NCBI GenBank assembly: GCA_902763535.1
Contig: CACWSG010000004.1
Location: 113,595 to 177,594 of the forward strand
Length of the DNA stretch: 64,000 nt
Reading direction: 5' to 3'
Source of the DNA: an uncultured Pseudomonadota bacterium
Lineage (GTDB): Bacteria > Pseudomonadota > Alphaproteobacteria > RF32 > CAG-239
Below are positions 1 through 64,000 of the stretch, piece by piece (positions within the stretch are counted from its first letter, which is position 1; each line of letters starts with the position of its first letter). The translations under genes and the position numbers were made by a program. The notes beneath the pieces were generated by a model that had not been told where the DNA came from, ran no database searches, and saw nothing but the letters and a program-made list of their open reading frames with translations.

Positions 1-59
1 ACTTCTTGAGTTGTTTTGCAATCAAACAAAGGGATTGCTTTCGCTGGTTTATTTAACAT
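1..59 (-). CDS. Start of an unidentified protein, cut by the window edge
   Basis: Reading leftward from the ATG at 57-59 there is an open frame of 19 codons running off the window, beginning MLNKPAKAIPLFDCKTTQE. A purine-rich AGGA lies about 8 bases upstream of the ATG on the minus strand, which supports a real start. It would be divergent from mlaA. Too little is visible to name a family. The PLFD element near the N-terminus faintly recalls sugar aminotransferases of the DegT group, but that is only a thought. Confidence 0.4.
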   Translation of the reverse strand, partial: MLNKPAKAIPLFDCKTTQE

Positions 60-249
60 AGCATTTTTCCTAACAATTGATAAAAGTTCCAATTTCGTTG
101 GTGAGAATAAGTAAATTTGCAGCAAAATGCAAAACACAATTTTTTTCTTTTCTGTAACAAAACAAAATATTTATTTTAAAAGTAAGCTTGATTTTACAAA
201 ATAAAAATGCTAAATTCGTCTGCGATATAAAATTTTACGGAGAACAAAA

Positions 250-1011
250 TTGCATAGTAATGTTACCATTGCCGCTTTGAGTTTGAGCTTAATGCTGGGT
301 GCCTGCGCATCAAATATCCATCGTAATGATGCCGATGCCGATCCCTATGAAAATATGAATCGCAAAATTTTTGCCTTTAATGACAAAGTTTATGAAAACA
401 TCTATTTCCCGATTGCCCGCGGTTATCGCAAAATAACCAGTCAAGATGTGCGTAATCGCGTATCGAACTTTGTTGACAATATTGAAGAACCGATTACCGC
501 AGCCAACTATGTTTTGCAGCTGAAACCAAAAGAGGCCGGTATCAGTGTTGCGCGTTTTGCCGTCAACTCTACTTTGGGTTTGGCCGGTACATTTGATGTT
601 GCAACCGGCTGGGGTTTGGGCTTAGAGCGCACCAACGCCAATACAACAATGGCCAGCTGGTGTATGGCTGATGGTCCTTATGTCGTTGTGCCTTTCGTTG
701 GACCGGGAACAGCTCGTTCATTTGCCGGTATGGTAGTGGATTCGGCGGCAGATCCGGTTTATTGGACAACTTATAAGGATGCCAACATCCATGATAAGGC
801 AACTTATGGTTTCGCTGCAGTCAAATACACTGACAAAATCAATTCTCTGATGGATTTATACACCGGTTTCAAGGAAGATTCGGTTGACTTGTATGCAACC
901 TTGCGATCAGCATACCTGCAAAACCAACGCAAGTTAAAGTGTCGTTTTGCTGATGAGAGTGATGAAACCTCGCATTTTGACTTTGATTTTGACGAAGATA
1001 TGGAAGACTGA
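250..1011 (+). CDS. mlaA: MlaA/VacJ family outer-membrane lipoprotein
   Basis: MlaA sits in the inner leaflet of the outer membrane and removes misplaced phospholipids, passing them to periplasmic MlaC for retrograde transport. The start is a TTG at 250 preceded by GGAG. The signal sequence ends in a lipobox LGAC with the lipidated Cys at residue 19. The family signature starts DPYENMNRKIFAFND at about residue 31, and the rest fits the usual MlaA domain, followed by an acidic Asp/Glu-rich C-terminal tail. mlaC follows 35 bases downstream, so the two are co-transcribed. The mlaFED transporter genes are not in the window. Family assignment is secure; the TTG start is likely but not certain. Confidence 0.93.
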   Translation: MHSNVTIAALSLSLMLGACASNIHRNDADADPYENMNRKIFAFNDKVYENIYFPIARGYRKITSQDVRNRVSNFVDNIEEPITAANYVLQLKPKEAGISVARFAVNSTLGLAGTFDVATGWGLGLERTNANTTMASWCMADGPYVVVPFVGPGTARSFAGMVVDSAADPVYWTTYKDANIHDKATYGFAAVKYTDKINSLMDLYTGFKEDSVDLYATLRSAYLQNQRKLKCRFADESDETSHFDFDFDEDMED

Positions 1012-1045
1012 TAAACTTAACACTTAACTTATAAGGAAAAGGACT

Positions 1046-1663
1046 ATGAAAAAACTTTTAGCTTTTGCCGCTGCCGCCATCGTCGGAACATTTTGTCTTA
1101 AGGCTTATGCCGAATTGGACGCCGGTGCAGCTGAAAAATTTATCAAAGACACCACATCTGAGGGTGTTGAGCAGATTATTAATGCTGATGTCAGTCAGGC
1201 TGAAAAAGACAAACGTTTTCACAAATTATTGAATAATGCTTTGGATTTGGACTTTATCGGACAATTTGTGCTGGGACGCAATTGGAAGACAGCCACTCCT
1301 CAGCAGCGCGACCAATTTGTTACAACCTATCGTGATTTAAATATTCTGAATTGGTCTAAACGCTTCAATGAGTTCAAGGGTAAAAACTTTGTATTTAAGG
1401 GCACTACACCTTCCACCTCAAAAGGACAGATTTTTGTTAATACTGTTGTTCCGATGGATCAGGGGGAGCCGGCAAAAGTTTTGTGGCGTGTTCGTGAAAA
1501 AAACGGCACTTATAAGATTGTTGATATTGTGATTGAGGGTGTGAGCATAGCTCAAGCATCGCGCAGTGAATATACCGCCTTTATCAAAAACAATCCCGGA
1601 GGATTGGATGCTTTGATTCGCGATTTGAAAGATAAGCTGAAAAAAGCTCAAACATCCAAATAA
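1046..1663 (+). CDS. mlaC: MlaC phospholipid-binding periplasmic protein
   Basis: MlaC (Tol-Tol-Ttg2 family) is the periplasmic shuttle that carries phospholipid between MlaA at the outer membrane and the MlaFEDB ABC transporter at the inner membrane. The 205-residue protein has a signal peptide cleaved after AYA (about residue 22) and then the helical MlaC fold; 205 residues is the normal size. A good ribosome binding site (AAGGAAAAGG) precedes the ATG. It forms a two-gene operon with mlaA, ending at the terminator at 1681. Confidence 0.9.
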   Translation: MKKLLAFAAAAIVGTFCLKAYAELDAGAAEKFIKDTTSEGVEQIINADVSQAEKDKRFHKLLNNALDLDFIGQFVLGRNWKTATPQQRDQFVTTYRDLNILNWSKRFNEFKGKNFVFKGTTPSTSKGQIFVNTVVPMDQGEPAKVLWRVREKNGTYKIVDIVIEGVSIAQASRSEYTAFIKNNPGGLDALIRDLKDKLKKAQTSK

Positions 1664-1680
1664 AAAGTATGGTCTTAAAA

Positions 1681-1716
1681 AATAGAGTCGGTTTTTAGAG
1701 TCGACTCTATTTTTTT
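1681..1716 (+). terminator. Rho-independent terminator of mlaA-mlaC
   Basis: A perfect 10-bp stem (AATAGAGTCG pairing with CGACTCTATT) with an 11-base loop is followed by a run of T. It lies 18 bases after the mlaC stop codon. Confidence 0.85.
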
Positions 1717-1833
1717 GTGTCAAAAAAGCAGAAAATTTTAATGACTTTTTAAAAATTTTATGCTAGAATCGCAATAAAATACGCGGTGTTGGGAAAATTT
1801 AAAGAAAAAATACCTAATTTTGACAAAAAAGTA

Positions 1834-1862
1834 TTGAAATGCACAAAATTTTATGGTATAAT
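1834..1862 (+). promoter_or_regulatory. Sigma-70-type promoter of the 1261-residue gene
   Basis: TTGAAA at 1834-1839 and TATAAT at 1857-1862 are separated by exactly 17 bases. The ATG at 1920 lies 58 bases beyond the -10 box and has its own AAGGAG site. A near-consensus promoter implies strong constitutive expression. Confidence 0.75.
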
Positions 1863-1919
1863 CCCCGCAGTTAATTTGAAAAAGTAGCATAAAACGAGCA
1901 TTTATAAGGAGCGAAAGTT

Positions 1920-4900
1920 ATGAGTTTACGGACAGAAGATGAATTAAACGGAATGTCAATCCGCGAGGTATATGGTCTTTGGAAAGAGGCGAATGAAGCG
2001 GAAAAGAAATATATAAGCGATTATATGGAAAGTCGTGTTTTAACTGTTTCTTCATCAGATAAACTTGAAGATATCAATGGAGATTTTTTAGGCGAGTATG
2101 AGTTAGCTGCCGCAATCAAGATAGCATATAATAATAAATCAGGAAAAGCTCCTAAAGAAGTATTAACATTAGTTGGCGCAGCAATTAAATCTGTTGAGGG
2201 TGACAGAAATATATCGTCTTTGCAAAAAAATCTGCGTATGAATGCATTGATTGAAGCGCAGAGTGTTTTGAATAGCGGTGTTTCCGGGGTTAGCGAAAAT
2301 AGCAAAAAAAATGGCAACATTATTGCTGCAAATCTAAAAAATAAAAAATCTGATGATCTTTTGCCTGAAGAAATCAAAGATTTTAACGATGCTGATGAGA
2401 CCGGAGGTTTGGACAATGTTGATCCTGCGGTTGTTGAACAACTTCGCAGGGAAATTGCTAAATTAACAAATTTCAACAAAGTTGATGGTAAAACCATCGA
2501 AACCAATGATAATGTTTTAGCTGATATTATTGGTGGTTTATATAATGAACGCCTGTTTGATAAGATAAAGGTTAAACTTAAGTTTGCTGAGGGAGAGGAA
2601 GGAAAAGAAGGATATGTTGAAACTTCACTTGAGCAAGCAGAACAGCTTGAAGAAGTATTAAAGCACAATGCCGCTTTGCGTGCAACTTATGATGCTTTAT
2701 CAGATAAAGATTTTTATAAAAAATATCAGTCTTACCTTAAAATAATGGATGAAGACTACGATTCAGCCCGAAAAATGCAGGGCGAAATCATAGAATATTT
2801 CCAAGATAAGATTGCTTTAAATTATCAACGCAGCTTGATTTTGGCTCGTATTACTACATTAGACAGCGACGAGCTGCTTGATAAGGTTACAATCAACCGC
2901 AAAACCGGTCGAGCTTCTTATCAAAAAGATGATGCACATATTGTAAAAGTTATCAGTGATGTTGAAGAAGCGATTCGCGATGGAAAAGAAATTGAGGTCA
3001 ATCCGCATACCGTTGGTATGGATACCTATGATATGGAATTGGAAAATGCTCAAGTTTCTCAAGCCTTAAAGACCAAAAATGTTCTTGACAAAGCCAAAGA
3101 AAAAATGAAATTTTTCAAGACAATGAAACAGGGCTGGAAACAAGCCACCAAAGATGGTGGTTGGAAGCGAGTATTGGGGCGCGGATTTGTTAACGTTGGT
3201 GTTTTTGGAGTTTCGGCTGCTGCTATATCTACCGGCTCGGCAGCTCTTATCATACCCGGTGCTGTTGCTTATGCCGGATGGACATATGTTAATGCCAAGA
3301 TGATGCCGGTTTATGATCACATCAAAGCCAAATTACGCAATGGTGACAAGCTAAGTCGCAAAGAAAGACGCAAATATATTAAAGAAAACTGGAAAGCCAA
3401 CAAGGATGAGGTTTATGCTCAAACTCGTTTCAAGAAGCGTTCAAACTTCCGCGTCAGCGAGGGTGCCGTTGTGGCTGGTGTTGCCGGTGTTACCTCGTTC
3501 GTTGCTGGACCGTTATGGTCAAGATTAGCTCGTCAAGGAGTTATGCTTGGCGGTAAAGGTATCACTCTCGGACAGACAGCTATTGCAGAGAAAAAGTCTA
3601 AGGAACAGTATTTGGAAGATGGTCATCGCCGTCTTGCTCAGTACAAAGAAATTAAGGCATTGGAAAGCCAGAAGACTCAAGATATAGTTACTCTCGGCGC
3701 AGTTGTTGCCGGTGCGGCTTATGTTGACTCCGGTGCCGCAGCTTCCGTTAACAATGCTGTTATTGGTGCACTCGGGCTCGAAGATAAAATTGCTTCGCTT
3801 CAAAATCTGCTGCCGAGCGGTAAAAACACCGCCGGAGCAAATCAGGCTGGTGATGAAGCTGCACCTGCTGATGGTGATAATCAGTCAAATAATGGTGCTG
3901 AACAGGAGAATCCGGAAGTTGAAAAGACACCTGAGCAAATAGAACAAGAAGCCAAAGAAGCTCGCTGGGCTGATAATCAGGCAAAGCTTTTGCAAGAAGC
4001 CGGAGACAATCATAATTTTGGTACCGATCCGAAGCAATTTGACGGCTATACACTTAAGATGTATAATGCTGCCGGTAAATTCAGCACTGCTCAGCATGAT
4101 GCATGGTTGCAAAATTTTGCTGATGGCAAGATTGACTCTCGCCCTGAAGGGATGTCTCCTATGCAATATATTCGCGCATACGAATTATTGGAGGCTTTTG
4201 GTCATGATGCAGCCGGTCATCCTGATGCCGAGGTTGTAAAAGCGATTCGTATGGATCTCAACTGTGATGATGATTATGTTCCAACTCCTGAAATGAATGA
4301 ACGCATTAAGGAAGTTTTGGGCAAGGTAGTATTTGAAAACAAAAGTCGTTTGGTAATAATCCAAAAAGGTGATTGTTTGGTTGAGTACAATGAATATGGT
4401 CACATGGGATATATGGATGCTCAAAAGTGCGGTTACAAGCAGGTCGTTTTGGATGATGGTCGTACTGCTATCACAAAGTCAACTTTGACCCTAAACAGAA
4501 TAAAAGGCATGGAAGTTGCCAATATTGATTGTGACGGCAAAACTGTTGGAATTAGCAAAATTGTTCAGGTAAGACCCATGCCTTGTGACAACCAACCGGT
4601 TATTGAAGAACGTGTTATTGAAACACCGGTTATTGAAACACCGATTATTGAAACACCGGTGCGTGAGCCGCAGAATTTTGCAGTTGCACCGAGCAATGAC
4701 ATCCATTTTGAGAGTGAAATTCCCGGAACTGCCGATGAAATTCAAATTCACTCGTCTAAGGGTAATTCTTTGCAAATCGACAGAAAGACTGCAACTGAAA
4801 GTCTGTTGGCTTTGCATAGTGATGTTGCCGATTCTCTTAAAGCTTCAGAAGACATCACCGTAGAGCAGTTGAAGCAAATTGACAAGATGTTGGGAATAAA

Positions 4901-5705
4901 CGGTGGCGTTGACATTGATAAGGATAATCCTTGGAATTCAAAAATTAAAGTCAGCGGCACATGGAAGGAGAATGGAGTAGATACTGACAATGTATCGGTT
5001 GGTACCGTTCGTATGACTGCTCAAATGTGGCATGAATCTCTGAACGGCAACTATGGTTCGCACACGGTTGCTCAGAACATTGATGCTGATAAGTTGATTG
5101 AAAATGCTCAAAATATTAAATACTCTCATAGTGAAAACGGTCAAGACTACTATGATACCGGTATAACCGATAAAAAGGGCAATGCTGTTCGTTTTGCAGT
5201 TCCGTCACCAGTCAACATTAATATGGATGCAGAAATTGTTGCCGGAGAGACTTCGGATGGCGGAAGAGAGTATGCTTGCCAAACCACGGATGGTAGCAGC
5301 GTAATTATCAAGTTGAAAGGCAATAGTGTTACTATCAGTGATGAAGATGGTCGTCAAGGTGTGATTATTGCTCCTCAAGATCGTGCTCCTTTAACTGAGG
5401 CAATCAATCAAGATTTGGCAGCTTTGCCTGAAAATGATATAAATAAAGGCGGAAAGGTTGATTTGAATCCGGATCGCAACTCTCCGCAGGCGGCCTACGA
5501 GCACTCTCGTTATCCTGATTTGGTTCCGTTTGGTAATCAGGAGCCTGAGCCGCAAGCCGCACCGCAAAACAATGGAAATCAGCGAGACTATTTCCAAGAG
5601 CATTTCCATCCCGGTCGCTATGGTAATACCCCTGATGCGGCCAAGAACACCGCTTCAATGGATTTGGCTATGATGGTCAGAAACACTACCAGAGGTGGTA
5701 AATAA
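1920..5705 (+). CDS. Large protein of unknown function, 1261 residues, with internal hydrophobic segments
   Basis: I do not recognise a family. There is no signal peptide. Residues 1-410 are charged and mostly helical. Three Ala/Gly/Val-rich hydrophobic segments follow, at about 423-456, 515-535 and 588-610, separated by very basic stretches. After about residue 630 the chain is acidic and low in complexity. A short tandem repeat built on (V/I)IETP lies near 895-915, and the rest is mixed alpha/beta to a Gln/Asn/Pro-rich end. The gene stands alone between its own promoter and terminator. The glycine-rich hydrophobic core between basic flanks could insert in or deform membrane, or form a structural assembly, but no role can be assigned. 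The ATG is preceded by AAGGAG. Confidence 0.85.
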   Translation: MSLRTEDELNGMSIREVYGLWKEANEAEKKYISDYMESRVLTVSSSDKLEDINGDFLGEYELAAAIKIAYNNKSGKAPKEVLTLVGAAIKSVEGDRNISSLQKNLRMNALIEAQSVLNSGVSGVSENSKKNGNIIAANLKNKKSDDLLPEEIKDFNDADETGGLDNVDPAVVEQLRREIAKLTNFNKVDGKTIETNDNVLADIIGGLYNERLFDKIKVKLKFAEGEEGKEGYVETSLEQAEQLEEVLKHNAALRATYDALSDKDFYKKYQSYLKIMDEDYDSARKMQGEIIEYFQDKIALNYQRSLILARITTLDSDELLDKVTINRKTGRASYQKDDAHIVKVISDVEEAIRDGKEIEVNPHTVGMDTYDMELENAQVSQALKTKNVLDKAKEKMKFFKTMKQGWKQATKDGGWKRVLGRGFVNVGVFGVSAAAISTGSAALIIPGAVAYAGWTYVNAKMMPVYDHIKAKLRNGDKLSRKERRKYIKENWKANKDEVYAQTRFKKRSNFRVSEGAVVAGVAGVTSFVAGPLWSRLARQGVMLGGKGITLGQTAIAEKKSKEQYLEDGHRRLAQYKEIKALESQKTQDIVTLGAVVAGAAYVDSGAAASVNNAVIGALGLEDKIASLQNLLPSGKNTAGANQAGDEAAPADGDNQSNNGAEQENPEVEKTPEQIEQEAKEARWADNQAKLLQEAGDNHNFGTDPKQFDGYTLKMYNAAGKFSTAQHDAWLQNFADGKIDSRPEGMSPMQYIRAYELLEAFGHDAAGHPDAEVVKAIRMDLNCDDDYVPTPEMNERIKEVLGKVVFENKSRLVIIQKGDCLVEYNEYGHMGYMDAQKCGYKQVVLDDGRTAITKSTLTLNRIKGMEVANIDCDGKTVGISKIVQVRPMPCDNQPVIEERVIETPVIETPIIETPVREPQNFAVAPSNDIHFESEIPGTADEIQIHSSKGNSLQIDRKTATESLLALHSDVADSLKASEDITVEQLKQIDKMLGINGGVDIDKDNPWNSKIKVSGTWKENGVDTDNVSVGTVRMTAQMWHESLNGNYGSHTVAQNIDADKLIENAQNIKYSHSENGQDYYDTGITDKKGNAVRFAVPSPVNINMDAEIVAGETSDGGREYACQTTDGSSVIIKLKGNSVTISDEDGRQGVIIAPQDRAPLTEAINQDLAALPENDINKGGKVDLNPDRNSPQAAYEHSRYPDLVPFGNQEPEPQAAPQNNGNQRDYFQEHFHPGRYGNTPDAAKNTASMDLAMMVRNTTRGGK

Positions 5706-5720
5706 CCTCAAAAAAACATA

Positions 5721-5750
5721 AAAAAGAGAGGAACTTCCTCTCTTTTTTTT
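5721..5750 (+). terminator. Terminator of the 1261-residue gene
   Basis: An 11-bp stem (AAAAAGAGAGG with CCTCTCTTTTT) with a five-base loop and a T run begins 16 bases after the stop codon. Confidence 0.85.
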
Positions 5751-5761
5751 ATGGATGTTTC

Positions 5762-5790
5762 AAAAAAAATGCCGCTTTTTTAAGCGGCAT
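5762..5790 (-). terminator. Terminator of the HxlR gene, leftward
   Basis: A 9-bp stem, ATGCCGCTT with AAGCGGCAT, is followed on the minus strand by a T run. It lies just downstream of the leftward HxlR gene. Confidence 0.8.
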
Positions 5791-5811
5791 TAAATTTTTT
5801 TAGATTGGCTA

Positions 5812-6153
5812 TCAGCTCAGAGTTTCGATTCCCAACATCATATTTTCGCGATATTCCGCACCCCAAGCCGCCATCGATTCGATAACCGGTTGCAAGGCAA
5901 AACCGATTGTCGTCAAAGTATATTCTACTTTGGGAGGAATTTGCGCATAAACTTTGCGGATTACCAACCCTTTTTCTTCCAAAACCCGCAAATTAGATGT
6001 CAAAACTTTCTGGGTAATATCACCCAATGACTTTTTCAGTTCACCAAAACGTTTAGTGCCGTCCATCAAATTTTGGATAATTTGCATTTTCCAACGATCG
6101 CCGATTAATTTTACGGTCATTTCCGCTAAGTATTTCTGCACATCATCAATCAT
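5812..6153 (-). CDS. HxlR-family transcriptional regulator
   Basis: Winged-helix regulators of the HxlR group bind palindromic DNA as dimers and often sense reactive compounds. The core GDRWKMQIIQNLMDG, then the recognition helix and the wing (LEEKGLVIRKVY), match the family, and the 113-residue length is typical. I chose the ATG at 6151-6153 because GGGAG lies 8 bases upstream; a longer frame to 6183 lacks a site. The chosen protein has no cysteine, so the thiol sensing known for some members (YodB, HypR) is not possible here. It diverges from a FadL-like porin, with a 14-bp palindrome in between that could be its operator. Confidence 0.88.
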   Translation of the reverse strand: MIDDVQKYLAEMTVKLIGDRWKMQIIQNLMDGTKRFGELKKSLGDITQKVLTSNLRVLEEKGLVIRKVYAQIPPKVEYTLTTIGFALQPVIESMAAWGAEYRENMMLGIETLS

Positions 6154-6209
6154 ATAATATCTCCCTAGGCATCCCAAAAACATTCATTGGTTACTATAAA
6201 GAAACTGTC

Positions 6210-6223
6210 GCACTTATAAGTGC
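6210..6223. promoter_or_regulatory. Perfect 14-bp palindrome, candidate HxlR operator
   Basis: GCACTTATAAGTGC sits in the 150-bp gap between the divergent HxlR and FadL-like genes. A wider inverted pair, TTGGTTAC at 6187 and GTAACCAA at 6280, brackets it. Position and symmetry fit an operator for a dimeric regulator; binding is inferred. Confidence 0.5.
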
Positions 6224-6303
6224 CTACTTTACATATATAACTGCCTTTTGCTATAAATTGCAACAGAATTTTTGATTCTGTAACCAACAAAGGAAATAAA
6301 TAG

Positions 6304-7503
6304 ATGAAAAAACTTATATTTGGCGCGTCTCTTTTAGCGCTCGGATTGGCTGGCAATGCACAGGCTGCCGGTTATCAATTGAATGAATATTCCATCACCG
6401 GTTTAGGTCGTGCTTGGGCCGGTGCCGGTATTATGGGCGATGACTATTCAGCTCTGGCTAACAATCCTGCCGGTATGACTTTGGTAAAACGTTCCGGTAT
6501 GTCTGCCAGCTTTACTGAAGTTGAGGAGTATTCTAAAATTAAAGGTGAGGGAGCTGATGCTGGAAAAAGCACCAAAATGCACTATGGTGTGCCATTGCCC
6601 TCAGTTTTCGGACAATGGAATGTTAATGACAAATTGTTCTTAGGTGCTGGCTACTATGTTCCGTTCGGGCTTTCAGCTAACCACAAAAAAGGTAGTTTTA
6701 TTAGCCCCATTGCGCGCAAATCTGAGTTAGAAGTTATGGATACCGCTTTGGCTGCCGCTTACAAGGTAACTGACAAGTTGTCTTTGGGTGCCACTTTGAT
6801 TTATCGTTATATTCATGGTAATATGACATTTGGTCAAGGAATCAACGGTTATGACTTGGACGGTTGGACTTGGACCGGCAATTTTGGTGTTATGTATGAA
6901 TTTTCACCGGATACCCGCGTTGGTTTGAGCTATCGCATGAAGAGCAAACAAACCGTTAAGGGCGATTTAACTTTAGGTAATTTCGTTTTTGATGATGGTC
7001 GCGCCTCTCCGGATTTGCCTTCCAGTATCATCTTATCGGGTTATCACAAACTCAACGATAAGTTAGGTTTGTCGGCATCCGCTAAATGGACGCATTGGGC
7101 AGTATTTAAGCACTTTATTATGACATCTCCGACAGCGGCGAATAGCGGTATACCGGTAGTAGCTGCGGCTGGTTATGTTGATCACCCTTATGAGTATCGT
7201 GATTCTTGGACCATTTCAGCCGGTGCTGATGTTTATTTGAATGACAAATGGACTTGGCGCTTTGGTACGGCTTATGACCAATCTCCGGTTAAGAGCGTAG
7301 CTCATCGTTCCAACCGTATTCCTGATGTTAACCGTATTTGGTTGACCACCGGTCTTAGCTATGAAGCCAAAAATTGGCAAGTCGATTTGGGCTATGCACA
7401 CCTCTTCATGAGTAAAGGTCATACAACAGCTCAAATGGGTGTTCCGGCCGAGTATAACAGCCACTCCAATATGTATGGCTTGAATGTTCAGTATAAGTTC
7501 TAA
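6304..7503 (+). CDS. OmpP1/FadL family outer-membrane transporter
   Basis: FadL-type barrels import long-chain fatty acids and other hydrophobic molecules. The 399-residue protein has a signal peptide cleaved after AQA, then the N-terminal hatch region characteristic of the family (GYQLNEYSITGLGRAWAG and ANNPAG). Alternating amphipathic strands continue to a final YKF, the C-terminal aromatic signal for outer-membrane assembly. Its length is close to E. coli FadL. No fatty-acid degradation genes are nearby, so the substrate may be something else. It is probably controlled by the divergent HxlR regulator. Confidence 0.88.
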   Translation: MKKLIFGASLLALGLAGNAQAAGYQLNEYSITGLGRAWAGAGIMGDDYSALANNPAGMTLVKRSGMSASFTEVEEYSKIKGEGADAGKSTKMHYGVPLPSVFGQWNVNDKLFLGAGYYVPFGLSANHKKGSFISPIARKSELEVMDTALAAAYKVTDKLSLGATLIYRYIHGNMTFGQGINGYDLDGWTWTGNFGVMYEFSPDTRVGLSYRMKSKQTVKGDLTLGNFVFDDGRASPDLPSSIILSGYHKLNDKLGLSASAKWTHWAVFKHFIMTSPTAANSGIPVVAAAGYVDHPYEYRDSWTISAGADVYLNDKWTWRFGTAYDQSPVKSVAHRSNRIPDVNRIWLTTGLSYEAKNWQVDLGYAHLFMSKGHTTAQMGVPAEYNSHSNMYGLNVQYKF

Positions 7504-7519
7504 TTGAACCTCAAAATTA

Positions 7520-7552
7520 AAAAAACTCTCCTTGCTCAAGGGGAGTTTTTTT
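7520..7552 (+). terminator. Terminator after the FadL-like gene
   Basis: A stem of about 13 bp, from AAAACTCTCCTT to AAGGGGAGTTTT with one G-T pair, is followed by T residues 17 bases after the stop. Confidence 0.8.
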
Positions 7553-7681
7553 GTGTCTGTTAATATCTCGAAGTAAATAGTTAACTATCAAAAAAATATA
7601 GGTTAAAAATAAATCTAAGGGGAAAACGGTCGAATACAAAATTCGTGCCGTGTAGTTATGTTTGAATAGATTGGGGAATCT

Positions 7682-9301
7682 ATGAATAATATATTGCAGT
7701 CAATCAAAAATATGTCGCCGTCGAAAATTGCTTCGATTGCGGCGATAATGATTTTTTTAATCAGTTTCTTTGTTTATGTTATTGTACAAATCGGCGCCAA
7801 GGAATATTCAGTGCTCTACACCGATTTGGATATGGAAGATGCCAAGCAGATAACGGCTCGTCTTGATACTTTTAACATAAAATATCAATTAGCCAAAAAT
7901 GGTACCGAAGTTTTGGTTCCCACTGACGAAGTTAATAAAATGCGCGTTGAGACGGCAGACATTGCAGTTTATTCCAAAGGTTCCAATGTCGGTTATGAAG
8001 TTTTTGATAAATCCGATACTTTGGGCGCTACCAACTTTGTGCAAAATGTCAATTTGTTGCGCGCTTTGGAGGGCGAACTTGCCCGCACGATTCGTACGGT
8101 TGATAACATTCGTTCGGCTCGAGTTCATTTGGTTATGCCAAAACGCGAGCTGTTTTCTCGTGAGGAACAAACCCCCAGTGCTTCCGTGGTCATCAAAACC
8201 AAAGAAGGTGCTTTGAGCTTGCAAAATATCCAATCTATTCAAAAGATTGTTGCCGCTGCCGTTCCAAAGCTTGATGTTAAAAATGTGGCAATCGTCGATT
8301 CTAACGGCAATTTGCTGACAGAGTTCAATGAAGAGCAAAATGACATTGTTAAAAATGCCAACAAAGACAAAATGCGTATTGATCAAGAGCGCAAAATGGC
8401 TCAAAAAATTCAGCAGTTGTTGGAAAAGACTCTCGGTGCCGGCAAAGTTCAGGCTCAGGTAAATATTGAGATGGATTTTGATGAAATTGTCACCAATGAA
8501 GAAATTTATGATCCTGACAGTCAGGTTGTTCGTTCAACCGCCACCATTTCTGAACAGGGCGTTTCCACAACTCAGGATGGTACGGTTACCGTTGCTCAAA
8601 ATATTCCCAATGGCGACAGCCAACTCAATTCCGAGGGTGTGCGCGATTCTTCCTCAAAGGTTGAAGAAACCATTAACTATGAAATATCCAAAGTTATTCG
8701 TAATAAGGTTAAAAACACCGGCACTATTCGCCGTTTGACTGCTGCGGTATTGGTTGACGGAGTTTATGAAAAAGATGCCGAAGGTAATCAAGTCTATCGC
8801 AAACGCTCTGATGAGGAAATGGAACAAATCGTTGCCTTGGTAAAATCGGCAGTCGGCTATGATGCCAACCGCGGCGATATGGTTGAAGTCGAAAACTTGC
8901 GTTTTGCTACTTTGAGTAATGCGGTTGCTGAAAAAGGCGAGATGATGTATCTCGGATTTACCAAAGCTGAGTTGATGCGTATTGCCGAAGGTTTGGGCGT
9001 AGCTATTGTTGCTATTTTGGTAATTTTGTTGGTAATTCGTCCGCTCATCAACAATGCTTTCGAAGTGTCTTCCAACAACAATGCCGAACGGCTCATTTCC
9101 TCCGGCGATGCCGAAGACAATTTGTTGTTGTCAAACTTCCTCAGCGACAATTTTGATGAATCAGCCGAGGAATTGGTCAATATGAATAAGGTCGATGGTC
9201 GTATTAAGGTTTCATCGCTTAAAAAACTTAATAATACGGTTGAGAAAAATCCGGCTGCTGCCGTCAATGTAATTCGTTCATGGTTGTATAGTGATAATTA
9301 G
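7682..9301 (+). CDS. fliF: Flagellar MS-ring protein FliF
   Basis: FliF forms the membrane ring on which the flagellar basal body and export gate are built. At 539 residues it is of normal size. It has a first membrane helix at about 15-40 and the YscJ-like ring-building motif that begins EYSVLYTDLDMEDA. A large periplasmic region precedes a second helix (about 440-460), and a cytoplasmic C-terminus binds FliG. It is the first gene of the operon and ends 11 bases before fliG. No clear sigma-54 or sigma-28 promoter could be found in the 130 bases upstream. Confidence 0.95.
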   Translation: MNNILQSIKNMSPSKIASIAAIMIFLISFFVYVIVQIGAKEYSVLYTDLDMEDAKQITARLDTFNIKYQLAKNGTEVLVPTDEVNKMRVETADIAVYSKGSNVGYEVFDKSDTLGATNFVQNVNLLRALEGELARTIRTVDNIRSARVHLVMPKRELFSREEQTPSASVVIKTKEGALSLQNIQSIQKIVAAAVPKLDVKNVAIVDSNGNLLTEFNEEQNDIVKNANKDKMRIDQERKMAQKIQQLLEKTLGAGKVQAQVNIEMDFDEIVTNEEIYDPDSQVVRSTATISEQGVSTTQDGTVTVAQNIPNGDSQLNSEGVRDSSSKVEETINYEISKVIRNKVKNTGTIRRLTAAVLVDGVYEKDAEGNQVYRKRSDEEMEQIVALVKSAVGYDANRGDMVEVENLRFATLSNAVAEKGEMMYLGFTKAELMRIAEGLGVAIVAILVILLVIRPLINNAFEVSSNNNAERLISSGDAEDNLLLSNFLSDNFDESAEELVNMNKVDGRIKVSSLKKLNNTVEKNPAAAVNVIRSWLYSDN

Positions 9302-9312
9302 GGAATAACCTT

Positions 9313-10335
9313 ATGAAGCAAAATGTTATTGATGATTATAATCTTCTTTCCGGTCAGCAAAAAGCGGCAATCTTGGTAATGTCGCTTGATGAGGAACGTT
9401 CATCGACACTGTTTTCGTTGATGGATGAGGAAGAAATAAAAGAACTTTCCGTCATAATGGTGTCATTAGGTAAGGTTAATTCGAATATTATAGAGCAATT
9501 GATAGCCGAATTTAATGAAAAGCTGAATACTACCGGCGGCTTGGTCGGTACCTATGAAAGCACTGAACGTTTGCTGGCCAAAACTCTTGATAAAGACAAA
9601 GTAAACGCAATTATGGAAGAGATACGCGGTCCGGCCGGACGCACCATGTGGGATAAGTTAGGTAATGTTAACGAGCATGTTTTGGCCAATTATCTCAAAA
9701 ACGAATATCCGCAAACCATTGCCGTTATTCTTTCTAAAATTAAGGCTGAGCACGCTGCTAAAGTAATTGCTTTGTTTCCTGAGAATTTTGCCATGGAAAT
9801 TGTTATGCGTATGTTGCGCATGGATTCTGTGCAAAAAGATGTTATGGACAGTTTGGAAACCACATTGCGTAAAGAATTTATGAGCACCTTGTCAAAATCT
9901 ACCCGACGTGATGCTCATGAGCTGATTGCCGATATTTTCAACTCTCTTGACCGCAACACCGAAAATCGCTTTATGGAAGCTTTGGAAGAGCGCAATCGTG
10001 AAAGTGCCGAACGCGTTAAAGCTTTGATGTTTACCTTTGAAGACCTCAATCGTATTGACTCGCAAGGTATTCAAGTATTGTTGCGCAGTGTTGATAAAGA
10101 TAAGTTGGCAGTAGCTTTGAAGGGTGCTTCCGAGACCTTGAAAGAGTTGTTCTTCAATAATATGTCAACTCGTGCCGGAAAAATCATCAAAGAAGATATG
10201 GATGCAATGGGACCGGTCAGAATGCGTGATGTTGAAGAAGCTCAGCAATACATTGTTACTACGGCCAAAGATTTGGCTAACCGCAATGAAATTGTGGTTT
10301 CCGAGGGTAAAGAAAGCGATGAGCTGGTATATTAG
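9313..10335 (+). CDS. fliG: Flagellar motor switch protein FliG
   Basis: FliG links the MS ring to the C-ring and interacts with the stator to generate torque. The N-terminal domain (GQQKAAILVMSLDEE) binds FliF. The middle domain holds ANYLKNEYPQTIAVILS, the counterpart of the usual EHPQ region. The C-terminal torque helix has a charged run around residues 280-300. Length (340) is normal. Confidence 0.96.
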   Translation: MKQNVIDDYNLLSGQQKAAILVMSLDEERSSTLFSLMDEEEIKELSVIMVSLGKVNSNIIEQLIAEFNEKLNTTGGLVGTYESTERLLAKTLDKDKVNAIMEEIRGPAGRTMWDKLGNVNEHVLANYLKNEYPQTIAVILSKIKAEHAAKVIALFPENFAMEIVMRMLRMDSVQKDVMDSLETTLRKEFMSTLSKSTRRDAHELIADIFNSLDRNTENRFMEALEERNRESAERVKALMFTFEDLNRIDSQGIQVLLRSVDKDKLAVALKGASETLKELFFNNMSTRAGKIIKEDMDAMGPVRMRDVEEAQQYIVTTAKDLANRNEIVVSEGKESDELVY

Positions 10336-10352
10336 TCAAAGGCGTGAGTTAA

Positions 10353-11120
10353 GTGGCGGAATATCGAAAATATATGTTTGATAATTTTGTAATCGGAGGC
10401 GCTGCCAAAGAAGTTGCTTCTTCCGATGAAACCCCCGCTGCCGCTGATGACAATATCAAGCAGACAGCAACGGAAGTTGCTGCACCGGTTGAAGAAGAAG
10501 TTACAAATGATGAAGAAATTTCAATCGTTGAACCCGAGCCGGAAGAAGAATATACCACCAGTCCGATGTCGGAGTTTATGTTCTCGCAGGATGATTTGGA
10601 TGATGCTGTCGCCAAGGCCAAGGAAGAGGCTTATGCTCAAGGTTTGTTAGCTGCGCAAAACAACGATACCAACCGCCAAAACACATTATTAGAAGAAATT
10701 AAAAATCAATTATCATTAGTTTTTGCTGAAAGTCAGCAGTCAAGTGAAACACAAGAATTAAATGCTTTAAGATTTTTGGCAGCCGCTTTGCACAAATTAT
10801 TGCCCAGCTTGGAAAAGATTGACGGCATATCAGAAATAAAACAATTTTTGGATGACAATTTTGCCCAACTCAGCTCGCAAAAGTCTTTGGCATTTTTCTT
10901 TCATCCCGATGCGGCAAAACAGGCCGCACCGCTGATTGAAAAGCTGGCGGCACATCATGATTTTGAAGGCAAAATATCAATCCATAAAGACGATAATTTA
11001 GGTCTTTCGGATTGTCGTATAGAATGGAAGGACGGTTATGCTGAACGCAATACCGCCAAATTATTGGAAAAATTACAGGAATTATTGAATAACAATCAAC
11101 AAGAGAGGGAAAATGGATAA
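10353..11120 (+). CDS. fliH: Flagellar assembly protein FliH
   Basis: FliH regulates the export ATPase FliI and ties it to the C-ring. The 255-residue protein begins with a GTG, then a very acidic, low-complexity N-terminus (residues 20-70). After this come a coiled-coil-like segment with an AQG-type motif (KEEAYAQGLLAAQNN) and a C-terminal domain of FliH/YscL type. The call rests mainly on position between fliG and fliN plus this architecture. It overlaps fliN by 8 bases. fliI is not in the window. Confidence 0.75.
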   Translation: MAEYRKYMFDNFVIGGAAKEVASSDETPAAADDNIKQTATEVAAPVEEEVTNDEEISIVEPEPEEEYTTSPMSEFMFSQDDLDDAVAKAKEEAYAQGLLAAQNNDTNRQNTLLEEIKNQLSLVFAESQQSSETQELNALRFLAAALHKLLPSLEKIDGISEIKQFLDDNFAQLSSQKSLAFFFHPDAAKQAAPLIEKLAAHHDFEGKISIHKDDNLGLSDCRIEWKDGYAERNTAKLLEKLQELLNNNQQERENG

Positions 11121-11469
11121 TCAATTGGATTTAGATGAATTGAGCGAAACATCTTCAATGGATGATGAGCCCATATTGCGTAAAGAAGTTGGTATGGATG
11201 ATTTTGATATTCCGACTTCGACATCTGATTTGGAAGCAGTGTACAACATTCCGGTCAAAGTATCAGCAGTTTTGGGCAAAACCAACATGAAGGTCAGCCA
11301 ATTAATGAAATTGAATAAAGGTGCAATTATTGAGCTTGATCGCAAAGTCGGTGAAGCTGTTGATATTTATGTCAACAATTCTTTGGTTGCGCGCGGAGAG
11401 GTTGTTGTGGTAGATGACAAACTTGGCATTACCATGACCGAAATTGTTAAATCTGTCAACAAGGCTTAA
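11113..11469 (+). CDS. fliN: Flagellar motor switch protein FliN
   Basis: FliN is the main C-ring component and carries the SpoA (surface presentation of antigens) fold. After about 40 acidic residues comes the domain beginning IPVKVSAVLGKTNMKV and continuing through GAIIELDRKVGEAVDIYVN to the C-terminus, which is typical. It is 118 residues long. The start overlaps the end of fliH (ATGGATAA), a sign of translational coupling. Confidence 0.93.
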   Translation: MDNQLDLDELSETSSMDDEPILRKEVGMDDFDIPTSTSDLEAVYNIPVKVSAVLGKTNMKVSQLMKLNKGAIIELDRKVGEAVDIYVNNSLVARGEVVVVDDKLGITMTEIVKSVNKA

Positions 11470-11472
11470 ACC

Positions 11473-12795
11473 ATGGAATTATTGATTGTCGGAGCACTAA
11501 ACGGTCAAATCGGAGCAGCCAGCAAGATTGCCATAGCCAAAGGCGGGCAGGTAACCTTGGCCGATTCTGTCGATAAAGCACTTGATATAATGCGTTCCGG
11601 CAAAGCGATAGAATTGGTGATGATAGATGTTACTTTGGATGTTTACAAACTTATCTCATCATTGACCAACGAGCGTATTAATGTTGCTGTTGTGGCTTGT
11701 GGCGTGGCTAATGATACATCATTGGCGGTTAAAGCAATCAAGGCCGGAGCTAAAGAGTATATCCCTCTGCCTCCTGATCCCGACTTGATTGGTGCAGTTT
11801 TAGCAGCGGCAACACGCGAAAATCACGCACTTATTTATGGTGATAAAAAGACCGAAGCGGTACTAAAAATGGCTAAACAAATAGCCCCATCAGATGCCAG
11901 CGTATTACTTACCGGCTCGTCGGGTACCGGTAAGGAAATTTTTTCGCGTTTTATTCATGATAATTCCAAACGCGCTTCCCGCCAGTTTGTGGCCGTAAAC
12001 TGTGCCGCCATACCGGAAGCATTGTTGGAATCCGAGTTGTTCGGTTACGAAAAGGGAGCTTTTACCGGCGCAGTTGCCCGCCGTATCGGCAAATTTGAAG
12101 AAGCTTCCGGCGGAACATTGTTGCTTGATGAAATTTCGGAGATGGACATCTCTTTGCAAGCCAAGTTGTTGCGTGCAATTCAAGAAAAAGAAATTGATCG
12201 TTTGGGCGGCAAAGCTCCGATAAAAGTTGATACCCGTATTATTGCCACATCTAACCGCAATTTGGAAGAATGTGTGCAAAACGGCACTTTCCGTCAGGAT
12301 TTGTATTATCGATTGAATGTTATTGCTTTGAATATTCCTGACCTGAAAGATCGTCCGGATGATATTATAGTTTTAGCCAAGCATTTTATCAAAAAATATT
12401 CCGAGGTGAACGAATTGCCGATGCGTGATCTGTCGGTTAAAGCTTCGGAGTTGTTGCTCAATTATTTGTGGCCGGGCAATGTTCGCGAATTGGAAAACAC
12501 CATGCATCGCGCCGTATTAATGGCAAGCGGTGATGAAATTGATGAAAATGCCATCATTCTCAACAATCCCAAAGCTGTAAAAACTCCGCCGACGGCACAG
12601 GATAATACTCCCTCGCAGGTCGGGCAGACAGTGGCAAGCGTTGAGCGAAAACTGATTCTGGACACTTTGGAAAGCACTTCGTGGAATCGCACAACAGCCG
12701 CAATTTTGCTGGGTATATCGATTCGCACTTTGCGCAACAAACTCAAACAATATCAGGAAGAGGGCTATAATATTCCTTCTTCTGCACAAGGATAG
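11473..12795 (+). CDS. flbD: FlbD-type sigma-54 activator of flagellar genes
   Basis: Sigma-54-dependent AAA+ activator that in Caulobacter turns on late flagellar genes. The N-terminal 120 residues form a receiver-like domain without the usual phosphorylation-site pattern, as is common in FlbD. Walker A (SSGTGKE) lies at about 148-155. The sigma-54-contacting GAFTGA loop is near 196-201, Walker B (LLLDE) near 217-221, and an arginine-finger region follows. The C-terminus is a Fis-type helix-turn-helix (about 395-432). Its location inside the flagellar operon fits a feedback regulator. A sigma-54 system is therefore expected in this genome, though rpoN is not here. Confidence 0.88.
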   Translation: MELLIVGALNGQIGAASKIAIAKGGQVTLADSVDKALDIMRSGKAIELVMIDVTLDVYKLISSLTNERINVAVVACGVANDTSLAVKAIKAGAKEYIPLPPDPDLIGAVLAAATRENHALIYGDKKTEAVLKMAKQIAPSDASVLLTGSSGTGKEIFSRFIHDNSKRASRQFVAVNCAAIPEALLESELFGYEKGAFTGAVARRIGKFEEASGGTLLLDEISEMDISLQAKLLRAIQEKEIDRLGGKAPIKVDTRIIATSNRNLEECVQNGTFRQDLYYRLNVIALNIPDLKDRPDDIIVLAKHFIKKYSEVNELPMRDLSVKASELLLNYLWPGNVRELENTMHRAVLMASGDEIDENAIILNNPKAVKTPPTAQDNTPSQVGQTVASVERKLILDTLESTSWNRTTAAILLGISIRTLRNKLKQYQEEGYNIPSSAQG

Positions 12796-12804
12796 ACACA
12801 ACCA

Positions 12805-14913
12805 ATGGCAAAAGCACCGCGCAATTCTTGGGCAACCAATCTTAAAAATACGCTTGTAGGATCAGCCAAGCGCGGTGACATTATGTTTGCCATCGGTATA
12901 ATTTTGATATTGGTAGTTTTGATTATGCCGATGCCGGTATGGTTGTTGGATATATCTTTGGCATTATCCATTACCATGTCTTGTATTGTGTTGATGATGG
13001 CAATTTTTATTGAAAAGCCTATCGAATTCAGTGCCTTTCCTTTGGTTTTGTTGATTGTTACCATTTATCGATTAGCACTGAACCTCGCTTCAACCCGTCT
13101 GATATTATCACGCGGCTCCATGGGTCCTGACGCTGCCGGCGAAGTAATTAAGGCCTTTGGCGGTTTTATCATGGGCAATAATTTTGTTATCGGTGTTATT
13201 GTTTTTGCGATATTGGTTTTGGTTAACTTTATTGTTGTAACCAAAGGTTCCGGTCGTATTGCCGAAGTTGCCGCTCGTTTTGCTTTGGATGCCATGCCCG
13301 GCAAACAGATGGCGATTGATGCCGATTTGTCATCCGGATTGATAAATGAAGACGAAGCTCGCAAACGCCGTGAAGATTTATCCAAAGAAAGTTCTTTCTA
13401 TGGAGCCATGGATGGTGCTTCTAAATTTGTACGCGGTGATGCCATCGCCGGATTATTGATTACATTTATCAATATTATTGCCGGTATCATCATCGGTATG
13501 GTGCAAAATGATATGAGCTTTTCTCAAGCCGGAGAAACCTATACCAGACTGACGGTCGGTGATGGTTTGGTGTCTCAGATTCCGGCCTTGATTGTTTCGG
13601 TTGCTGCCGGTATTTTGGTGTCAAAAGCCGGCATGACGGAATCAACCGACAAAGTATTATTTGAGCAGGTTGCCAATTATCCTAAGGCTTTGGGTATGAG
13701 TGCCGGTTTGGCAATTGCTTTGGGATTTTTGCCAGGTATTCCGATGATTCCGTTTTTTATTTTGGCAACTTTGACCGGAAGTACTGCTTATTATTTGAAT
13801 AAACAACGAACTCAAGAGCAGGCTGTCGAGCAAGCCGCCCTAGAACAAGAAAAACAGACCGGTGGTGCCAAAGCCGCCGAAGAGCCGATTTCTAATGTGC
13901 TCAAAGTTGATGCCATCAGGTTGGAAGTCGGTTATGGATTGTTGCCACTGATAAATGATGATTCCAATCGCAAAATTACCGACCAAATCAAAGCATTGCG
14001 TCGTGCTTTGGCCGCTGAATTAGGCTTTGTTATGCCGTCAATTCGCATTCAGGATAATATGCAGTTGGAAGCAAATGAATATAATATCTATATCAAAGAA
14101 GTGCGCAGCGGACGCGGAACTTTGCGTCCGACCCAGTTGTTGGTTATGGATCCGCGCGGGGATAAGATAAATCTTCCCGGTGAGGAGACACAGGAGCCGA
14201 CTTTCGGATTACAGGCTATGTGGATTGATCCCTCCTACCGCGAAGAAGCCATGTTTAGAGGTTATACCGTGGTTGATCCGGCCACTGTTGTTACCACTCA
14301 TATCACTGAACTGGTCAAAGAAAATATGCCGGAATTACTGTCTTATGCTGAAACTCAAAAACTGCTTGATGAAATGGATAAAGAACATCAAAAATTAGTC
14401 AAAGACCTTATTCCTTCTAAGATTAGTCTTGCAGCGGTTCAGCGCATTTTGAAAAATTTGTTACAGGAAAGAGTTTCTATTCGCGATTTGCCCACTATTT
14501 TAGAGGGAATATCGGAGGCGGTTGCTTCAACTCACAGCTTAATGCTGATTACCGAACACGTGCGTTCGCGTTTGTCTCGCCAGTTGTCCAACGCTTATGC
14601 CAATGAATTCGGGGTTATATCATTAGTTCCATTGTCGCCGGAATGGGAGCATAATTTTTCACAAAGTATAGTTGGTGACGGCGATGACAGGCAGTTAGCT
14701 ATGGCGCCGTCTCAATTGCAGTCATTTATCACCAAGGTGCGCAGTGTTACTGAAGATTTGGCAGCTAAAGGTGAAAATCCGGTTCTCTTAACAAGTCCGT
14801 CGATTCGCCCGTTTGTGCGTTCAATAATTGAACGTTTTCGTCCTTTGAGTGTGGTTATGTCACAAAATGAAATTCATCCTAAAGCAAAAATAAAGACTGT
14901 CGGGCAGATATAA
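12805..14913 (+). CDS. flhA: Flagellar export gate protein FlhA
   Basis: FlhA is the large gate subunit of the flagellar type III export apparatus. It has eight predicted membrane helices in residues 30-335 with the conserved cytoplasmic FHIPEP loop (GRIAEVAARFALDAMPGKQM, about 150-170). A linker and a four-subdomain cytoplasmic domain (about 360-702) act as docking platform. Its 702 residues match the family. It lies 9 bases after flbD and 4 before the next gene. Confidence 0.96.
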   Translation: MAKAPRNSWATNLKNTLVGSAKRGDIMFAIGIILILVVLIMPMPVWLLDISLALSITMSCIVLMMAIFIEKPIEFSAFPLVLLIVTIYRLALNLASTRLILSRGSMGPDAAGEVIKAFGGFIMGNNFVIGVIVFAILVLVNFIVVTKGSGRIAEVAARFALDAMPGKQMAIDADLSSGLINEDEARKRREDLSKESSFYGAMDGASKFVRGDAIAGLLITFINIIAGIIIGMVQNDMSFSQAGETYTRLTVGDGLVSQIPALIVSVAAGILVSKAGMTESTDKVLFEQVANYPKALGMSAGLAIALGFLPGIPMIPFFILATLTGSTAYYLNKQRTQEQAVEQAALEQEKQTGGAKAAEEPISNVLKVDAIRLEVGYGLLPLINDDSNRKITDQIKALRRALAAELGFVMPSIRIQDNMQLEANEYNIYIKEVRSGRGTLRPTQLLVMDPRGDKINLPGEETQEPTFGLQAMWIDPSYREEAMFRGYTVVDPATVVTTHITELVKENMPELLSYAETQKLLDEMDKEHQKLVKDLIPSKISLAAVQRILKNLLQERVSIRDLPTILEGISEAVASTHSLMLITEHVRSRLSRQLSNAYANEFGVISLVPLSPEWEHNFSQSIVGDGDDRQLAMAPSQLQSFITKVRSVTEDLAAKGENPVLLTSPSIRPFVRSIIERFRPLSVVMSQNEIHPKAKIKTVGQI

Positions 14914-14917
14914 TATC

Positions 14918-15712
14918 ATGGAAAACGGCTACACAGGCAATTTATATTCAACACCGGAACCTTCCTATTACAAAGGTAAAAATATGATTGCCGTCATGTC
15001 GGGAAGACACGGCAGCGGAAAAACATGGCTTGCAGTATCTTTGGCACAAGTTTTAAGCGCGATGAAACAAAAAGTTTTGTTGTTTGACGGTTCCGGCGGT
15101 ATCAATAATATCAAAAAACAACTGGGGCTGGACGATTGTCCCGATTTGGATAAAGTCATATATCAGGGAGATTGCTTAAATCAAATCATCACTTGTTATA
15201 ATAAAGGGCATTTTGATTTGATATTAAGCAATCCGTCATCATCAGGATTAGCCACAATGTCTATCGGTTGTTTGCAAATATTTGGTGATGATTTGAATAT
15301 CATATCGCAAGAATATGACAAAGTTATTCTTGATATTGATGTAAATGACAATGATGCGGCTCATGTTTTGGCCGGTATGTCAAAATCGGTAATTGTCGTA
15401 TGCGGCAATTCGGTTGCTTCAATGACAGAGAGTTATCAAATTATTCGTGATTTTTACACCCGTTATCCGCAAACCGACATCAAGGTTTTGATAAATCAGG
15501 CCGATAATTATACCGAAGGGCAGAGAACCTTTGCCGGTTTGGCATCAACTTGTCAGCGATTTTTGAATTATACCCCGAAATTGTTGGGGATTGTGCGTGA
15601 AGATACCAGAGTCCGTGATGCCATACGCAATCAAACAACCGTGATTAATCGATATCCTCAATCCGAGGCTTCTTTAGATGTGATAGCTGTTGCTAAGGAG
15701 ATATTGAAATAA
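14918..15712 (+). CDS. FlhG/FleN-like P-loop ATPase, degenerate nucleotide site
   Basis: MinD/ParA-superfamily ATPases of the FlhG group limit flagellar number together with the GTPase FlhF. The fold is recognisable: a P-loop at about residue 28 (SGRHGSGKT), a beta-strand plus DGSGG in the place of the usual DADLG, and a C-terminal half typical of FlhG. The signature lysine of the deviant Walker A (SGKGGVGKT) is Arg here, and the second Asp of the DxD switch is missing. flhF is expected between flhA and flhG but absent. The ATG follows flhA by 4 bases, and the stop overlaps the next start (TAATG). ATP hydrolysis by this protein is uncertain. Confidence 0.7.
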   Translation: MENGYTGNLYSTPEPSYYKGKNMIAVMSGRHGSGKTWLAVSLAQVLSAMKQKVLLFDGSGGINNIKKQLGLDDCPDLDKVIYQGDCLNQIITCYNKGHFDLILSNPSSSGLATMSIGCLQIFGDDLNIISQEYDKVILDIDVNDNDAAHVLAGMSKSVIVVCGNSVASMTESYQIIRDFYTRYPQTDIKVLINQADNYTEGQRTFAGLASTCQRFLNYTPKLLGIVREDTRVRDAIRNQTTVINRYPQSEASLDVIAVAKEILK

Positions 15713-17280
15713 TGGAAACCATAGCTTCAACCATTAACATGATAACCGGCGATACTGCTTTGCCCAATACTGAAATGTTGCAGTTGACCGAATTGCCGGA
15801 TGATTTGTTGGCAATACTGCAAAATGGCGCCAAAGCAAATTTAAGAATTTCTCTAATCGATTCTGCGCTATTGACTCAATTAGAAATAAACGGTCAGACT
15901 TTTGAAGTCAAAATCAATGGTACTTTGCCCCAGCCGCAAACAAATGAAACCTTAGATCTTCCGGTTAAAGTAAGTTCGGGTAATCGCTTGCAGGTTTTAG
16001 TACCGCAGGTGCAAACACATTCGCTAACCTCAAAGTTACAGCCGGATATCAAACAGCCTGCCGTACAATCGCACTCATCGGCTGTTGATATAAATATAAA
16101 TCCAACCAAACAGTTGCAAAAGGTTGTACTTGAACCGCTCAAACTTGATGAAGTCGTGAGCTCCAAATTAACTGAACTGAAAGCTCCGCTCGCGCTCAAA
16201 GAACAAGTTATGTCTCAGATTCCTCGTCTGGAAATCAACATTTCTTCGGTGGGACAAACCAGTTCTTCTGCCAAAAGTATTCTCCAGCCGATTTATGACA
16301 CCATTGAACAGATGGTTTATGCTAATACTGATGGTGATGAAATAAAAGTTTTACAGAACCAATTACAGAATAATATTGCAGATCTTGTCGGTAAAAATAT
16401 CAACGGAACGATTAGTCGGCAGCAAAATGCCGCAACCTTTATCAAAACAGATATTGGTGAAAGTTTTTTCACTGCTCCGCTCAAATTCAGCCCTAATGAA
16501 ACAGTTGATTTGACCATCAATAATATTGTGTTTCCGACCCAAACAAAACCGGATAATATTTTTACCCGAATTGTTAATTTGTTTGAGAGTAAAAATTCCG
16601 ATATTACAATAGCGTTGCGTGATAATCCTCACATATTGAGTAAATTGTTCAGCCAAGATGTAACCGTTGCCGCTGAGCAAAATTCACCTTTGTTGAATAC
16701 CTTAGTTGCCAAACTACCGGCATATAATCAAAATTTTTTACCTAATTTGGTAACTTTTTATCAGGCGGCGGTACAAAAAGACGCAGCAATATGGCTGGGA
16801 GCAGATAACATCAAACAAATTGCCGAAATCAGCAAAGATGTTAATGTAGCAGGTATTACTAAAGAACTTAATAACTTTGTTGCTTCAAGTATCAAAGAAA
16901 CTCCTATGTGGCGCATAAGCGAAATTCCGGTTTATGCCGATAATAATTTTACTTCTCTAAAGATAGCTGTAAAAAAAGATCATGATGACAGCAAAGAAGC
17001 AAAGCAATCCAAGCAGGGTACTCGTTTTGTAGTTGAAACTCAGTTTTCCAAGTTGGGAAATTTTCAGTTTGATGGTTTTGTACGCTCCCATGAACGCAAT
17101 TTGGATTTGATAGTTCGTACCTCATCACAACTAGATGATGATTTTTGTACGCAGCTTATCAATTTATTTAAGAATTCACTTTATAATTTTGACTACAAAG
17201 GTAGTGTTAAGATAAACCAAAAAGAAAGCTTTATTAATTTTTATGAGGCCGCGCCTCGCAAGCAAGGGATTTATATCTAA
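15712..17280 (+). CDS. Probable flagellar hook-length control (FliK-like) protein
   Basis: This 522-residue protein has no signal peptide or membrane segment. It has a small beta-rich N-terminus, a long polar region rich in Gln, Thr and Ser, and a folded C-terminal part. The C-terminal stretch around 440-500 (RFVVETQFSKLGNFQFDGF, then a strand and a helix) resembles the FliK C-terminal domain, which switches export specificity when the hook is complete. Coupling to the flagellar operon supports this. The similarity is by pattern only; another export-related role is possible. Confidence 0.5.
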   Translation: METIASTINMITGDTALPNTEMLQLTELPDDLLAILQNGAKANLRISLIDSALLTQLEINGQTFEVKINGTLPQPQTNETLDLPVKVSSGNRLQVLVPQVQTHSLTSKLQPDIKQPAVQSHSSAVDININPTKQLQKVVLEPLKLDEVVSSKLTELKAPLALKEQVMSQIPRLEINISSVGQTSSSAKSILQPIYDTIEQMVYANTDGDEIKVLQNQLQNNIADLVGKNINGTISRQQNAATFIKTDIGESFFTAPLKFSPNETVDLTINNIVFPTQTKPDNIFTRIVNLFESKNSDITIALRDNPHILSKLFSQDVTVAAEQNSPLLNTLVAKLPAYNQNFLPNLVTFYQAAVQKDAAIWLGADNIKQIAEISKDVNVAGITKELNNFVASSIKETPMWRISEIPVYADNNFTSLKIAVKKDHDDSKEAKQSKQGTRFVVETQFSKLGNFQFDGFVRSHERNLDLIVRTSSQLDDDFCTQLINLFKNSLYNFDYKGSVKINQKESFINFYEAAPRKQGIYI

Positions 17281-18408
17281 ATGAGTGATGCTTTGGAATA
17301 TTATAAAATATTAGAAATTTCTCCGGATGCTTCCGATGAAGAAATAAGAACATCATATCGCAACAAAGCAAAAATCTGGCACCCCGATTCTAACCCGTCT
17401 CCCGAAGCGGCTGAAATGTTTCGCAAACTTTCTGAGGCGCATACGGTCTTAACTGACAACAAATTGCGCAGCCGCTATAATTTGCTTTCTTTGTGTTGCA
17501 CAGCTGATAATTATCCGCAAACCTCGAATTTGGCGGTTATAAAAGACGGGGCTGAAGATGTTAATTTGCGTGCAGTTCGCCAAAAAGTTATTCGGGCTAA
17601 AATAATTGATTATGAAAGTAAAAATACCGTACAGGTTGTCAATTATGCCAATGCGCTCAAGCTCAACTTTAATAATTCGCTGACCAACTGGACTCTCGGC
17701 TGGTGGCACCTCAAAACATTTGTTCCTAATTTGCTTAATATAATTCACAACTTTTACCATCCGCTTGCCAAGCAGGATAGTTGTCGAATTTTATTGACCA
17801 ATATGCTGGCACATGAACAATCAGGACAACTGACCAAGGCAGCACAGTGCGGGCTGATTGCGTGTGATTATTTGGATGCGGCCGGACAGCAGATGGTAAA
17901 AAACTATCTTTCTGCTTGGAATGTTCCGCTATCGCGTCCTCGTCCGTGGAACTTAAGTAAATTATTGCTTTCTCAGTTGGTAGCACCGATTGCCTTAATA
18001 GCGATTATTGCCATAATTTTTATGTTCGGCTGTAATAACAGGTTATTCAATGGCAAAAAAACAACAGCAATCAACTATTATCAAAGTGTTGATTTCGGTT
18101 CGCGCGGAAGTGTTACCGATGATATTGTGGTTGGTAAGGTAATCAATATTCCGGTCAACAAGAATGATGATTCCAAATTGTACCATTTCAAAAAAGCGGC
18201 AAAAATCATGTACGGACCATCGGATAAATTTGATTTATTGAAAACCGCCGAAAAAGATATGACCGTGCGCTTAACCGGTATTACACCGGACAATATTTGG
18301 GCTCGTGTTATGATTGATAACGGCGAAATGGGCTTTGTTCATATGGATGCTATCCAGCAGGGACGCGGTGCTGAAATTCCTTTCGGCAGCAAGATAACCG
18401 GCAATTAA
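17281..18408 (+). CDS. Membrane J-domain protein with C-terminal SH3-like domain
   Basis: Residues 5-65 form a J-domain with the HPD motif (WHPDSN) that stimulates Hsp70 ATPase. There is no zinc-finger or client-binding region as in true DnaJ. About 150 helical residues follow, then a membrane helix near 228-248 (ALIAIIAIIFMF). The C-terminal half carries a strand-rich, SH3-like domain (about 310-370) with the typical VRLTGITPDNIWARV pattern. A J-domain at the N-terminus puts it in the cytoplasm and the SH3-like domain in the periplasm, where such domains often contact the cell wall. It begins one base after the preceding stop and is the last gene of the flagellar operon. Confidence 0.75.
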   Translation: MSDALEYYKILEISPDASDEEIRTSYRNKAKIWHPDSNPSPEAAEMFRKLSEAHTVLTDNKLRSRYNLLSLCCTADNYPQTSNLAVIKDGAEDVNLRAVRQKVIRAKIIDYESKNTVQVVNYANALKLNFNNSLTNWTLGWWHLKTFVPNLLNIIHNFYHPLAKQDSCRILLTNMLAHEQSGQLTKAAQCGLIACDYLDAAGQQMVKNYLSAWNVPLSRPRPWNLSKLLLSQLVAPIALIAIIAIIFMFGCNNRLFNGKKTTAINYYQSVDFGSRGSVTDDIVVGKVINIPVNKNDDSKLYHFKKAAKIMYGPSDKFDLLKTAEKDMTVRLTGITPDNIWARVMIDNGEMGFVHMDAIQQGRGAEIPFGSKITGN

Positions 18409-18455
18409 AATTCCTGTTTTTAGCATCGGGCTTTCCAAAATTTCGTATTGATTTT

Positions 18456-18503
18456 ATTAATCTAAAGCGAATAATACAACGATATTCGCATTAAGATTAA
18501 TGC
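18456..18503 (+). promoter_or_regulatory. Alternative hairpins in the rpoH upstream region
   Basis: ATTAATCT and GCGAATA (18456-18473) pair with TATTCGC and AGATTAAT (18483-18501) to give a long interrupted stem. A competing hairpin, GCATTA-AGAT-TAATGC (18488-18503), uses the same 3' bases. There is no T run, so this is not a simple terminator. It is about 60 bases before the rpoH ATG; if transcribed it could be a switch. Confidence 0.45.
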
Positions 18504-18561
18504 GATTCCGGAACTTGGACTATTGCAAATAAAGTTCATGTTTTATGATGGAGTGTAAGCT

Positions 18562-19434
18562 ATGGATCAGAACACTGCACTATCCGGTATCGATTTTTCA
18601 GCCGAAGTCAATATGGCTCGCTATATTCGCAACATCAACAATTTTCCGATTCTTGATGTTGATGAGGAGTATGAAATAGCACTAAAATATCAGCAAACCA
18701 AAGACAAAAAATTAGCCTATAAATTGATAACCTCCCACTTGCGGCTGGTGATAAAATTAGCTTCAGCCTATAAAGGATACGGTTTACCGATGCAAGAACT
18801 TATCTCCGAGGGCAATTTAGGTCTGTTGTATGCGGTGGACAAATTTGAACCTGAAAAAGGTTTTCGTTTTTCGACTTATGCTTTATGGTGGATAAAAGCC
18901 TATATTCAAAAATACATTCTCAATTCTTGGTCATTGGTAAAAATTGGAACGACAGCGGCGCAAAAAAAATTATTTTTTAACCTGCGCAAAATGAAAAGCC
19001 AACTGAATTTAGTTGACGGGCGAGATTTGAGTGATGAAACTCTGAAACATATTGCGGATTCTCTTTCAGTTGGCATCCAAGATGTCAAAGATATGAATAA
19101 TCGTATGCATTCGCATGATAGCTCATTGAACAAATTGTGTAATGACGGCGAGGAAGACAGTGCCGAGTGGATGGACTTTTTAGCCGATAGCAAACCATCG
19201 CCGGAAGCATCAATGTCTTATTCCGAAACTTATGCCTATCGTAAAAAGTTATTTTCGCAGGCTTTGTCATGCTTGAATAAACGCGAGCATGATATATTGT
19301 ATAAGCGTCGTATGCTCGACAATGCTTTTACCTTAGATGAGCTGAGTAAAGTATATGGCATCAGCAAGGAGCGCATTCGTCAGATAGAACTTAATTCCAT
19401 TCGCAAAATTCGCAAAAACTTGTCTTTAATTTAA
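18562..19434 (+). CDS. rpoH: Heat-shock sigma factor RpoH (sigma-32)
   Basis: RpoH directs RNA polymerase to heat-shock promoters. Region 2 runs from about 35 to 110 (core HLRLVIKLASAYKGYG and ALWWIKAYIQKYI). The diagnostic RpoH box QKKLFFNLRKMK is near 134-145, and region 4 with its helix-turn-helix fills the last 50 residues. Length 290 is normal. GGAG is 8 bases upstream of the ATG. Its own upstream region has potential alternative RNA hairpins. Alphaproteobacteria often have more than one RpoH, so this may be one of several. Confidence 0.95.
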   Translation: MDQNTALSGIDFSAEVNMARYIRNINNFPILDVDEEYEIALKYQQTKDKKLAYKLITSHLRLVIKLASAYKGYGLPMQELISEGNLGLLYAVDKFEPEKGFRFSTYALWWIKAYIQKYILNSWSLVKIGTTAAQKKLFFNLRKMKSQLNLVDGRDLSDETLKHIADSLSVGIQDVKDMNNRMHSHDSSLNKLCNDGEEDSAEWMDFLADSKPSPEASMSYSETYAYRKKLFSQALSCLNKREHDILYKRRMLDNAFTLDELSKVYGISKERIRQIELNSIRKIRKNLSLI

Positions 19435-19501
19435 CCAAACAAAATTGTACATAAAAAAGCCCACTATGTCGTGGCTTCAAATCCCAACCCTTACATATAA
19501 T

Positions 19502-19532
19502 AAAAAAGCCCACTATGAAAGTGGACTTTTTT
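19502..19532. terminator. Bidirectional terminator between rpoH and tRNA-Met
   Basis: AAAAAAGCCCACT pairs with AGTGGACTTTTTT with one mismatch, and either strand ends in T residues. A partial copy of its left arm, AAAAAAGCCCACTATG, occurs 49 bases earlier at 19453. Confidence 0.75.
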
Positions 19533-19536
19533 ATTA

Positions 19537-19612
19537 TGGTAGCGGGTGAGGGATTCGAACCCACGACACAAGGATTATGATTCCTCCGCTCTACCGACTG
19601 AGCTAACCCGCC
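19537..19612 (-). tRNA. tRNA-Met (CAT)
   Basis: A 76-base cloverleaf on the minus strand: acceptor GGCGGGT/ACCCGCT, D-stem GCTC/GAGC, anticodon stem GAGGA/TCCTT with loop ATCATAA (anticodon CAT), T-loop TTCGAAT and encoded CCA. With G1-U72 it is not the usual initiator form. It is an elongator tRNA-Met, unless the C is modified to read isoleucine codons. Confidence 0.93.
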
Positions 19613-19722
19613 ATCGCCTCAAAGCAAGCTATTTAATAATATGATAGTTTGCCTTTGTCAATATTTTTTTTGTATTCTTACCAATAGTTCAGGATATTGA
19701 ATAAATAGTCAACTAAGTTCAC

Positions 19723-21012
19723 CTAGCTTATGCTGTACTGCGATCCTCTTCTTCCTATAACTGCTTGTCTTGGGATATCTTGCTCAACAGATGATTTTTG
19801 AGGACGATTAGAAGCAGGTGAAAAGTGAATAGATGGAGGATGGTTCTTTGCAATTGGAATATCAAACTCAAGTTTTGAAATATCCGGCGCAACAGTATGG
19901 GTATCGGCAACAGCCAAATTTGTAAATTCTCCTTTAGATATTTTTAGAAAAGATATGTTAATGCCATCAGGTTTTGTGTCATAGGCAAGCTTATTATTTT
20001 TCATGCTTTCTAATTCAGCCAATTGATCATACGAGTTGACATAATAAGTATCACTTGATAAACATTTTGAGAATTTTTCCATGAATTGAGTAGCATCATT
20101 TCGCGAAATTTTATTGTTATATTTCTTTAAACTGCACAATTCATGATTTACATAGCTTGCAAATATTCCGGTTACATCAACAACATGACCTTTTCTACTT
20201 TGAGCAAATTTGTAGTCTTTTACCGAACGCACATCTTCTTTATTGAATGAAACTCGCCAATAATCGGCCCCGTCAAAATACAGCATTGTAAAATGTCTTC
20301 CGCCATCATTGGTCTCTTCACACAAAAAAAGTTTTTTATCATCATTGGGATTGTGCTTTTTGTTATAGTCAGTGATTTTTTTATAAATATTGCCATTATC
20401 TTCCATAAAAAATTGATTTGGTTTTTCACAATATTTTTTTGCTATACTTTTCAAATCATTAATTATGGTGGGAGCAAAGTTCGGATTTTTAAGATTATTA
20501 TAAACGGAATCAATCAAAAATTGCGGTGTAAATTTTTGATTAAAAACTTCCCAAGATCCGGCCTCAGCACAATGTTGACGAAGATTATTTATACGGCTTT
20601 TTTCAATGGCTTTAGATATGGCTTGATTGTAATTTTTACCCTGTTTTTTAGCTTTGTTTATGGCTGCCACATCAGCAGTTGCTTCCGCTATATAGGCTTC
20701 AAGATAATTATTGATACTTTGAGCATACATTTCAAGAGCCATTTTTTGGACATCTTCAAAATCAAAATATCCTTGGTCACCATGACGCAAACTTGCAGGA
20801 AAGTTATAATAATTAGTATCTGTTGTTAACTCAGTAGTTTGTGCGTTTTTATCTTCACGCGAATGGTTTTCAGCTGCTTTGACAGTTCCGGACAAAAGCG
20901 TTGTTGCACTGAGAGCCGCAGTGGTAATCAGAGTCTTCAGATAACCGGCTCTGTTCATTTTAGCACGACAAGCCCGCACCTTTTTTTCTAAATCATTTTT
21001 ACTAATAGCCAT
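19723..21012 (-). CDS. Predicted secreted protein of unknown function, 429 residues
   Basis: I do not recognise this family. An unusually long basic n-region (about 26 residues) is followed by a hydrophobic stretch (LITTAALSATTLLSGTVKA) and a plausible cleavage after VKA at about residue 47. The mature part is polar, Lys/Asn-rich, and helical early on, with a region near 240-330 of alternating strands containing scattered cysteines. The C-terminus is Pro/Ser-rich and disordered. The ATG has AAGGAG 9 bases upstream and a good promoter at 21071-21099 with a palindrome in its spacer. A second secreted protein with a similar leader lies at 53146. An extracellular or periplasmic role is inferred. 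Confidence 0.8.
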   Translation of the reverse strand: MAISKNDLEKKVRACRAKMNRAGYLKTLITTAALSATTLLSGTVKAAENHSREDKNAQTTELTTDTNYYNFPASLRHGDQGYFDFEDVQKMALEMYAQSINNYLEAYIAEATADVAAINKAKKQGKNYNQAISKAIEKSRINNLRQHCAEAGSWEVFNQKFTPQFLIDSVYNNLKNPNFAPTIINDLKSIAKKYCEKPNQFFMEDNGNIYKKITDYNKKHNPNDDKKLFLCEETNDGGRHFTMLYFDGADYWRVSFNKEDVRSVKDYKFAQSRKGHVVDVTGIFASYVNHELCSLKKYNNKISRNDATQFMEKFSKCLSSDTYYVNSYDQLAELESMKNNKLAYDTKPDGINISFLKISKGEFTNLAVADTHTVAPDISKLEFDIPIAKNHPPSIHFSPASNRPQKSSVEQDIPRQAVIGRRGSQYSIS

Positions 21013-21070
21013 TTCTTCTAGCTCCTTCTACTCATGTCTTTATCCACTTTACAACATCTATTTTGTCTAA

Positions 21071-21099
21071 ATTATACGACTTTTGTCGTCTGATTGCAA
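21071..21099 (-). promoter_or_regulatory. Promoter of the 429-residue secreted protein, with operator-like palindrome
   Basis: On the minus strand TTGCAA (21099-21094) and TATAAT (21076-21071) are 17 bases apart. The spacer next to the -10 holds an inverted repeat, ACGAC-TTTT-GTCGT (21076-21089), placed where a repressor or a spacer-distorting activator would bind. Confidence 0.6.
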
Positions 21100-21200
21100 C
21101 ATATTTTTTTATATTTTTTATATGGTTAAACACTTTAAATTTCCACGATAACAATTACATATCACCATAATTTTTACAAAATATTAAAAAAGGAGGAAAA

Positions 21201-22388
21201 ATGCACAAAATTTCATTATATATGGGCGTTAGTTTGGCTTTATTGGGTTTGACCTTTTCGGTTCAGGCTGCCGACCATCCGGTCAAAAAGGGAAAACGAG
21301 TTTCAGAATTTGGTGAAATATGGCAAGACTACGAAAATTTTAAGCAAAATTTACAAAAAAACTATGGATTCGACTATGGTTTAACTTATTCTTTATTGGG
21401 GCAATACGGTGCTCCTTCAGGAAAAAAAGCCGCTTTTCAGTCAATAGCGTATCCTGATTTTACTTGGACACTTTTTAACAACGATATGGGAAATTTGGCT
21501 CTGAATGCCGCTTACAACATGGTGCAATATTCCGGCTCTAACGGCAACGGTATCGGTAATCGTATCGGTGTGATAACACCTATAAATGACTATACCGAAC
21601 AGTCAAACGAATTTCCTGAATTGTATTTAACCTACCAATTGCCGGCAGATTATAATTGGATGACCATCGGTTTGGGACAATTTCCGATTTATAATTTTGA
21701 CGGTACTGCCTATAACTCCAACCAACAAGAAAACTTTATTAACTGGACTTTTGCTCAAAATGCTTCGTCAACTTATCCGACTGCAGGTATCGGCGGCTAC
21801 ATTCAAGCCTCACCCAATGATTGGGTATTTACCATCGGTGCTCAAGATGCTACCAATATCACCGGCGAAAGTATTTCAACATCCAATTTGGATGAAAAGC
21901 ATTATACCACATTCGCATCAATCGCGTATAATCCGACCATCAGCGGACTGGGGCAGGGACAATATTCCGTGTTGTACTACAATCAGCCATGGGTTAAAAA
22001 ACAGCCGCAAACCACTAACGGATGGTCGCTTAATGCCATGCAAAATTTGGGCGATAAATGGGCAATCTTTGGCCGTATCAATGGAGTCAGCGGTGATATG
22101 GCAACCATCGATACATCATATATGATGGGCGTTGTGATGAATAACCCATGGGATCGCAATCAGTTGGATCAAATTGGTTTTGCTGCCGGATTAAATCACA
22201 TTAACGAAGATGCGGCAGGCGCACCTTTAGAGCATAATTATGAAACAGTCCTAGAAGGTTATACAGCTTTTGGCGTATCTTCTTTTATGACTATCACACC
22301 GGATATTCAAATTTATTTTAATCCGGCAGAAAATCCCAAATCCGATAATGCATTTGTATTTTCACTAAGAGCGACGGTATTTTTCTAG
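21201..22388 (+). CDS. OprB-like carbohydrate-selective porin
   Basis: Outer-membrane barrel of 395 residues. The signal peptide is cleaved after VQA (about 24). Strand-rich sequence follows, with aromatic residues at strand ends and terminal ATVFF as the C-terminal assembly signal. The pattern in the middle (LPADYNWMTIGLGQFPIYNFDG, given here only as a landmark near 155, and PTAGIGGYIQASP) resembles OprB porins that take up sugars. A strong AGGAGG site precedes the ATG. Other families of 16-18-strand porin would also fit, so the substrate is not known. Confidence 0.7.
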   Translation: MHKISLYMGVSLALLGLTFSVQAADHPVKKGKRVSEFGEIWQDYENFKQNLQKNYGFDYGLTYSLLGQYGAPSGKKAAFQSIAYPDFTWTLFNNDMGNLALNAAYNMVQYSGSNGNGIGNRIGVITPINDYTEQSNEFPELYLTYQLPADYNWMTIGLGQFPIYNFDGTAYNSNQQENFINWTFAQNASSTYPTAGIGGYIQASPNDWVFTIGAQDATNITGESISTSNLDEKHYTTFASIAYNPTISGLGQGQYSVLYYNQPWVKKQPQTTNGWSLNAMQNLGDKWAIFGRINGVSGDMATIDTSYMMGVVMNNPWDRNQLDQIGFAAGLNHINEDAAGAPLEHNYETVLEGYTAFGVSSFMTITPDIQIYFNPAENPKSDNAFVFSLRATVFF

Positions 22389-22499
22389 GACTAAAAATAG
22401 CGGTGGAAAAAGCGGGCATTTTAAAAAGTTTGCCTTTACATCTGAATTGTTATCGTACTAAATTGAAGGCGTGTTTTGAGATAATTAAAGAGTGCGATA

Positions 22500-23021
22500 A
22501 TGAAAAAGGCAACTGTTTTAGGAATATTGATGATGTTGACCGCTTGTGCCACTGCGCCAACGCCGAAGATTGATGAAAATACTGAAGTTAAACAACCGAT
22601 AAAAGAGGTAAACCAACTTCCGATTATTGGCGGAGTTGAAAGGTTATATGTTGAAAATATCAAGGCTCCTTTCCATGCTCGAATTGATACCGGTGCCGAA
22701 ACATCTTCAATAGATGTTCAAAATATTACACCTTTTGAGCGAGATGGTGAAAAATGGGTGTCTTTTGATTTGGTTAATCGATCCAATGGCGAAAAAATTA
22801 AACTGGAAAAACCGATTAAACGCAAAACCACCATTAAACGGACAAACGAGACCGAGCATCGCTATGTCGTAAGAATGAAAATTCGCATGGGTAAAAGCCT
22901 GATTAATGCCGACTTCACACTCAATGACCGCTCCAAATTTGACTATCAGGTGCTGATTGGTCGCAACATAATCAGCGGCCGGTATATTGTTGATGTTTCT
23001 ACAACCAACACATTGCGCTAG
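22500..23021 (+). CDS. Retropepsin-like aspartic protease, lipoprotein
   Basis: The PF05618 family, annotated as putative ATP-dependent zinc protease, has the fold of a single retropepsin monomer. The motif ARIDTGAETSSI lies near residues 60-71, with the catalytic-type Asp in DTGA, and the second hallmark VLIGRN is near the C-terminus. The N-terminus is a lipoprotein signal (LTAC, Cys at about 17), so it is membrane-anchored in the periplasm. It is the first gene of a set with an inactive transglutaminase/7TM protein (12 bases downstream) and an ATP-grasp ligase. These three partners travel together in many proteobacteria, and a peptide-modifying role has been predicted. Confidence 0.85.
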   Translation: MKKATVLGILMMLTACATAPTPKIDENTEVKQPIKEVNQLPIIGGVERLYVENIKAPFHARIDTGAETSSIDVQNITPFERDGEKWVSFDLVNRSNGEKIKLEKPIKRKTTIKRTNETEHRYVVRMKIRMGKSLINADFTLNDRSKFDYQVLIGRNIISGRYIVDVSTTNTLR

Positions 23022-23033
23022 GACTTTTATCAC

Positions 23034-24587
23034 ATGAAAAAATTAAATGCTTTAATTAAGAAATTCCGCTCCATAAGATTTGTGTTGACGGTTTTGCTTT
23101 TATTGACTTTGATATTTACATCGTTCAGCGCCTATTACAAAATAAAATATTGGGGATTTAGCTTTTCACCAAAGCAGAATACCAATGTTTGGGCAATAGA
23201 AGCTCATGTTTCTTTTATTGCTGACGGCTCACCGATAAATGTGAGTTTGGCGATTCCATCCAAAAACAAAGGTTTTAAAATTTTGGAAGAAAACATTATT
23301 GCCAACGGCTATAAGACACAAAAATTTGATGACAAGATTACATTCAAATCTCGCAACATGATTGGCGAACAAGATTTGTACTACAAAATCATGGTCTTTG
23401 ACAATAAGCCAGCCAAGGATAAGCTCAAAGACGAAGCACCTAAAAAGATTAGTCGTCCGGATTGGGACGAAAACACATTAGCTCAAGCCCAGCAAGTTTT
23501 ATCATTAGCTCAACAAGAAGAGGGTGATGACAATATTGAAAAGTTGATTGTTTTATTCAATCAGGAACCGCTTAATCCGGCACTGAAATCTTATCTTCCG
23601 GTACAATATAATCAAAAACAAAAACTGGAGATAATGCAGCAGCTCTTGAGCCTGGAAGATATAGCAACACGCATATCTCGCGGTCTCAACCTTGAAGAAG
23701 GACAAAAAATCACTCCTGATTTGATGTTGGAGGCTTATGTTGATGGAGCTTGGCGTATCTATGATCCCAACACCGGCAAAAAAGGACTTCCTGACAATTT
23801 CTTGCTCTTCCAAAGAGGCGGAAATTCTTTGCTTGATGTGGTTGGCGGAGAGGATTCGTCAGTACGTTTTTCTATTCAAAAGTCGATTACTTCAACCATG
23901 AACTTAGCCAGCCGCCGCGCCAAACTGTCGCGCAAAGACGGACTTTATAATTTGAGTATTTACAACTTGCCGTTGTCATCACAAAACAGCTTGAAATGGT
24001 TATCGGTATTTCCAATTGCTATATTATTTGTGGTTTTGTTACGCAATGTCGTCGGCATTCGCACAATGGGAACATTTACCCCGATGTTGATTGCCATGTC
24101 ATTTGTTCAAACCGGATTTTGGGCAGGATTAGTATGTTTCAGCGTTATTGTTGCTTTGGGATTGCTGATAAGATTCGTTATGTCAAAACTAAATCTTTTA
24201 TTGGTGCCGCGCATTTCAGCAGTGGTAATTTTTGTTATTTTGATTATTACCGGTTTAACTTTCTTCGGACATTATTTTAATATCAAAATTGCGCAAGCCT
24301 CGGTTTATTTTCCGATTATTATCACCGCATGGGTAATTGAAAGAGCTTCAATTATTTGGGAAGAAGAGGGGGCTCGTAATGCATGGCATGAGCTGTCAAA
24401 CAGTCTGTTGGTAGGCATCATTGTTTATTTTGTTATATCAAATGAATATGTGCGGCATTGGACATTTGTATTTAACGAAATAAATTTGGTGATTTTGTTT
24501 GCGGTTATGCTGTTGGGAACTTATACCGGTTATCGGCTTGTAGAATTGAAACGATTTGCTTCATTGGTAAAAGGAACCAAAAAATAG
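23034..24587 (+). CDS. Inactive transglutaminase-like domain fused to a 7TM region
   Basis: A membrane helix at 15-36 is followed by a periplasmic domain of about 270 residues related to transglutaminases. It lacks the cysteine of the catalytic triad: no Cys occurs in that region. About seven membrane helices span 318-505 (starting LSVFPIAILFVVLLRN). This is the architecture of the PF14400/PF14402 pair. The stop codon is directly followed by the ATG of the ATP-grasp gene, so the two are translationally coupled. A role as a membrane scaffold or peptide-binding unit for the flanking protease and ligase is inferred. Confidence 0.88.
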   Translation: MKKLNALIKKFRSIRFVLTVLLLLTLIFTSFSAYYKIKYWGFSFSPKQNTNVWAIEAHVSFIADGSPINVSLAIPSKNKGFKILEENIIANGYKTQKFDDKITFKSRNMIGEQDLYYKIMVFDNKPAKDKLKDEAPKKISRPDWDENTLAQAQQVLSLAQQEEGDDNIEKLIVLFNQEPLNPALKSYLPVQYNQKQKLEIMQQLLSLEDIATRISRGLNLEEGQKITPDLMLEAYVDGAWRIYDPNTGKKGLPDNFLLFQRGGNSLLDVVGGEDSSVRFSIQKSITSTMNLASRRAKLSRKDGLYNLSIYNLPLSSQNSLKWLSVFPIAILFVVLLRNVVGIRTMGTFTPMLIAMSFVQTGFWAGLVCFSVIVALGLLIRFVMSKLNLLLVPRISAVVIFVILIITGLTFFGHYFNIKIAQASVYFPIIITAWVIERASIIWEEEGARNAWHELSNSLLVGIIVYFVISNEYVRHWTFVFNEINLVILFAVMLLGTYTGYRLVELKRFASLVKGTKK

Positions 24588-25538
24588 ATGTTCAATTGGA
24601 TAAAAGCAATCAAAGAGCTTCCTTCTCAACTCCGCGCCAAAGGAGTTTTGGGAATGAATGCCCGCAACTATGCCGTAATTTCTCAACACAATTCGCGGCG
24701 ACTTTATCCTTTGGTGGATGACAAAGTTCAGACCAAAAATTTGGCACTCAAATTTGGTGTAAAAACTCCTGAGATGATTGGGGTTATAGAACATCAATAT
24801 CAGGTTGCGGACATAATGAAGATAGTCAAAGGACATGAAGAATTTGTTGTAAAACCGGCTCATGGCTCCGGCGGTAAAGGAGTTATGGTAGTAAAAAGCT
24901 ACCATGGTGATAATTTCACTTTAGCCTCAGGTCGCATTATCGGTTATAATGAGCTATATCAGCACATATCCAACATATTAAGCGGTCTTTATTCGCTTGG
25001 CGGTCAGTATGACAGTGCTCTTATTGAAGAAATGGTGCATTTTTCTTCAGCCTTTGATAATTACAGCTATCACGGTGTTCCTGATGTCAGAGTTATCGTT
25101 TACAAAGGTTATCCGATAATGGCAATGACTAGGTTAGCCACCAAAGAATCCGGCGGACGAGCCAACTTGCACCAAGGTGCTGTCGGAGTTGGGCTTGATA
25201 TCAAAACCGGAAAAACAAAATTGGCAGTCCAGCATAACTGTCCGATAACAACTCACCCCGACACAAAGGCTGACTTAGGTAAAATAGAAGTCCCTTATTG
25301 GCGTGAACATCTCTTGTTAGCGGCCAAAGCTTATGAGATGACCGGTTTAGGTTATTTTGGTGCCGATATAGTTTTGGACGCTCAAAAAGGACCTATGATG
25401 CTTGAGTTAAACGCGCGCCCCGGTTTGGCTATTCAGATTGCCAATGGTGAAGGATTGAAAAAATCAATCAAACGCGTAGATAAAGATTATCCTTCCGGTT
25501 TATCACCCGAAGAGCGCATTAAATATATTTTGCAATAA
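24588..25538 (+). CDS. RimK-like ATP-grasp peptide ligase
   Basis: ATP-grasp enzymes of the alpha-L-glutamate ligase type join an amino acid to a carboxylate through an acyl phosphate. The 316-residue protein shows the nucleotide-binding strand EEFVVKPAHGSGGKGVMVV (about 80-98). Near the C-terminus is the metal-binding ELNARPGLAIQIAN (about 268-281). It has no signal peptide, so it acts in the cytoplasm. The start follows the previous stop with no gap. The substrate is unknown; a small peptide or cell-surface component handled by the partner protease is the likeliest guess. Confidence 0.85.
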   Translation: MFNWIKAIKELPSQLRAKGVLGMNARNYAVISQHNSRRLYPLVDDKVQTKNLALKFGVKTPEMIGVIEHQYQVADIMKIVKGHEEFVVKPAHGSGGKGVMVVKSYHGDNFTLASGRIIGYNELYQHISNILSGLYSLGGQYDSALIEEMVHFSSAFDNYSYHGVPDVRVIVYKGYPIMAMTRLATKESGGRANLHQGAVGVGLDIKTGKTKLAVQHNCPITTHPDTKADLGKIEVPYWREHLLLAAKAYEMTGLGYFGADIVLDAQKGPMMLELNARPGLAIQIANGEGLKKSIKRVDKDYPSGLSPEERIKYILQ

Positions 25539-25605
25539 AATTTTGCATTATCAGTTTTCAGTTCCTATATAGATAGTAGATATAGATTGTAAAGGAGTAT
25601 ATACG

Positions 25606-26217
25606 ATGGTCGAAAATAAAAAACTCAAAGGTTCAACCACTCCTAAGATTGATGGTGGCAAAACCAAAAGCATCAAAAGTGATGATGTTAAAAAAATTGG
25701 CATGAGCACTTCGCGCGCCAAAAAAATAAAACACTCTTACAAAGTCAAAGATCCGGAAAATGCTATATTGCTGAAACTAAAAGATGGTGATGTGGTAATA
25801 GAAATGTTTGAAGATGCTGCCCCCAATCATGTTAAAAGAATCAAAGAGTTGGTAAGGCAAGGTTTTTACAATGGTTTAAAATTTCATCGTGTTATTGATG
25901 GTTTTATGGCTCAGACCGGATGCCCTTATGGTACCGGTACCGGCGGTTCAGGACAAAAACTAAAGGCCGAATTTAACCGCAATCCTCACAAAAGGGGGAC
26001 GGTTTCAATGGCGCGTTCCAGTTGGCCGGATTCCGCAGACAGTCAATTTTTTATCTGTTTTGCAGACTGTCCTTGGCTTGACGGTCAGTACACCGTTTGG
26101 GGAGAGGTTACTTCCGGTATGGAATATGTCGATATGATAAAGAAAGGCAACGGAGCCAATGGCGAAGTTAGCTCTCCTGATGAGATTGTTTCAATGACGG
26201 TTATTTCCGATTTGTAA
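25606..26217 (+). CDS. Cytoplasmic cyclophilin-type peptidyl-prolyl isomerase with basic N-terminal extension
   Basis: Cyclophilins speed cis-trans isomerisation of prolyl bonds during folding. The catalytic domain occupies about 52-203, with LKFHRVIDGFMAQTG (catalytic Arg), the QFFICF strand and the WLDGQYTVWG segment carrying the Trp. Ahead of it are 50 Lys/Ser/Thr-rich residues with no hydrophobic core, so this is not an exported PpiA. It has AAGGAG 8 bases before the ATG. The same unusual Lys/Thr-rich style appears in the next gene's tail. Confidence 0.92.
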   Translation: MVENKKLKGSTTPKIDGGKTKSIKSDDVKKIGMSTSRAKKIKHSYKVKDPENAILLKLKDGDVVIEMFEDAAPNHVKRIKELVRQGFYNGLKFHRVIDGFMAQTGCPYGTGTGGSGQKLKAEFNRNPHKRGTVSMARSSWPDSADSQFFICFADCPWLDGQYTVWGEVTSGMEYVDMIKKGNGANGEVSSPDEIVSMTVISDL

Positions 26218-26227
26218 TCTGCTAATT

Positions 26228-26261
26228 AAAAAAAAGCGCCGATTATTTCGGCGCTTTTTTA
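26228..26261. terminator. Terminator between the cyclophilin and the TrcR-like gene
   Basis: AAAAAGCGCCGA pairs with TTCGGCGCTTTTT through a four-base loop. Both strands end in T runs, so it can serve the two convergent genes. Confidence 0.88.
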
Positions 26262-26274
26262 TAAGAAATAATGC

Positions 26275-27363
26275 TTATTTTTTTGCAGTTTTCTTAGGTG
26301 CAGCTTTTTTTACGGTTGTTTTCTTAGGTGCAGGTTTTTTAGCAACGGTTTTCTTGGCGGTTGCAGTTTTTTTGGCAACAGGCTTTTTAGCAGCTGCTTT
26401 TTTAGTTGTAGTTTTTTTAGCAACAGGCTTTTTAGCTGTTGTCTTTTTGGCAGCAACTTTCTTTACGGTTGTCTTTTTTGCAACAGGCTTTTTGGCAACT
26501 GCTTTTTTAGTTGTAGTTTTTTTAGCAACAGTTTTTTTAGCTGTTGTTTTCTTAGCTGCAACTTTTTTTACGGTTGTTTTTTTAGCAACAGGTTTCTTAG
26601 CTGTTGTAGTTTTTTTCGCTACGGTAGCTTTTTTAGCTGTTGTTGTTTTTTTAGCAGCAACTTTTTTGGTTGTTGCTTTTTTGTCTTCAGTTTTCTTTGT
26701 TGTAGTTTTCATAGTCTTTTTCCTTGTAGTAGTTTTCAAAGTTTTCTTAGTTTTTTTAGCTTTTTTAGCTTTAGTTTTTGACACTTTTTTAGTGCTCTTT
26801 TTAGTTGATTTCTTAACAGGCTTTTTAACTTTCTCAGCCTTAACTTTAGGCTGCGAAGCAATTACAGCATTGTCTATATCAGTTTCACTGCACAAACCGA
26901 TAGATACGGGATCTTTTGCTTTCAGGTTTGCCATATCACGATGAGTGCCTTTACGAATAGCATCAATAGTTGTTTTGGTAGTGCCTATCAATTTGCAAAT
27001 TAAGCTGTCTTTAATTGACGGATAATTTTTCAAAACCCACAAAACGGCATTGGGCTTTTCTTGTCTTTGTGACGGCGACAAAACTTTTTTAGCTTTCAGA
27101 TTGCGTAACTTTGCATTACACTCCAATTCCTCAGCTTTAAGATTTGCTGTAATATCCTTTTCGCAGCGATGAATTTCATCCCAAGTAAGTTGACCGTTAT
27201 CAATCGGAGAAATGCCTCTTATATTGCTACCGACATCTCCATCGGCCATAGCCTGAATCTCTAATTCATGAATCTCACAAAAAACCGCAATTTGGCGGAA
27301 AGTAAGAGTCGTATTTTCTACCAGCCATACAGCAGTGGCTCTGGGCATCAAAGGTGCTGTCAT
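26275..27363 (-). CDS. TrcR/DUF1013 regulator with a long lysine-rich, histone-H1-like tail
   Basis: Residues 1-165 match the alphaproteobacterial DUF1013 family, called cell cycle transcriptional regulator TrcR. Landmarks are [20 protein letters not shown] at the N-terminus, then [15 protein letters not shown] and a second helical unit [16 protein letters not shown]. From about 180 to the end (362) the chain is almost only Lys, Thr, Ala, Val and Pro, in repeats of the KKTT/KKPVAKK type seen in histone H1 and AlgP-like DNA-binding tails. I chose the ATG at 27361-27363 because AAAGGA is 8 bases upstream; a TTG seven codons earlier overlaps that site. The tail probably binds DNA non-specifically. 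Confidence 0.88.
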
Positions 27364-27459
27364 ATACTTATCCTTTCTATTCAATTTAACTCAACCACAA
27401 TAACCTCAGTTTAATTGGTTTGAATATAAATACAAGATATTTTTAAATTTTAAAAGCAT

Positions 27460-29019
27460 CTAATATTTTAATTTGTATAACTCAACCGAAACCGAGGAAT
27501 TAGTTAACATTTTATCTCCCAAATAATCTTTTTCTTCATCACTTACAGTGTCAGCTATTTTTTTCACCATTACAATTTCATTGTTGTAAACATGCTCAAA
27601 CAAATCTTTTATGTAAACATCATCAACCGCATCTCCTTCAATCGGCATGATAACACAACAAGTGCGCAAGATTAACTTTTCTTCGTCATTATTATCATCC
27701 ATACATAATGAAATCTCTTTCAGGCATTCACTGGCAAATTTGACAGCATCTTGTGGGGTTGTAAAATCAACCGAAGTAATTCCGCCGGCTTCAATCATGT
27801 TAAATCCGGCATATTTACCGGTGAGATTGGTTGTAATGGTACGAATTGCTTCACTGGTATTAGCAGCAATTTTATCTTGATCAGGTAAATTCGTATCCAA
27901 AAATTTTAGGTCGCTTTTGATGTTTACGCGACAACGTATCCCGACAGCAGAGGGATCTTGATTTTCCTCTTGAGGCAGAGAAACTTTGTCATTGTCTGAG
28001 GCATACAAAGCTTCCCATTTATCAAAAGCATCGTTTAAAACTTGAATATACAGTTTTTGATCAGAAATAATCTGATGCATCAAGTATGCTCCGATACCGG
28101 TCAAATAAATAGCAACTTTGTTATCACTAAAGCTTTGCTTAGTTTCATAGAATTCTTCTAAGTTGGTGTCCTGACCATCTATAATGCGAAAAGCTTCAAA
28201 CAAAATTGAATTAGCTTCAGTAAGTTTCAGTCCTCCGTAACGAGCTAACTCCAAACATCCTCCGAATACCAGCAGTTTTACACCTAATCTGGTGTTTTGT
28301 TTTTGTAGAGCTGTTCGCACATTCAAATTGGATAATATTTCACTCAAGTAATAAACCAAATACTGCTTATATTCAAGCGGCGCTTCCGGATATGACCCTG
28401 CCACCATGGTTTTGGGATCGCCATTAATATTAAAAGCCTTAACCAGAGATTTTGCTTTATCAAAAAAGAATTCTTCAGTTATATTTTCATCATTTTCTTT
28501 GTCTTGCGGCAGAAAAATATACCAAGGAATATTTTTGAGAACCAAAGGAATCGCCATAGCCAAAAATATGATGAAAAATACGAAGAACATTAGGGTTTGA
28601 TTGTCTTTTTCATCTGTGAATGTTTCTAAGATAGGAAACAACAGGCTGACAAATATATTGGCAAATATAAGGCTTATAACAATCAATACAATGAATTTTA
28701 TAATTGCTTTATAGATATTGCGCCGACTGTCAGCAATATCTTGAACAACTTCGCTGGACGATTTTTGATAATCAATTCGATTTAAGCTTTTGTGAGTTCC
28801 CTTCTTTTTGCTCAGGTTGCTGACATATTCAACCGTTTCGCTGTATGTATTATCTTCCAGCTCAAAAGTTTCGCGAATTATCTTAACCTTAAAAGAAGCA
28901 GATTCGTTTTCTTTGGCCAGCCGATATGCTTGCGAGCGCTGATCCATCGTAAAACGCTCCAAAAGTTGCCAACCGCCTCCGGAATCGGCATAAACCTCAT
29001 AATGCGATATCTTTGTCAT
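27460..29019 (-). CDS. Membrane protein of unknown function, 519 residues, possible cyclase-like C-terminal domain
   Basis: Residues 1-65 form a small alpha/beta domain (HYEVYADSGGGWQLLERFT) that I associate with alphaproteobacterial cyclase-homology proteins. Two membrane helices follow at about 108-130 and 143-163. A helical region of some 170 residues comes next, and then a C-terminal domain (about 355-519) with an alternating pattern that vaguely resembles class III nucleotidyl cyclases. I see none of the expected metal-binding aspartates or transition-state residues, so cyclase activity should not be assumed. It is monocistronic, between trcR and rpmE. Confidence 0.78.
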   Translation of the reverse strand: MTKISHYEVYADSGGGWQLLERFTMDQRSQAYRLAKENESASFKVKIIRETFELEDNTYSETVEYVSNLSKKKGTHKSLNRIDYQKSSSEVVQDIADSRRNIYKAIIKFIVLIVISLIFANIFVSLLFPILETFTDEKDNQTLMFFVFFIIFLAMAIPLVLKNIPWYIFLPQDKENDENITEEFFFDKAKSLVKAFNINGDPKTMVAGSYPEAPLEYKQYLVYYLSEILSNLNVRTALQKQNTRLGVKLLVFGGCLELARYGGLKLTEANSILFEAFRIIDGQDTNLEEFYETKQSFSDNKVAIYLTGIGAYLMHQIISDQKLYIQVLNDAFDKWEALYASDNDKVSLPQEENQDPSAVGIRCRVNIKSDLKFLDTNLPDQDKIAANTSEAIRTITTNLTGKYAGFNMIEAGGITSVDFTTPQDAVKFASECLKEISLCMDDNNDEEKLILRTCCVIMPIEGDAVDDVYIKDLFEHVYNNEIVMVKKIADTVSDEEKDYLGDKMLTNSSVSVELYKLKY

Positions 29020-29041
29020 TGCGAATCAATCTCATAGTTAT

Positions 29042-29076
29042 AAAAAAACCTGCACTCATAATATCAAGTGCAGGTT
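29042..29076 (-). terminator. Terminator of rpmE, leftward
   Basis: The 10-bp stem AACCTGCACT/AGTGCAGGTT with a 10-base loop and, on the minus strand, seven T residues lies just after the rpmE stop. Confidence 0.85.
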
Positions 29077-29098
29077 AACAAATCATAAATAACCCGAA

Positions 29099-29335
29099 TT
29101 ATTGAGCATCACTGTTAGTAAGACCAAAAGCACCGAATTTGCTCTTGAACTTTGACAGCTGACCGCCGGTATCAACCAAACGACGAACACCGGTCCATAC
29201 AGGATGTGATTTGGGATCAACTTCCAAATTAATAACATCACCGGCTTTACCCAAAGTCGAACGAGTTGTATACTTCTGTCCATCAGTCATAACATAAGTA
29301 ATCTCGTGATAATCAGGATGAATACCTTTTTTCAT
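29099..29335 (-). CDS. rpmE: 50S ribosomal protein L31
   Basis: The 78-residue protein begins [19 protein letters not shown], the L31 hallmark, and has the conserved HPVWTG segment. The zinc-binding cysteines of the E. coli type are absent, so this is a zinc-independent form that works without zinc supply. AGGAG lies upstream of the ATG, and the gene has its own terminator. Confidence 0.95.
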
Positions 29336-29427
29336 CTTAAAACTCCTACAAAATTTGTTTCAATGACAATTTTATGCCTCTTATACATTAAGGTTTTAAA
29401 TAAGGCAAGCAAAAAGTTGTCTTTTTT

Positions 29428-30420
29428 TTAAATTTCTTTTAATTCAACACAGTTTACTTTCTTTGAATTGCCGGAAATATTAACTACTTTTATATTAAAA
29501 TTCTTGAATCCCTTCTTCAAAAGATAACTGCGAATTTCAATTGCGCGATTCAAAGTTATACGTTTTTTACGGAAACTATCGACTCCGTCATCAAAATTAT
29601 AGGCATATATGGCAATTTTTGAAGTCTTTTCGTTACTAAAGCCGCTGATAATTTTATCTAACAACTCCTGTTGTTCGACATTCAAAATATCGCTAGTATC
29701 CGCAAATCTTATAATTCCTTCTTGCGTTGCTGAATCGTCATCCTTTTCTGGCATAATGTTATCATTTTCTGCAGAAGAAACTGAATTTTCATCTGTTGAA
29801 TTATTTAATTCAGCCTTTTCTTCCGGAACTATCGTTTCATTTTTTATAGTCTTATCAGCCGGTTGTGAAGAACTTTCCGTGTTTTTTACAACCGATTCTT
29901 CTTTAGCATCTTTAATTTTTTGTGCGTTGTTTTCTTCGGCTATGGTTTCTTTGTTGACAGATAGCGCTTCTGCAATAATCGGTTTTTCTTCCGGTTTTAC
30001 ATAAAAAGAAGCTTCAGGTTGCTGTTCAACTGCTTGGGGAAGAGTTTTCTCAATCGGTTCAGCAACAGGTTCTCTGTCAACAACTACAACAAAATCGTCT
30101 TTTTCGCTTTTGGCAGTATCAACCTTAGGTAAGGTAACCTCTTTTTTTGCCGCATCAGATTTTTTAACGACCATCGACGATGTGGAATTTTCAGCCTTTA
30201 CGGTTGGTAAAGGCTTGGCTGTCTTAACCACATTTTTTTTCTTGACCTGATTGACGGGGCGTTTGGGCAAAACAGGGAATAAAGGTTCCTGTGCACTATA
30301 ATAACCTGCATCTAAGTTGTTCAACACGTCCAAATCGACCACAACTCCTTCTTCGGCTGATGCACCACAAGTCATCATGCTCGCAATTACCGATACAACA
30401 GATATCTTTCCCCAATGCAT
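29428..30420 (-). CDS. Exported protein with a long disordered linker and OmpA-like C-terminus
   Basis: A signal peptide (SVIASMMTCGASA) precedes 330 residues in total. Cleavage by signal peptidase I after ASA is likely, although TCGAS could be read as a weak lipobox. Residues 60-230 are Lys/Glu/Pro/Val-rich and disordered. The final 100 residues have the OmpA-like pattern: a strand, a helix, IAIYAYNFDD, a helix with RAIEIRSYLLKKG, then a closing strand. Such domains bind peptidoglycan, and the linker would span the periplasm. The family cannot be fixed further. Confidence 0.72.
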   Translation of the reverse strand: MHWGKISVVSVIASMMTCGASAEEGVVVDLDVLNNLDAGYYSAQEPLFPVLPKRPVNQVKKKNVVKTAKPLPTVKAENSTSSMVVKKSDAAKKEVTLPKVDTAKSEKDDFVVVVDREPVAEPIEKTLPQAVEQQPEASFYVKPEEKPIIAEALSVNKETIAEENNAQKIKDAKEESVVKNTESSSQPADKTIKNETIVPEEKAELNNSTDENSVSSAENDNIMPEKDDDSATQEGIIRFADTSDILNVEQQELLDKIISGFSNEKTSKIAIYAYNFDDGVDSFRKKRITLNRAIEIRSYLLKKGFKNFNIKVVNISGNSKKVNCVELKEI

Positions 30421-30435
30421 TGTGCCCTACCTTTA

Positions 30436-31206
30436 TTACAGTTTATACAAATCAAAAAGTTTTTTAGAAATTGTTTGGTTGCCGGATATGAAACCCATAG
30501 TGTCCCATATAGCTTTTATGTTTTCACTGCGATCATCATCCTGTTTGATAGCCAAATTTCTGCCGCCGGATTCTCTTACCAATAAAATTCCTGCTGCAAT
30601 TTGCGAAAAATCAGCTTTTTCACAAATTATACCATCGATTTGACCGGCAGCAACAGCCGCCAAATCAAGACTTGTGCAACCGAAATTGCGAATATTGTCA
30701 TTTTTTACATTTGCACAAATATTTGCATTGGTTGTAGAGATTAAAGATTTTGTCAAATCATTGCGTGCAGAAACTCTTAAGCGCAAGTGATTGCGCGAGC
30801 CTTCCTTAAATGCGCCATAGCCCTTGTCGGCAAAGAAAGTATCTCCCGTTGCCGGATTATATACCACAGCCGTCAAAACTTCGGTTCTTTTAACAATGGC
30901 TATGCTTATGGCAAAGTAAGGAATACCACGCATAAAGTTGACCTTTCCGTCCAACGGAGATACCACAAAACATTCTGTTATCGGCATATCTTTAGGATCT
31001 GCCACAATCGGAACATCAGAACGAAATTTGTTTAATTCAACCCTGAGTATCGTTGCGGTGCGCTCAATGGCGGCTTGAGTAAATTCTTCATGACCTTTGG
31101 GTGCCGATTGTAACTGTGTAAGCTCGGTGAAATCCCTGACCAATCCGACACCGGCTTTTTTAGCAATATTGTTTAATACTTCAAGATTGTGAGAAATATA
31201 AGTCAT
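30436..31206 (-). CDS. Inositol monophosphatase family protein lacking metal-binding residues
   Basis: The IMPase fold is plain: SPLDGKVNFMRGIPYFAIS matches the family's DPLDGTTNF motif, and ADFSQIAAGILLVRESGG matches WDxAAGxLLVREAGG. Yet metal ligands are replaced. The first Asp of motif 1 is Ser, its Thr is Lys, the Asp of WD is Ser, and the upstream EE pair is missing. A phosphatase reaction is therefore unlikely. E. coli SuhB works in transcription antitermination without needing catalysis, so a structural role is possible. The start overlaps the efp stop (TAATG), and this efp-IMPase order is common in alphaproteobacteria. Confidence 0.85.
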   Translation of the reverse strand: MTYISHNLEVLNNIAKKAGVGLVRDFTELTQLQSAPKGHEEFTQAAIERTATILRVELNKFRSDVPIVADPKDMPITECFVVSPLDGKVNFMRGIPYFAISIAIVKRTEVLTAVVYNPATGDTFFADKGYGAFKEGSRNHLRLRVSARNDLTKSLISTTNANICANVKNDNIRNFGCTSLDLAAVAAGQIDGIICEKADFSQIAAGILLVRESGGRNLAIKQDDDRSENIKAIWDTMGFISGNQTISKKLFDLYKL

Positions 31207-31769
31207 TATTTAGCTCTTTCAACATACGATGCATCAGCTGTTGCAACAACGATTTTGTCGCCGACTCCGACAAAAGGAGGAACGGTTGTGCGTACACCGT
31301 TATCCAATACTGCCGGTTTGTAAGATGACGAAACAGTCTGACCCTTAATTACAGGTTCGGTTTCCACAACTTCGCAAATAACTTGTATCGGCAACTCAAC
31401 CGAAATCGGCTTACCGTCAATAACGCTTACTTTAACTTCCATACCGTCAGTCATAAACGGACGAGAATCGCCCAATATATCTGATGGCATAACAAACTGT
31501 TCATAAGTATCGCTTTCCATAAAAGTCAAACCTGTGCCGTCTTCATATAAGAATTGGCAGTCTTTGGTTTCAACCATTAATTTTTCTACCATATCTTCAG
31601 TGCGGAAACGCTCATTGGTTTTAGTTCCTTCCTCAACCGATTTCATTTCAACCTGCATAAAAGCACCGCCCTTACCTGGTTTTACAAAGTTTGTCTTAAC
31701 GACTGTCCAAGGTTTTCCCTTGTATTCAATTACCCAACCGATACGAATAGAACCAGCTTGTTGTTTCAT
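31206..31769 (-). CDS. efp: Translation elongation factor P
   Basis: EF-P rescues ribosomes stalled on polyproline stretches. The three beta-barrel domains are intact, and the modification loop KPGKGGAFMQVEMK carries the lysine that is modified in many bacteria (residue about 34). A full length of 187 residues is obtained from the ATG at 31767-31769, which has AGGAG 8 bases upstream. A ten-codon longer frame is not needed. No epmA/epmB or earP is visible here. Confidence 0.95.
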   Translation of the reverse strand: MKQQAGSIRIGWVIEYKGKPWTVVKTNFVKPGKGGAFMQVEMKSVEEGTKTNERFRTEDMVEKLMVETKDCQFLYEDGTGLTFMESDTYEQFVMPSDILGDSRPFMTDGMEVKVSVIDGKPISVELPIQVICEVVETEPVIKGQTVSSSYKPAVLDNGVRTTVPPFVGVGDKIVVATADASYVERAK

Positions 31770-31833
31770 TTTATTAACTCCTGATATTAAATTACACAAA
31801 TATTTTAATTAGCAATAATATAAACTTATCTTT

Positions 31834-32340
31834 TTAGCAACCAGAATTTTCAAATTTTTTTGCATCAATTATCACAAAATCGGTTTTAACCTTATCCCAA
31901 GACGGCAAATCCGCCTCAAATTCAAGCGCTAAAGGTAACAAAAAAAGTTCGTTATACCAATCTATAAGTTCGGTGGCTTTTGCCAAATCATCAATTTTCA
32001 GCGCCACAAATTCCGGCTCTGTTTCGCTGGCCAGCATGGCTTCGTGCCGCCGAGGCGGAATTACTGCCCCCAAAGTTTTTTTGCCCAAACTTTCGCGCAA
32101 AGGTTTCAGCTGTGGTTTGACCGGTTTGGTTGCATCAATTTCTTTTACCACACCGTCAAGATTATGTTTTTTGCAAAATTCCAATTCATTATCACCTTGC
32201 GCCAAAACCATTTTGCCGGTATTAATCAGTTCATTGATTTTGCCGTCATTTAACGAGGTTTGAGCTATATAACAACAAATTTTATCATTGATGATAATTT
32301 TATCATTGTTTTGGTTGATTTTAAGTATTATCTGTGGCAT
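31834..32340 (-). CDS. Small ThiE/TenI-like protein, probably inactive as thiamine synthase
   Basis: The 168-residue protein has a half-barrel pattern like thiamine phosphate synthase. GDNELEFCKKHNLDGVV is followed by a long loop, PLRESLGKKTLGAVIPPRRHEAMLASETEPEFVAL (only the spaced landmarks PLRESLG and EAMLASE matter), and a final strand. It is shorter than ThiE (about 210), and the glycine-rich phosphate-binding motifs are not seen. It lies upstream of efp and the IMPase homologue, a position where alphaproteobacteria often have a ThiE-like gene. Enzyme activity is doubtful; this assignment is by pattern. Confidence 0.6.
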   Translation of the reverse strand: MPQIILKINQNNDKIIINDKICCYIAQTSLNDGKINELINTGKMVLAQGDNELEFCKKHNLDGVVKEIDATKPVKPQLKPLRESLGKKTLGAVIPPRRHEAMLASETEPEFVALKIDDLAKATELIDWYNELFLLPLALEFEADLPSWDKVKTDFVIIDAKKFENSGC

Positions 32341-32431
32341 AACTACCTTTAGTTATTGTAAAAGTTAAATTTGCATTTATGATGGCGTTGATAATAATGC
32401 AATATTTTTTAAAGTGAAAGAAAAATCCGCA

Positions 32432-32671
32432 ATGGAAGAGAATTTTTTTGATTTTGCTCAAACCAAAGAAGCCCTCAGTCAGTTATCGACTGACTTGGCG
32501 GTTTTGGATTCGGAAATAAAGAGCAAGTTAACGGAGTTGGATGTTGAACGCAAAAATCACCATAAAGCTATGTCTGAAAAAGATGCCAAATTGGAAAAAA
32601 TGAGCAAGACCATACAAGATACCGTTGCCAAGATTGATTCTATCACCGGATATATCAACGGAGTGCTCTAG
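32432..32671 (+). CDS. Small coiled-coil protein upstream of zapA
   Basis: The 79-residue protein is a single amphipathic helix, with heptads rich in Leu, Lys, Asp and Glu from about 10 to 70. It resembles the DUF4164-type small coiled-coil proteins found upstream of zapA in alphaproteobacteria. The ATG at 32432 is chosen; a GTG at 32414 is also in frame. It ends two bases before the zapA ATG, so the two are coupled, and a cell-division role is inferred only from that. Confidence 0.7.
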   Translation: MEENFFDFAQTKEALSQLSTDLAVLDSEIKSKLTELDVERKNHHKAMSEKDAKLEKMSKTIQDTVAKIDSITGYINGVL

Positions 32672-32672
32672 G

Positions 32673-33017
32673 ATGTCGCAGATAACCATTACTATCAATT
32701 CACGAGAATATCCGGTTGCCTGTGAAGACGGGCAAGAGCTTCGTATTATGCAATTAGCCGATGTTTTGGATGAAAAGGCCAAGCAACTGGCCGGAGATGC
32801 CGGACAAATCAGCGAAAGTTTGTTGTTGGCCATGGTCGGGTTGTTGTTGGCTGACGAGTTGAGCGAGTTGAAAAAAGGCAATATGTCCAAAGATGACGAT
32901 TCTTCCCGCCGCATAAATACTGCTGATATGTCAAAATTGGATGGTGAAATTGCCGCTGCTGTGCAAAATATCGACAGCGAAATAAAAAAACTTGCCAAGC
33001 AGTTAAGTTCGTTGTAG
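32673..33017 (+). CDS. zapA: Cell-division protein ZapA
   Basis: ZapA bundles FtsZ protofilaments at the Z-ring. The N-terminal globular head starts MSQITITINSREYPVACEDG, and a long coiled-coil C-terminus follows. A length of 114 residues is normal. The ATG lies one base after the stop of the coiled-coil gene; an in-frame extension upstream of it is discarded because it overlaps that gene. 6S RNA follows directly, the order known from E. coli and other proteobacteria. Confidence 0.92.
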   Translation: MSQITITINSREYPVACEDGQELRIMQLADVLDEKAKQLAGDAGQISESLLLAMVGLLLADELSELKKGNMSKDDDSSRRINTADMSKLDGEIAAAVQNIDSEIKKLAKQLSSL

Positions 33018-33025
33018 AATAAAAA

Positions 33026-33196
33026 ATGAAATTAGGAACTGCGCAATACGAGCGTTAAAGCAGGTCTTCCGAGCCAACAAAATTATAAAGGGAGCCGTCT
33101 CTGAACAAATCGTGGTTTGTTTATATGGCACCCACCTAAATGACCGGCGGTTCGTTTCAAGAATGTATAGGCACGGTTGAATGGTTCTAATTTTAT
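33026..33196 (+). ncRNA. ssrS: 6S RNA
   Basis: This 171-base RNA lies directly after zapA, its classical neighbour. Its ends pair: AAATTAGGAAC (33029-33039) with GGTTCTAATTT (33183-33193). That leaves a long interrupted hairpin with a large central bubble, the shape that mimics an open promoter and traps sigma-70 RNA polymerase in stationary phase. A strong terminator follows. The exact 5' end is estimated. Confidence 0.85.
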
Positions 33197-33228
33197 AAAA
33201 CCTCGCTGGCTTTCGGCGAGGTTTTTTG
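33197..33228 (+). terminator. Terminator of 6S RNA
   Basis: The 8-bp stem AACCTCGC/GCGAGGTT with a short loop and six T residues ends the 6S transcript 16 bases before ymdB. Confidence 0.88.
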
Positions 33229-33243
33229 TTATAGGGGGCAATT

Positions 33244-34026
33244 TTGAAAATAGTTTATTTGGGCGATATAGTTGCTCGTAGCGGTCGTGAAAAGGTTATT
33301 CAAACCATACCGCAAATAAAGCAGGATTGGCAAATGGATGCGTTGATAGTCAATGTTGACAATGTAGCGCATGGATTCGGTTGTACGCCCAAAATTGCCA
33401 AACAGCTTTTGGATGCCAAAGTTTCGGCAATTGTAACCGGTGATCATGTATGGAATCAAAAAGAGTTGTTGGAGTTTTTGAATGACAACAATCGCATAGT
33501 TCGTCCGCTTAATTACTCGGATAATTTGGCCGGAGTTGGTGCTCGGGTAATTCCGCTTGATTCGGGGCAAAAAATTTTGGTAGCCGAGGTTGTAGGGCGT
33601 GTATTTATGGAGACAGTAGAATCTCCGGTCATAAAAGTTGAGCAGCTTTTGCAAAAATACAAACTTGCCCGCGATGTTGATGCCATATTTATTGATATTC
33701 ATGCCGAGGCCACAGCTGAAAAACAAGCTTTTGCCCATTGTTTTGATGGCTGTGTTTCAGCCATTATCGGCTCTCATACTCATGTTCCAACCGCGGATGC
33801 AGTTATTTTGCCTAAAGGAACTGCTTATCAAACTGATGTTGGAATGTGTGGAAACTATGACAGCGTTATCGGTTTTGATGAAAAAGCTCCAATTGAACGT
33901 TTGCGTGACAAATCATCGCCCAGCCGCCTAGAACCCAAAGGCGGTAATGCGCAAATTTGCGGCGTTTTTATCGAAACGGACAACAAAACCGGTTTGGCCG
34001 TAAAAATAACTCCCTTTAAATATTAG
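33244..34026 (+). CDS. YmdB/TIGR00282-family metallophosphoesterase
   Basis: YmdB proteins are dinuclear-metal phosphodiesterases; B. subtilis YmdB hydrolyses cyclic nucleotides. MKIVYLGDIVARSG opens the fold, with DIHAEAT, GSHTHVPTAD and TDVGMCG further on. Two ligand positions differ: the usual NGENAAG reads NVDNVAHG (Glu to Asp) and GNHxWD reads GDHVWN (Asn to Asp). Activity may persist but metal choice could change. The start is a TTG with AGGGGG upstream. The 5-formyltetrahydrofolate cyclo-ligase gene usually found after 6S RNA is missing. Confidence 0.88.
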   Translation: MKIVYLGDIVARSGREKVIQTIPQIKQDWQMDALIVNVDNVAHGFGCTPKIAKQLLDAKVSAIVTGDHVWNQKELLEFLNDNNRIVRPLNYSDNLAGVGARVIPLDSGQKILVAEVVGRVFMETVESPVIKVEQLLQKYKLARDVDAIFIDIHAEATAEKQAFAHCFDGCVSAIIGSHTHVPTADAVILPKGTAYQTDVGMCGNYDSVIGFDEKAPIERLRDKSSPSRLEPKGGNAQICGVFIETDNKTGLAVKITPFKY

Positions 34027-34045
34027 AAGTAATACAAAATCATTA

Positions 34046-34493
34046 TCACGCTAAAGCGGATGAAAACGCCCCACTTGTCACCCCTGAGTGGTTTGCCAAA
34101 ACCACGAATTAGGGGTCTTCGAATTAATAAAATTGGAAGATGCCTTATTCGGACTGTAAGCAGTCCTCAGGCATGACACTAATGTATTATTGTCACCCCT
34201 GAGTGGTTTGCCAAAACCACGAATTAGGGGTCTACGATGTTTTTTAGGGTTTGGGATTGCGAGCCGAGCGGAATAAGCAAACAACGACAAGGCTGGCAAA
34301 GATTTGCTTTATGCGCCAATCGTCGGGCGCTTTAGTCGCCTGTAAGTTTGGCGCAGCCCTATGTCTTTGAGTTGTTTGCCCGCTAGGCGAACATCCCAAT
34401 GACTTTTGGACACTTTTGGTCACTCAAAAGTGTCAATAATATAAAAAAATCCGAAGATACCTAATTCGCTCGTTCCTCGCTCAAGGGGTGACA
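34046..34493. repeat. Modular palindromic repeat cluster 1 (X-Y-X-Z-W-Y/X)
   Basis: Two X elements (34076-34118 and 34191-34233) have outer arms ACCCCT/AGGGGT around an inner palindrome GTGGTTT-GCCA-AAACCAC. A Y element (34136-34178) has arms ATGCCT/AGGCAT around GGACTG/CAGTCC. These are followed by a Z element (34246-34400) and a W palindrome (34409-34434, arms GACACTTTTG/CAAAAGTGTC). Last is a hybrid (34453-34493) whose left half is Y-like and right half X-like. The cluster fills the gap between ymdB and the small ORF at 34461. Confidence 0.85.
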
Positions 34494-34664
34494 GTTTAAA
34501 TTTAATGATGTGTGATAACCATTTGATTTTACTGAATAAATATGGGGAGGGGTAACACTTTGCAGGGCAGTGCAAACATCACCTTGAGCAGACACGCCAA
34601 AACCCATCGTATAATCATACGATGAGCAACAAGCTCCCATAAATGTCTGCCCATAAACCAACAT
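34461..34664 (-). CDS. Possible small protein of 67 residues, 3' end inside a repeat
   Basis: A leftward frame with a consensus promoter 47 bases upstream of the ATG and AAAGGA 9 bases before it. The protein has no recognised family and includes a Cys pair (GACCSSYD). Its last nine codons (HPLSEERAN) come from the chimeric repeat at 34453-34493, so the repeat supplies its stop. The coding case rests on promoter and ribosome binding site. The alternative is a short non-coding RNA from the same promoter. Confidence 0.45.
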   Translation of the reverse strand: MLVYGQTFMGACCSSYDYTMGFGVSAQGDVCTALQSVTPPHIYSVKSNGYHTSLNLNCHPLSEERAN

Positions 34665-34710
34665 TCTTGTTAGTCCTTTCTATACTATTTTTGTTGCAAC
34701 TACTATAATA

Positions 34711-34739
34711 ATTATACCACATTTTTAAGGTCTATACAA
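34711..34739 (-). promoter_or_regulatory. Sigma-70-type promoter, leftward
   Basis: On the minus strand TTGTAT (34739-34734) and TATAAT (34716-34711) are separated by 17 bases. It points at the small ORF ending in the repeats. Confidence 0.6.
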
Positions 34740-34841
34740 TCCTAAAATGCGATTCGTTTTTCAACGAGTTAGCTTGAGTCTGACTCGTTTTAGTTAAGAT
34801 TCTCTAAACCCATTCGATTCGAATTTTTTTATTTTTAAGCA

Positions 34842-34872
34842 TAAAAAAACACCGCTTGTGTAAGCGGTGTTA
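34842..34872 (-). terminator. Terminator of rpoZ, leftward
   Basis: AACACCGCTT pairs with AAGCGGTGTT around a four-base loop, with T residues after it on the minus strand, 25 bases beyond the rpoZ stop. Confidence 0.88.
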
Positions 34873-34896
34873 GAGTTAGTGACTTTATGGTTAAGA

Positions 34897-35382
34897 TTAC
34901 TCTTCGAAATCATCACCATCAAAAGATTCATCGCCGAAAGATTCATCATCCATACCGGCATCAAAATCTGTATCGTCGCCACCTTCAATGTCTTCATTAT
35001 CATCCATGGCAGACATATCTTCATCACCGGAGTGAATTTGCATGGCATCACTGATTTCATCTTGCGAAATCAAACCGCTGAATTGCTCATCCAATTCGGA
35101 CAATTCGCGCTCAGCAGCCATAATCTCCAATTCTTCCTCTTCCGGTTCCTCAACATCAACAAATTTTTGCAATCCCATAACTAAAGAATGTTGCAATTCT
35201 TCAATATTAACCGTTCCCTCAGCAATTTCACGCAAGGCAACAACCGCATTTTTGTCGTTGTCACGATTAACGGTCAGAGCCGAACCAGCCGAAATATCTT
35301 TGGCGCGTTGTGCCGCAACCATCAATAATTCATAGCGATTAGGGATTTTATCAATACAATCTTCAACAGTAACACGAGCCAT
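34897..35382 (-). CDS. rpoZ: RNA polymerase omega subunit with a long acidic tail
   Basis: Omega promotes assembly of the beta' subunit. [20 protein letters not shown] and [22 protein letters not shown] are typical of alphaproteobacterial omega. The domain ends near residue 80. The remaining 80 residues are very acidic, and the last 45 are almost only Asp, Glu, Gly and Ser. At 161 residues it is longer than the roughly 120-130 usual in the class. ppGpp synthase spoT is often next to rpoZ but is not here. Confidence 0.93.
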
Positions 35383-35505
35383 TTTATTATTCCTTACATA
35401 TTAAAAGAGAATCCGTTTTTTCAAATTCACAACATCTATAAAACAAAAAAGTTTTTAAATGCAAGAAAAAAATGAATTTATTATGCAATATCAATAAGAT
35501 AAATT

Positions 35506-36747
35506 TTAATCAAAAAACATGGGATGACCCAAAATTTCAAAATTGCGATTCTTTATTTTTTTATCCAACTCAACTCTGTTTTTTCGCACTGCCAAAACAT
35601 CACGCAAGGGAGCTTGATAAGCTTTAATAACAGCCTGCATGGTTGCCAATATATGGTTACGCGACTGCGGCGAAAAACGGTTGTACAATCCGTCATAAAC
35701 TCCGCGCTGGAACAAACGTATATTTTGCATCATGCCGTAAGTAATGTGAGAAAGTCGATAAGCGTGAACAACTTTATCACAGCTGTATGCCCATTCATTG
35801 AGGGTAAAACCGTGCGGAGCCACCAAAGCTGCCAGCTCGGATTCGCGCCCCAAAATTCTGGCCTTTTGTACCAGTCTGGCACAGGGGTTTACCATATTGC
35901 GAATTTCGCTGTTGGCATAGCGTCCAACCTCATCTTCCTGCTCATACATAGTAAGCAAAGTACCTATGCGATAAATCTGGTACTCGTTTTCCGGCTTTTT
36001 AAGCCAATCTTCCACCTTGTCTAATGACACAATCACCGCTTTAACATCAGCCGAAGTCAGGACAGTATCGGCATTGGGAAAAATTGTACGCAAATCATCT
36101 CTGCTTTTGCCGGATGGAGCTTTGTAACCCGGCATATATTCGTTCATCGGTACAATTTTTTTTATAAAAGCATAAAACTGCGGATTATACCTGATTTTGG
36201 GATGATAAGGCGGCAATTTTGGCTCTTCGCTGTTGTCTTCGTACCCCGGCCAAGCTTCCGGCATCAAAATAAAATACAAACTCGGCGAGAGGAATTCTAA
36301 ATTTTCAATATCCTTAACTTCTTCGGCAATGCGGGTGGGAAATTTATTTTTGGTTTCTTTAATTCCCGGCATATTCAAAATTTTTTCCGACATTCCCGGA
36401 ACCGTAAATAACTGCGGACCGATATATTGATAATAAATCGGCGCAAATTGCTTGATTGCATCTATCATAATATCTTCATCAAACGATTTTAGACGCTTTT
36501 CCTGATGTCCGTATGAGGCAATAATTTGAGCAAAACCGCTGTCAAAATCACCGATAAGATCAAAAGGGCTGTCAAAATTGCGATTATAATCGCTGTGCTT
36601 GTCAAGCATACCTTCCAGCTCTTCTTGGCTCGGCAGCGGATCATTTTCCAAATCTATTTCATAGAATTTGGCAAACATCGAATTTCCGGCATAAGCCGGT
36701 GCAATCGACAAGATTGAAGCAACAATGACAGCTAATACTAATCTCAA
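35506..36747 (-). CDS. Predicted periplasmic protein of unknown function, 413 residues
   Basis: I do not recognise the family. A clear signal peptide ends in AYA (about residue 20), and the mature protein is soluble with no membrane helix. It is helical overall and rich in Tyr, Pro and charged residues. An Asp/Pro/Glu-rich linker lies at about 30-60, and two cysteines (near 295 and 325) could form a disulfide. It is single-gene, between rpoZ and the divergent gcrA. Confidence 0.78.
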   Translation of the reverse strand: MRLVLAVIVASILSIAPAYAGNSMFAKFYEIDLENDPLPSQEELEGMLDKHSDYNRNFDSPFDLIGDFDSGFAQIIASYGHQEKRLKSFDEDIMIDAIKQFAPIYYQYIGPQLFTVPGMSEKILNMPGIKETKNKFPTRIAEEVKDIENLEFLSPSLYFILMPEAWPGYEDNSEEPKLPPYHPKIRYNPQFYAFIKKIVPMNEYMPGYKAPSGKSRDDLRTIFPNADTVLTSADVKAVIVSLDKVEDWLKKPENEYQIYRIGTLLTMYEQEDEVGRYANSEIRNMVNPCARLVQKARILGRESELAALVAPHGFTLNEWAYSCDKVVHAYRLSHITYGMMQNIRLFQRGVYDGLYNRFSPQSRNHILATMQAVIKAYQAPLRDVLAVRKNRVELDKKIKNRNFEILGHPMFFD

Positions 36748-36907
36748 AATTTCAATTCCAATCCTAAACTACACCCCACCCTGATATAATAACTACAATT
36801 TTATAAAAAGAAACGAATAAAATAAATTATTTGCAAAATAAGGCTGGACATAGCAAAATTATTGCCATATCATAACAGAACAGGTTTATAAAAATAGGAG
36901 ATAGATC

Positions 36908-37516
36908 ATGGCTTGGACTGATGAAATGGTTGAACAATTGAAAGAATTGTGGTCTCAGGGTGTTACCACCGGTGAAATCGGTAAACGCCTTGGCATATCC
37001 AAAAATTCCATTGTCGGTAAAGTCCATCGTCTGGGTCTGGAAGGTCGTCCTTCACCCATTAAGAAAACCGGTGAAGAAAACACTCCGCGTCCGGCTAAAA
37101 AGGCTCCCAAAAAGTCCGAGAAAAAAACAGCCGGTTCATCTGCCAAAACCGAAGCTCCTAAAGAAACAAAGATAGCTAAAGCTCCCAAGCAAGAAAAAAC
37201 TAAGACTGTCGAAAAAGCCAAACCTGAAGACAAAAAGTCAGCTCCTGTCGCACCTGCCAAGCCTGAACCGATCAAAACGGCTCCTCAGATTGAAGAAGAC
37301 GATATTAAATTGATTAAGTCTTTGGATGTTAAAGTTGATAAAGATTATCAAAAAGAAAATATCTCGTTGACCGAATTGGATAATCACACTTGTCGTTGGC
37401 CGTTGGGTGATCCTAAGGATCCTGATTTTCATTTTTGCGGTCGCAAAGTTAAAACCGGTCAGACTTATTGTGAGGAACACTCAGCCATAGCTTATGTCAA
37501 ACCGGTTCGCCGCTGA
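36908..37516 (+). CDS. gcrA: Cell-cycle regulator GcrA
   Basis: GcrA is the alphaproteobacterial cell-cycle factor that binds sigma-70 holoenzyme at promoters marked by CcrM methylation. The N-terminus, MAWTDEMVEQLKELWSQG then KRLGISKNSIVGKVHRLGL, is the DNA-binding domain. A Lys/Pro/Ala-rich linker (about 55-130) follows. The C-terminus, with CRWPLGDP and FCGRKVKTGQTYCEEH, contains the conserved cysteines. AGGAG is well placed. It is strong evidence for the class Alphaproteobacteria. Confidence 0.96.
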   Translation: MAWTDEMVEQLKELWSQGVTTGEIGKRLGISKNSIVGKVHRLGLEGRPSPIKKTGEENTPRPAKKAPKKSEKKTAGSSAKTEAPKETKIAKAPKQEKTKTVEKAKPEDKKSAPVAPAKPEPIKTAPQIEEDDIKLIKSLDVKVDKDYQKENISLTELDNHTCRWPLGDPKDPDFHFCGRKVKTGQTYCEEHSAIAYVKPVRR

Positions 37517-37624
37517 TAACTCAACTCAATATATTTAGAACATATATACAGAGGTTTTATTGTTTTCTTTCAGATAAAGCCTATATCTCCGTTTTGAGAA
37601 TAATCTTTTGCAAGGAGTTTCAAA

Positions 37625-37936
37625 ATGTCGAGAGTAGCCAAAACCAAAGAAAATTTAAAAAAATGCCGTTGTTCGGATTGTCCCTCTTATACCTTAGGGT
37701 GCAAATTGAAAAATTACCCGCTCAACTTTGTTCGTATGATTGACGGTTTGGATAATTTGGAGCACTTTGAAGGAATGTTTTGTGCCTATGGCGCCAGCAC
37801 TTGCATCGCAGAAGATAAGGGGTGTTTGTGCGAAGATTGTGCCGTTTTTCATGAAAATGCTCTCAACCGCGCTGAGTATTGCTTGCCAACGCAAAAAAAT
37901 TCTGCTCATTGCCGCGGTGCTCAGTGCCAAGCATAA
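37625..37936 (+). CDS. DUF2769 cysteine-rich small protein
   Basis: The 103-residue protein contains 13 cysteines in the DUF2769 pattern (CRCSDCPSY, MFCAYG, GCLCEDC and a C-terminal CRGAQC). Such clusters suggest a metal or iron-sulfur site. The function of the family is unknown. AAGGAG lies before the ATG, and a helical protein gene follows 21 bases downstream. Confidence 0.85.
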   Translation: MSRVAKTKENLKKCRCSDCPSYTLGCKLKNYPLNFVRMIDGLDNLEHFEGMFCAYGASTCIAEDKGCLCEDCAVFHENALNRAEYCLPTQKNSAHCRGAQCQA

Positions 37937-37957
37937 TTTTTTCCTAAAAGGTGTGTT

Positions 37958-38416
37958 ATGCCCAAAGATATAGTAGAAGCCTACGCTCTTGCCGTAAAGG
38001 CTCGTGAAAGCTGTACTCGCAAAGCTTTTGAGGCGGTGGTTAATTTTTGTGAAAACGACTTAAAATGTTCCACGGATTTTTCACAAAAACGCAACACCTT
38101 GTTGTTGTGGAGCTATGATCGCTTGGCTCAATCATTTGTGCGTGCCGGCAATTATGGCTCAGCTTATGATTTGTGGAATAAAGCCATGCCGCTTGCGCCG
38201 TCAAACGAAGTAAAACTCAAATTAGGTTTGTGCATGATGGAAGCCGCTGATAAGGGATATGCCAATATGCATGAAAAAGCCTCTCGGATTGTGGAAACTG
38301 CATCATTTTTGCAAAAAGTATATCGCGACAACCAAGATAATTCCAATGCAACAAAAATGCAAAAGCTGATAGATAATGCTTCGGCTTTATTGGTTCAATC
38401 AAAATTCAAGAATTAG
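37958..38416 (+). CDS. Small helical TPR-like protein
   Basis: The 152-residue protein is all helical and has a tetratricopeptide-like segment (YDRLAQSFVRAGNYGSAYDLWNKAM, about residues 50-74, with the A-x-G-N-Y-x-x-A core). No signal peptide is present. It follows the DUF2769 gene closely and could be co-transcribed. Its end overlaps that of the convergent U32 gene by four bases. Binding partners are unknown. Confidence 0.65.
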   Translation: MPKDIVEAYALAVKARESCTRKAFEAVVNFCENDLKCSTDFSQKRNTLLLWSYDRLAQSFVRAGNYGSAYDLWNKAMPLAPSNEVKLKLGLCMMEAADKGYANMHEKASRIVETASFLQKVYRDNQDNSNATKMQKLIDNASALLVQSKFKN

Positions 38417-39810
38417 TCAGAACACAGTTGTTCAAATTCATGTTGTTTGTTATGCAACATTTCACCTTGTTCGCCGCTTAACGGTTGAAATTTTCGCGCA
38501 ATAACATACTGCGGCAACAATTTTTTTATCTCGTCAATCGGACGCGACCAAACGCTTGGTTTCAAACGAATAGATTTTCCTTCACCGGCCGAAACTTTTT
38601 GAGTTACCTCACCGCTGTATGCATCTTCAAATTCATGCAGCTTAAGTTTGATAACTTCCAAGCTGTTCGGAATCAAAAATTCAAATTCCTCATCCTGATT
38701 GATATAATTGCGAATTTCAAATATGGCATCATCACCGTCCCACTTCACTATCGATCCGGCAAACAGCCAATCACCCAAAGTCCTGGTATATTCATAGTTT
38801 TGGCTGATGTTGGTTAATTTGCCATTGTGAAAACCCAAGCAATAACCGCGATTTTGCAGGGTATTCAACTCCGGCATATATTTTTGGCAGTCCCAATTTT
38901 CTTTATTATCATACCAGTCATCAATGGCTTTGCGATAGGCGCGCGCAACCACTCCGGCATAATATTCGGTTTTGTTGCGCCCCTCAACTTTCAGCGAGTC
39001 AAGCCCGATTGACAGTAAATCAGGCAATTTCGGCATCAGACACATATCTTTGGAGTTAAGCATATAACCGCCATGTTCATCTTCAACCACTTCATAATAT
39101 TCGCCGGGACGAAAATCCTCTTCCAACAAAAATTCAAAAGCATCTTTGTTGTTTTCATCAATAACTATTTCTTTAATTGAACCATCTTTCAGACGCAAAT
39201 GAAGTTTATAGTGCCAACGGCAACAATGAGCGCATTTCCCCTGATTTGCCGAGCGATCTGCCAAATAATTGGAAATCAGGCATCTTCCCGAATAAGACAT
39301 ACACATTGCCCCGTGCATAAAGGTTTCTAACAATATATCAGGACATTTTTGGCGGATTTCTTTTACTTCTTCAAAAGTAACCTCGCGTCCCAAAACGCAT
39401 AATTTGGCTCCCATTGATTGCCAAAACTTAACAGCCGCCCAAGAACATATATTAGCTTGAGTTGATACAAATAAATTAAGCTCCGGAGCATTTTCTTTAA
39501 CATATTGAAATACTCCCGGATCAGCAATCAAAACCCCGTCAGGATGAAGTTCGCGCAAAGTTGCAACAAAAGATGGAAGTTTTTCGACATCACGATTATG
39601 CATAAACAGATTAAGGGTAAGATAAATCTTTTTGCCTTTAGCGTGCACAAAATCAATTCCTTCGCGCAAATCCTCAATTGAAAACTTTGATTGTGCGCGC
39701 AAACACATATCGGGAGTTCCGGCATAAACCGCATCGGCTCCGTATAAAACAGCAGTTTTTAATTTTACCAGTGATCCTGCCGGAAGCAGGAGCTCAGCTC
39801 TATCAAGCAT
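38413..39810 (-). CDS. U32-family protein, TrhP-like (tRNA hydroxylation)
   Basis: U32 peptidase homologues of the TrhP (YegQ) group hydroxylate uridine 34 in tRNA and carry an iron-sulfur cluster. The signature ETFMHGAMCMSYSGRC (about 162-177) and later cysteines at 193 and 196/197 are present. The TIM-barrel start is LLLPAGSLVKLKTAVLYGADAVYAG, landmarks only. The protein is 465 residues, close to YegQ (about 453). UbiU/UbiV-like functions are possible but the length favours TrhP. DUF3108 follows upstream by three bases. Confidence 0.82.
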   Translation of the reverse strand: MLDRAELLLPAGSLVKLKTAVLYGADAVYAGTPDMCLRAQSKFSIEDLREGIDFVHAKGKKIYLTLNLFMHNRDVEKLPSFVATLRELHPDGVLIADPGVFQYVKENAPELNLFVSTQANICSWAAVKFWQSMGAKLCVLGREVTFEEVKEIRQKCPDILLETFMHGAMCMSYSGRCLISNYLADRSANQGKCAHCCRWHYKLHLRLKDGSIKEIVIDENNKDAFEFLLEEDFRPGEYYEVVEDEHGGYMLNSKDMCLMPKLPDLLSIGLDSLKVEGRNKTEYYAGVVARAYRKAIDDWYDNKENWDCQKYMPELNTLQNRGYCLGFHNGKLTNISQNYEYTRTLGDWLFAGSIVKWDGDDAIFEIRNYINQDEEFEFLIPNSLEVIKLKLHEFEDAYSGEVTQKVSAGEGKSIRLKPSVWSRPIDEIKKLLPQYVIARKFQPLSGEQGEMLHNKQHEFEQLCSD

Positions 39811-39813
39811 ATC

Positions 39814-40593
39814 TTAATCCTCAATATTTACATCCGTGATATAGGCATTCAATTCACCTAAAGGCGTATCTTTAATTCTGACCCGTGCAATAAACGGGCG
39901 TAAGCTTGTTTTATCACGCATAATCCAAAAATCAATAGGTTTATTAGAGGCAAATTCCCATAAAGTGTCATCGTCATCGGACAAAACTTTTTTGATATGC
40001 ATAGAGCAAAGGTTGGCTTCACCTTCCAAAGGTGAAATCTCGTTTTTCTCCAGGTTATCTGTGCCTAAATCAACAACTTCCACATCAAATCGTCTTTTTC
40101 CGTCATACACAGCCATATTAGAGGCACAAAAGCCCATCTTATTGTATTGATAAGCTATTTTCATCAAAACCGTTTGCAAATCAAAAGTATCGGCAGGGGT
40201 AGGTGAGGGCGTAAAATTGCGGGTTTTCTTTTTGCCGTTAGTGACAACTATTTGCGATTGCGGAATTCCGTCATCATCAAAAAGTACTTGTTTGCTGCGT
40301 ACCTTAAAGCGCGAACGGGAAACATACTGATAATCGCGAGTGATCATTTTGTCGTTCGATAAGATTCCGGAGGTATCATACTGAGCCATAAACGGATAAA
40401 TAGTATTAAAAAATCCGTTGGTTGCAACATTTGACCTGATGCCGTAATCATTGTCATTCAGTCGATATATGAATTTTACTTTTGCCGCATCAAATGCTCC
40501 GATTTGTACCAAAAACTCATGCCCGATACTAAAAGCTGAAGCTTCGGTGGTAAAAAATAATACAAAAGCCAAAAAAAAGTTTCTGAAATGCAT
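39814..40593 (-). CDS. DUF3108 periplasmic protein
   Basis: A signal peptide (cleaved after ASA, about 20) precedes a strand-rich domain. It has the DUF3108 pattern: a central GFFNTIYPFMAQYDTSG, then YQYVSRSRFKVRSKQV and a PSPTPADTFDLQTVLM segment. 259 residues is normal. DUF3108 proteins have no settled function. It lies immediately upstream of the U32 gene, with a 3-base gap, so the two are co-transcribed. Confidence 0.85.
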   Translation of the reverse strand: MHFRNFFLAFVLFFTTEASAFSIGHEFLVQIGAFDAAKVKFIYRLNDNDYGIRSNVATNGFFNTIYPFMAQYDTSGILSNDKMITRDYQYVSRSRFKVRSKQVLFDDDGIPQSQIVVTNGKKKTRNFTPSPTPADTFDLQTVLMKIAYQYNKMGFCASNMAVYDGKRRFDVEVVDLGTDNLEKNEISPLEGEANLCSMHIKKVLSDDDDTLWEFASNKPIDFWIMRDKTSLRPFIARVRIKDTPLGELNAYITDVNIED

Positions 40594-40663
40594 AGTTTTA
40601 TTCTTTCGTTAAGATTTACGATATATTATTAGTACAAAATTGTAACTTAAAAGGGTTAATAAA

Positions 40664-41584
40664 ATGACAACTAAAAAAGTTTTATTGATAGTCGGTGGTT
40701 TTTCCAACGAAAGAGAGGTAAGTCTCAATGCCGGAAAAGATGTAGCGCAAGCTTTGCAGGAAAGCGGTTATGATGTGGTGACACACGATTTGACTGACAG
40801 TTGGAAATTGTTGGATGTGATTCGCCAAGAAAAACCTGATGTTGTATTTAACGGATTGTATGGCAACTGGGGAGAAGACGGCGAAATTCAAGGTCTGTTG
40901 GATTGCTTGCAAATTCCTTATACCCATTCCGGACTCAATGCTTCGGCTATCGGTATGAATAAATACTTAACCAAATTGGTTGCCGAAAGATGCGGTATAA
41001 AAGTTGCAAAGGGCGAAAGAATGACTTATGACGAATATAAACGCCATGGTACTTCAATCAGAATGCCCTATGTTATTAAGCCGGTTGCCGATGGTTCATC
41101 ATGCGGTGTTTTTATTGTAAAAAATGAACAAGATATTGCTAAAATCAATTATTCCGACAGCAATGTTGAGGTGTTGGTTGAAGAATATATCGACGGACTT
41201 GAGTTGACCTCAATGTGCCTTGAAGGCAAAGCTTATATTGTAACCGAACTTCGGGCTAAAAATCAGTTTTATGATTACAAATCCAAATACACCGGCGGCA
41301 TGACTGAGCATATACTGCCGGCTGAGATTCCCGATAATGTCAAAAATATATGTTTGGATTATGCGGCAAGAATTCATAATGCACTGAAGTGCAATGTTAT
41401 CTCACGCACCGATTTTCGCTACAATCCGCAAGATGGCGTGGTTATGCTGGAGATAAACACCAATCCGGGAATGACTTCACTGTCGTTGGTTCCCGAACAG
41501 GCTAAATATGCTCTCGGTATGAGCTATGCTCAGTTGTGTGACTTGTTGGTTAGGAATGCCCAATGTCGGCACTTGAAAATATAA
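40664..41584 (+). CDS. ddl: D-alanine--D-alanine ligase
   Basis: Ddl joins two D-Ala residues for peptidoglycan stem peptides. It opens with VLLIVGGFSNEREVSLNAG and has the ATP-grasp strand YVIKPVADGSSCGV (about 145-158). The metal-binding EINTNPGMTSLSLVP lies near the end. The loop LYGNWGEDGEIQG has Asn-Trp where Pro is more usual. It overlaps the following miaA by 22 bases, an unusually long overlap that suggests coupled translation. Confidence 0.95.
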   Translation: MTTKKVLLIVGGFSNEREVSLNAGKDVAQALQESGYDVVTHDLTDSWKLLDVIRQEKPDVVFNGLYGNWGEDGEIQGLLDCLQIPYTHSGLNASAIGMNKYLTKLVAERCGIKVAKGERMTYDEYKRHGTSIRMPYVIKPVADGSSCGVFIVKNEQDIAKINYSDSNVEVLVEEYIDGLELTSMCLEGKAYIVTELRAKNQFYDYKSKYTGGMTEHILPAEIPDNVKNICLDYAARIHNALKCNVISRTDFRYNPQDGVVMLEINTNPGMTSLSLVPEQAKYALGMSYAQLCDLLVRNAQCRHLKI

Positions 41585-42438
41585 ACATAACTGAAAAAAC
41601 GGTTGTCGTAATCGGCGGTCCGACTGCTTCCGGAAAATCCGGTTTGGCTCTTGAGATTGCCAAAAAATACAATGGTGTTGTCATTAATGCCGACGCCATG
41701 CAGGTCTATCAGTCTATACCTATTATCACGGCAGTCCCTTCACCTGAAGATAAAAAACAGGTTTTGCATTTGCTCTATGAAATATATCCTCCTTCGCAAA
41801 GAGGAAATGTTGCCGACTGGTTGAACAAAGCAACTACGGCTATTCGTGATGCTTGGGCTGAAAAAAAATTACCGGTGGTTGTCGGTGGTACTGGTTTTTA
41901 TATTGAGAGTTTAATCAAAGGGGTTTCGCCAATTCCTGAGACAAATAGTGAAGTTAAACAGCAAGTTGCTGATATAATTGGTCAAAAAGGTGCCGAGGGT
42001 GCTTATGATTATCTGCAAAAAATTGATGCATCAGGGGCTCAAATGGTAAAACCTCAAGACACAACCCGCATCAGGAGAGCTCTTGAAATCAAATTGGATA
42101 CCGGACAGTCAATCAGTGAGTGGTTTCAAAAACCATTGGTCAAAACTTTGTCGGAAGCCGATTTTGCTATGATAAAATTATTACCGTCTTTAAGCGAGCT
42201 GGAAGAAAAATGTTCTCGTCGTTTTGATATAATGATGGAGCAGGGGGCTTTGGACGAGGTTAAAAATTTGCTTGATAGGCACTTAAGTGACGACTTGCCG
42301 GCAATGAAGGCTATCGGCGTTCCGGAACTTGGTGACTATATCAGAGGAAAAACTGACTTAAATCAAGCAATTTCTTTGGCTAAACTGCATACCAGACAGT
42401 ATGCCAAACGCCAACTCACATGGTTTAGAAATCGCTGA
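41563..42438 (+). CDS. miaA: tRNA dimethylallyltransferase
   Basis: MiaA adds a dimethylallyl group to A37 of tRNAs reading UNN codons. The P-loop GGPTASGKS is at about 18-26, NADAMQVYQSIPIITA follows, and VVGGTGFYIESL is near 105-116. The C-terminus (KAIGVPELGDY, then RQYAKRQLTWFR) is typical. At 291 residues it is on the short side. It starts inside the ddl reading frame. Confidence 0.95.
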   Translation: MSALENINITEKTVVVIGGPTASGKSGLALEIAKKYNGVVINADAMQVYQSIPIITAVPSPEDKKQVLHLLYEIYPPSQRGNVADWLNKATTAIRDAWAEKKLPVVVGGTGFYIESLIKGVSPIPETNSEVKQQVADIIGQKGAEGAYDYLQKIDASGAQMVKPQDTTRIRRALEIKLDTGQSISEWFQKPLVKTLSEADFAMIKLLPSLSELEEKCSRRFDIMMEQGALDEVKNLLDRHLSDDLPAMKAIGVPELGDYIRGKTDLNQAISLAKLHTRQYAKRQLTWFRNR

Positions 42439-42475
42439 AAATAATTTAAAATTTTGTGTTAAAAACAGCAATTTG

Positions 42476-42504
42476 TTGTTGCAAGGCTTTATATATGGTT
42501 ATAA
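42476..42504 (+). promoter_or_regulatory. Probable mreB promoter
   Basis: TTGTTG (42476-42481) and TTATAA (42499-42504) are 17 bases apart, and the mreB ATG lies 40 bases downstream of the -10. Confidence 0.5.
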
Positions 42505-42511
42505 AAAATAA

Positions 42512-43585
<1,074 letters not shown>

Positions 43586-43603
43586 TCGATAGTTTATTTT
43601 TAT

Positions 43604-43647
43604 GCAAAAAGCCTGCCTGTGCAATTTTATTGCCGCAGGTTTTTTGC
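43604..43647 (+). terminator. Hairpin between mreB and mreC, likely partial terminator
   Basis: GCAAAAAGCCTGC (43604) pairs with GCAGGTTTTTTGC (43635), with one bulge and a T-rich 3' arm. It starts 19 bases after the mreB stop. It would release part of the transcripts after mreB. Confidence 0.65.
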
Positions 43648-43670
43648 TTGAAAAACTAGAGAGAAAATTT

Positions 43671-44525
43671 ATGAAGCGTCGCAGAAGTTTATTTTTACAT
43701 TTTAATCAGCTGAGAGTGCTCCTTAGAAAATTTGCTTTGGTCACTTTATTTATAATCTCGCTAATTTTGATGTTGATGAGCAAGAATCAGTCTATATTAC
43801 TAGACTATGCTTCATCGGGCGGATCCTATGTTGCCATGCCGGTTATTCAGGTTTTGATTTGGCCTGCCAAAATGGTTACCAAAGGCTATGAATATTTAAC
43901 AAACTTGTGGCATATCCAACAGGATAATGAGGCCTTGCGCGCCGAGAATGAAGCTTTGCATAAATTACAAGACAAATATGATTCGCTGGAAATAGAAAAC
44001 AAACTATTGAGCGACTTATTAAATTATGTAACCTTACCTCAGGCTGGTTTTATATCGGCTAAAATGGTCGCTGAAGAAAGGGGAGCTTTTGCTCATGCAA
44101 TAGTTGCCTATGTCGGTGACAAGCAAGTTAACAAAGGTGATGTGGTTTTGGCTAATGGCAGTGTGGTTGGGCGAATTGACAAACAACTGCAATCTTATGC
44201 CAAAGTTATTTTGTTAACCGATATAAGCTCAAACATACCTGTAATCATTGAAAATACCCGCATCAGAGGAATATTAAAAGGCGACAACTCGCAATATCCC
44301 AAATTGGTATTCACGCCACTAGATGCAGAAATATCTGTGGGAGATAGAATAGTAACATCCGGTGTTTCCGGTGTTTTTCCGGCAGGTTTGCCCATAGGCT
44401 ATGTCCATTCCATTGTCAAAAACGAAATTAAGGTCAGGTTGTTCGCTTCATTGGAAAAATTAGAGTATGTAAAGATTGTCAATTATAACATAGGCGGATT
44501 GTTGGAAGACACAGATAATGATTGA
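43671..44525 (+). CDS. mreC: Rod-shape protein MreC
   Basis: MreC is a periplasmic scaffold linking MreB to PBP2. There is a basic N-terminus and a membrane helix (about 22-40), a coiled coil (about 85-120), then a beta-domain with the typical VVGRIDKQLQSYAKVILLTD and VTSGVSGVFPAGLPIG. The ATG at 43671 is preferred over an earlier in-frame start whose first codons lie inside the hairpin. It overlaps mreD by 8 bases. Confidence 0.92.
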   Translation: MKRRRSLFLHFNQLRVLLRKFALVTLFIISLILMLMSKNQSILLDYASSGGSYVAMPVIQVLIWPAKMVTKGYEYLTNLWHIQQDNEALRAENEALHKLQDKYDSLEIENKLLSDLLNYVTLPQAGFISAKMVAEERGAFAHAIVAYVGDKQVNKGDVVLANGSVVGRIDKQLQSYAKVILLTDISSNIPVIIENTRIRGILKGDNSQYPKLVFTPLDAEISVGDRIVTSGVSGVFPAGLPIGYVHSIVKNEIKVRLFASLEKLEYVKIVNYNIGGLLEDTDND

Positions 44526-45042
44526 AGATAATTGGCAAGATAATGTAGCATCTTTGTTTGAACGGTTGTTGCCGGTAAGTACAGCCGTAATTCTGATGTT
44601 GTTGACTTATGCTCCTATTTATTTGGGTGTTTTTAATAATGTGAGAGCTGATTTAGGATTAGCTGCTGTTTATTTTTGGATGCTCAATCGATCAGACTTA
44701 TTTGATTTGAAATCAGTAGTATTTATGGGAATATTGGACGGAACATTGAGTTCTTCAGCTTTTGGACTGACATTGTTTTCATATCTTCTGATGTATGTAT
44801 TGATGATAAATTTACGCAAATTTTTGAATGGAAGGTCCTTTGTGGTTGTCTGGTATGGTTTTATTGCTTTATCATTAGTAACCTATTTGCTCAAATGGAT
44901 GATTGCCACGGTATATTATGGCCAATTCCTACCCATGACTTCATTGATGTTTTCTTATTTTCAGTGCGCCGCAATATATCCTTTAATTTCAATGTTATTG
45001 GCTTGGATTCAAAATATCTTTTTACAGGATGATGAGTTATGA
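44518..45042 (+). CDS. mreD: Rod-shape protein MreD
   Basis: A small membrane protein of 174 residues with five to six predicted helices. The loop around DGTLSSSAFGLTLFSYLLMY resembles the MreD family. It partners MreC and the elongasome. Overlap with mreC (8 bases) and with mrdA (4 bases, ATGA) shows strong translational coupling. Confidence 0.88.
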   Translation: MIEDNWQDNVASLFERLLPVSTAVILMLLTYAPIYLGVFNNVRADLGLAAVYFWMLNRSDLFDLKSVVFMGILDGTLSSSAFGLTLFSYLLMYVLMINLRKFLNGRSFVVVWYGFIALSLVTYLLKWMIATVYYGQFLPMTSLMFSYFQCAAIYPLISMLLAWIQNIFLQDDEL

Positions 45043-46862
45043 ATCGCGACAATGACAAAGGCAAAATTCTCATAAGCCGTTCCATGATACTTGGCGGAAT
45101 ACAGCTTTTATTGCTGGTTATGATTGTGTTCAGACTGTATTATTTACAAGTTTACCAAGCTGATAAATATAAAACTTTAGCCGATGAAAACCGCATTTCA
45201 ACCCGACTTTTGGTTCCGGCACGCGGCATAATTTATGATCGACATGGCAATATCTTGGCCGGTAATCGGCAAAACTTTCAAGCCATGATGATTCCCGAAC
45301 AAACTACCAGTATCAATGATACTTTATCTGCCTTCAAAAGGATTATGCCGTTAAGTGCGGAAGAAGAAAAGCGGATTCGTAAAGACATTAAACGCAATCG
45401 CAGTTTTGTTCCCATCAAGGTCAAAGATAATCTGAGTTGGGAGCAGGCAACTCAAATATTATTAAATTCACCGGATTTACCGGGAATTATGATAGATGAA
45501 GGACTTTCTCGCTATTATCCCTACGGAAATATCATGGCTCATGTTATCGGTTATGTATCTTCGGTGTCGGACAAAGATGAAAAAGATGATCCTCTGTTGG
45601 AAATGCCCGGCTTCAAAATAGGCAAATCAGGCATAGAAAGATTATTTGAAAAAGAACTGCGCGGCAAAGCCGGTAATGTCAAATTGGAAGTAAACGCCTA
45701 TGGGCGTATTATGAAAGAAATTGAGCTTATTGAAGGTGTTCCCGGCGACAGAATAGATTTAAGCTTAGATGTAAGATTACAAAAAAAAGCTTATGAACTT
45801 TTGGGTGAAGAAAGCGGTGCGGTCGTAATGATGAAAGTTGATACCGGAGAGGTTTTGGCTTTTGCATCGGCTCCATCATTTGATCCTAATATGTTTGCCA
45901 AAGGGTTGTCGGTTGATAATTGGCGAAGCTTGAGTGAAGATGAAAAGAAACCGTTGCTGAACAAGGCTGTTTCCGGACTGTATTCTCCCGGTTCCACATT
46001 TAAAATGATTGTCGGATTAGCGGCATTGGAAAGCGGTTTGTTGAAATCTCACAAACACACGACTTGTAACGGCAAGATGATGTTAGGTAATCATACTTTC
46101 CATTGTTGGAAAAAAGATGGACATGGTACAATCAATCTTGTTCAGGCTTTGCAGCACTCTTGTGATATTTTCTTCTATGAAACCGCGCAAAAAATAGGTA
46201 TTGCCAAAATTGCGGCGATGGCCAGAAGATTCGGACTTGGCGCCAAAACCAATATCGGTATAGAAAATGAAAAAGATGGTCTTATTCCTGATGCCGAATG
46301 GAAGAAGAAACGTTTTGGAGAATCTTGGCAATTAGGCGAAACCATCATATCCGGTATCGGACAGGGATATATTTTGACAACTCCGGTACAATTGGCCGTA
46401 ATGGTGTCGCGTATAGCTAACGGCGGTCAAGAAGTTGTGCCTACATTTCGAAAAATCAGCGATGATAACAAACCTCATTTTGATAATTTGGGAATTTCCC
46501 TGCAAAATATCGACATGGTTAAACAAGGAATGTATGAAGTTGTCAATGTCGCCGGAGGTACGGCCATGGGGGCTAGATTTGATTTTAACGGTCAGCAAAT
46601 GGCCGGCAAAACCGGTTCAGCCCAAGTTAAAAGAATTAGTATGCGTGAGCGCCAAACCGGCGTTATAAAGCAAGAGGATTTGCCTTGGAAATACCGTGAT
46701 CATGCTTTGTTTGTGGCTTTTGCTCCTTTTAATAATCCTAAATACGGAGTTGCTGTTTTGGTTGAGCATGGTCGTTCCGGCTCAAAAGTCGCGGCTCCGA
46801 TAGCCGGGCAAATGCTGCTTGAAGCATTAAAATTGGATGCAACAGACAAACCGGTGGATTAG
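45039..46862 (+). CDS. mrdA: Penicillin-binding protein 2, elongasome transpeptidase
   Basis: PBP2 cross-links peptidoglycan during elongation. There is a membrane helix at 15-34 and a pedestal domain starting RLLVPARGIIYDRHGNILAG. The catalytic SPGSTFKM has the serine at about 320, the second motif SCD is near 369, and KTGS near 524. This pattern is normal for PBP2. It starts in the mreD stop (ATGA). Confidence 0.96.
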   Translation: MNRDNDKGKILISRSMILGGIQLLLLVMIVFRLYYLQVYQADKYKTLADENRISTRLLVPARGIIYDRHGNILAGNRQNFQAMMIPEQTTSINDTLSAFKRIMPLSAEEEKRIRKDIKRNRSFVPIKVKDNLSWEQATQILLNSPDLPGIMIDEGLSRYYPYGNIMAHVIGYVSSVSDKDEKDDPLLEMPGFKIGKSGIERLFEKELRGKAGNVKLEVNAYGRIMKEIELIEGVPGDRIDLSLDVRLQKKAYELLGEESGAVVMMKVDTGEVLAFASAPSFDPNMFAKGLSVDNWRSLSEDEKKPLLNKAVSGLYSPGSTFKMIVGLAALESGLLKSHKHTTCNGKMMLGNHTFHCWKKDGHGTINLVQALQHSCDIFFYETAQKIGIAKIAAMARRFGLGAKTNIGIENEKDGLIPDAEWKKKRFGESWQLGETIISGIGQGYILTTPVQLAVMVSRIANGGQEVVPTFRKISDDNKPHFDNLGISLQNIDMVKQGMYEVVNVAGGTAMGARFDFNGQQMAGKTGSAQVKRISMRERQTGVIKQEDLPWKYRDHALFVAFAPFNNPKYGVAVLVEHGRSGSKVAAPIAGQMLLEALKLDATDKPVD

Positions 46863-46866
46863 TAAA

Positions 46867-48012
46867 ATGTACAAAGCTTATGAAACAAGTTTTAAGGGAC
46901 AAAAGCTAAGTTTTAGCGAAAAGTTTTGGAATATAAGTTTTTCTTATATCTTGTTTATTATGATTTTGGGCGCGATTGGCATAACTATTCTATATTCTGC
47001 TGCCAACGGCAGTTGGAATCCGTGGGCGGCCAAACAATTAATGCGTTTTGGCTTGGGCTTTGCGGTAATGATTGTTTTAATTTTCATCGATTTGCGGTGG
47101 TTTTTGCGATATGCCTATTGGTTTTACTTTGCTGTTTTAGGTCTGTTGATTGCGGTCGAAATAGGCGGTCATATCGGTATGGGGGCGCAACGTTGGATTA
47201 ATTTAGGATTTATGAAACTGCAACCTTCGGAGCTGATGAAAATAGCCTTAGTTTTGGCTTTAGCTCGTTATTTTAATTCATCAACCCTGCAAAGTATTGA
47301 GACAATAAAAGGGGTCATAATACCATCATTAATGGTGGTGTTTCCGGTATTCTTGGTTATGATTCAGCCCGATTTGGGAACAGCTATTATGTTATTGCTC
47401 ACAGCCGGTGCAATGTTTTTTGCAGTCGGTGTCCAGTTGTGGAAATTTGTAGCATTGATATGTTCCGCCGTGGCGGCGATGCCGATAGCTTGGCATTTTC
47501 TTCACAATTATCAAAAGAATCGCGTGTTGACATTTTTGGATCCTGAACGCGATCCTTTGGGAGCAGGTTATCATATCATACAATCAAAAATCGCTTTGGG
47601 ATCGGGAGGAATATTCGGTAAAGGATTCTTGAATGGCACTCAAAGCCACCTTAATTTTTTGCCGGAGAAACATACTGACTTCATATTTACCATGTTATCG
47701 GAAGAATTTGGTATGATTGGCGGTGTTATTGTAATAGCACTCAATGTTTTGATTATAGGTTACAGCTACTTTTTTGCTTTGCGCAGCACCAGCTATTTTG
47801 GCAAACTTATGGCGGTCGGCTTGGCCAGCAGCTATTTTTTGTATGTAATAATTAATATTTCGATGGTATTGGGAATGTTGCCTGTTGTGGGAGTTCCTTT
47901 GCCATTAATATCATATGGCGGTACGGTTATTATGTCGGTTATGGCCGGATTTGGGATTATTTTAGCGGTCAATGTCAACCGTACTATCAACATAGGCAAA
48001 GATCAAGGTTGA
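46867..48012 (+). CDS. mrdB: Rod-shape glycosyltransferase RodA
   Basis: RodA is the SEDS-family peptidoglycan glycan polymerase that pairs with PBP2. It has about ten membrane helices, GAQRWINLGFMKLQPSELMKIALVL with the conserved SEDS region, and the later FLPEKHTDFIFTMLSEEFG segment. The C-terminus GVPLPLISYGGTVIMS is diagnostic. I chose the ATG at 46867, four bases after the mrdA stop, instead of an earlier in-frame one inside mrdA. Confidence 0.96.
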   Translation: MYKAYETSFKGQKLSFSEKFWNISFSYILFIMILGAIGITILYSAANGSWNPWAAKQLMRFGLGFAVMIVLIFIDLRWFLRYAYWFYFAVLGLLIAVEIGGHIGMGAQRWINLGFMKLQPSELMKIALVLALARYFNSSTLQSIETIKGVIIPSLMVVFPVFLVMIQPDLGTAIMLLLTAGAMFFAVGVQLWKFVALICSAVAAMPIAWHFLHNYQKNRVLTFLDPERDPLGAGYHIIQSKIALGSGGIFGKGFLNGTQSHLNFLPEKHTDFIFTMLSEEFGMIGGVIVIALNVLIIGYSYFFALRSTSYFGKLMAVGLASSYFLYVIINISMVLGMLPVVGVPLPLISYGGTVIMSVMAGFGIILAVNVNRTINIGKDQG

Positions 48013-48086
48013 AAAAGTTGTTATATTTGCTTGCTTTAGCTTTAATCAAGAGTTAAATTTAGCAAATAACAGACAAAGAGAAAGTT

Positions 48087-49364
48087 ATGGCTGCTTACAA
48101 TAAATTTGAAAGTGAAAAGTTTTTTCTTGAAACAATGACGCGTATTCAACGCAATAAAGTTGAGTACAAAGTGTTGTATATCAATATATCAAAGCTCAAA
48201 CCCAAGAATCGCCATTCGAAATTTGTCCGTGTCGTTGCCCGAATGTTTGATAATATGGTTGCCATAGCCGAAGGGACAATGTTTGTCTTTAATAATGGCG
48301 ATATTGTCATTTTGGGAAAGAACATAACCGAAAATTTGGTAGATGAGTCAGTCGAAAAATTGCGCCGCGGTCTGATAACCGATCCGATATGGACCAATCA
48401 GGGGGTGGAGCAATTTGCCAAACTTTATTCTTATGAAGATTTTGACAGCATAATCGGCAAAGTGAACGAGCTTATTTTGAGTGATAACAGTGAAGATGCC
48501 CCGCAAGAGGTCGTCGCTGTTGATGCCGGACAGATTGAGGCTGTCAAAGCTCATCTTGATGGCATGGATATTGTTGATATTATAAAACATCAAAGTGTAA
48601 TTAAGATTGAAAAGGCAGGGCAATATTCCAAGCTTTTTGAAGAGTTTTATGTAGCGGTAAAAGACTTAAGTGCCAATTTTGATAAGAGTTTGGATTTAAC
48701 TGCCAACAAATGGTTGTTTTTGTATCTTACGCAAACACTTGATAAAAAGACCATGGCGTCATTTAAATTCTCCTCAATCAAAAATAAGATTCCTTATGTC
48801 AGTGTCAATTTGAATTTATCGTCGTTATTTTCGCCGGAGTTTGACAGCTTTGTAAAACTGCTTAAAGACAATAACCAGTCGTTGATTGCCGAGATTCAAA
48901 TTATGGACATCATAAATAATATGCAGGCATATCTTGATGCTAAGGAGTTGCTGCATCGTGCCGGTTGTCAAATTTTGCTGGATGCGGCCAGTCTTGAAAT
49001 GCTTCAAGCCCTTAGTGTTGATAAATTTGCCCCTGATTATATAAAGATATTTTGGCATCCGTTGATGGAAGATTATCAAATTGACGATAATGTAAAAAAT
49101 ATGCTTAACAACATCGGAATGGACAAGATTATTTTGGCAAAAAGCATAGATGAAAAGGCTCTGCGTTGGGGTATAAAGCAAGGCATACGCTCATTCCAAG
49201 GTCCTTATATCGACAACCTTGAGGTTGCTCTGATTCGCAATCGCTGTCCCAGCGGCAAGACTTGCAGTGCGTCTGAATGTTTGAAGCGCAAAAAACTAAT
49301 TGCCGGTGCTGTGCGCAGCCGTTGTGCGCATCTTGATATTTTAGAGAGCGGAGTTGAAAAATAA
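48087..49364 (+). CDS. Degenerate EAL-like protein, first of a tandem pair
   Basis: A soluble protein of 425 residues. The C-terminal half (about 200-400) has the alternating pattern of an EAL phosphodiesterase barrel: SVNLNLSSLFSPEF for the first core strands, IAEIQIMDIINN, DYIKIFWHPL and a final GIKQGIRSFQGPYID. The catalytic EAL glutamate and most metal ligands are not there, so c-di-GMP hydrolysis is unlikely. The N-terminal 190 residues are unknown. Cysteines cluster at the very end (CPSGKTCSASEC). The stop overlaps the start of its paralogue (TAATG). It follows the rod operon by 75 bases. Confidence 0.6.
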   Translation: MAAYNKFESEKFFLETMTRIQRNKVEYKVLYINISKLKPKNRHSKFVRVVARMFDNMVAIAEGTMFVFNNGDIVILGKNITENLVDESVEKLRRGLITDPIWTNQGVEQFAKLYSYEDFDSIIGKVNELILSDNSEDAPQEVVAVDAGQIEAVKAHLDGMDIVDIIKHQSVIKIEKAGQYSKLFEEFYVAVKDLSANFDKSLDLTANKWLFLYLTQTLDKKTMASFKFSSIKNKIPYVSVNLNLSSLFSPEFDSFVKLLKDNNQSLIAEIQIMDIINNMQAYLDAKELLHRAGCQILLDAASLEMLQALSVDKFAPDYIKIFWHPLMEDYQIDDNVKNMLNNIGMDKIILAKSIDEKALRWGIKQGIRSFQGPYIDNLEVALIRNRCPSGKTCSASECLKRKKLIAGAVRSRCAHLDILESGVEK

Positions 49365-50575
49365 TGGCAAACGCGTCGCAAAATAATGTAGTTTTGGAAT
49401 ACATCAGTAAATTGGGTGAAAATCTCAATTCATACATGGTGCTGTATCTCAGCTTGAGTCTCGTATCTAAAAAAGTATTAACGGAACAAACGCTTTCATC
49501 GTTGCGTGATGTATTTGCTCAACAAATCAAGGATGGAAATGCTAAATTATTTGATATACCTAATTCTGACATAGCCGTAATTTTTAATAAATCGGTTAAA
49601 GACGAGATATTATCATCACTCGTTAAAATAAAACTGTTGTTGCAAGAAGATGAGAGCGTTGCCAAGGTTGCATATTTGCAAGAAAGTCCGATTGCCGTTT
49701 TTTGGGATTTGGTGAGAGAATATGGGGCGGTCAGCGAAAAGCTGTCACAAGTCTATGATAAATCATCTCAGGAGCAAGACAAAAAAAGCACAGTGGTCGC
49801 ATTAAACAGCTTTTTTAATACCAAACCTCATCATGCCGGTGAAGCCTTAACCACGGCTATGCTTGATAAAGTCCAAAAAATTATTGCTGTTTCGGATTTT
49901 TCCAGTTTTATTCGTCGTCAACCTATTTGTGCAGTGATAGGAAAATCCATGCCTCAGCGAGTGTTTGAGGAGGTATATGTTTCGATTCCTGATATGCGAG
50001 ATTCACTGCTTCCCGGTGTTGACTTGTTTGCTAATGAATGGCTGTTTTTGGCTTTGACCGAAACACTTGATCGACGGGTATTGGAAATTGTTTCTCGTCA
50101 TGATGACGGTGCATTGCGCGGAAATTTCAGCCTTAATATTAATGTTAATACAATTTTATCGGATTCATTTTTGCATTTTGATGAGACAATTGATGCTTCA
50201 CAACGCAAGACCATTATGTTGGAGTTGCAGTTAGCTGACATATTTAGTGATATGCGTTCGTTTGATTTAGCCAAGACATTTGCTCGTTCGCGCGGCTATA
50301 AAATTTGTATTGATGGCATAACCATTGACAAACTTGAATATCTTAATCGCTCAAAACTTGATTGTGATTTGATGAAAATAACTTGGCACCCTGATTTCAT
50401 ACGCCTTGTCGGAGAAGACAAGCACTTTATGGATTATGCCAACAAAGCCGAGCGTGCCAAGATAATTCTTTGCCGCGTTGATGATGAAAAGGCTGTTGAA
50501 ATGGGCAATTCCTTAGGAATCAACCTTTACCAAGGTCGTTATATCCAAAAAATGCTCAATGCTGAAAAGCGCTAA
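49364..50575 (+). CDS. Degenerate EAL-like protein, second of a tandem pair
   Basis: 403 residues, paralogous to the preceding protein: the same layout with a divergent N-terminus. The C-terminal region has FANEWLFLALTETLDRR, FSLNINVNTILSD, DLMKITWHPDF and a closing GNSLGINLYQGRYI that matches the last strand of EAL domains. The catalytic residues of active enzymes are missing. The pair may form a heterodimer that binds rather than degrades a nucleotide, which is an inference. It begins at the TAATG overlap. Confidence 0.6.
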   Translation: MANASQNNVVLEYISKLGENLNSYMVLYLSLSLVSKKVLTEQTLSSLRDVFAQQIKDGNAKLFDIPNSDIAVIFNKSVKDEILSSLVKIKLLLQEDESVAKVAYLQESPIAVFWDLVREYGAVSEKLSQVYDKSSQEQDKKSTVVALNSFFNTKPHHAGEALTTAMLDKVQKIIAVSDFSSFIRRQPICAVIGKSMPQRVFEEVYVSIPDMRDSLLPGVDLFANEWLFLALTETLDRRVLEIVSRHDDGALRGNFSLNINVNTILSDSFLHFDETIDASQRKTIMLELQLADIFSDMRSFDLAKTFARSRGYKICIDGITIDKLEYLNRSKLDCDLMKITWHPDFIRLVGEDKHFMDYANKAERAKIILCRVDDEKAVEMGNSLGINLYQGRYIQKMLNAEKR

Positions 50576-50754
50576 TTAAATTTTTGCTTAGTTAATCGCA
50601 AAGAGGTTTTTTTCTGATTTTCTTTTTTGAGTTGCTCAACCTTGAGCATTTTTTCCCACATATATTTGTATCTTTCTTCTTCCCACATCTCTAATGAAAT
50701 TTTCGGGTCGATATTTTCAATTTGGTTATCATTAAACTTGGTTTTGTCAAGCAT
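50572..50754 (-). CDS. Small basic/acidic helical protein, 60 residues
   Basis: The frame begins at the ATG at 50752-50754, preceded by AAAGGA at 7 bases; a TTG two codons earlier falls within that site. The protein is highly charged and helical (EMWEEERYKYMWEKMLKVEQ), with no recognised family. Its end overlaps the convergent EAL-like gene by four bases. It is separated from the immunity gene by a terminator. Confidence 0.55.
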   Translation of the reverse strand: MLDKTKFNDNQIENIDPKISLEMWEEERYKYMWEKMLKVEQLKKENQKKTSLRLTKQKFN

Positions 50755-50835
50755 GAGCAAATCCTTTCAGTGTTTAATATTGCCAAAATTCGGATAACGA
50801 GCTTATTATAGCACAATCCGTTCAAAAAAGCAAAT

Positions 50836-50868
50836 TAAAAAAATCCCCTGCAATTTTTGCAGGGGATT
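50836..50868 (-). terminator. Terminator of the toxin-immunity pair, leftward
   Basis: ATCCCCTGCAA pairs with TTGCAGGGGAT with a short loop and T residues after it on the minus strand, 17 bases beyond the immunity gene stop. Confidence 0.9.
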
Positions 50869-50884
50869 CAAATGGTTATGATGA

Positions 50885-51301
50885 TTATTGGATGCGCAAG
50901 AAATACTCCAACGCCTCAATGACATCATTCGATTCCATATCTTTGCCCATCTCGGATTCCACCCGATAGAGCTTTTCTTCGGCATAGTAGATGAGACGCG
51001 TGTCGTCATCATAGCCGAGAACAAGCCTTTTCGAAGGGGCTTGGCAGTGTTTGATGTTGTAATCGCAGACATCATCAAACCATCCGCCTTCTTCTAAACC
51101 GACGCCGAAGATATTGGCATCATCAGCTGTCAGCCCGTTGGCCTCCAGCAAAACCTTAGCAAAACCTTCCGGCAATTCGGGAAAGCCATGCTGTTTGAGT
51201 TTTACATTGCACAACTTGATTTGTGCTTCCGATGCGGGTGTATTGCAACCGGCTTGTTGTAAGATATTTTTCATGTTTTTACTATTTATAATGTTATCCA
51301 T
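50885..51301 (-). CDS. SUKH/YrhA-family protein, likely immunity protein
   Basis: The 138-residue protein has the SUKH (SMI1/KNR4) pattern. LPEGFAKVLLEANGLTADDANIFGVG (about 41-66, landmark pieces LPEGF and NGL), then WFDDVCDYN, LVLGYDDDTRLIYY and YRVESEMGKDMES lead to a C-terminal helix. SUKH proteins are the commonest immunity proteins against nuclease toxins. It starts two bases after the stop of the predicted HNH nuclease and is expressed after it, the standard toxin-then-immunity order. Confidence 0.7.
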   Translation of the reverse strand: MDNIINSKNMKNILQQAGCNTPASEAQIKLCNVKLKQHGFPELPEGFAKVLLEANGLTADDANIFGVGLEEGGWFDDVCDYNIKHCQAPSKRLVLGYDDDTRLIYYAEEKLYRVESEMGKDMESNDVIEALEYFLRIQ

Positions 51302-51303
51302 AA

Positions 51304-52623
51304 TTATTTTCCTTGATTCAGTCTTGATTGTTGTAATTCTTTTAATTGAACTTCACTGGCTTGCAGCCTCTTTTCATCACGATGAGGTAAATCACCATCA
51401 TTTTCTTTTGGTTTATGCGATATGAAATTCTGCCAAATGTAAACTCCTTTGTATAAAAGAGCGCGCATATTGTTTTTCTCTTTTTCGTTTCTTCCCGGAC
51501 AAAGCATAAAACGTTTACCCGGAGCACTCTTTGCTTTAATTTTATTTTTAAAATCATCACAATCACAATTATCTAAGTAATGCATAATTGTATGATAAGG
51601 TTCTTTAACCATAAAACACATATTCTCATAATTATTAATTTCTGTAAAATTTTTACCCTGTAATTCAAGAGTTTCACAATTGTGTACAGGGTTAATGTGA
51701 TGAACATCTATTTTAGGCTGATTAACCCATTCAGGTTTAAATAGAGAATCTCCTTTTTCATCTCTGGCCTCAACCATGTTGGTAGATCCCTTAGTTTTCA
51801 TCAAATTTATTAAAGCCTCAACATATTCAGCCCGTACTTGTTTGCAGTAAGCCAATGCTTGTTCATATGTTTTACCGGACGCTTTGTCCGCTTCTATATC
51901 TTTTCCTGAGAATGGAATACGCATCATGCTTTTGCGAAAAACTTCTTCATTTTCAGTAATAAATCTTTTGGTGTTGCGAATTTTATAGCTTTCAAAATCG
52001 ATAATATTTTTTATACGTAGTAGTTTCATGCCATTTTCCTGATAACGGCCTTTGAACTGTAAGCATATAATTTTACTGATGTCATTAGCATTCAAAGGAT
52101 AAGGATAAGATGGCGAAAGCACATCCGGAGAAATTTTTAACTTAGCCATGCCTTGTTTAACGGTTTCTTCCAGCTGTGCAAATTCCGGAACTTTCTTAAA
52201 TTTTTGCCACACCGCACAATTATCCAAATTATAGTCTTTCGGCTTAAAATCATCCATTCGGCGATCAAAAAAGCCTTTGGAAAGATTATCATGAATGGTT
52301 TCTTTGAAATATCCGCTAAATGCAGCTCTGGCAATAACATTAAGATCTTTGTCGGCTTCCTTTTCATCAACATAAGGAATTTCTTCTAAATGTACATTAT
52401 ATTCTGCTAATTGTTGATTACATTCCTCTAAAGCTATTTTATTTTCACCAAAAAAAGCCGCGCAAATTTCTTGAACATCGCTTTTAATTTCGTAAGGTTT
52501 ATAAAACTTCTTTTTATCAGGATTTTGTGTTTGTTCCCTCAAAGCACTAATACGATCTCTGTTCTTCTCTTCAGGAGAATTTTCTTTCAAAGCTTCAGAT
52601 TGTATTTTATTAAATTCGGCCAT
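51304..52623 (-). CDS. Predicted HNH-type nuclease toxin, 439 residues
   Basis: The C-terminal region has an HNH/LHH-like nuclease motif: DVHHINPV with His308-His309, Asn at about 334 (NNYENMCF), His344 and His348 (PYHTIMH). The rest, about 300 residues, is helical, charged and unfamiliar, with no signal peptide, membrane helix or known secretion domain. The gene is followed by a SUKH protein with a two-base gap. A self-contained intracellular toxin or a secretion-system cargo would both fit. Because there is no other HNH enzyme context (no modification gene), restriction activity is less likely. Confidence 0.65.
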   Translation of the reverse strand: MAEFNKIQSEALKENSPEEKNRDRISALREQTQNPDKKKFYKPYEIKSDVQEICAAFFGENKIALEECNQQLAEYNVHLEEIPYVDEKEADKDLNVIARAAFSGYFKETIHDNLSKGFFDRRMDDFKPKDYNLDNCAVWQKFKKVPEFAQLEETVKQGMAKLKISPDVLSPSYPYPLNANDISKIICLQFKGRYQENGMKLLRIKNIIDFESYKIRNTKRFITENEEVFRKSMMRIPFSGKDIEADKASGKTYEQALAYCKQVRAEYVEALINLMKTKGSTNMVEARDEKGDSLFKPEWVNQPKIDVHHINPVHNCETLELQGKNFTEINNYENMCFMVKEPYHTIMHYLDNCDCDDFKNKIKAKSAPGKRFMLCPGRNEKEKNNMRALLYKGVYIWQNFISHKPKENDGDLPHRDEKRLQASEVQLKELQQSRLNQGK

Positions 52624-52805
52624 GCTTTTTTTCCTTTTACCCTATTATAACGCGATTGGAGAAAATTTGCAAGATAGTTTTATCCAAAATTTGACAAATT
52701 AAATTTAGGGTTAAACAAATATTTTTGTGCAAAAGCTTTCTGTTTGCTTTATTGCCACAATTAAAAGCAGTATAATCTTATCAAATAGTTAATTGGAGAA
52801 CTAAT

Positions 52806-53087
52806 ATGAAGAAATTGTTGATTTTAATAGGTGCATTGAGTGTGGTTGCCTGTGCATCAAACGAACCTGTTCGTCAGGAGTCGTATCCTTACGGAATGAC
52901 CGAATCCGAGTGGAATCAGTTGTCTATCAAAGATAAGACCAAAATTCGCCGCGATTTTTATTTTTATGAAAAAGGTCAGGTAAATTTTGTAAATCCTGAT
53001 ATGGATATTGAGGGACGCAAAGAATTACCTAATGTTTACCAAAATCGTAGAAAGGCAACCAAGACTATCCAACCTTTGGTCGAATAA
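52806..53087 (+). CDS. Small lipoprotein, 93 residues
   Basis: The signal peptide ends in the lipobox VVAC with Cys at about residue 16, and the mature protein is polar (MTESEWNQLSIKDKTKIRRD). It has no recognised family. A TATAAT box (52771-52776) is 30 bases upstream of the start, and a terminator follows. Confidence 0.7.
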   Translation: MKKLLILIGALSVVACASNEPVRQESYPYGMTESEWNQLSIKDKTKIRRDFYFYEKGQVNFVNPDMDIEGRKELPNVYQNRRKATKTIQPLVE

Positions 53088-53104
53088 GCTTTCATAATCA
53101 CAAA

Positions 53105-53140
53105 ATAAAAAAACTCCGCTTTCATCAGCGGAGTTTTTTT
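53105..53140. terminator. Bidirectional terminator between the lipoprotein and the secreted protein
   Basis: AAAAAACTCCGCT pairs with AGCGGAGTTTTTT through a six-base loop, so either strand ends in a T run. Confidence 0.88.
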
Positions 53141-53145
53141 ATAAG

Positions 53146-53793
53146 CTATCGCCTATAAAGTTTCTTTTCTATTAGTTTCTGTCGTAATTTTTCTGGCAGA
53201 ACTCCTGAACCTTTTTCAGGTTTTTGCGGAGCTTTAGCAGGACTATCTTGGGTTTCTTTTTGAGATAATTCAGGATTCTTTTTTACTTTTTCAGGATCAG
53301 GTATGCAATGAGTGCTGATAATATTACCTTCATCATCTCTCTGAACTTCCATTTTGCCTGTACCAATAGTGTCGCCGTTTTCATTAAGTTCTACATAGCG
53401 ACCTATTTCTTTACCGGCCTTGTAATGCGTATTATTGGAAGTTAAATGCTTGAAAAATGAGCTAAAACGAGTCGTATTTGACGGATCAATGGTATCTCTT
53501 TTTATATCGTTTTCATCTTTAACATGCATACGAATAACAATACTACCATCCGATTTTTCATATATCTCACTTCCCCATTCATCAGTCCCTATAAATTTAG
53601 TATCAGATTTTTCATGTGACAGTTTAGATTTACTTACCCCATTATCAGTCTGCTCTAGCTTGGGATCTTGACGATTATTATCTTTTTCCGACGTTTTTGT
53701 ATTTGCAGCAGCATTACCTGTAACAGCCATTGTTAGAGCTAAGGTAATAGTTTTGAGTATATTTGCCCTAATTCTGTTTTCTTTATCGCTCAT
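53146..53793 (-). CDS. Predicted secreted protein, 215 residues, unknown family
   Basis: The start at 53791-53793 is chosen because GGAGGG lies upstream; the frame continues 15 codons further but has no site. The basic n-region (KENRIRANILK) and hydrophobic core (TITLALTMAVTGNAAA) make a signal peptide cleaved near residue 33. The mature chain is polar, with a central strand-rich section and a Pro/Lys-rich end. The leader resembles the one of the 429-residue protein at 19723, and the two may belong to a shared class of exported proteins. Confidence 0.72.
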   Translation of the reverse strand: MSDKENRIRANILKTITLALTMAVTGNAAANTKTSEKDNNRQDPKLEQTDNGVSKSKLSHEKSDTKFIGTDEWGSEIYEKSDGSIVIRMHVKDENDIKRDTIDPSNTTRFSSFFKHLTSNNTHYKAGKEIGRYVELNENGDTIGTGKMEVQRDDEGNIISTHCIPDPEKVKKNPELSQKETQDSPAKAPQKPEKGSGVLPEKLRQKLIEKKLYRR

Positions 53794-53847
53794 AATAACC
53801 CTCCATTTTGCAACAAAAATATATAACAATGCTACCACATCTCATGG

Positions 53848-54561
53848 CTAATTACAATTGATTTTTATTTTTCGTAAAATTGTTTTTTGCTCGTTATTCA
53901 AACGATAACTCTCTAAGGCTTTTTGAATAATTTTATTAAAAGTCCAATCATCCGTTTTTTCTTGTTGCAAAAAATCCAAAGTTTCATCATATCTTTGGCT
54001 CAAAGCTGTGGCAAAATACCAAGCAACCATCATTTTAACATAATAATCTTGATGTTTGACCTTTGCGACCATTGCAAAATCTTGTTTTTGAAAATGTTCA
54101 TTTTCCAAAAAGAAATTCATTAACAATCCGATAGCAAAGCGAATGGTATAAGCGTGCCGGCTTTTGAGCCATTCGGCAATTTGGCAGCGCAAATCATCAT
54201 AATATCCGGCAAAAGCGTTGCGCAATCTGGTGCGTGAAATCATCGTATCACTAACAGCCCAGTTGTCGATATGGGGCAAAAAAAGTTTCATCTCATCCAG
54301 ACATTGCTTATAATCTTTTATTTGTGTAATCAAAACAGCGTGCAACAAGTTTTCTTCCAGCCAAAAATGCGGCAATGTATGCATAAATTTTTCGGCATCA
54401 TTCGGTGAATTTTTTAAGCTTTTTGCCAGATTTTTAATCTCAGCCGCCCGCACTCCCATAACATGAGATTTATCGATATTAGGCACCAGCTTGGCCATAA
54501 AATCACGATATTTATTGTTTTTGACTGATTGCAACTGTTTTACGATATTAATTTCTGCCAT
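53848..54561 (-). CDS. AlkD-like DNA alkylation repair protein
   Basis: AlkD-type glycosylases built from HEAT-like repeats remove bulky alkylated bases. The 237-residue protein is all helical and has the family landmarks KSHVMGVRAAEIKNLAK, NWAVSDTMISR and YVKMMVAWYFATAL, plus KIIQKALESYRL at the end. The ATG at 54559-54561 is chosen over a longer frame since AGAGG is upstream of it. Some family members lost catalytic residues, so activity is not guaranteed. Confidence 0.85.
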   Translation of the reverse strand: MAEINIVKQLQSVKNNKYRDFMAKLVPNIDKSHVMGVRAAEIKNLAKSLKNSPNDAEKFMHTLPHFWLEENLLHAVLITQIKDYKQCLDEMKLFLPHIDNWAVSDTMISRTRLRNAFAGYYDDLRCQIAEWLKSRHAYTIRFAIGLLMNFFLENEHFQKQDFAMVAKVKHQDYYVKMMVAWYFATALSQRYDETLDFLQQEKTDDWTFNKIIQKALESYRLNNEQKTILRKIKINCN

Positions 54562-54692
54562 TTTCAACCTCTTTATTTTTTTAGCAAAAATAGTTTTTTT
54601 AGCAAGCATTAAATGTTTAGAACTTGTAATTAACTGTTTGACTTTGCCTGATGTCGATATAAGCTGTTAGCATAACAGGAAAGGGATAAAAA

Positions 54693-55124
54693 ATGGAATG
54701 GTGGCAGATTTTCAGCATTGTCGGACTAACTTTTTTGATTTTGGAAATGTTAGTTCCGTCAATGTTTTTCTTAAATTTGGCTTTTGCCGGATTTATCACG
54801 GCTATTGTAGCTGTTTGGCTCAGCGATTGGGTTTGGTTGACTATAATTTTCAGCGTATTGGCGCTGTTGTCGATTTTGCTTTTGCGCCCTTTGATGTTAC
54901 GTTCACGCAAAACCAAAGAACAAACCACCGGCATGGAATCCAAATATGTCGGCAAAGTCGTCAAAGTTATTGAGCCGATAGGACGCCTGTCTGGAGCCAT
55001 TACGGTATATGACGAGCGTTGGGAGGCAAGAGCTGATGTCAATGAGCCGATTGCCAAAGGCGAGGCTGTCAAAATTATCAAATATGACAGCTTAGTTTTA
55101 ACGGTTGAAAAAGTAAAGGAGTAG
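54693..55124 (+). CDS. NfeD-family membrane protein
   Basis: The short form of NfeD (143 residues) has two to three N-terminal membrane helices (about 5-70) and a C-terminal OB-fold domain (about 85-140, with YVGKVVKVIEPIGRLSG). NfeD partners with SPFH proteins in membrane microdomains, and the stomatin-like gene follows after 4 bases. Confidence 0.9.
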   Translation: MEWWQIFSIVGLTFLILEMLVPSMFFLNLAFAGFITAIVAVWLSDWVWLTIIFSVLALLSILLLRPLMLRSRKTKEQTTGMESKYVGKVVKVIEPIGRLSGAITVYDERWEARADVNEPIAKGEAVKIIKYDSLVLTVEKVKE

Positions 55125-55128
55125 GTTA

Positions 55129-56103
55129 ATGGAAACATTTATAGCAGTTTTGTTGATTACTGTCTTGTTGTATGTATTTAAAGGAATCGTCATTGTCCAA
55201 GAGCAACAAGAGGTTATTGTTGAGCGTTTGGGAAGTTATGAAAGAAAGTTGACTGCCGGATTAAATTTTATTTTTCCGATTTTTGAAGCTCCGCGCAGTA
55301 TTTTGCGCAAAGAGTGGATACGTGACGGTAGTAAAAGTTATTCGATTTTGCGTTCTGTTGACCGAATCGATTTGCGCGAGCAGATTTATGATTTTCCGCG
55401 TCAAAATGTTATTACCAAAGACAATGTGTCGATTACGATTAATGCGCTGATTTATTTTCAGATAGTTGATTCCAAGAGTGCGGTTTATGAAATTGAAAAT
55501 CTGCCGGACGCTATTGAAAAGCTCACCCAAACCACATTGCGTAACTTGGTTGGTCAAATGGATTTGCAAGAAACCTTGACTTCACGCGGCAAAATCAATG
55601 ATGAGTTGCGCACAACCTTGGACGAAGCCACCAACAAATGGGGGGTTAAAGTAAATCGTGTTGAAATTCAAGACATTTTCCCGCCTGCGGATATTCAGGC
55701 TTCGATGGACAAATTGATGAAGGCCGACCGCGAGAAAAAAGCCACCATCACTGAGGCCGAAGGCTTGAAAGAAGCCGCAATTCGCAAAGCTGAGGGTGAA
55801 AAAGAAGCGGCAATTCGTTCGGCCGAAGGTGAGAAACAGGCCGAAATTTTGCGTGCCGAGGGTATAGCTCAGGCTCGAGTAATTGAGGCTGATGCCGAAA
55901 AAGAGGCTATTGATCGCATCATCAAAGCTCTTGCCAGCAAGGGTCAGCCTGACAAATATCTTATTGCCATGAAATATCTGGAAACTTTGCAGGCTATTAC
56001 TTCGGGTGAAAACAACAAAGTTGTTTATATGCCTTATGAAGCGACCGGAATCCTCTCATCGGTTGATGGCATTAAACAAATGTTTGATAAAAAGGTCGGA
56101 TAA
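55129..56103 (+). CDS. SPFH-domain stomatin-like protein (QmcA type)
   Basis: Membrane-anchored SPFH proteins form large cage-like assemblies. The N-terminal helix (4-20) is followed by the SPFH domain (VIVQEQQEVIVERLGSYERK), then a long Ala/Glu-rich coiled coil (about 195-270) with repeated AIRKAEGEKEA-type units, and a C-terminal helix. 324 residues fits QmcA (paraslipin). It forms the usual two-gene operon with nfeD. Confidence 0.92.
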   Translation: METFIAVLLITVLLYVFKGIVIVQEQQEVIVERLGSYERKLTAGLNFIFPIFEAPRSILRKEWIRDGSKSYSILRSVDRIDLREQIYDFPRQNVITKDNVSITINALIYFQIVDSKSAVYEIENLPDAIEKLTQTTLRNLVGQMDLQETLTSRGKINDELRTTLDEATNKWGVKVNRVEIQDIFPPADIQASMDKLMKADREKKATITEAEGLKEAAIRKAEGEKEAAIRSAEGEKQAEILRAEGIAQARVIEADAEKEAIDRIIKALASKGQPDKYLIAMKYLETLQAITSGENNKVVYMPYEATGILSSVDGIKQMFDKKVG

Positions 56104-56132
56104 TTCGCCCTAATATAAGAAAATTGTGGATA

Positions 56133-56177
56133 AACAGCACTGTCGGACTCGGATATCGTTGACAGTGCTGTTTTTTG
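56133..56177 (+). terminator. Terminator of nfeD-qmcA
   Basis: The 12-bp stem AACAGCACTGTC/GACAGTGCTGTT with a 16-base loop, followed by T residues, begins 29 bases after the stop. Confidence 0.85.
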
Positions 56178-56256
56178 ATGTTCAAATTGAGCTGAACATA
56201 AGGGAAACCTTAAGTTTCACTTGTATATAACTTTTTATTATAAGGGATACCTTACC

Positions 56257-56529
56257 ATGAATAAAAATGAATTAATTTCCTGCATGGCTAATTCTTGCGG
56301 TTTGACCAAGAGTGACACAGCCAAAGCTTTAGACGCTTTTTTGAATACTGTTGCATCTTCTTTGAAGAAAGGCAATGATGTTCGTTTGGTTGGTTTCGGT
56401 ACATTTTCTGTTGCTAAGAGAGCAGCCACAACCGGCCGTAATCCTCGTACCGGTGCCGCTATTAAAATTCCGGCTCGCAAACAAGCCAAATTCAAAGCTG
56501 GTAAATCTTTGCAGGATTCTGTTAACTAA
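56257..56529 (+). CDS. HU-family nucleoid protein
   Basis: Histone-like HU proteins bend and compact DNA as dimers. The 90-residue chain begins MNKNELISCMANSCGL and carries the DNA-binding arm KRAATTGRNPRTGAAIKIPA. The start is at 56257 with AAGGG upstream, and the longer frame adds no domain. It may be expressed strongly, as it has its own terminator. Confidence 0.95.
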   Translation: MNKNELISCMANSCGLTKSDTAKALDAFLNTVASSLKKGNDVRLVGFGTFSVAKRAATTGRNPRTGAAIKIPARKQAKFKAGKSLQDSVN

Positions 56530-56553
56530 TTAGTTAATATGCAAGAAACTGAG

Positions 56554-56588
56554 GCGGAGCTTGACTGATGTCAGGCTTCGCTTTTTTT
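56554..56588 (+). terminator. Terminator of the HU gene
   Basis: GCGGAGCTTGAC pairs with GTCAGGCTTCGC (12 bp, two G-T pairs) around a four-base loop, followed by T residues. Confidence 0.9.
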
Positions 56589-56685
56589 GTTGGTGTGGAT
56601 AGATTATGAAAAAAATAAAAAAAACTTAAAAAAAGTGCTTGATTATTTAAAATGTTGAGTGTATAAGAAAGCTCGTTAATGGGAC

Positions 56686-56761
56686 GGGCGCTTAGCTCAG
56701 CTGGAAGAGCATCTCGTTTACACCGAGAGGGTCGGGAGTTCGAACCTCTCAGCGCCCACCA
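56686..56761 (+). tRNA. tRNA-Val (TAC)
   Basis: A complete 76-base cloverleaf: acceptor GGGCGCT/AGCGCCC, D-stem GCTC/GAGC, anticodon stem CTCGT with loop holding TAC, T-arm GGGAG-TTCGAAC-CTCTC, and encoded CCA. A terminator (56763-56795) follows. The 3' end is duplicated 142 bases downstream. Confidence 0.95.
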
Positions 56762-56966
56762 ACAAAAAAGCCACCCCTTGAGGGTGGTTTTTTTGTTGGT
56801 ATGGACACTAAAGGTGAGAACTCCCGAAAAAGGGAGTTTGACTACAAGAAAAGCTGATTGCCGCAGTGAACGAGCGAAGCGAGTAGCCGAACAGCGCCCA
56901 CCAACAAAAAAGCCACCCCTTGAGGGTGGTTTTTTTGTTGGTATGGGAGCTAAGGTGAGAACTCCC
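56750..56966 (+). repeat. Direct duplication of the tRNA-Val 3' end and terminator
   Basis: 56750-56825 and 56892-56966 share about 75 bases with few differences: the last 12 bases of tRNA-Val with CCA, the terminator, and the following GGTGAGAACTCCC. The copies are 142 bases apart. Between them lies AT/GC-mixed DNA with a short GAGCGAAGCGAG motif. The second copy is a tRNA fragment, not a gene. Confidence 0.85.
56763..56795 (+). terminator. Terminator of tRNA-Val
   Basis: A stem GCCACCC/GGGTGGT flanked by A and T runs immediately follows the CCA. Confidence 0.85.
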
Positions 56967-56970
56967 TATT

Positions 56971-57179
56971 TGTCACCCCTGAAGCCCTGCAGGGGCTGAA
57001 TTAGGGGTCTTCGAATTAGTAAAAAAGTAGATGCCTAACTCAAAATGCTGGCGCATTTTTCGGGCATGACATTAAAAAATGTCACCCCTGAGCGGATGCA
57101 ATCCGCGAATTAGGGATCTACGAATTAATAAAATCGGAAGATGCCTAATTCGGACTGTAAGCAGTCCTCAGGCATGACA
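56971..57179. repeat. Modular palindromic repeats, cluster 2 (X-Y-X-Y)
   Basis: X at 56971-57010 (inner palindrome AGCCC/GGGCT) and 57080-57118 (GCGGAT/ATCCGC). Y at 57027-57071 (AAAATGC/GCATTTT) and 57137-57179 (GGACTG/CAGTCC). Arms ACCCCT/AGGGGT (X) and ATGCCT/AGGCAT (Y; CGGGCAT in one) are kept, with spacers such as TCGAATTAATAAAAT between them. One X arm has a single change (AGGGAT). Confidence 0.88.
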
Positions 57180-57190
57180 TTTTTATAATC

Positions 57191-57345
57191 AGGGTTTGGG
57201 ATTGCGAGCCGAGCGGATAAAAGCAAACAACGATAAGGCTGGCAAATATTTGCTTTATGCGACCACTGTCGCGCGCGTTAAGTCGCGCCCCGCTAAGGCG
57301 AACATCCCAACACTTTTTGGTTACTTTTGGGTGCCCAAAAGTAAC
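57191..57345. repeat. Z element followed by a W palindrome
   Basis: Z runs from GGGTTTGGGATTGCGAGCC (57191) to GCGAACATCCCAA (57310), with TTGGGAT and ATCCCAA as inverted ends. A W palindrome (57320-57345) with arms GTTACTTTTGGG/CCCAAAAGTAAC follows at once. A near-identical copy is at 58641-58788, and a more divergent one at 34246-34434. Confidence 0.85.
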
Positions 57346-57445
57346 ATAAATATTCTTTGTGCGTACAAAAGTAGCTAAAGATATGTTGCTAAAAGTAACA
57401 ATATTATTGTGCGTGCAAAAGTAACTATAATTTGACCACAGTTAA

Positions 57446-57476
57446 TAAAAAAAGCACCCTTGAGAGTGCTTTTTTA
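57446..57476 (-). terminator. Terminator of the tRNA-Thr/tRNA-Ser transcript
   Basis: On the minus strand AAAAAAGCAC pairs with GTGCTTTTTT through a short loop, just beyond tRNA-Ser. Confidence 0.75.
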
Positions 57477-57482
57477 TTTTAA

Positions 57483-57572
57483 TGGCGGAAAGGGGGAGAT
57501 TCGAACTCCCGGAGGGGTCGCCCCCTCGACGGTTTTCAAGACCGCTGCATTAAACCGCTCTGCCACCTTTCC
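57483..57572 (-). tRNA. tRNA-Ser (TGA)
   Basis: 90 bases with the long variable arm of serine tRNAs, acceptor GGAAAGG, anticodon loop CTTGAAA (TGA), T-loop TTCGAAT, and CCA encoded. It lies 63 bases downstream of tRNA-Thr on the same strand. Confidence 0.94.
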
Positions 57573-57635
57573 AATAATATCAAAAAACAAAATCCAATAA
57601 TAAAATTTCCGCTTCAAAACGAATCGATAAAAAAA

Positions 57636-57711
57636 TGGTGCCGACAGAGAGACTCGAACTCCCGACCCACTGATTACAAATCAGTAGCTCTACCAACTGA
57701 GCTATGTCGGC
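57636..57711 (-). tRNA. tRNA-Thr (TGT)
   Basis: A 76-base cloverleaf: acceptor GCCGACA/TGTCGGC, anticodon stem CTGAT/ATCAG around TTTGTAA (anticodon TGT), T-loop TTCGAGT and encoded CCA. Confidence 0.94.
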
Positions 57712-57797
57712 ATCAATTTCGAAAACTTACATAACCTATAATTTTGGCAAATGCAACATTTTTTTTAATTTTGTTCCAAACCGGCTTACCAAACATA

Positions 57798-57826
57798 TTG
57801 ACCAATTTGCAAAACATTATTATATA
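57798..57826 (+). promoter_or_regulatory. Promoter of the 125-residue gene
   Basis: TTGACC (57798-57803) and TATATA (57821-57826) are 17 bases apart. The ATG at 57861 is 34 bases beyond the -10. Confidence 0.6.
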
Positions 57827-57860
57827 GAACAGCGAAAATAATCTTATTAATTTTATATAT

Positions 57861-58238
57861 ATGCAAAACACAAATGTTTCTATCGCTTTTGTACCCACCG
57901 GAGAGAATGGCAATGGTCCGATTTGTTGGATAAGTTCTCTTTTTGAGCAGGAGCGAGAAATCAAGATTGTAGCAGTAGCGTCGCCCACCCGTGAGGGCAT
58001 GATGCCGATTTTGGAGCACCATGTTGCTCGCCTCAAAGACAGCCAAGGAATCGCAAAAAAGAATCGTGATGTTATCGCCAAGGCGATTTTGCGAGCCAAA
58101 CAGCGCGAATCTTCGGTGCTTGACTTGTCGGTATTTCGCCATTTGCGTGATCACATCAACGATTGGATGTTTGACAACGAGATGTGGCCCATGTTGCTGC
58201 TCAAGAAAAAGGATATTCTCTATGTTGAGAATCTCTAA
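57861..58238 (+). CDS. Small protein of unknown function, 125 residues
   Basis: No recognised family. The first 40 residues have a strand-helix-strand pattern (SIAFVPTGENGNGPICWISS, then IKIVAVAS). The rest is helical and charged, ending LLLKKKDILYVENL. There is no signal peptide. I support it by its own promoter and a terminator just after the stop, with no reading frame of comparable quality on the other strand. There is no clear ribosome binding site, so start choice is uncertain. Confidence 0.65.
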   Translation: MQNTNVSIAFVPTGENGNGPICWISSLFEQEREIKIVAVASPTREGMMPILEHHVARLKDSQGIAKKNRDVIAKAILRAKQRESSVLDLSVFRHLRDHINDWMFDNEMWPMLLLKKKDILYVENL

Positions 58239-58241
58239 GCT

Positions 58242-58279
58242 AAGCCTGAAAATGCTCCAAACATTTTCGGGCTTTTTTA
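58242..58279 (+). terminator. Terminator of the 125-residue gene
   Basis: AAGCCTGAAAATG pairs with CATTTTCGGGCTT, 13 bp with one G-T pair and a seven-base loop, followed by T residues three bases after the stop codon. Confidence 0.9.
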
Positions 58280-58349
58280 TTGTCCCCCACAGGTTTATTT
58301 TCTGCTCAGGTTCGGGCATTATGAGGGCAAGTGACAAATAATATTACAT

Positions 58350-58628
58350 GGTTTGGGATTGCGAGCCTGACCCTACGGGCTTCGGGCATGACAAAACCGA
58401 TAATGTCACCCCTGAGCGACTGAAAACGCCCCACCTGTCACCCCTGAGCGGATGAAATCCGCGAATTAGGGGTCTCCGACGTTTTTTTGGACACTTTTGG
58501 TCACTCAAAAGTGTCAATAATATAAAAAAATTCGAAGATGCCTAATTCGGACTGCAAGCAGTCCTCAGGCATGACACTAATGTATTATTGTCACCCCTGA
58601 GCGGATGAAATCCGCGAATTAGGGGTCT
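58350..58628. repeat. Modular palindromic repeats, cluster 3 (chimera, X, W, Y, X)
   Basis: A Z/Y chimera (58350-58392) is followed by a truncated X (58404) and a full X (58436-58475, inner GCGGAT/ATCCGC). Then come W (58490-58515, arms GACACTTTTG/CAAAAGTGTC), Y (58534-58576, GGACTG/CAGTCC) and X (58589-58628, again GCGGAT/ATCCGC). The X-W-Y-X order shows W sitting in the X-Y spacer. Confidence 0.88.
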
Positions 58629-58640
58629 CCGATGTTTTTT

Positions 58641-58788
58641 AGGGTTTGGGATTGCGAGCCGAGCGGATAAAAGCAAACAACGATAAGGCTGGCAAATATT
58701 TGCTTTATGCGACCACTGTCGCGCGCGTTAAGTCGCGCGGGCGAACATCCCAACACTTTTTGGTTACTTTTGGGTGCCCAAAAGTAAC
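58641..58788. repeat. Z element with W palindrome, second copy
   Basis: Almost identical to 57191-57345, including the W palindrome (58763-58788). A short stretch CCCGCTAAG near the right end of the first copy is missing here. A degenerate Y follows. Confidence 0.85.
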
Positions 58789-58976
58789 ATAAATATTCTT
58801 TGTGCGTACAAAAGTAACAATAAAAGAATCGGAAGATGCCCATGCTCAGCCGCTCAAAGCCCGCTCACACATGACAAAAAAGGGCAGGCATGACCTTAAA
58901 AAATTCACCGCAAAAAGAATCGCCATCATAAAACGCAAAAAATTGCTAAAAGGTTAATTTTTTGACAAAAAATCGC

Positions 58977-59004
58977 TTGAAAAATATCTCATTTGTGTTA
59001 TACT
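58977..59004 (+). promoter_or_regulatory. Possible promoter before the Bacteroidota-like genes
   Basis: TTGAAA (58977-58982) and TATACT (58999-59004) with a 16-base spacer lie 329 bases ahead of the first gene. The intervening 59005-59260 is AT-rich, with no frame and no other clear signal than two short inverted copies of AACGTTC. Confidence 0.45.
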
Positions 59005-59260
59005 AAAAGAGTGAAAAAAGTTATTGTGGTTGAGATTATTTTTATTATTTGGTAGTTAAAAGAAAGGTTTGTTTTTTAGTTCAGATAACGTTCTGAACAT
59101 TAAATAAGGCTTATACTTTTGATTGTCATATAATTCAAAAAATTTCAATCAAATACATATATAGAACGTTAGAGTAATATAGTGTGTAGGAAAAGTGAGA
59201 TTGATGATTTATTGATAGCGTTCAATTTTTTTTCTTCGAATTAATCAATTGTTTTATAAG

Positions 59261-59301
59261 AGAGGGAGTAAACCGGAGCTTTAAAGGAAGCGCCTCCCTC
59301 T
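59261..59301 (+). promoter_or_regulatory. Hairpin in the leader of the first island gene
   Basis: AGAGGGAG (59261-59268) pairs with CTCCCTCT (59294-59301), with GCTT/AAGC inside. It ends 32 bases before the ATG and is followed by A-rich DNA, not T-rich DNA, so it is not a terminator for rightward reading. Confidence 0.5.
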
Positions 59302-59332
59302 GACTAAAAAAAATAAAAAAACCGGCAACAAA

Positions 59333-61000
59333 ATGAAGAAGAATATCCTTCTCACCATCATCACCCTCGTCGCCGCCATCGTCATGACCTCGTGCGACAA
59401 TCGTGAATATTCAAAAGAACTGGCCAATCAGGCTAGTCGAGAGGCAAAGCTGGTAAATATTCACCAGCATCCCGTTGACGGCGAAATCGCCAACGGAATC
59501 TTAAAATTCCGCTGCGTGGATAGCTTCTACGTCGACTGGGCGGAGCAGCACTTTGCTGGCACGCATTTTTGCAACTCTCAGTACCAAATCTATGGTGCTG
59601 AGAGCAACACTATCGCCAGCCTAGAAGGATGCTACGACGTCGATGCCAACGGCAACATCGTCGGAACGGAGCTCAGCTTAAGCTTCATCCGCGATGAAGT
59701 CGAGCAGGCTCTTGCCACCTTCCGTGGCATCGACGATCCTGTCGACTTCAGCCGCCGTATTTCCGAGACAGACACTTGTCACTACGAGCCTTTCAAGGCT
59801 TGTTTTGACAAGACCAACCGTCGTATGACGGTTTATGGTCTCGGCGAGCATGGCGATACCGCTGTCGCCACCGGTGATTGGTACGGTGTCATTGTTCACA
59901 ATGATACCACCGTCGTGGTTGAGCATGATACGGTGATCCTTAGGGACACCATCATAACCCACGACACCATCCACCACCATGACACTATCATCTTCCACGA
60001 CACCATCGTGCGCAATGACACTGTCATTACCACGCGCACTACTCAGGCTACCACCGAGCATATCAGCTGGAACCCCACTGCAGTGATGCAGGGAGGCTAC
60101 CTCTGTGTGTACGGCACGGATCGCTTGACGGTTGTCGTGAAAGAAAATGGTGTGCAGGTGAGCAGCAATAGCACCACCTATCAGCATCGCACTCGTTATG
60201 CGGTAACCGGTATCAGTGGTCTGACGCTGCCCAGTGGCACCAACACTTGCGTCAATATCGTTAATGGTCAGCTGACCATCAACGGCAATGTCATCACCAC
60301 TACTTTCGTGGATGATGTCATTACCGACGCTAGCGTTATTGTCAATGGTGTTAACTACAAGTCGCAGCTGACACCTTGTCATGCGACCGCCGTCAAGTGG
60401 TGCTTCAACAACGGTAACGCCGTTTGCCACTTCGACGATGCCAACACCACCGAAATAGCAACCTACACCACCACCTATACGGTTGAGACCCCGAGTACGG
60501 TCATTGACCTGCCCGGCACCTGCAAGGCTGTCTACATTTCTGACAGCTACACAGGCAACTGCGCTGGTCGCACCACATGGATGGTCGCTCTCTATACTTT
60601 GAGCGATGGTAGCCATGTGGAGTACCAGGTGCAGCTGACCAGCACTGCCGCTATGGCTTCGCTGAATGCTTCTAGCTTCAGCAGCGCAAGCGTAAGTGCT
60701 GACGGTTTCACTCGTTTCAATAACAATAAAAACAACTCGAATTGGGGTCTTTGCCGCATCACCACTGCTGGTACGCCTTCTGCCGCCGGATATTGCACTT
60801 ATTCTTCCGATGCTTCCGTCGGAATCTATGAGGCAACTATAAATGACGGTGTGAATCGCGTACACTGCAATGCAGCTGGTTATGCCAACCCCGATGACGA
60901 GTTGGAGCATCCTGTTCACTTCCGCAATGTCAATGGCGGCACCACCCATGTGGTTGCCACCAATGTGCATGGTGTTGATGTGAACATCACGCTCCAGTAA
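59333..61000 (+). CDS. Bacteroidota-style lipoprotein with (x)DT(I/V) repeats, unknown function
   Basis: The 555-residue protein has a lipoprotein signal (IVMTSC, Cys at about 21). A globular region (about 30-180) is followed by a run of short repeats of the form HDTI/VxxHDTI between about 200 and 235, seen in many Bacteroidota surface proteins. After this come about 320 residues, rich in Thr, Asn, Ser and Val, that look strand-rich. The codon usage is GC-rich and there is no ribosome binding site, unlike every neighbouring gene. The reverse-strand frame of similar length is a shadow. I infer acquisition from a Bacteroidota donor. Confidence 0.8.
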   Translation: MKKNILLTIITLVAAIVMTSCDNREYSKELANQASREAKLVNIHQHPVDGEIANGILKFRCVDSFYVDWAEQHFAGTHFCNSQYQIYGAESNTIASLEGCYDVDANGNIVGTELSLSFIRDEVEQALATFRGIDDPVDFSRRISETDTCHYEPFKACFDKTNRRMTVYGLGEHGDTAVATGDWYGVIVHNDTTVVVEHDTVILRDTIITHDTIHHHDTIIFHDTIVRNDTVITTRTTQATTEHISWNPTAVMQGGYLCVYGTDRLTVVVKENGVQVSSNSTTYQHRTRYAVTGISGLTLPSGTNTCVNIVNGQLTINGNVITTTFVDDVITDASVIVNGVNYKSQLTPCHATAVKWCFNNGNAVCHFDDANTTEIATYTTTYTVETPSTVIDLPGTCKAVYISDSYTGNCAGRTTWMVALYTLSDGSHVEYQVQLTSTAAMASLNASSFSSASVSADGFTRFNNNKNNSNWGLCRITTAGTPSAAGYCTYSSDASVGIYEATINDGVNRVHCNAAGYANPDDELEHPVHFRNVNGGTTHVVATNVHGVDVNITLQ

Positions 61001-61075
61001 TTGTTATTGTGTAATGCCTAAGCTTTGTCGGATAAATACCGACCGGCAATAAAGCAACACTCTAAAATTTCTATT

Positions 61076-61111
61076 AGCAGCGCTCTCAACCCTCGGGAGC
61101 GGGGCGCTGCT
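61076..61111 (+). promoter_or_regulatory. Hairpin before the second island gene
   Basis: AGCAGCGC pairs with GCGCTGCT (61104-61111), with CTC/GAG continuing the stem. Another small hairpin (GTCGG/CCGAC, flanked by GCTTT/AAAGC) lies at 61022-61054. The region 61001-61142 has no gene. Confidence 0.55.
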
Positions 61112-61142
61112 CATTTATTTGATTTTTTTATTTTTTTTGTAT

Positions 61143-62342
61143 ATGACAAAATACACAATAGCCCTCGTCGCCCTCATCCTCACCACCACCAACGTCGCCA
61201 ACGCCCAGCGCGACACCCGCACTTACCACGACGAGACCATCTGGTCTTTGTCGGGAAGTTGGGTGAATTTCGCCGAAGGTGAAAGCGGATTCAGTGGTGC
61301 CATTGGGTTTGACCAAGCCCTTTGGAAGAGTGACTTCTTCTTAGGCTTTCAAGCCCACGGCGCCACCGCCGCCACCGCCGACCTCTACAACCGCATCAAC
61401 CTAGTGGGTATGGATGTTGCACTGAGCTACAAAGTAAATCTCGGCGCTGTTTATATCCACCCCAAAATTTTTGCCGGTATTAGCATGGTCAGCCATAACA
61501 CCGTTATGACAACCAAAGAGGACCTGTTTGGTAACTACTCCCTCGTGGAGCGCCGGCAGGTTTTCCTCAAACCAGAGGTCGGTGCAAGGCTTGACCTTGG
61601 CTTCCAAATAGGGTCGTTTGGTATTGGCGTTTACGCGTCTTACGCCAAACAAAGTGATAAATTCATTCCTACTTCTGTCAACGAAAATTTGACAGTTGAG
61701 AAGGAGTGGCTTAGTCACAGCCCGTTTGAGGCAGGCATCGCTCTCCGCTGGGATATCGACAACGGTATCAAACACAGCGGTGGCAATGACCTGCCGATTG
61801 TTGAGGCCTTTGGTGGTTATGGCACCAAGGGGATAGAAACTGGGGCTCAACTCATTTTCCAGCGCAACAACGGCCTTCCTTGGTTAATCAAGGAAGAAGA
61901 AAGCCTGCGCGGTGAATACATCGCATCTAGCCACTATGGCATTAGATTTGCGATGAGCGAGCCTACCGGCGACTATCGCCTGACTGCTCAGGTTGGCTAC
62001 GGACTTTTCTTCACGCCTAAAGGACCTGATTGTGTGCATTGTTTTCGCACGATGGTCTGGTTGGGAGTGGGAGAAGGTTATGCCGAAGCCACCACAGAAT
62101 CCGGCGAGGAGGCTAGTGGGGAGTTTAATTCAGTACAAGCCACCCCTAAAGGGAATGTGGAGGTGAGTTATATCCTGCGTCCGTTTAAGGACTATCGTCG
62201 CTTTTATTTTACGGCGACCGCAGGTGCAGCTTACCAATATGTTCCTGGGACGAGCGCTGACGGTGCTTCGACCATCGTGTCGCAAAGTACCGAAAAGCCG
62301 TTCTCGTTCTACGGGAGCTTGGGAGTAGCACTCCCATTGTAA
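61143..62342 (+). CDS. Bacteroidota-style outer-membrane-like protein, unknown function
   Basis: The 399-residue protein has a signal peptide (cleaved after NAQ, about 24), no lipobox, and strand-rich sequence with Gly/aromatic alternation ending in GVALPL, a barrel-like pattern. The ATG at 61143 has no ribosome binding site, and an earlier in-frame ATG at 61119 would add eight residues. As for the first island gene, the composition is more GC-rich than the neighbours. It resembles hypothetical outer-membrane proteins of Bacteroidales by style; I cannot name a family. Confidence 0.75.
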   Translation: MTKYTIALVALILTTTNVANAQRDTRTYHDETIWSLSGSWVNFAEGESGFSGAIGFDQALWKSDFFLGFQAHGATAATADLYNRINLVGMDVALSYKVNLGAVYIHPKIFAGISMVSHNTVMTTKEDLFGNYSLVERRQVFLKPEVGARLDLGFQIGSFGIGVYASYAKQSDKFIPTSVNENLTVEKEWLSHSPFEAGIALRWDIDNGIKHSGGNDLPIVEAFGGYGTKGIETGAQLIFQRNNGLPWLIKEEESLRGEYIASSHYGIRFAMSEPTGDYRLTAQVGYGLFFTPKGPDCVHCFRTMVWLGVGEGYAEATTESGEEASGEFNSVQATPKGNVEVSYILRPFKDYRRFYFTATAGAAYQYVPGTSADGASTIVSQSTEKPFSFYGSLGVALPL

Positions 62343-62470
62343 AAAAATAACGTCGTGACCCGGCCGCAAGGTGGGGCACGTATAAAATAATACAAGTCGT
62401 CTGAGGCGAGCGAAAGCAATCAATCACCGCAAGGTGGGCGAAAGCTTCGCACCTCAGACGACATAAAAAT
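62343..62470 (+). other. Structured non-coding segment after the island genes
   Basis: GTCGTCTGAGG (62396-62406) and CCTCAGACGAC (62452-62462) close a 67-base domain. Inside it CACC-GCAA-GGTG forms a GNRA-type tetraloop hairpin. The motif CCGCAAGGTGGG occurs twice (62364 and 62428). It could be a structured 3' UTR or a small RNA. Confidence 0.5.
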
Positions 62471-62479
62471 AAACCTTTC

Positions 62480-62518
62480 ACCCAAGGAACAGCGCAAGCT
62501 GCCCCTTGGGTTTTTTTG
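62480..62518 (+). terminator. Terminator of the island transcript
   Basis: CCCAAGG pairs with CCTTGGG, with CAGC-GCAA-GCTG inside, followed by seven T residues. Confidence 0.85.
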
Positions 62519-62556
62519 TTTTAAAATGCTAAAAATAATCATTAATAAATTAATAA

Positions 62557-62850
62557 TGTCATGGCTGGAGCGAACAAAGCGAACGGAATTAGCCATCTTC
62601 GAATTAATAAAATCAGTAGATGCCTTACTCAGCCCTACGGGCTTCGGGCATGACATAATTACTGTCACCCCTGAGCAGTCTTTAGACTGCGAATTAGGGG
62701 TCTCCGATGTTTTATTGTTACTTTTGTACGCACAAAAGTAACATAAATAATTTGTAGATGCCTAATTCGCTCGTTTCACTCGCTCAGGCATGACATTAAT
62801 GTATTATTGTCACCCCTGAGTGGTTTGCCAAAACCACGAATTAGGGGTCT
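62557..62850. repeat. Modular palindromic repeats, cluster 4 (variant X, Y, X, W, Y, X)
   Basis: A variant X (about 62557-62600) has arms ATGGCT/AGCCAT. Y (62616-62655, AGCCC/GGGCT) and X (62663-62703, GCAGTC/GACTGC) come next. W (62717-62742) has arms GTTACTTTTGT/ACAAAAGTAAC. A Y without a proper inner palindrome (62754-62795) and X (62808-62850, GTGGTTT/AAACCAC) end the cluster. 62851-62968 has no gene; it holds the leader of the next. Confidence 0.88.
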
Positions 62851-62971
62851 ACATATTATATTTATCCCGACTCGGAAAAAATTTTTTCAACAAAATAACT
62901 TTCATTAACCAATCAGTAATAAATTTTTGTTAGTGTTACATTAGATTTTAAGTATATTTGGGAGATTTATG

Positions 62972-63589
62972 ATGAATAAATTGGCAAAATTAGCCGCAGT
63001 AGCGCTTGTATCAAGTTTTGTTTTATCACCGATAGCCGAGGCTCGCGATGGATTCTACCTTGCAGTGCGTGGCGGTATGGTTTGGAATAATTATAACAAC
63101 AAAAAAGACGCCGTCAGTGATGAAGCTTTGAGTAGTATCGGTCGTGTTTATGAGTTTTCCGGCGCGATTGGTTATCGTTACAAATTCTTCCGCGGTGAGA
63201 TTGAAGTTGTAAATCGTGATGATGCGGATGAAGAGTACATTAACAACGCTGGTATTCATTCAGATGACTTCACGGTTGGTTCAACTTCTTATATGTTGAA
63301 TGGTTACATTGATTTTCTGCCCAACTATTGGATTAGTCCTTTCATCACCGGTGGTATCGGTTACAGCAAACTTGAGTTAAGTGATACTCTTGTTGATGTT
63401 ACCCCGAATATTCATCACCAGTGGAAAAAGAGCAGGGCCTTTACATGGCAAGCAGGTGCCGGTTTGAGTATCCGCATCAACAAGTGCCTCAACATCGATA
63501 CCGGCTATCGTTATTGGACCTTGGGCAAGATTCATGATGCCGAAGTTAACGCTCACGAATGGTTTGCCGGATTGCGCTTTACCTTCTAA
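62972..63589 (+). CDS. Small outer-membrane beta-barrel protein
   Basis: The 205-residue protein has a signal peptide (cleaved after AEA), then eight likely strands with Gly/aromatic alternation (GFYLAVRGGMVW, GAIGYRYKF) and the terminal WFAGLRFTF for barrel insertion. It fits the small OmpA/OmpX-type barrel group. GGGAG is 7 bases before the ATG at 62972, so I prefer this over the ATG directly before. A terminator follows. Confidence 0.82.
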   Translation: MNKLAKLAAVALVSSFVLSPIAEARDGFYLAVRGGMVWNNYNNKKDAVSDEALSSIGRVYEFSGAIGYRYKFFRGEIEVVNRDDADEEYINNAGIHSDDFTVGSTSYMLNGYIDFLPNYWISPFITGGIGYSKLELSDTLVDVTPNIHHQWKKSRAFTWQAGAGLSIRINKCLNIDTGYRYWTLGKIHDAEVNAHEWFAGLRFTF

Positions 63590-63606
63590 GCCTTATAAAA
63601 ACTATC

Positions 63607-63640
63607 AAAAACCGCGAGAATCATCTCCCGCGGTTTTTTT
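63607..63640 (+). terminator. Terminator of the small barrel gene
   Basis: AAAACCGCG pairs with CGCGGTTTT around a 14-base interior, followed by T residues, 18 bases after the stop. Confidence 0.78.
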
Positions 63641-63818
63641 ATACTTTTAAATATAGTATATGCTACACCGAATCACAATTTTGGAGTCGCCGATTATGCG
63701 AGTCTCCCCAAAGCCGATTCTCAATAGTTTTCCTTTATGTTGTGTATAAAAAATATTGTTGAAAATCATATCGTTATAGTTTTAGGAAATAAAATTACAC
63801 TTTTTTTTAAAAATAGTG

Positions 63819-63847
63819 TTGACATTTTTTTTGCGCGGGCTTATACA
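63819..63847 (+). promoter_or_regulatory. Very strong sigma-70-type promoter at the window end
   Basis: TTGACA (63819-63824) and TATACA (63842-63847) are separated by exactly 17 bases. The GC-rich spacer end (GCGCGGGC) and the leader after it resemble stable-RNA promoters. 63641-63818 shows no gene. Confidence 0.7.
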
Positions 63848-64000
63848 CTAGCTCACCAGCGCGGGTTAAGAGCGTTGGCGGTTATAAAAGAAAGTGGATA
63901 GGAAATAAGAGGATACGCAGACAGTATTGTGTGACGAAAAGAAACATAATAAAGTCTGAAGTATTTGAAAAAGGAACCTAAGAGATTCTTTATGAGTAAT
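63848..64000 (+). other. Untranslated leader running off the window, possibly of an rRNA operon
   Basis: The 153 bases after the promoter have no good open frame. The GC-rich start, then an A-rich stretch ending in CCTAAGAGATTC, is consistent with a pre-16S leader, but 16S itself is not reached. A tRNA or structured mRNA leader is equally possible. Confidence 0.3.

Follow-up and report, generated by a model that had tools for sequence, protein, structure and literature searches.

The window, the whole 64,000-nucleotide stretch of DNA analysed here, contains 15 tagged hairpins, namely eight X elements, six Y elements and one element of a further arm type, designated Z (Table 1). An earlier note on this DNA had listed 14 X and Y copies, all of which were found where it placed them, and Z is additional. 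X and Y, which the note had described as nearly reverse complements, are a single element: read on the minus strand, Y differs from X only by two changed outer pairs. The layout of X/Y consists of a TGTC tag, a 6-bp outer stem, a GA or GAA junction and a second, variable inner stem (the core) of approximately 5-7 bp. The tag is present in all 15 window elements, and the tail of the window copies is CT followed by [TAC]C. No GIY-YIG nuclease gene, of the kind described below, lies beside X/Y in the window.

Table 1. Tagged hairpins of the window, with strand, core and remarks
Element	Position	Strand	Core	Remarks
X	34076..34118	+	GTGGTTT/AAACCAC	
Y	34138..34178	-	GGACTG/CAGTCC	
X	34191..34233	+	GTGGTTT/AAACCAC	X-Y-X here vs one X in RUG14511
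X	56971..57010	+	AGCCC/GGGCT	same left flank has GCGGAT/ATCCGC in RUG14511
Y-type	57029..57071	-	AAAATGC/GCATTTT	arm ATGCCC, one arm mismatch
X	57080..57119	+	GCGGAT/ATCCGC	one arm mismatch
Y	57139..57179	-	GGACTG/CAGTCC	
X	58436..58475	+	GCGGAT/ATCCGC	truncated X start immediately before, at 58404
Y	58536..58576	-	GGACTG/CAGTCC	
X	58589..58628	+	GCGGAT/ATCCGC	
Z	62557..62598	+	weakly paired	third arm type, ATGGCT/AGCCAT; absent from the earlier list
Y-type	62618..62655	-	AGCCC/GGGCT	arm ATGCCC, one arm mismatch
X	62663..62703	+	GCAGTC/GACTGC	
Y	62756..62795	-	GCGAGT..ACGAGC	tandem G.A
X	62808..62850	+	GTGGTTT/AAACCAC	right flank is that after the single X in RUG14511

The window was scanned for the architecture GTC, 6-nt arm, G[AG], middle, GA and exact complementary arm, which matched at 12 places; 20 dinucleotide shuffles gave 0.5 on average and never more than 4. 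With one arm mismatch allowed there were 22 matches (shuffle mean 7.9, maximum 13), 15 of them the elements and 7 chance-like. Over the whole genome, the open-middle search proposed in the earlier note returned 37 matches versus 1 for a reversed control. A covariance model identified at least 50 copies in this genome, a count that may be low because 150 of the 463 first-look candidates were scored, and 67 and 14 copies in two relatives, the latter being RUG14511. The own-genome copies lie on six contigs (C2, C3, C4, C5, C7 and C8), so the family extends beyond the contig of the window. All but two of 142 covariance-model matches start with TGTC. Chimeric elements also occur, in keeping with recombination between copies. 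A sister form, ATTGC, occurs in 67 copies in genome G029, 29 in G040 and 9 in G070.

The inner stems covary. Among 16 chosen core types, 92.2% of cells were paired, versus 65.5% after shuffling and 28-45% after sliding, and the core alignment held 57 double changes versus 19.5 in shuffles; further pair types showed no excess (16 versus 16.5). In a set of 18 core types, 73 of the 90 possible pairs between five-base arms are made when each arm stays with its own copy, the maximum over 20,000 re-matchings being 53. The claim that the inner stem always remains self-complementary was nevertheless too strong: in the own-genome stretches searched, the outer core positions are fully paired (Watson-Crick or GU) in 30 of 50 matches, rising to 43 of 50 if G.A is also allowed. 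One class of cores, resembling GCGAGTGAAACGAGC, contains a tandem G.A mismatch, and its stability as folded single-stranded DNA is no better than that of shuffles (z -0.43), unlike three other folded core types, which exceed them. A tandem G.A at the junction is our reading and not a result, because for the AATT variants the folding program predicts pairing of GA with TT. A kink-turn junction was dropped, the bulge being on the wrong side for that motif.

Neighbouring own-genome copies within 400 bp form 14 head-to-head and 18 tail-to-tail pairs which, together with the covariation, bear out the earlier description of constant arms, varied paired cores and inverted arrays similar to REP/BIME sequences. 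Among inverted neighbours in three genomes the outer arm differs in 71 of 71 cases, with about 27 alike expected; neighbouring pairs are partly copies of one another, with 21 and 15 distinct pair types. A corresponding heterodimer rule for the cores was rejected as non-significant given the arms, the chance of zero alike being 0.30 in this genome and 0.68 in G009.

Comparison with RUG14511 revealed five copies with an identical core, the Z element differing by one base, and one clearly different comparable site, at 56971. The differences amount to X-Y-X against X plus a core-flank exchange, and the one at 56971 can be explained by recombination or by gain or loss of units among neighbouring copies. 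The proposal that the inner stem is swapped as a unit therefore stands in part: cores differ between copies while the arms stay constant, and swapping in place was not directly seen at the RUG14511 loci. Two single copies compared with RUG14511 yielded no clean empty site with a target duplication; at both candidate sites RUG14511 differs from this genome by longer stretches. A transposon-like block of approximately 1.8 kb beside X/Y at several places was set aside as flagellin-type genes.

The earlier note had attributed these hairpins to a RAYT (TnpA-REP, a Y1 transposase), as for REP/BIME elements. The inverted arrays of REP-like hairpins are in keeping with this, and RAYT-type genes are available in the family, with PF01797 (Y1_Tnp) matches in 53 of the 152 family genomes and 5 of the 14 controls. 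Nevertheless, no PF01797 match was found in this genome (G000), in the two X/Y-carrying relatives (G009 and G010) or in G029 with its 67 ATTGC sister copies. Ten RAYT loci out of the 53 genomes carried 2 tagged hairpins in all in about 21 kb of flank, and the tag is TGTC, not GTAG. Mobilisation by a RAYT is thus very improbable, with the absence of PF01797 speaking against current mobilisation only, because RAYTs can be lost. X/Y resemble the GTAG-tagged REPs, BIMEs and REPINs that go with RAYTs in being tagged hairpins in inverted pairs, and differ from them in the TGTC tag and in carrier genomes without a Y1 transposase.

A different gene is bounded by the hairpins. Outside the window, at C3:160021-160317, a gene for a 99-aa GIY-YIG protein lies between a Y and an inverted Y-type hairpin, and in the relative RUG10672 a GIY-YIG gene has a Y on one side and a truncated half hairpin on the other. 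The DNA beside these genes and the spacers of head-to-head X-Y pairs have common ends (TCT.C.GA... and ...TTCGAAGATGCC). The 99-aa protein matches PF01541 (E 3e-17), and among the residues invariant in 36 homologues are Y7, Y18, G20, R28, E65 and N84, some of which we take to be catalytic. Its predicted structure (pLDDT 91.8) is like the GIY-YIG domains of UPF0213, Slx1 and UvrC: the nearest solved fold is UPF0213 BH0048 (E 3.4e-4), which alone passes E 0.001, followed by Slx1 (4e-2) and UvrC (6e-2). A sequence search of solved chains gave no match at E 0.01.

We examined 59 GIY-YIG loci from the family and class. A CGTC- or TGTC-tagged hairpin was found within 300 bp of the gene at 48 loci, and none was detected within that distance at the other 11. 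Near the genes there were 123 tagged hairpins in 34.5 kb, versus 32 in 128.4 kb of outer flank, a 14-fold higher density, and a control with five changed tags gave 0-4 near matches. When the tag was left open, GTC was the commonest triplet before stems of at least 7 bp near GIY-YIG genes (61 of 541). Among the best literature matches listed, no paper ties GIY-YIG genes to REP-type repeats, and a search with the letters of the repeat gave none relevant by title among the matches listed.

The repeats could also owe their spread and shuffling to host processes alone (recombination, slippage and gene conversion), with the GIY-YIG gene as a passenger in repeat-rich intergenic DNA. GIY-YIG-fold nucleases may be repair or defence enzymes, and both could be drawn to intergenic regions rich in REPs. 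The differences between orthologous loci are of the type that recombination between shared arms would make, and RUG14511 has 14 hairpin copies and no GIY-YIG gene, so gene and repeats are separable. Sister repeats likewise occur without the gene in several other genomes; G040 and G070, for example, gave no GIY-YIG match. Against this, the enrichment remains in intergenic DNA alone (5.33 versus 1.02 tagged hairpins per kb, 5-fold), the tags face outward at 19 of 23 two-sided loci, and each examined gene tends toward an arm type of its own, the two GIY-YIG genes of this genome having two different hairpin types. We therefore regard the passenger explanation as unlikely, though deserving of serious consideration.

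Less probable still is that the hairpins are structured RNAs or bidirectional transcription elements (terminators or mRNA stabilisers) serving expression, the core being under a pairing constraint only. Structured RNA would covary too, and four flagellin-type genes have a hairpin of the family ending about 12 bp or less from their stop codons; however, no Rfam family other than tRNAs and 6S reached its gathering score in the window, strands alternate within arrays, and an RNA function leaves the association with the nuclease unexplained.

The closest described relatives of X/Y are the CGTC-tagged REPs (Di Nocera et al. 2013, PMC3733652). In that paper, these are short intergenic hairpins, mostly of Alphaproteobacteria, with a [CT]GTC tag (unpaired CGTC, TGTC or CCTC at one palindrome end across the superfamily), one 8-9 bp stem, a 4-5 nt loop and a CCA-type tail. 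They occur predominantly as head-to-head dimers, often of unlike partners, with clusters and tail-to-tail pairs rare, and are reported there without a transposase or RAYT association. CGTC-1 and CGTC-4 are equated with Neisseria dRS3 and Rickettsia RPE-6/RPE-4, and GTAG-3 and GTAG-14 REPs are given self-complementary loop interiors. X/Y match this description of CGTC-tagged REPs in the TGTC tag, the short intergenic hairpin, the head-to-head pairs and the lack of a RAYT. They depart from it in having a 6-bp outer stem, a GA/GAA junction and a second variable stem, a CT tail instead of CCA (C[CT] tails also occur in hairpins by other GIY-YIG genes), frequent arrays and tail-to-tail pairs (18 versus 14 head-to-head), and a nuclease gene bounded by hairpins.

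From the hairpin layout, the covarying cores, the inverted X-Y arrays, the hairpin-bounded gene of this genome and RUG10672, and the tagged hairpins near most GIY-YIG genes examined, we conclude that X/Y form one TGTC-tagged REP-like family and that the GIY-YIG nuclease probably reads the tag and the outer stem in single-stranded form, a reading to which we give a probability of roughly one half. The complete unit would be hairpin, GIY-YIG gene, hairpin, with the tags outward; head-to-head X-Y pairs would be its gene-less derivatives, and single copies and arrays its remnants. The putative role of the nuclease is to cut and spread the hairpins. The inner stem would not be read base by base and would mainly have to fold, which would leave its sequence free to change. 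Through their common arms and junction, neighbouring copies may recombine or slip, which would add or remove X-Y units and join a core to the flank of another copy.

A group of GIY-YIG nucleases named Ssn, which cut single strands site-specifically and have a repeated target, is reportedly known from Neisseria, and that report may anticipate part of the link between hairpin and nuclease. Ssn reportedly shares with the present protein a small single GIY-YIG domain, conserved catalytic motifs and a repeated cognate sequence near the gene. Ssn lends some weight to the idea that the GIY-YIG protein is a host nuclease for defence or control of DNA uptake, with the repeats as marks and not mobile DNA, and cognate-tag repeats around the gene fit either reading. 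We hold this to be quite improbable, as outward tags and gene-less pairs with common spacer ends resemble a mobile unit and its derivatives.

A broader proposal, which we put forward tentatively and at rather less than even odds, is that the CGTC/TGTC-tagged REPs in general owe their mobility to GIY-YIG nucleases, their hitherto missing drivers. The hairpin-gene-hairpin unit would then be mobile and its gene-less derivatives the REP dimers, with tag and outer stem recognised and the inner stem a replaceable, structure-only part reshuffled via the constant arms. With the hairpin-nuclease-hairpin arrangement recurring in matched orientation in many of the genomes examined, what moves CGTC-tagged repeats would become a question about one small protein, and the varied cores would serve as a natural mutational scan that separates the part of the hairpin that is read from the part that needs only to fold.

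The X and Y repeats that the earlier note had described are present in the window where it had placed them, and Y is indeed nearly the reverse complement of X, so that a minus-strand Y and an X are one element. Its order is TGTC, an outer arm (ACCCCT in X or ATGCCT in Y), GA, a variable core, GAATT, the complementary arm and CT. An open-middle pattern found 37 copies in the genome of the window; when reversed, it gave 1 match. Sixteen hand-picked types served to build a covariance model, which was run on 35 genomes of the genus and gave 50 matches in this genome, 67 in RUG10672 (G009) and 14 in RUG14511 (G010), counts that may be low with 150 candidates scored per genome; the family is found across all three. 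The other genomes yielded one strong match (G027) and weak ones (1, 1 and 2) in three more. Both relatives are MAGs recorded as 'uncultured proteobacterium' and, judging by their names, probably come from the rumen. Among the matches listed in a wider contig scan, those in which both the arms and the core pair belonged to RUG10672 and RUG14511 records only. In the genome of the window, X/Y elements lie within the first 250 bases of contigs C7 and C8, about 160 bases from the end of C5 (an X) and about 1.1 kb from the ends of C3 and C4, and a run of N interrupts the array of extracted locus L183 (9781-9817). Several contigs begin or end at or near such arrays, which may lower the copy counts and hide some neighbours.

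Twenty-seven distinct cores occur among 78 pattern copies from the three genomes and 3 looser copies in the window. Five-base core arms pair at 4.06 of 5 positions within a copy versus 1.57 of 5 between copies, and the observed sum was reached by 0 of 20,000 re-matchings. For the two-stem structure of the 16 types, the covariation test proposed earlier gave 92.2% paired cells versus 65.5% when shuffled and 28-45% when slid, with 57 double changes versus 19.5; further pair types showed no excess (16 versus 16.5 in shuffles). The same core can sit in different arms, as GCGGAT occurs with both X and Y arms and GCAACT does likewise in RUG10672. The claim that the inner stem always remains self-complementary was too strong: pairing far exceeds the re-matchings but is not universal, being complete (Watson-Crick or GU) in 30/50 matches of the genome of the window, 10/14 of RUG14511 and 22/77 of RUG10672. 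The 77 exceed the 67 given above because a smaller search space loosens a fixed E-value cut-off. Tandem G.A mismatches are found in many cores, and allowing G.A raises these values to 43/50, 13/14 and 59/77, respectively; the single G.A-bearing core that was folded was no more stable than its own shuffles.

Around X/Y loci, alignments to RUG14511 are 71 to 93% identical. Window 34076-34233 holds X-Y-X versus a single X in RUG14511, and 62663-62850 holds X(GCAGTC)-Y-X(GTGGTTT) versus one X that combines the core of the first copy with the right flank of the second. At 56971 the left flank is common to both, with core AGCCC here versus GCGGAT in RUG14511, the latter core being carried by the next X in the genome of the window. 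These differences are compatible with exchange or slippage inside the constant arms, by gain or by loss. Mixed-arm elements (ATGGCT with AGGCAT twice, ACCCTC with AGGGGT once) occur in the genome of the window, and we read them as recombinants.

Other features were observed as well (table). Dispersed flagellin-type genes, alike at their ends and different in the middle, have an X or Y hairpin about 12 bp or less from the stop codon. In RUG14511 one of them lies next to the orthologue of window 33244-34026; the genome of the window has only repeats at that place. Of the 4 Flagellin_N matches in the genome of the window, 2 have an X/Y-pattern hairpin in the locus. A longer repeated module is interleaved with X/Y, and behind it come hairpins whose ends stay constant and whose middles vary, e.g. 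TTACTTTTG...CAAAAGTAA and GACACTTTTG...CAAAAGTGTC.

Coordinates of genes and other features (C3, contig of the genome of the window; L, extracted loci)
Feature	Position	Remarks
GIY-YIG gene	C3:160021-160317	outside window; 99 aa; PF01541, E 3e-17
Second GIY-YIG gene locus	L183:10470-11040 = C3:160470-161040	one-stem hairpins on both sides, TGTC-tagged and of a different type
Flagellin-type genes	L186:5387-7375, L187:2876-4618	genome of the window
Flagellin-type genes	L181:4380-6149, L189:4327-6108	RUG14511
Longer repeated module	window 34243-34470 and 58638-58800	GGGTTTGGGATTGCGAG ... AACATCCCAA
6S RNA match	window 33033-33191	Rfam, 50.2 bits vs gathering score 46.4

The earlier note had proposed a RAYT transposase as the mover. 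This was abandoned, as PF01797 had 0 matches in all three carriers; it is present in 53 of 152 family genomes. A small GIY-YIG nuclease gene was found instead with a Y element on one side and, on the other, an inverted Y-type hairpin and then an X. In RUG10672 the gene for a 78% identical protein is flanked by a Y and by a truncated half hairpin with an X behind it; no match was found in RUG14511. About 220 bp beyond the first gene, the genome of the window has a second one with one-stem tagged hairpins on both sides, TGTCACCCTCGGGCTTGACCCGAGGGTC and inverted TGTCATTCTCGGGCTTGACCCGAGAATC; it also adjoins repeated partial copies of its own hairpin. The predicted GIY-YIG fold is confident (pLDDT 91.8), and UPF0213 alone among solved folds scored below E 0.001, followed by Slx1 and UvrC. 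Homologues numbered 5,586 at E 1e-8, and were found in 41/152 family genomes (E 1e-6) and 122/385 class genomes (E 1e-8).

Fifty-nine loci, taken best-scoring first and not at random, were made up of 30 family loci (a single one in each genome, out of 56 matches) and a further 29 from the class. They were scanned for [CT]GTCA, an exact 5-bp arm and, past the stem, C[TC]. At least one such hairpin lay within 300 bp of the gene in 25/30 family and 23/29 class loci (23/28 family loci without those of the genome of the window and RUG10672). In total, the 34.5 kb near genes held 123 hairpins and the 128.4 kb of outer flank held 32, with P-values that assume independence of hairpins, only partly true; in intergenic DNA only, the densities were 5.33 versus 1.02 per kb, which lowers the ratio to about 5. 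Mononucleotide shuffling of near-gene DNA from the 30 family loci gave 0.45 expected hairpins. Five changed tags gave 0 to 4 near hits, and [AG]GTCA gave 13 and was enriched too. Where each side of the gene had a hairpin no more than 150 bp away (23 loci), the tags pointed outward in 19. In a tag-free check of perfect stems of at least 7 bp near genes, GTC was the commonest preceding triplet (61/541), with C or T before it in 58 of the 61 and a C following the stem in 60 of them.

In 22/152 family genomes and 7/16 genera there is a sister form, with ATTGC/GCAAT as its arms, that shares the tag and GA/GAA junction of X/Y. Its core pairing is real but looser: the outer four pairs of 39 distinct cores of at least 11 nt, from 54 strings among those listed in five genomes, matched in 113/156 cells; across 10,000 re-matchings the average was 84 and the highest value 102. 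Six of the eight family genomes with at least 5 copies have a GIY-YIG match, G040 and G070 having none, and the gene-repeat link is not strict at the genome level.

The ends of head-to-head X-Y spacers are common with the DNA flanking the GIY-YIG gene on each side, as expected if X-Y pairs are gene-less forms of a hairpin-gene-hairpin unit. The most economical reading, which we put marginally above even (probability about 0.52), is that the small nuclease recognises the tag and outer stem, most likely single-stranded, and that the core would serve mainly to fold. Cutting and movement would be the work of this nuclease, and its putative single-strand preference leans in part on reported work on Ssn nucleases. 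None of the best-matching papers listed in text searches links GIY-YIG genes to such tagged repeats; the Ssn nuclease report may anticipate this link.

By their tag, X and Y group with the CGTC superfamily of PMC3733652, whose authors found no associated transposase; self-complementary loop interiors are described there for GTAG families. X and Y depart from the CGTC families of that paper in having a two-part stem, in their tail and in the large number of tail-to-tail neighbours. The incomplete genome-level link tempers both the reading above and the more tentative proposal, rated somewhat below even, that GIY-YIG nucleases are the missing driver of CGTC/TGTC REPs. Since stem, tail and tail-to-tail neighbours differ, X and Y would be a new variant that works like the CGTC families and belongs to none of the four.
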